Positions 1-6,267 of a stretch of 6,267 nucleotides of DNA are shown piece by piece. Each line of letters begins with the position of its first letter. The stretch's first letter is position 1. Source of the stretch: Candidatus Thorarchaeota archaeon SMTZ1-83. Its GTDB lineage: Archaea; Asgardarchaeota; Thorarchaeia; Thorarchaeales; Thorarchaeaceae. Position numbers and translations under genes: made by a program. Below the pieces are notes generated by a model, which was given only the letters and a program-made list of their open reading frames with translations, was not told the origin of the DNA and did not search any database. The stretch spans positions 1 to 6,267 of the forward strand of contig LRSK01000094.1 in NCBI GenBank assembly GCA_001563325.1. Direction: 5' to 3'.

Positions 1-413
1 TGAATCCAACTGACCCTCTCCATCGTGATCACATATGGCTTACCCTTGGATGGCTTTGTCTTGAAGGGAATGTGTACACACCCCTTCAGTGGGTCTCGCC
101 TGATGGCCAGTATGTTTTCTATCAGCAGGCAAGGTTTCTCGTATTCTAGAAGCGCCTCCATCTGTTTGGTGAAACGAGGCACGCCTGCGGCACTCCCCTT
201 TAGAGTATTGACAAGGTCTGATACCGTCTTCCTCTCGATGGCAACACCTTCCGGACCAAGAATGTCTCCTATGGGTATCTTCTGAATTGTGTACTTGATG
301 TTCTCTTTGTCCATCATTGACATCAGATGCTTTACGGCATTCTGTCGCTTGCCACCCGTTTCGTGAACGTCAATGACCACCTCTGGCACATTACCAAACA
401 AGTCCATTTGCAT
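1..413 (-). CDS. ERCC4-domain (XPF/Mus81-type) structure-specific endonuclease, partial
   Basis: The gene is open from its ATG at 411-413 to the window edge (137 codons plus 2 bases), so its C-terminus is missing. The protein begins MQMDLFGNVPEVVIDVHE and carries the XPF nuclease signature: an acidic strand VIDVHE (13-18), IPIGD (46-50, Asp50 being the expected metal ligand), then AIERKTVSDL (58-67) with the diagnostic ERK-x3-D motif, and RFTKQMEALLEYEKPCLLIEN (80-100) as the next helix and strand. The catalytic residues appear intact; the usual Arg of the VDxRE strand is His17. The nuclease domain starts at the N-terminus, so no Hef-type helicase precedes it, as in short archaeal XPF proteins, which usually add a helix-hairpin-helix domain off the end seen here. 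Family members cut branched DNA at forks, flaps or crosslinks. The gene starts 11 bases after the regulator gene, with a Shine-Dalgarno site in the gap, and is probably co-transcribed with it. The family call is firm; the exact class (XPF, Mus81 or other ERCC4 protein) is open. Confidence 0.88.
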   Translation of the reverse strand, partial: MQMDLFGNVPEVVIDVHETGGKRQNAVKHLMSMMDKENIKYTIQKIPIGDILGPEGVAIERKTVSDLVNTLKGSAAGVPRFTKQMEALLEYEKPCLLIENILAIRRDPLKGCVHIPFKTKPSKGKPYVITMERVSWI

Positions 414-418
414 AAGAA

Positions 419-424
419 CACCTC
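419..424 (-). promoter_or_regulatory. Shine-Dalgarno site of the ERCC4 nuclease gene
   Basis: On the minus strand GAGGTG lies 5 bases before the ATG at 411-413 and directly abuts the TGA stop of the upstream regulator gene (425-427). It fixes the nuclease start and indicates translation from a shared transcript. Confidence 0.7.
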
Positions 425-1054
425 TCAGAAAAGAGTCATGACTGCCGCCATGGAAACCTCACGTGCCACGTTCGCATCATCTGCCGAGCCGAGGACTACT
501 ACATCATTCTCCTCCGGTCTCAGGCTGTCCAAGATTAGCAGAGTTTCACTCTCATATTCAGTCAGGGGATAGAAATCGCCTGGGGGCATAACCAGGATAC
601 CGTCTTTCATCACTAGTGATGTTGCACCGGCTTTTCCGTAGCCAGCCTGGATTATCGCCTCGTCGCGCTGTCTGATCCCATCCTTCACCTTGTCGCCCTT
701 CTGGCTCACTAGGTTTCCGTAGGCAACTTTGTGCATGACAAGCTCAGGAACGTCAAGAAACAGTCCCAGAGGAACGTCTCGTGAGATATTGTCAAACAAT
801 GCACGTCCCCTTGAGGTGAGTCTTTGACCTTGCTTCCCTTCAGGCGCAATGTAGTCGGCTTCCGTGAGTCTCTTGAGAAGTGTTCGGGCACTACCTTCTC
901 CCACTGACAAGTTCTCACAGAGCTCATATCGTCCCAAGGGCTGTTCTCGACCAATCATTACAAGTGCTACCGCTGCATGGTGCGGCCTGAAAGCGGGGGC
1001 CACTTTGCCTCCAGCGGCTCCGGCGAGCTGAATGAACTCATCCTTCCATGACAA
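425..1054 (-). CDS. Winged-helix transcriptional regulator with DUF4443-like C-terminal domain
   Basis: A 209-residue soluble protein. Residues about 25-90 form a winged helix-turn-helix: RPHHAAVALVMIG as the first helix, LGRYELCENLSVGEGSARTLLKRLTEADYI (40-69) as the helix-turn-helix with its recognition helix at about 53-65, and GKQGQRLTSRGRALF (73-87) as wing and final helix. Residues about 95-209 resemble the archaeal DUF4443 domain, with the pattern RDEAIIQAGYGKAGATSLVM (130-149) followed by KDGILVMPPGD, and may sense a ligand. It lies 40 bases after the ECF S component and 11 before the nuclease, so it is a good candidate for local control of the transport operon. The start is TTG at 1052-1054: an in-frame TAG lies two codons upstream and no ATG or GTG precedes the winged-helix core. 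The nearest GGAG is 11 bases away, which is long. The DNA-binding role is a family inference; ligand and target site are unknown. Confidence 0.82.
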   Translation of the reverse strand: MSWKDEFIQLAGAAGGKVAPAFRPHHAAVALVMIGREQPLGRYELCENLSVGEGSARTLLKRLTEADYIAPEGKQGQRLTSRGRALFDNISRDVPLGLFLDVPELVMHKVAYGNLVSQKGDKVKDGIRQRDEAIIQAGYGKAGATSLVMKDGILVMPPGDFYPLTEYESETLLILDSLRPEENDVVVLGSADDANVAREVSMAAVMTLF

Positions 1055-1094
1055 CCGATTCTACGCTCCACATTCTTCTCCATGGTCCGTCTTT

Positions 1095-1688
1095 TTACTC
1101 TTCGCTCAGATAACCGATGCCTGAGGTAGGCCTCCAAATAGAGAATCTGAATTGGGTCTTTATGGTGGTGTCAAGATTCGGAATGACTGCTCCGAAGATT
1201 ATTGTGTTCGAAACCACGTGAACGACCATGAATGGTAGACCACTCATTAATGCAACCCAGTATGGAAGACCAAAGGCGATGGCAAAACCATAGTTCGTCA
1301 GAAGGTCGAAGAAGAAAGTCAGGAACAGTCCTGTCCCTGCAAGTTGCCATCTTTTTGCAATCTTCGTTCTCTCCGATGGATTACTTGACCCCATCATAGC
1401 ACCTGCTGCAACCACATACAACCACGCGATTATTTGGGCAGCCAAGATCTCAGGAACAGCGAAACCCCATGGATTCACAAAGCCAAAGACTACCGACATT
1501 ATGAGTGCACAAGGGGCCCCAATTGTCCAGCCAAACGTGTATGCAGTCACGAAGAGTATGGTTGAACCTAGTTCCACATTTGGAATCATTACGAGTGTGT
1601 AGTTGCCAACCAGTGCCAATGCCGTCATTAGTGCTATGATGGAAACACGTCTGCTTGTATCAATGTGAAGAGCTTCGTCTGTTTCCAT
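1095..1688 (-). CDS. ECF transporter S component (possibly corrinoid-specific)
   Basis: A 197-residue membrane protein with about six transmembrane helices (approx. 14-35, 41-56, 57-72, 80-100, 115-139, 147-171), the size and topology of the substrate-binding S component of energy-coupling-factor transporters. Typical S-component features are the N-terminal ALMTALALVGNYTLVMIPNV (19-38), where the Ala-rich first helix would contact EcfT, then LGSTILFVTAYTFG (40-53) and NPWG (72-75) after the third helix. The ATG at 1686-1688 is preferred because AAGGTGA precedes it by 4 bases; the frame stays open upstream to a TTG at 1740-1742, but that would overlap the preceding gene. It follows the surface-protein gene by 22 bases. 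S components capture vitamins or metals and share an EcfA/EcfT energising module, absent here. Corrinoid specificity is inferred from the linked DUF4430 gene; other vitamins remain possible. Confidence 0.8.
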   Translation of the reverse strand: METDEALHIDTSRRVSIIALMTALALVGNYTLVMIPNVELGSTILFVTAYTFGWTIGAPCALIMSVVFGFVNPWGFAVPEILAAQIIAWLYVVAAGAMMGSSNPSERTKIAKRWQLAGTGLFLTFFFDLLTNYGFAIAFGLPYWVALMSGLPFMVVHVVSNTIIFGAVIPNLDTTIKTQFRFSIWRPTSGIGYLSEE

Positions 1689-1692
1689 TGTT

Positions 1693-1699
1693 TCACCTT
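1693..1699 (-). promoter_or_regulatory. Shine-Dalgarno site fixing the S-component start
   Basis: AAGGTGA on the minus strand sits 4 bases before the ATG at 1686-1688 and matches the end of the archaeal GGAGGTGA consensus. It favours that ATG over the upstream in-frame TTG at 1740-1742, which would add 18 polar residues and overlap the preceding gene by 32 bases. Confidence 0.7.
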
Positions 1700-1710
1700 C
1701 GCATATTCCA

Positions 1711-2472
1711 TTATCTTCTCCGGAGGACAACTGCGATGACAACTACGAGGACTCCCCCAGCTGCTAGGACCGATGCTGCCAACCAGAACTCGAAGTCTAT
1801 TGGAGGCGAAATGGAACTGAGTTCCAGTACCAGTAGGTATGGTGTACCAAAGGAATAGCTAGTGTTAGCTTTCACGAGAACACCCGTTTCAACATCGTAA
1901 GCCAGTCTAGTCAACTGAGGCTCCCCAAACAGTGGCGGATCCTGAACATAGTCAAAGACGATACAATCGTATTCCACTTCTCCAGCTACCACTTGTTCAT
2001 AGCTGGACGTCATGGTGCCATTCATGTAGTTGCCTGATACCCTCGCAGCCGCGGCAAAGGCGGTACTATTTAGTACGTTGAGATTGGTTTCTCCTATCTT
2101 CACGACAAAACCTGGTAGCCAGGGGTCAAACAGCGACCATACGCTGAGGGTCAAGTCCATTGCAATTTCCGTATCATTAGACGACCATGTCTTGTTACCT
2201 AGCGTAAGTGTTCCTTCGATATCTTCTTCGACACCAGTGATCTTGAAAACCATCTCGCTTCCATTCTCAGCCAGCCACGCACCGGTTCCTGACCAGTAGA
2301 GGGCAAACGCATCGTTAGAGCTGTTCAGTACAGTCCAAGTAATAGTCGTGTTTCCTGATGATTTGGGCACTAGAACCGAGTTGTAGTCGGTTGGAGTCGC
2401 AGCCACTGATGCTGACAAGAAACAGGCCGCGATAAGTGCAACAATCAACGCACGTTCTTGCATCGCTCTCAT
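1711..2472 (-). CDS. Membrane-anchored surface protein of unknown family
   Basis: I do not recognise this 253-residue protein. It has an N-terminal signal peptide (hydrophobic ALIVALIAACFLSASVAA, 8-25, with likely cleavage after the Ala run), an extracytoplasmic domain of about 200 residues predicted to be rich in beta strands, and a C-terminal anchor (about 229-250) ending in Arg-Arg-Arg, a topology that leaves the domain outside the cell. Eight Asn-X-Ser/Thr sequons (Asn 41, 50, 70, 93, 99, 135, 151, 203) point to heavy N-glycosylation. The stretch VEYDCIVFDYV (166-176) followed by TRLAYDVETGVLVKANTSYS (188-207) reads like strands of a LolA/LppX-like half-barrel, but that is only an impression. 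Its ATG overlaps the TGA of the DUF4430 gene by one base (TGATG), with GGAG three bases upstream, so the two are translationally coupled and probably act together, perhaps in binding or handing on the same ligand. Confidence 0.8.
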   Translation of the reverse strand: MRAMQERALIVALIAACFLSASVAATPTDYNSVLVPKSSGNTTITWTVLNSSNDAFALYWSGTGAWLAENGSEMVFKITGVEEDIEGTLTLGNKTWSSNDTEIAMDLTLSVWSLFDPWLPGFVVKIGETNLNVLNSTAFAAAARVSGNYMNGTMTSSYEQVVAGEVEYDCIVFDYVQDPPLFGEPQLTRLAYDVETGVLVKANTSYSFGTPYLLVLELSSISPPIDFEFWLAASVLAAGGVLVVVIAVVLRRR

Positions 2473-2978
2473 CAACTCCTTCTTCTCACGACGAAGAGTA
2501 TTGCCAAGAATCCCAATCCCAGTCCCGCAAGAATCAGAGCTTCATACAATTGAGTCGAGTCTGGGCCCTTTCCTTCAAGTTCTTCTGCCTGTGAACCCGT
2601 GTATAGCCATACAATCGAGTCGCCGTCATCAACCTGATAGGCGTTTGCCGCCACAGGGCCCAATTCGCCATTGACCCAATACTGCCACCAGCGCGACTCA
2701 ACTTGGCTATTTGCGACTCCTGCGATGCTCTCCACAAACGCCATGTTCCCATGCCAACTCACTCCGACAGAGAAAACGGACTCCGTAATCTCAAGCACAT
2801 TTGAACCTATCAGTCCTTGGTGATTGAGAACAGTCCCATTCCCGAAGTCAATCTGCAAAGAAATGTTGGTTGATGATGCAGCGAATCGTGTCTGGTGTAT
2901 TGTCGTGATCCCCATGGAATGACTGGGTGCTACTGATAGCAGCAGAACAACCAGAGAGAGCAACCTCAAAGACCGCAA
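2472..2978 (-). CDS. Secreted membrane-anchored DUF4430 (transcobalamin-like) protein
   Basis: A 168-residue surface protein. Residues 1-22 are a signal peptide (basic start, then LLSLVVLLLSVAPSHS). The core carries the DUF4430 pattern: a short strand around FGNGTVLNHQG (45-55), an I-x-G-V element (SIAGVAN, 84-90), WWQYWVNGELGP (97-108) matching the family's YW-x-Y-x-VNG hallmark, and VDDGDSIVWLYTG (116-128) matching its x-DGD-x-I-x-W-x-Y-T ending. A helix at about 146-163 followed by RRRS anchors it outside the membrane. Sequons occur at Asn38 and Asn47. DUF4430 is the fold of the C-terminal domain of transcobalamin and intrinsic factor, and bacterial members are linked to corrinoid uptake, so a role as surface corrinoid receptor next to an S component is reasonable. 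The start is TTG at 2976-2978: it is the only start codon after the in-frame TAA and lies at the signal peptide; a nearby ATG (2986-2988) is in another frame. This appears to be the first gene of the operon. Confidence 0.85.
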   Translation of the reverse strand: MRSLRLLSLVVLLLSVAPSHSMGITTIHQTRFAASSTNISLQIDFGNGTVLNHQGLIGSNVLEITESVFSVGVSWHGNMAFVESIAGVANSQVESRWWQYWVNGELGPVAANAYQVDDGDSIVWLYTGSQAEELEGKGPDSTQLYEALILAGLGLGFLAILFVVRRRS

Positions 2979-2990
2979 TTCTCGACATCC

Positions 2991-3012
2991 TAGGATAGGT
3001 TAACCTATCCTA
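2991..3012. promoter_or_regulatory. Perfect 22-bp palindrome, putative operator
   Basis: The half-site TAGGATAGGTT is followed immediately by its exact reverse complement, centred on GTTAAC, with no spacer and no mismatch. It ends 12 bases before the TTG start of the DUF4430 gene and its centre lies about 27 bases downstream of a TATA-like box, where transcription should begin. A dimeric repressor bound here would block initiation. The winged-helix regulator encoded three genes downstream is the obvious candidate ligand. In RNA it could also form a 9-bp hairpin with a four-base loop near the ribosome entry site. Confidence 0.65.
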
Positions 3013-3025
3013 CGAGTCCAGGAGG

Positions 3026-3032
3026 TAATAAG
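3026..3032 (-). promoter_or_regulatory. Putative TATA box of the transport operon
   Basis: On the minus strand CTTATTA, preceded by the purine-rich AAGGCAATG as a possible BRE, is the most TATA-like string in the 116-base gap. The predicted start about 26 bases downstream falls within the palindrome at 2991-3012, giving a leader of roughly 25 bases. The match to the archaeal consensus is only moderate. Confidence 0.4.
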
Positions 3033-3062
3033 CATTGCCTTTCCTTCGACATAATGCTGTGT

Positions 3063-3094
3063 GAGGAACGAACTCAGCTATGCTAGTTCGCCTC
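3063..3094 (-). other. Hairpin immediately after the solute-binding protein stop codon
   Basis: On the minus strand, directly after the TAG at 3095-3097, GAGG-CGAACT-AGC pairs with GCT-AGTTCG-CCTC around a three-base ATA loop, giving 13 pairs with a single-base bulge (G at 3075) and a two-base bulge (3067-3068). No T run follows, so it is not a conventional terminator. It may protect the 3' end of the solute-binding protein mRNA or separate it from the downstream operon. Confidence 0.5.
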
Positions 3095-4996
3095 CTAGTC
3101 CTTGTACATATGGTACCAGTATATCTCATGCATTGGATTGAAGGCCAGACCGCTGCCTTTCAATAACGAGCTTCTGACCATGAACTGCTCACCCTGATAG
3201 ATGTATATGCTTGGTTGGTCATAGGCCACCTGCTTCTGCATCTTGTTGTAGATTTCCATTCGTTCGGCATCGGTGATCGGCTGATTAGCAGCGAACACCC
3301 ATCCGTCAACAGTCGTGTTGCGATAACCCTTTGCCATCAAAGTGTTGAAGTATGAACACACGAAAGCCGAACTAGAACAGTAGGCGTCAGCGAAATCCGG
3401 TTTCCATCCCATGGTCCACATAGGCACCTTGCTGTTGGACATATGATTCTGAAGGACGGTCCACGAAACAGGAGTGACCCTGATCCTCACTGGCGGTTGT
3501 CTTGGACCATGATATTCCGTAAGGCCAGTACAGTTTGTGTCTTGATGCCTTAGAATCATATCAAGACTATCGGCCATCAATAGCGCAAGCTGTTCTCGAA
3601 CAAGGTTTTCCGTCGGGAAGGAGTATATGTCAATATAGCCCTCCATTGCGTTGATGTCGTGAACGAAGGCCGAGTTCTGCATCGCCAGATTCCACCATGC
3701 AACTGTCTCCTCCACATCATGATGCTCAAGCCAATGTGAGGAGTTGTGCCCAAAGATGCCTTCCGGAATGAAACCCTTTGCCTGTTGAGCCCACCCGCTG
3801 GCCACAACATCAATTGCTGTATCGTAGTCAAAAGCGTATGCGAAGCATTTTCTGAGTTCCCTATGACGAAACGGGCTATTGACCTGTTTTTCAATCCCGC
3901 CCCGAGTTATTTTGAGTGTGTCAGAGTTGAAAGCTATGGTTTGAATCACGTATGTTAGATTGCCCGCATCGACGTCTATGTTCGGGTATCTGGAGCCAAG
4001 TGTGACGTTGTCCCATATCTCATGCGCGTTCGTAATCGGTAGATAGACCATGTCCGCCGCGCCGGTTCTGAGATTCATGAGTCTGCTGTCTACCAATTCG
4101 ACGGTCTTGTAGTAGATGGTCTTGATTGACCCAGCATACTCTGGCGGAGAAAGAGCCACTTCCATTGCGGCGGCTCTCCAGTAGTCCTCAAAGACTACCA
4201 TCTTGATGAATTCATTAGGTTTCCACTCCTCGAGCATATATGCGCCAGTACCACAGGTATGGTTCATCATCCAAGTAACAGTCTCGCCAAAGTCAAACCC
4301 ATAGTGGTCTCTCCAATCGCCTCCTAAGGGGATTGTGTCGTCTATGGCAGTCATGAGGACATAACTAGGACTCATCATGGATGCCACTTGACAGGCCAAT
4401 AATGCGGCGAAGGGTGAGTATGCCTGTTCCAAGTTGAACTGAATGGTGTAGGTGTCCACGACCTCGATGGCGCCTGAGCCTAGTTTCCATTCTTCAAACG
4501 CATTCTGGAACTCGACAGAGCGGGTCCCGTTTGCGTCTGCTTCCCTTACTACAGCCTTTCCGCCTCTGAGCGGCTCCATGATTAGCCGCGCAGGTAGGCC
4601 GTTTAGTTTTGCGATTCTTTCCACGTTCCACTTCACACAACTAGCATTGAACGGGGTTCCATCATGGAATATGACATTCTGACGCAATGTGATATTGTAC
4701 TGCCATCCATCTGCGGAAATCGACGGTGCCCCAACAGCCAATAGAGGGAGATTGGGATTGCTACTATTCGAACCCCAAGGATATGTATACAAGCCTTCGT
4801 ATATGTTGAAAGCAAGAGAGCTGCCGTAGCTTTCGTAGCACGTGTGCGGATCCATGGTACTAGGGTTCCCGTAGGTTTCCATTATGAAGTGGGTCTTGGG
4901 GTCAACCACTAGTTGTGACAGGAACACCGATGTGACACCAATGCCCACAATCAGAATGGCAATGATTATGATGGCATAGATATACTGTCTTTCCAT
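3095..4996 (-). CDS. ABC transporter substrate-binding protein, family 5 (peptide/nickel type)
   Basis: A 633-residue protein of the DppA/OppA/NikA family (SBP_bac_5). Residues 6-28 (YIYAIIIIAILIVGIGVTSVFLS) form an uncleaved signal anchor without lipobox Cys, so the protein is tethered outside the membrane. Family landmarks run in order: STMDPHTC (46-53), FNIYEGLYTY (63-72), the NITLRQNVIFHDGTPFNA strand and loop (101-118), CGTGAYMLEEW (248-258), KTVELVDSRLMNLRTGAADM (297-316), SPFRHRELRKCFAYAFDYDTAI (374-395) and the late MWTMGWKPDFADAY (526-539). It is longer than the usual 500-550 residues. The ATG at 4994-4996 is preferred because it leads straight into the anchor; GGAGGTCA lies 9 bases upstream, and a TTG at 5000-5002 is an alternative. 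The frame remains open to a GTG at 5137, but that would put 47 residues before the anchor. No permease or ATPase gene adjoins it, so the substrate (oligopeptide, dipeptide, nickel or other) cannot be assigned. Confidence 0.92.
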   Translation of the reverse strand: MERQYIYAIIIIAILIVGIGVTSVFLSQLVVDPKTHFIMETYGNPSTMDPHTCYESYGSSLAFNIYEGLYTYPWGSNSSNPNLPLLAVGAPSISADGWQYNITLRQNVIFHDGTPFNASCVKWNVERIAKLNGLPARLIMEPLRGGKAVVREADANGTRSVEFQNAFEEWKLGSGAIEVVDTYTIQFNLEQAYSPFAALLACQVASMMSPSYVLMTAIDDTIPLGGDWRDHYGFDFGETVTWMMNHTCGTGAYMLEEWKPNEFIKMVVFEDYWRAAAMEVALSPPEYAGSIKTIYYKTVELVDSRLMNLRTGAADMVYLPITNAHEIWDNVTLGSRYPNIDVDAGNLTYVIQTIAFNSDTLKITRGGIEKQVNSPFRHRELRKCFAYAFDYDTAIDVVASGWAQQAKGFIPEGIFGHNSSHWLEHHDVEETVAWWNLAMQNSAFVHDINAMEGYIDIYSFPTENLVREQLALLMADSLDMILRHQDTNCTGLTEYHGPRQPPVRIRVTPVSWTVLQNHMSNSKVPMWTMGWKPDFADAYCSSSAFVCSYFNTLMAKGYRNTTVDGWVFAANQPITDAERMEIYNKMQKQVAYDQPSIYIYQGEQFMVRSSLLKGSGLAFNPMHEIYWYHMYKD

Positions 4997-5005
4997 CAGC
5001 AATAG

Positions 5006-5013
5006 TGACCTCC
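5006..5013 (-). promoter_or_regulatory. Shine-Dalgarno site of the solute-binding protein gene
   Basis: GGAGGTCA on the minus strand matches archaeal GGAGGTGA at seven of eight bases. It supports a start at ATG 4994-4996 or TTG 5000-5002 and argues against the upstream GTG at 5135-5137. Confidence 0.7.
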
Positions 5014-5087
5014 CTTCTCCGCTGTAGGAATGCTTGTCTGGGTGCAATCTAGGCAATGCCAGAGTGCCCAATAGTATCGTTCGGTAA

Positions 5088-5095
5088 CATATCAA
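5088..5095 (-). promoter_or_regulatory. Possible TATA box of the solute-binding protein gene
   Basis: TTGATATG on the minus strand, after TCGAA, is the best TATA-like string near the gene and predicts a start near 5065 with a leader of about 70 bases. The match is weak; the TTTATTA-like box at 5407-5414 is an alternative and would place the structured region in the leader. Confidence 0.25.
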
Positions 5096-5184
5096 TTCGA
5101 CGCTGGTTTGAGAGCTCGGCAAGAATCGATCGTGCACTCATCCTGATTTGCGCACTTGGATTACCGTCCCATTGTGTAGGGCCG

Positions 5185-5349
5185 GGACACGTGACAAAGT
5201 GAATCGGGGGCATGAGAACTCTGCAAGGGGACCTTGGCCCCCCTATACAGGGGACCCAAAGAACGAACGAACGCGGTTGGACGCAAGTCGCTATCGCAGT
5301 TTGTTACATGGGAGGGGGATGCCCTGCCGATTTCTCACCTCACGTGTCC
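5185..5349. ncRNA. Candidate structured RNA: long interrupted stem enclosing two hairpins
   Basis: No convincing protein is encoded here, but the DNA folds extensively. The outer stem pairs 5185-5194 with 5340-5349 (10 bp, GGACACGTGA), then 5199-5202 with 5335-5338, 5203-5207 with 5327-5331 and 5208-5213 with 5319-5324, 25 pairs in total broken by small internal loops and bulges. Inside are hairpin A (5232-5261; on the minus strand CTTTGG pairs CCAAGG and TCCCCT pairs AGGGGG around a GTAT loop, with one G-G mismatch) and hairpin B (5270-5301; AAC, GCG and GAC pair with GTT, CGC and GTC around a loop reading GCAA on the plus strand). Strand is uncertain: two G-U pairs in hairpin A exist only in minus-strand RNA, while the GNRA loop of hairpin B exists only in plus-strand RNA. 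It may be a free RNA or the leader of either flanking gene. I find no hallmark motif of SRP RNA, RNase P RNA, 5S rRNA or tRNA. Confidence 0.55.
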
Positions 5350-5539
5350 ACGCTGGGAATAAGTCGAATCCCCTGGAGGTTCTCGCGTGCACTGCTGTGA
5401 CATTCCTAATAAACATTCTTTGAAGCATACTCGGCCCGTTTCGAGATGTAACCATTTTGTCGCTTTCGACCGATTAACCGAAGGACCTAATACCAATGTG
5501 GTTCGGAAACCTTCTTGTTCTGATAGGAGACCATAGCTC
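5350..5539. other. Remainder of divergent intergenic region
   Basis: No gene is seen between the structured element and the kinase start. It holds two small perfect hairpins on the kinase side: GTCG/CGAC around CTTT (5459-5470) and GGTT/AACC around CGGA (5500-5511). No strong plus-strand TATA box stands out; TAATAAAC at 5407-5414 is the most AT-rich string. GGAG at 5526-5529 is the likely ribosome-binding site of the kinase gene, 10 bases before its TTG. Confidence 0.4.
5407..5414 (-). promoter_or_regulatory. Possible TATA box for the structured RNA
   Basis: On the minus strand GTTTATTA, preceded by the purine-rich AAAGAAT as a possible BRE, resembles an archaeal TATA element. A start about 25 bases downstream (near 5386) would lie about 36 bases before the outer stem of the candidate RNA. 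The element is AT-rich enough to be read on either strand, so direction is not settled. Confidence 0.35.
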
Positions 5540-6175
5540 TTGGATAGTGAAGAATCTAAGAACCGAGGCAAGCTCTTCGTGCTTGAGGGTGTGGATGGAG
5601 GAGGAAAGACCACAGTCTGTGAAAGTGTTGTAGAGAGGCTTCGATCGGATGGTCACGAAGTCGTCAAGCTCACGGAGCCGACTCGCGAGAGTCATTGGGG
5701 TCAAGAGATTCGAGAGAGATCCGCACTTGGTGAGCTCACCCCAGAGGAAGAGCTTGAGCTCTTCCTGCGTGACCGCGAGTGGCATATCAAGAACAAGATT
5801 CAGCCCGCTCTTAATGCTGCCAAGATCGTGTTGATGGACCGTTACTTCTTTGCAACAGGAGCGTATCAATCAGCAAGCACAGGACTGCATTGGAGAGAGA
5901 TTCTACGCAGGAATCGGGAGGAGATTCACGCACCTGAACCAGACATCGTCTTCATTCTTGATGTTCCCGTAAGGGTTGGGCTTGAGAGAGTTACATCTAG
6001 AAAGCTGACTCTCAATCAGCAGTTCGAGCAGCATGACCGTCTCGTTAAGGTCAGACAAGCATACCTTGAGATGGTGTCTCAAGACAGCGCACGCTTCTCT
6101 GTCATAGATGCCACAAAGAATCTGGAAGAGGTAGTCGACGAGGTATACCAGCAGATCATTGAATCCCTGGATTAA
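5540..6175 (+). CDS. tmk: Thymidylate kinase (dTMP kinase) family protein
   Basis: A 211-residue P-loop kinase of normal length for the dTMP kinase family, which phosphorylates dTMP to dTDP with ATP in the cytoplasm for dTTP synthesis. The P-loop is EGVDGGGKTT (16-25). LTEPTRESHWGQEIRE (44-59) occupies the place of the bacterial TREPGG substrate loop and resembles the EPT-type version found in archaeal enzymes. VLMDRYFFATGAYQ (97-110) holds the DR(Y/H) motif and the AYQ nucleotide-contact segment, with Ala where many enzymes have Ser. PDIVFILDVPVRVGLERV (134-151) is the fourth strand and the start of the lid, with basic residues at 150 and 154. RFSVIDATKNLEEVVDEVYQQI (185-206) is the usual C-terminal strand and helix. 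The TTG at 5540 is used because an in-frame TAG lies one codon further upstream and the P-loop begins soon after. It is divergent from the solute-binding protein gene and probably monocistronic. Confidence 0.85.
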   Translation: MDSEESKNRGKLFVLEGVDGGGKTTVCESVVERLRSDGHEVVKLTEPTRESHWGQEIRERSALGELTPEEELELFLRDREWHIKNKIQPALNAAKIVLMDRYFFATGAYQSASTGLHWREILRRNREEIHAPEPDIVFILDVPVRVGLERVTSRKLTLNQQFEQHDRLVKVRQAYLEMVSQDSARFSVIDATKNLEEVVDEVYQQIIESLD

Positions 6176-6180
6176 CTCCC

Positions 6181-6192
6181 GGCATGATTGCC
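6181..6192 (+). other. Small hairpin after the kinase stop codon
   Basis: GGCA and TGCC pair perfectly around a TGAT loop, five bases after the TAA at 6173-6175. Only four pairs form, so this may be chance. Confidence 0.25.
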
Positions 6193-6210
6193 ATATGAAG
6201 GAATGTGCGC

Positions 6211-6262
6211 TTTTTTGGGCGATTTTGACTGTTTTGCGAAGCATCTAGTGACAAGCTTTTTT
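6211..6262 (+). terminator. T-rich archaeal transcription terminator of the kinase gene
   Basis: Downstream of the kinase gene the plus strand has T6 at 6211-6216, T4 at 6223-6226, T4 at 6232-6235 and T6 at 6257-6262. Clustered T tracts without a strong hairpin are the known archaeal intrinsic termination signal. Confidence 0.6.
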
Positions 6263-6267
6263 AAGCA

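Follow-up and report, generated by a model that had tools for sequence, protein, structure and literature searches.

A conserved structured RNA on the minus strand upstream of tmk in part of the Thorarchaeota

The gap upstream of the thymidylate kinase gene tmk in Candidatus Thorarchaeota archaeon SMTZ1-83 holds an RNA structure which, judged by comparison with related genomes, is real and belongs to a conserved RNA on the minus strand, a new family found in part of the Thorarchaeota, a group related to the ancestors from which complex cells arose. The element is conserved, two of its stem helices covary, its wobble pairs assign it to one strand, and it occurs as a single strong copy beside tmk without a match to a known RNA family. 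Probably, it is part of a single-copy gene for a structured noncoding RNA of about 200 nt; the gene would have its own TATA-type promoter on the minus strand and be transcribed in the direction away from tmk. The window, i.e., the entire stretch of DNA analyzed, comprises 6,267 nucleotides (contig LRSK01000094.1), in which the gap is flanked by two divergent genes:

3095-4996, minus strand: gene for a family 5 solute-binding protein (PF00496, E 1.2e-46), the neighbor co-oriented with the RNA

5540-6175, plus strand: tmk, thymidylate kinase (PF02223, E 5.6e-44; TIGR00041), the divergent neighbor of the RNA

The other genes of the window encode a DUF4430 protein, a DUF4443 protein, and two proteins without Pfam match. 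A predicted membrane protein encoded at 1095-1742 on the minus strand, which has no Pfam or NCBIfam match and is clustered with the DUF4430 protein, bears by eye a likeness to the S component of vitamin transporters.

A first-pass annotation had proposed an unrecognised multi-branched structured RNA at this site, a designation that is upheld by conservation, by covariation, and by the lack of an Rfam match at cut-off. Its perfect 10-bp closing stem (GGACACGTGA/TCACGTGTCC) is indeed present and connects 5185-5194 with 5340-5349, and all of the further helices (GTGA/TCAC, ATCGG/CCGAT, and GGGCAT/ATGCCC) were found, leading inward to a junction that bears hairpins. How many pairs the inner part forms depends on the model: The mean pair probability of the inner arm across homologues is only about 0.3-0.5. 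The element is richer in G and C than its surroundings, but to a modest degree (GC 0.576, as against 0.507 and 0.467 in 150 bp on either side). Folding is more stable than in any of 200 shuffles on both the plus strand (z -3.75) and the minus strand (z -4.55): Since an inverted repeat folds on either strand, folding by itself gives no direction. On the minus strand, the proposed RNA is composed of the following parts:

5185-5387, minus strand: proposed RNA gene, supported by the match of covariance model R1, a 176-base identity, and the wobble strand; putative 5' end at about 5387, putative 3' end at or after 5185

5369-5374, minus strand: AGGGGA of the 5' (P0) region, a possible pseudoknot partner of the core's UCCCCU

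5340-5349, minus strand: P1, 5' strand, pairs with 5185-5194

5327-5338, minus strand: P2, 5' strand (GUGA, a 3-nt bulge, AUCGG), covariation

5319-5324, minus strand: P3, 5' strand (GGGCAU), 44/45 cells paired

5288-5299, minus strand: conserved core CUGCGAUAGCGA with two competing pairings (alignments A3-A5)

5267-5291, minus strand: P5 arm (GCGA..UGCG/CGCG..UCGU), pairing mostly kept, mean pair probability about 0.4-0.5

5236-5256, minus strand: P6 hairpin GGUCCCCU-GUAUA-GGGGGGCC, rebuilt with other pairs in genomes G002, G018, G019, and G016

5216-5233, minus strand: most conserved motif GGUCCCCUUGCAGAGUUC, the same or nearly so in 10/10 sequences

5208-5213, minus strand: P3, 3' strand (AUGCCC), in the covariation count with 5319-5324

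5199-5207, minus strand: P2, 3' strand, covariation

5185-5194, minus strand: P1, 3' strand, pairs with 5340-5349

Pairing in the closing stem was evaluated for P2 and P3, whose pairs were taken from an RNAalifold consensus and scored on the MAFFT alignment A4. The count leaves out P1, a helix that has a long form in the window as well as in G001 and G035 but is shorter or unclear in distant members. Covarying pairs in relatives had been suggested as a check on the structure, and in a sample of only nine distinct sequences, some of them close kin whose related rows share changes, 8/14 pairs are changed on both sides (15 cells; reached by 0/500 shuffles), with 6/9 pairs falling in P2 and 2/5 counted pairs in P3. 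Moreover, 96.0% of the cells are paired, which compares with 28-44% in slid versions of the helices and is matched by none of 500 shuffles. Further pair types show no excess (46/500 shuffles as high). The same cells also settle the strand, which the first-pass annotation had left open: Read on the minus strand, P2 and P3 contain 10 G-U, no A-C, and 5 other mismatches, whereas the helices read on the plus strand are 88.8% paired. The presence of G-U without A-C places the RNA on the minus strand; consequently, it is read away from tmk, roughly from 5387 to 5185. One contrary case, an A-C on the minus strand, was seen by eye in P1 of G018.

Internal motifs are conserved more strongly than the stems. 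Within the core, CUGCGA can pair either with UCGU in the P5 arm or with UUGCAG, and both options are nearly invariant. In P5 no pair is changed on both sides, and its near invariance precludes a covariation test. The number of tandem GAAC units in this arm (5261-5272) differs among members, and the P6 region is deleted in G037.

The conservation that the first-pass annotation had asked for in relatives is found in nine carriers among 47 genomes of the class, in each of which the element lies upstream of tmk. The closest tmk (85%) belongs to Candidatus Thorarchaeota bin8 (CP070658.1; G001), and in this nearest relative the element is identical at 165/165 positions, within a 176-base identical run that ends at 5360, against 84.6% identity in the coding DNA of tmk. 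By blastn, 11 of the 47 genomes gave a match at E <= 0.1; those in G013 and G045 are weak and lack model support, and the remaining nine contain the element. Covariance model R1 was built from ten sequences, the window and the nine carriers among them, and matches the window, itself a training sequence, at 5197-5340 on the minus strand with 143.8 bits. Across the 47 class genomes it finds one strong copy in each of the nine (E 2e-36 to 4e-20), and across 227 genomes of the phylum the same nine and no others; as the carriers were training sequences, these searches add reach, not independent support. The 38 non-carrier genomes of the class yielded best E values of about 0.17 to 5, in nine of them, and 35 tmk upstream loci searched with filters off, one of which (L050) covers the tmk side in carrier G014, a best E of 1.2. 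Because a limited number of first-look candidates was scored per genome (69 for the class, 14 for the phylum, 85 for the 38 non-carriers), strongly diverged copies may have escaped detection. Two weak matches of the class search, G016 C1 (E 0.43, inside a coding ORF) and G040 C54 (E 0.75), were dismissed as noise. Links to viruses were not found either: A 26-base pattern had no match, phage records yielded none either, and the one exact match of a 17-base core pattern in viral contigs lies in surroundings that score 9.3 bits with R1 (E 0.37) and was set down to chance. The element is also not coding, as no reading frame is open throughout all nine distinct members.

Where the RNA is absent, the flanking genes are the same and the gap between them is about 270 bp shorter: Measured between BLAST match edges, the distance to tmk is 188-387 bp (median 263) at 28 DUF4430-side loci of non-carriers and 487-665 bp (median 537.5) at 6 loci of carriers. 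A tree of tmk places all 10 carriers (the window counted) in one 22-tip group (support 0.83), where they are intermixed with non-carriers. One origin followed by several losses is the simplest reading of this history; transfer may also have contributed. In G014, RNA and tmk are about 3.3 kb apart, separated by inserted ORFs with HTH and integrase domains (Pfam HTH_32, rve_3). The same insert (L064 53-3006) also encodes two predicted proteins with a common N-terminal stretch.

From the arrangement of promoter-like sequences we infer a separate transcript, whose start and ends as given here are likewise predictions. The corresponding features are:

5406-5413, minus strand: putative TATA-like box TTTATTAG of the RNA gene, preceded by CAAAG at 5418-5422

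5477-5493, plus strand: promoter-like box ACCGAAGGACCTAATAC of tmk, between RNA and tmk

A full TATA-like match is found in 4/10 members, with 11 to 55 of 500 shuffles as good; in two of these four about 11% of shuffles equal it, and the remaining six members are unremarkable. An AT peak (mean 0.80, 10 members) lies about 40 nt before GGGGA on the strand of the RNA. The tmk box, ACCGAAG..CTAATAC, recurs with <=3 mismatches in 34/43 tmk upstream regions, a raw count without chance control, and occurs with or without the RNA; its copies in G018 and G019 are one base short, and in G014 it stays with tmk despite the insert. A plus-strand leader of tmk is ruled out by the strand of the RNA and by this separate box.

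The first-pass annotation had offered a free RNA or a leader of the transporter or kinase gene. A free RNA is the best reading, the kinase leader falls, and a transporter-specific leader is unlikely because the binding-protein gene is missing at this locus in the nearest relative, which has the identical RNA. In that genome, the DUF4430 gene and tmk flank the RNA directly, so the binding-protein gene, which separates the RNA from the DUF4430 cluster in the window, was either gained here or lost there. A more general form of this idea is possible, if doubtful: The element would be a long 5' leader, riboswitch-like or another cis-regulator, of whichever co-oriented gene lies downstream, with a second, gene-proximal promoter, and the regulated gene would ancestrally be the DUF4430/membrane-protein/DUF4443 cluster. 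In line with this, the far-side neighbor is co-oriented with the RNA, which points toward it, in 10/10 carriers, window included, and is a member of the ancestral DUF4430/DUF4443 cluster in 8/10. A terminator scan, made for bacterial types, found none, so that read-through into the downstream gene is possible, and the two pairing options of CUGCGA are switch-like. On the other hand, the RNA is kept where the downstream gene differs: It is the binding-protein gene in the window, DUF4430 in six carriers, DUF4443 in G015 and G014, and a gene for a PAS-domain protein in G018. TATA-like boxes before the downstream genes were noted by eye only.

An operator-like site would also tell against a leader where it lies between RNA and gene. 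A 22-bp palindrome, TAGGATAGGTTAACCTATCCTA, lies ahead of the DUF4430 gene in the window (2991-3012) and looks like the operator of a dimeric regulator. Counted at <=1 mismatch, since matches with 4 mismatches arise in nearly all shuffles, it is located between RNA and gene in 4/9 carriers and upstream of tmk at 18/34 non-carrier loci as well; shorter variants were seen by eye in G016, G015, and G014, and none after the RNA in G018 and G037. The cobalamin riboswitch (RF00174) is an example of a riboswitch leader, and DUF4430 is linked to transcobalamin-like domains. The element resembles such leaders in being compact and branched, with a conserved core and alternative pairings, and often stands upstream of the DUF4430-protein cluster. 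It differs from them in its changing downstream gene, its one strong copy per genome, the operator-like site that follows it in some carriers, and the absence of any Rfam riboswitch match.

That the element is a diverged version of an RNA already known from archaea, such as RNase P RNA, SRP RNA, a guide RNA, or a CRISPR repeat, is very improbable. Size and branched stem are within range, and weak scores were obtained for CRISPR-DR10 (20.5 bits in the window, 24 in L068), the top sub-threshold family, whose cut-off is 39; the Rfam 15 scan that had been proposed as a check returned no family at the gathering score on the element, neither in the window nor in the nine relatives. RNase P RNA shares the long closing stem and the high conservation and, as proposed for the element, has a pseudoknot and is an independent structured RNA gene, but a separate copy (RF00373) exists elsewhere in 9/9 carriers and its model does not match the element. 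The same applies to SRP RNA, a structured RNA that has a gene of its own and measures a few hundred nt: It is found elsewhere in 9/9 carriers (RF01857, 2 above cut-off), again with no match at the element. No consistent complementarity to rRNA emerged from 12 comparisons, each with 60 shuffles, in which the rRNA loci of two genomes were used; the strongest two pairings (3/60 and 4/60 shuffles) are situated in the flanks of the loci and differ between the genomes. As a separate observation, the 2.6 Mb chromosome of G001 yielded an LSU rRNA match of 289 bases only and no SSU rRNA; its rRNA genes may be interrupted or masked, or the MAG may lack them.

Least probable of all is a DNA-level or mobile element (a palindromic, MITE-like insertion) with merely RNA-like inverted repeats, for although the long inverted repeat, the occurrence in 9/47 genomes, and the extra ~270 bp between two genes would suit it, each carrier has a single strong copy, always at the one site, the wobbles favor one strand, which is unexpected for a DNA palindrome, and internal motifs are conserved beyond the stems.

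Regarding the free RNA, its architecture hints at a mode of action. The long closing stem P1-P3 would surround a branched core, whose almost invariant strand GGUCCCCUUGCAGAG would pair with GGGGA of the 5' hairpin to give a compact, pseudoknotted fold. Between the GGGGA segment and the GGUCCCCUUGCAGAGUUC strand, at least 8 contiguous pairs (G-U allowed) are reached in 7/9 members scored, a count without chance control, and the pairing goes down to 5 pairs in G016 and G015. Such a fold would most likely act in trans, either in a complex with protein or in a regulatory role; the invariant core with its possible pseudoknot hints at an RNA that acts in trans and is bound by protein, a function that we infer from the sequences. 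More tentatively, and with somewhat less than even confidence, the RNA could represent an undescribed class of stand-alone pseudoknotted RNAs of one Asgard lineage, serving as the core of a protein-RNA complex or as a ribozyme.

Comparative genomics has brought to light orphan structured RNAs, such as the 104 candidates announced in PMC2864571. Like these, the element was recognised from conservation and covariation; unlike these, it was found only in part of one archaeal class (9/227 phylum genomes searched) and is absent from Rfam 15. At the level of titles and abstract openings, the literature yielded no description of this RNA, and the nearest subject there was Asgard SECIS elements (PMC11227280).

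Since its place and strand are defined and both a consensus and a covariance model exist, the RNA is searchable at once in metatranscriptomes. The box ACCGAAG(C)ATCTAATAC, which precedes tmk across Thorarchaeota, provides a useful promoter model for the lineage. The 176-base identity at 15% tmk divergence suggests constraint on most of the sequence, beyond the stems, as is seen in catalytic RNAs and in those with protein or ligand partners, and close relatives that lack the RNA provide a natural point of comparison in the search for its function.
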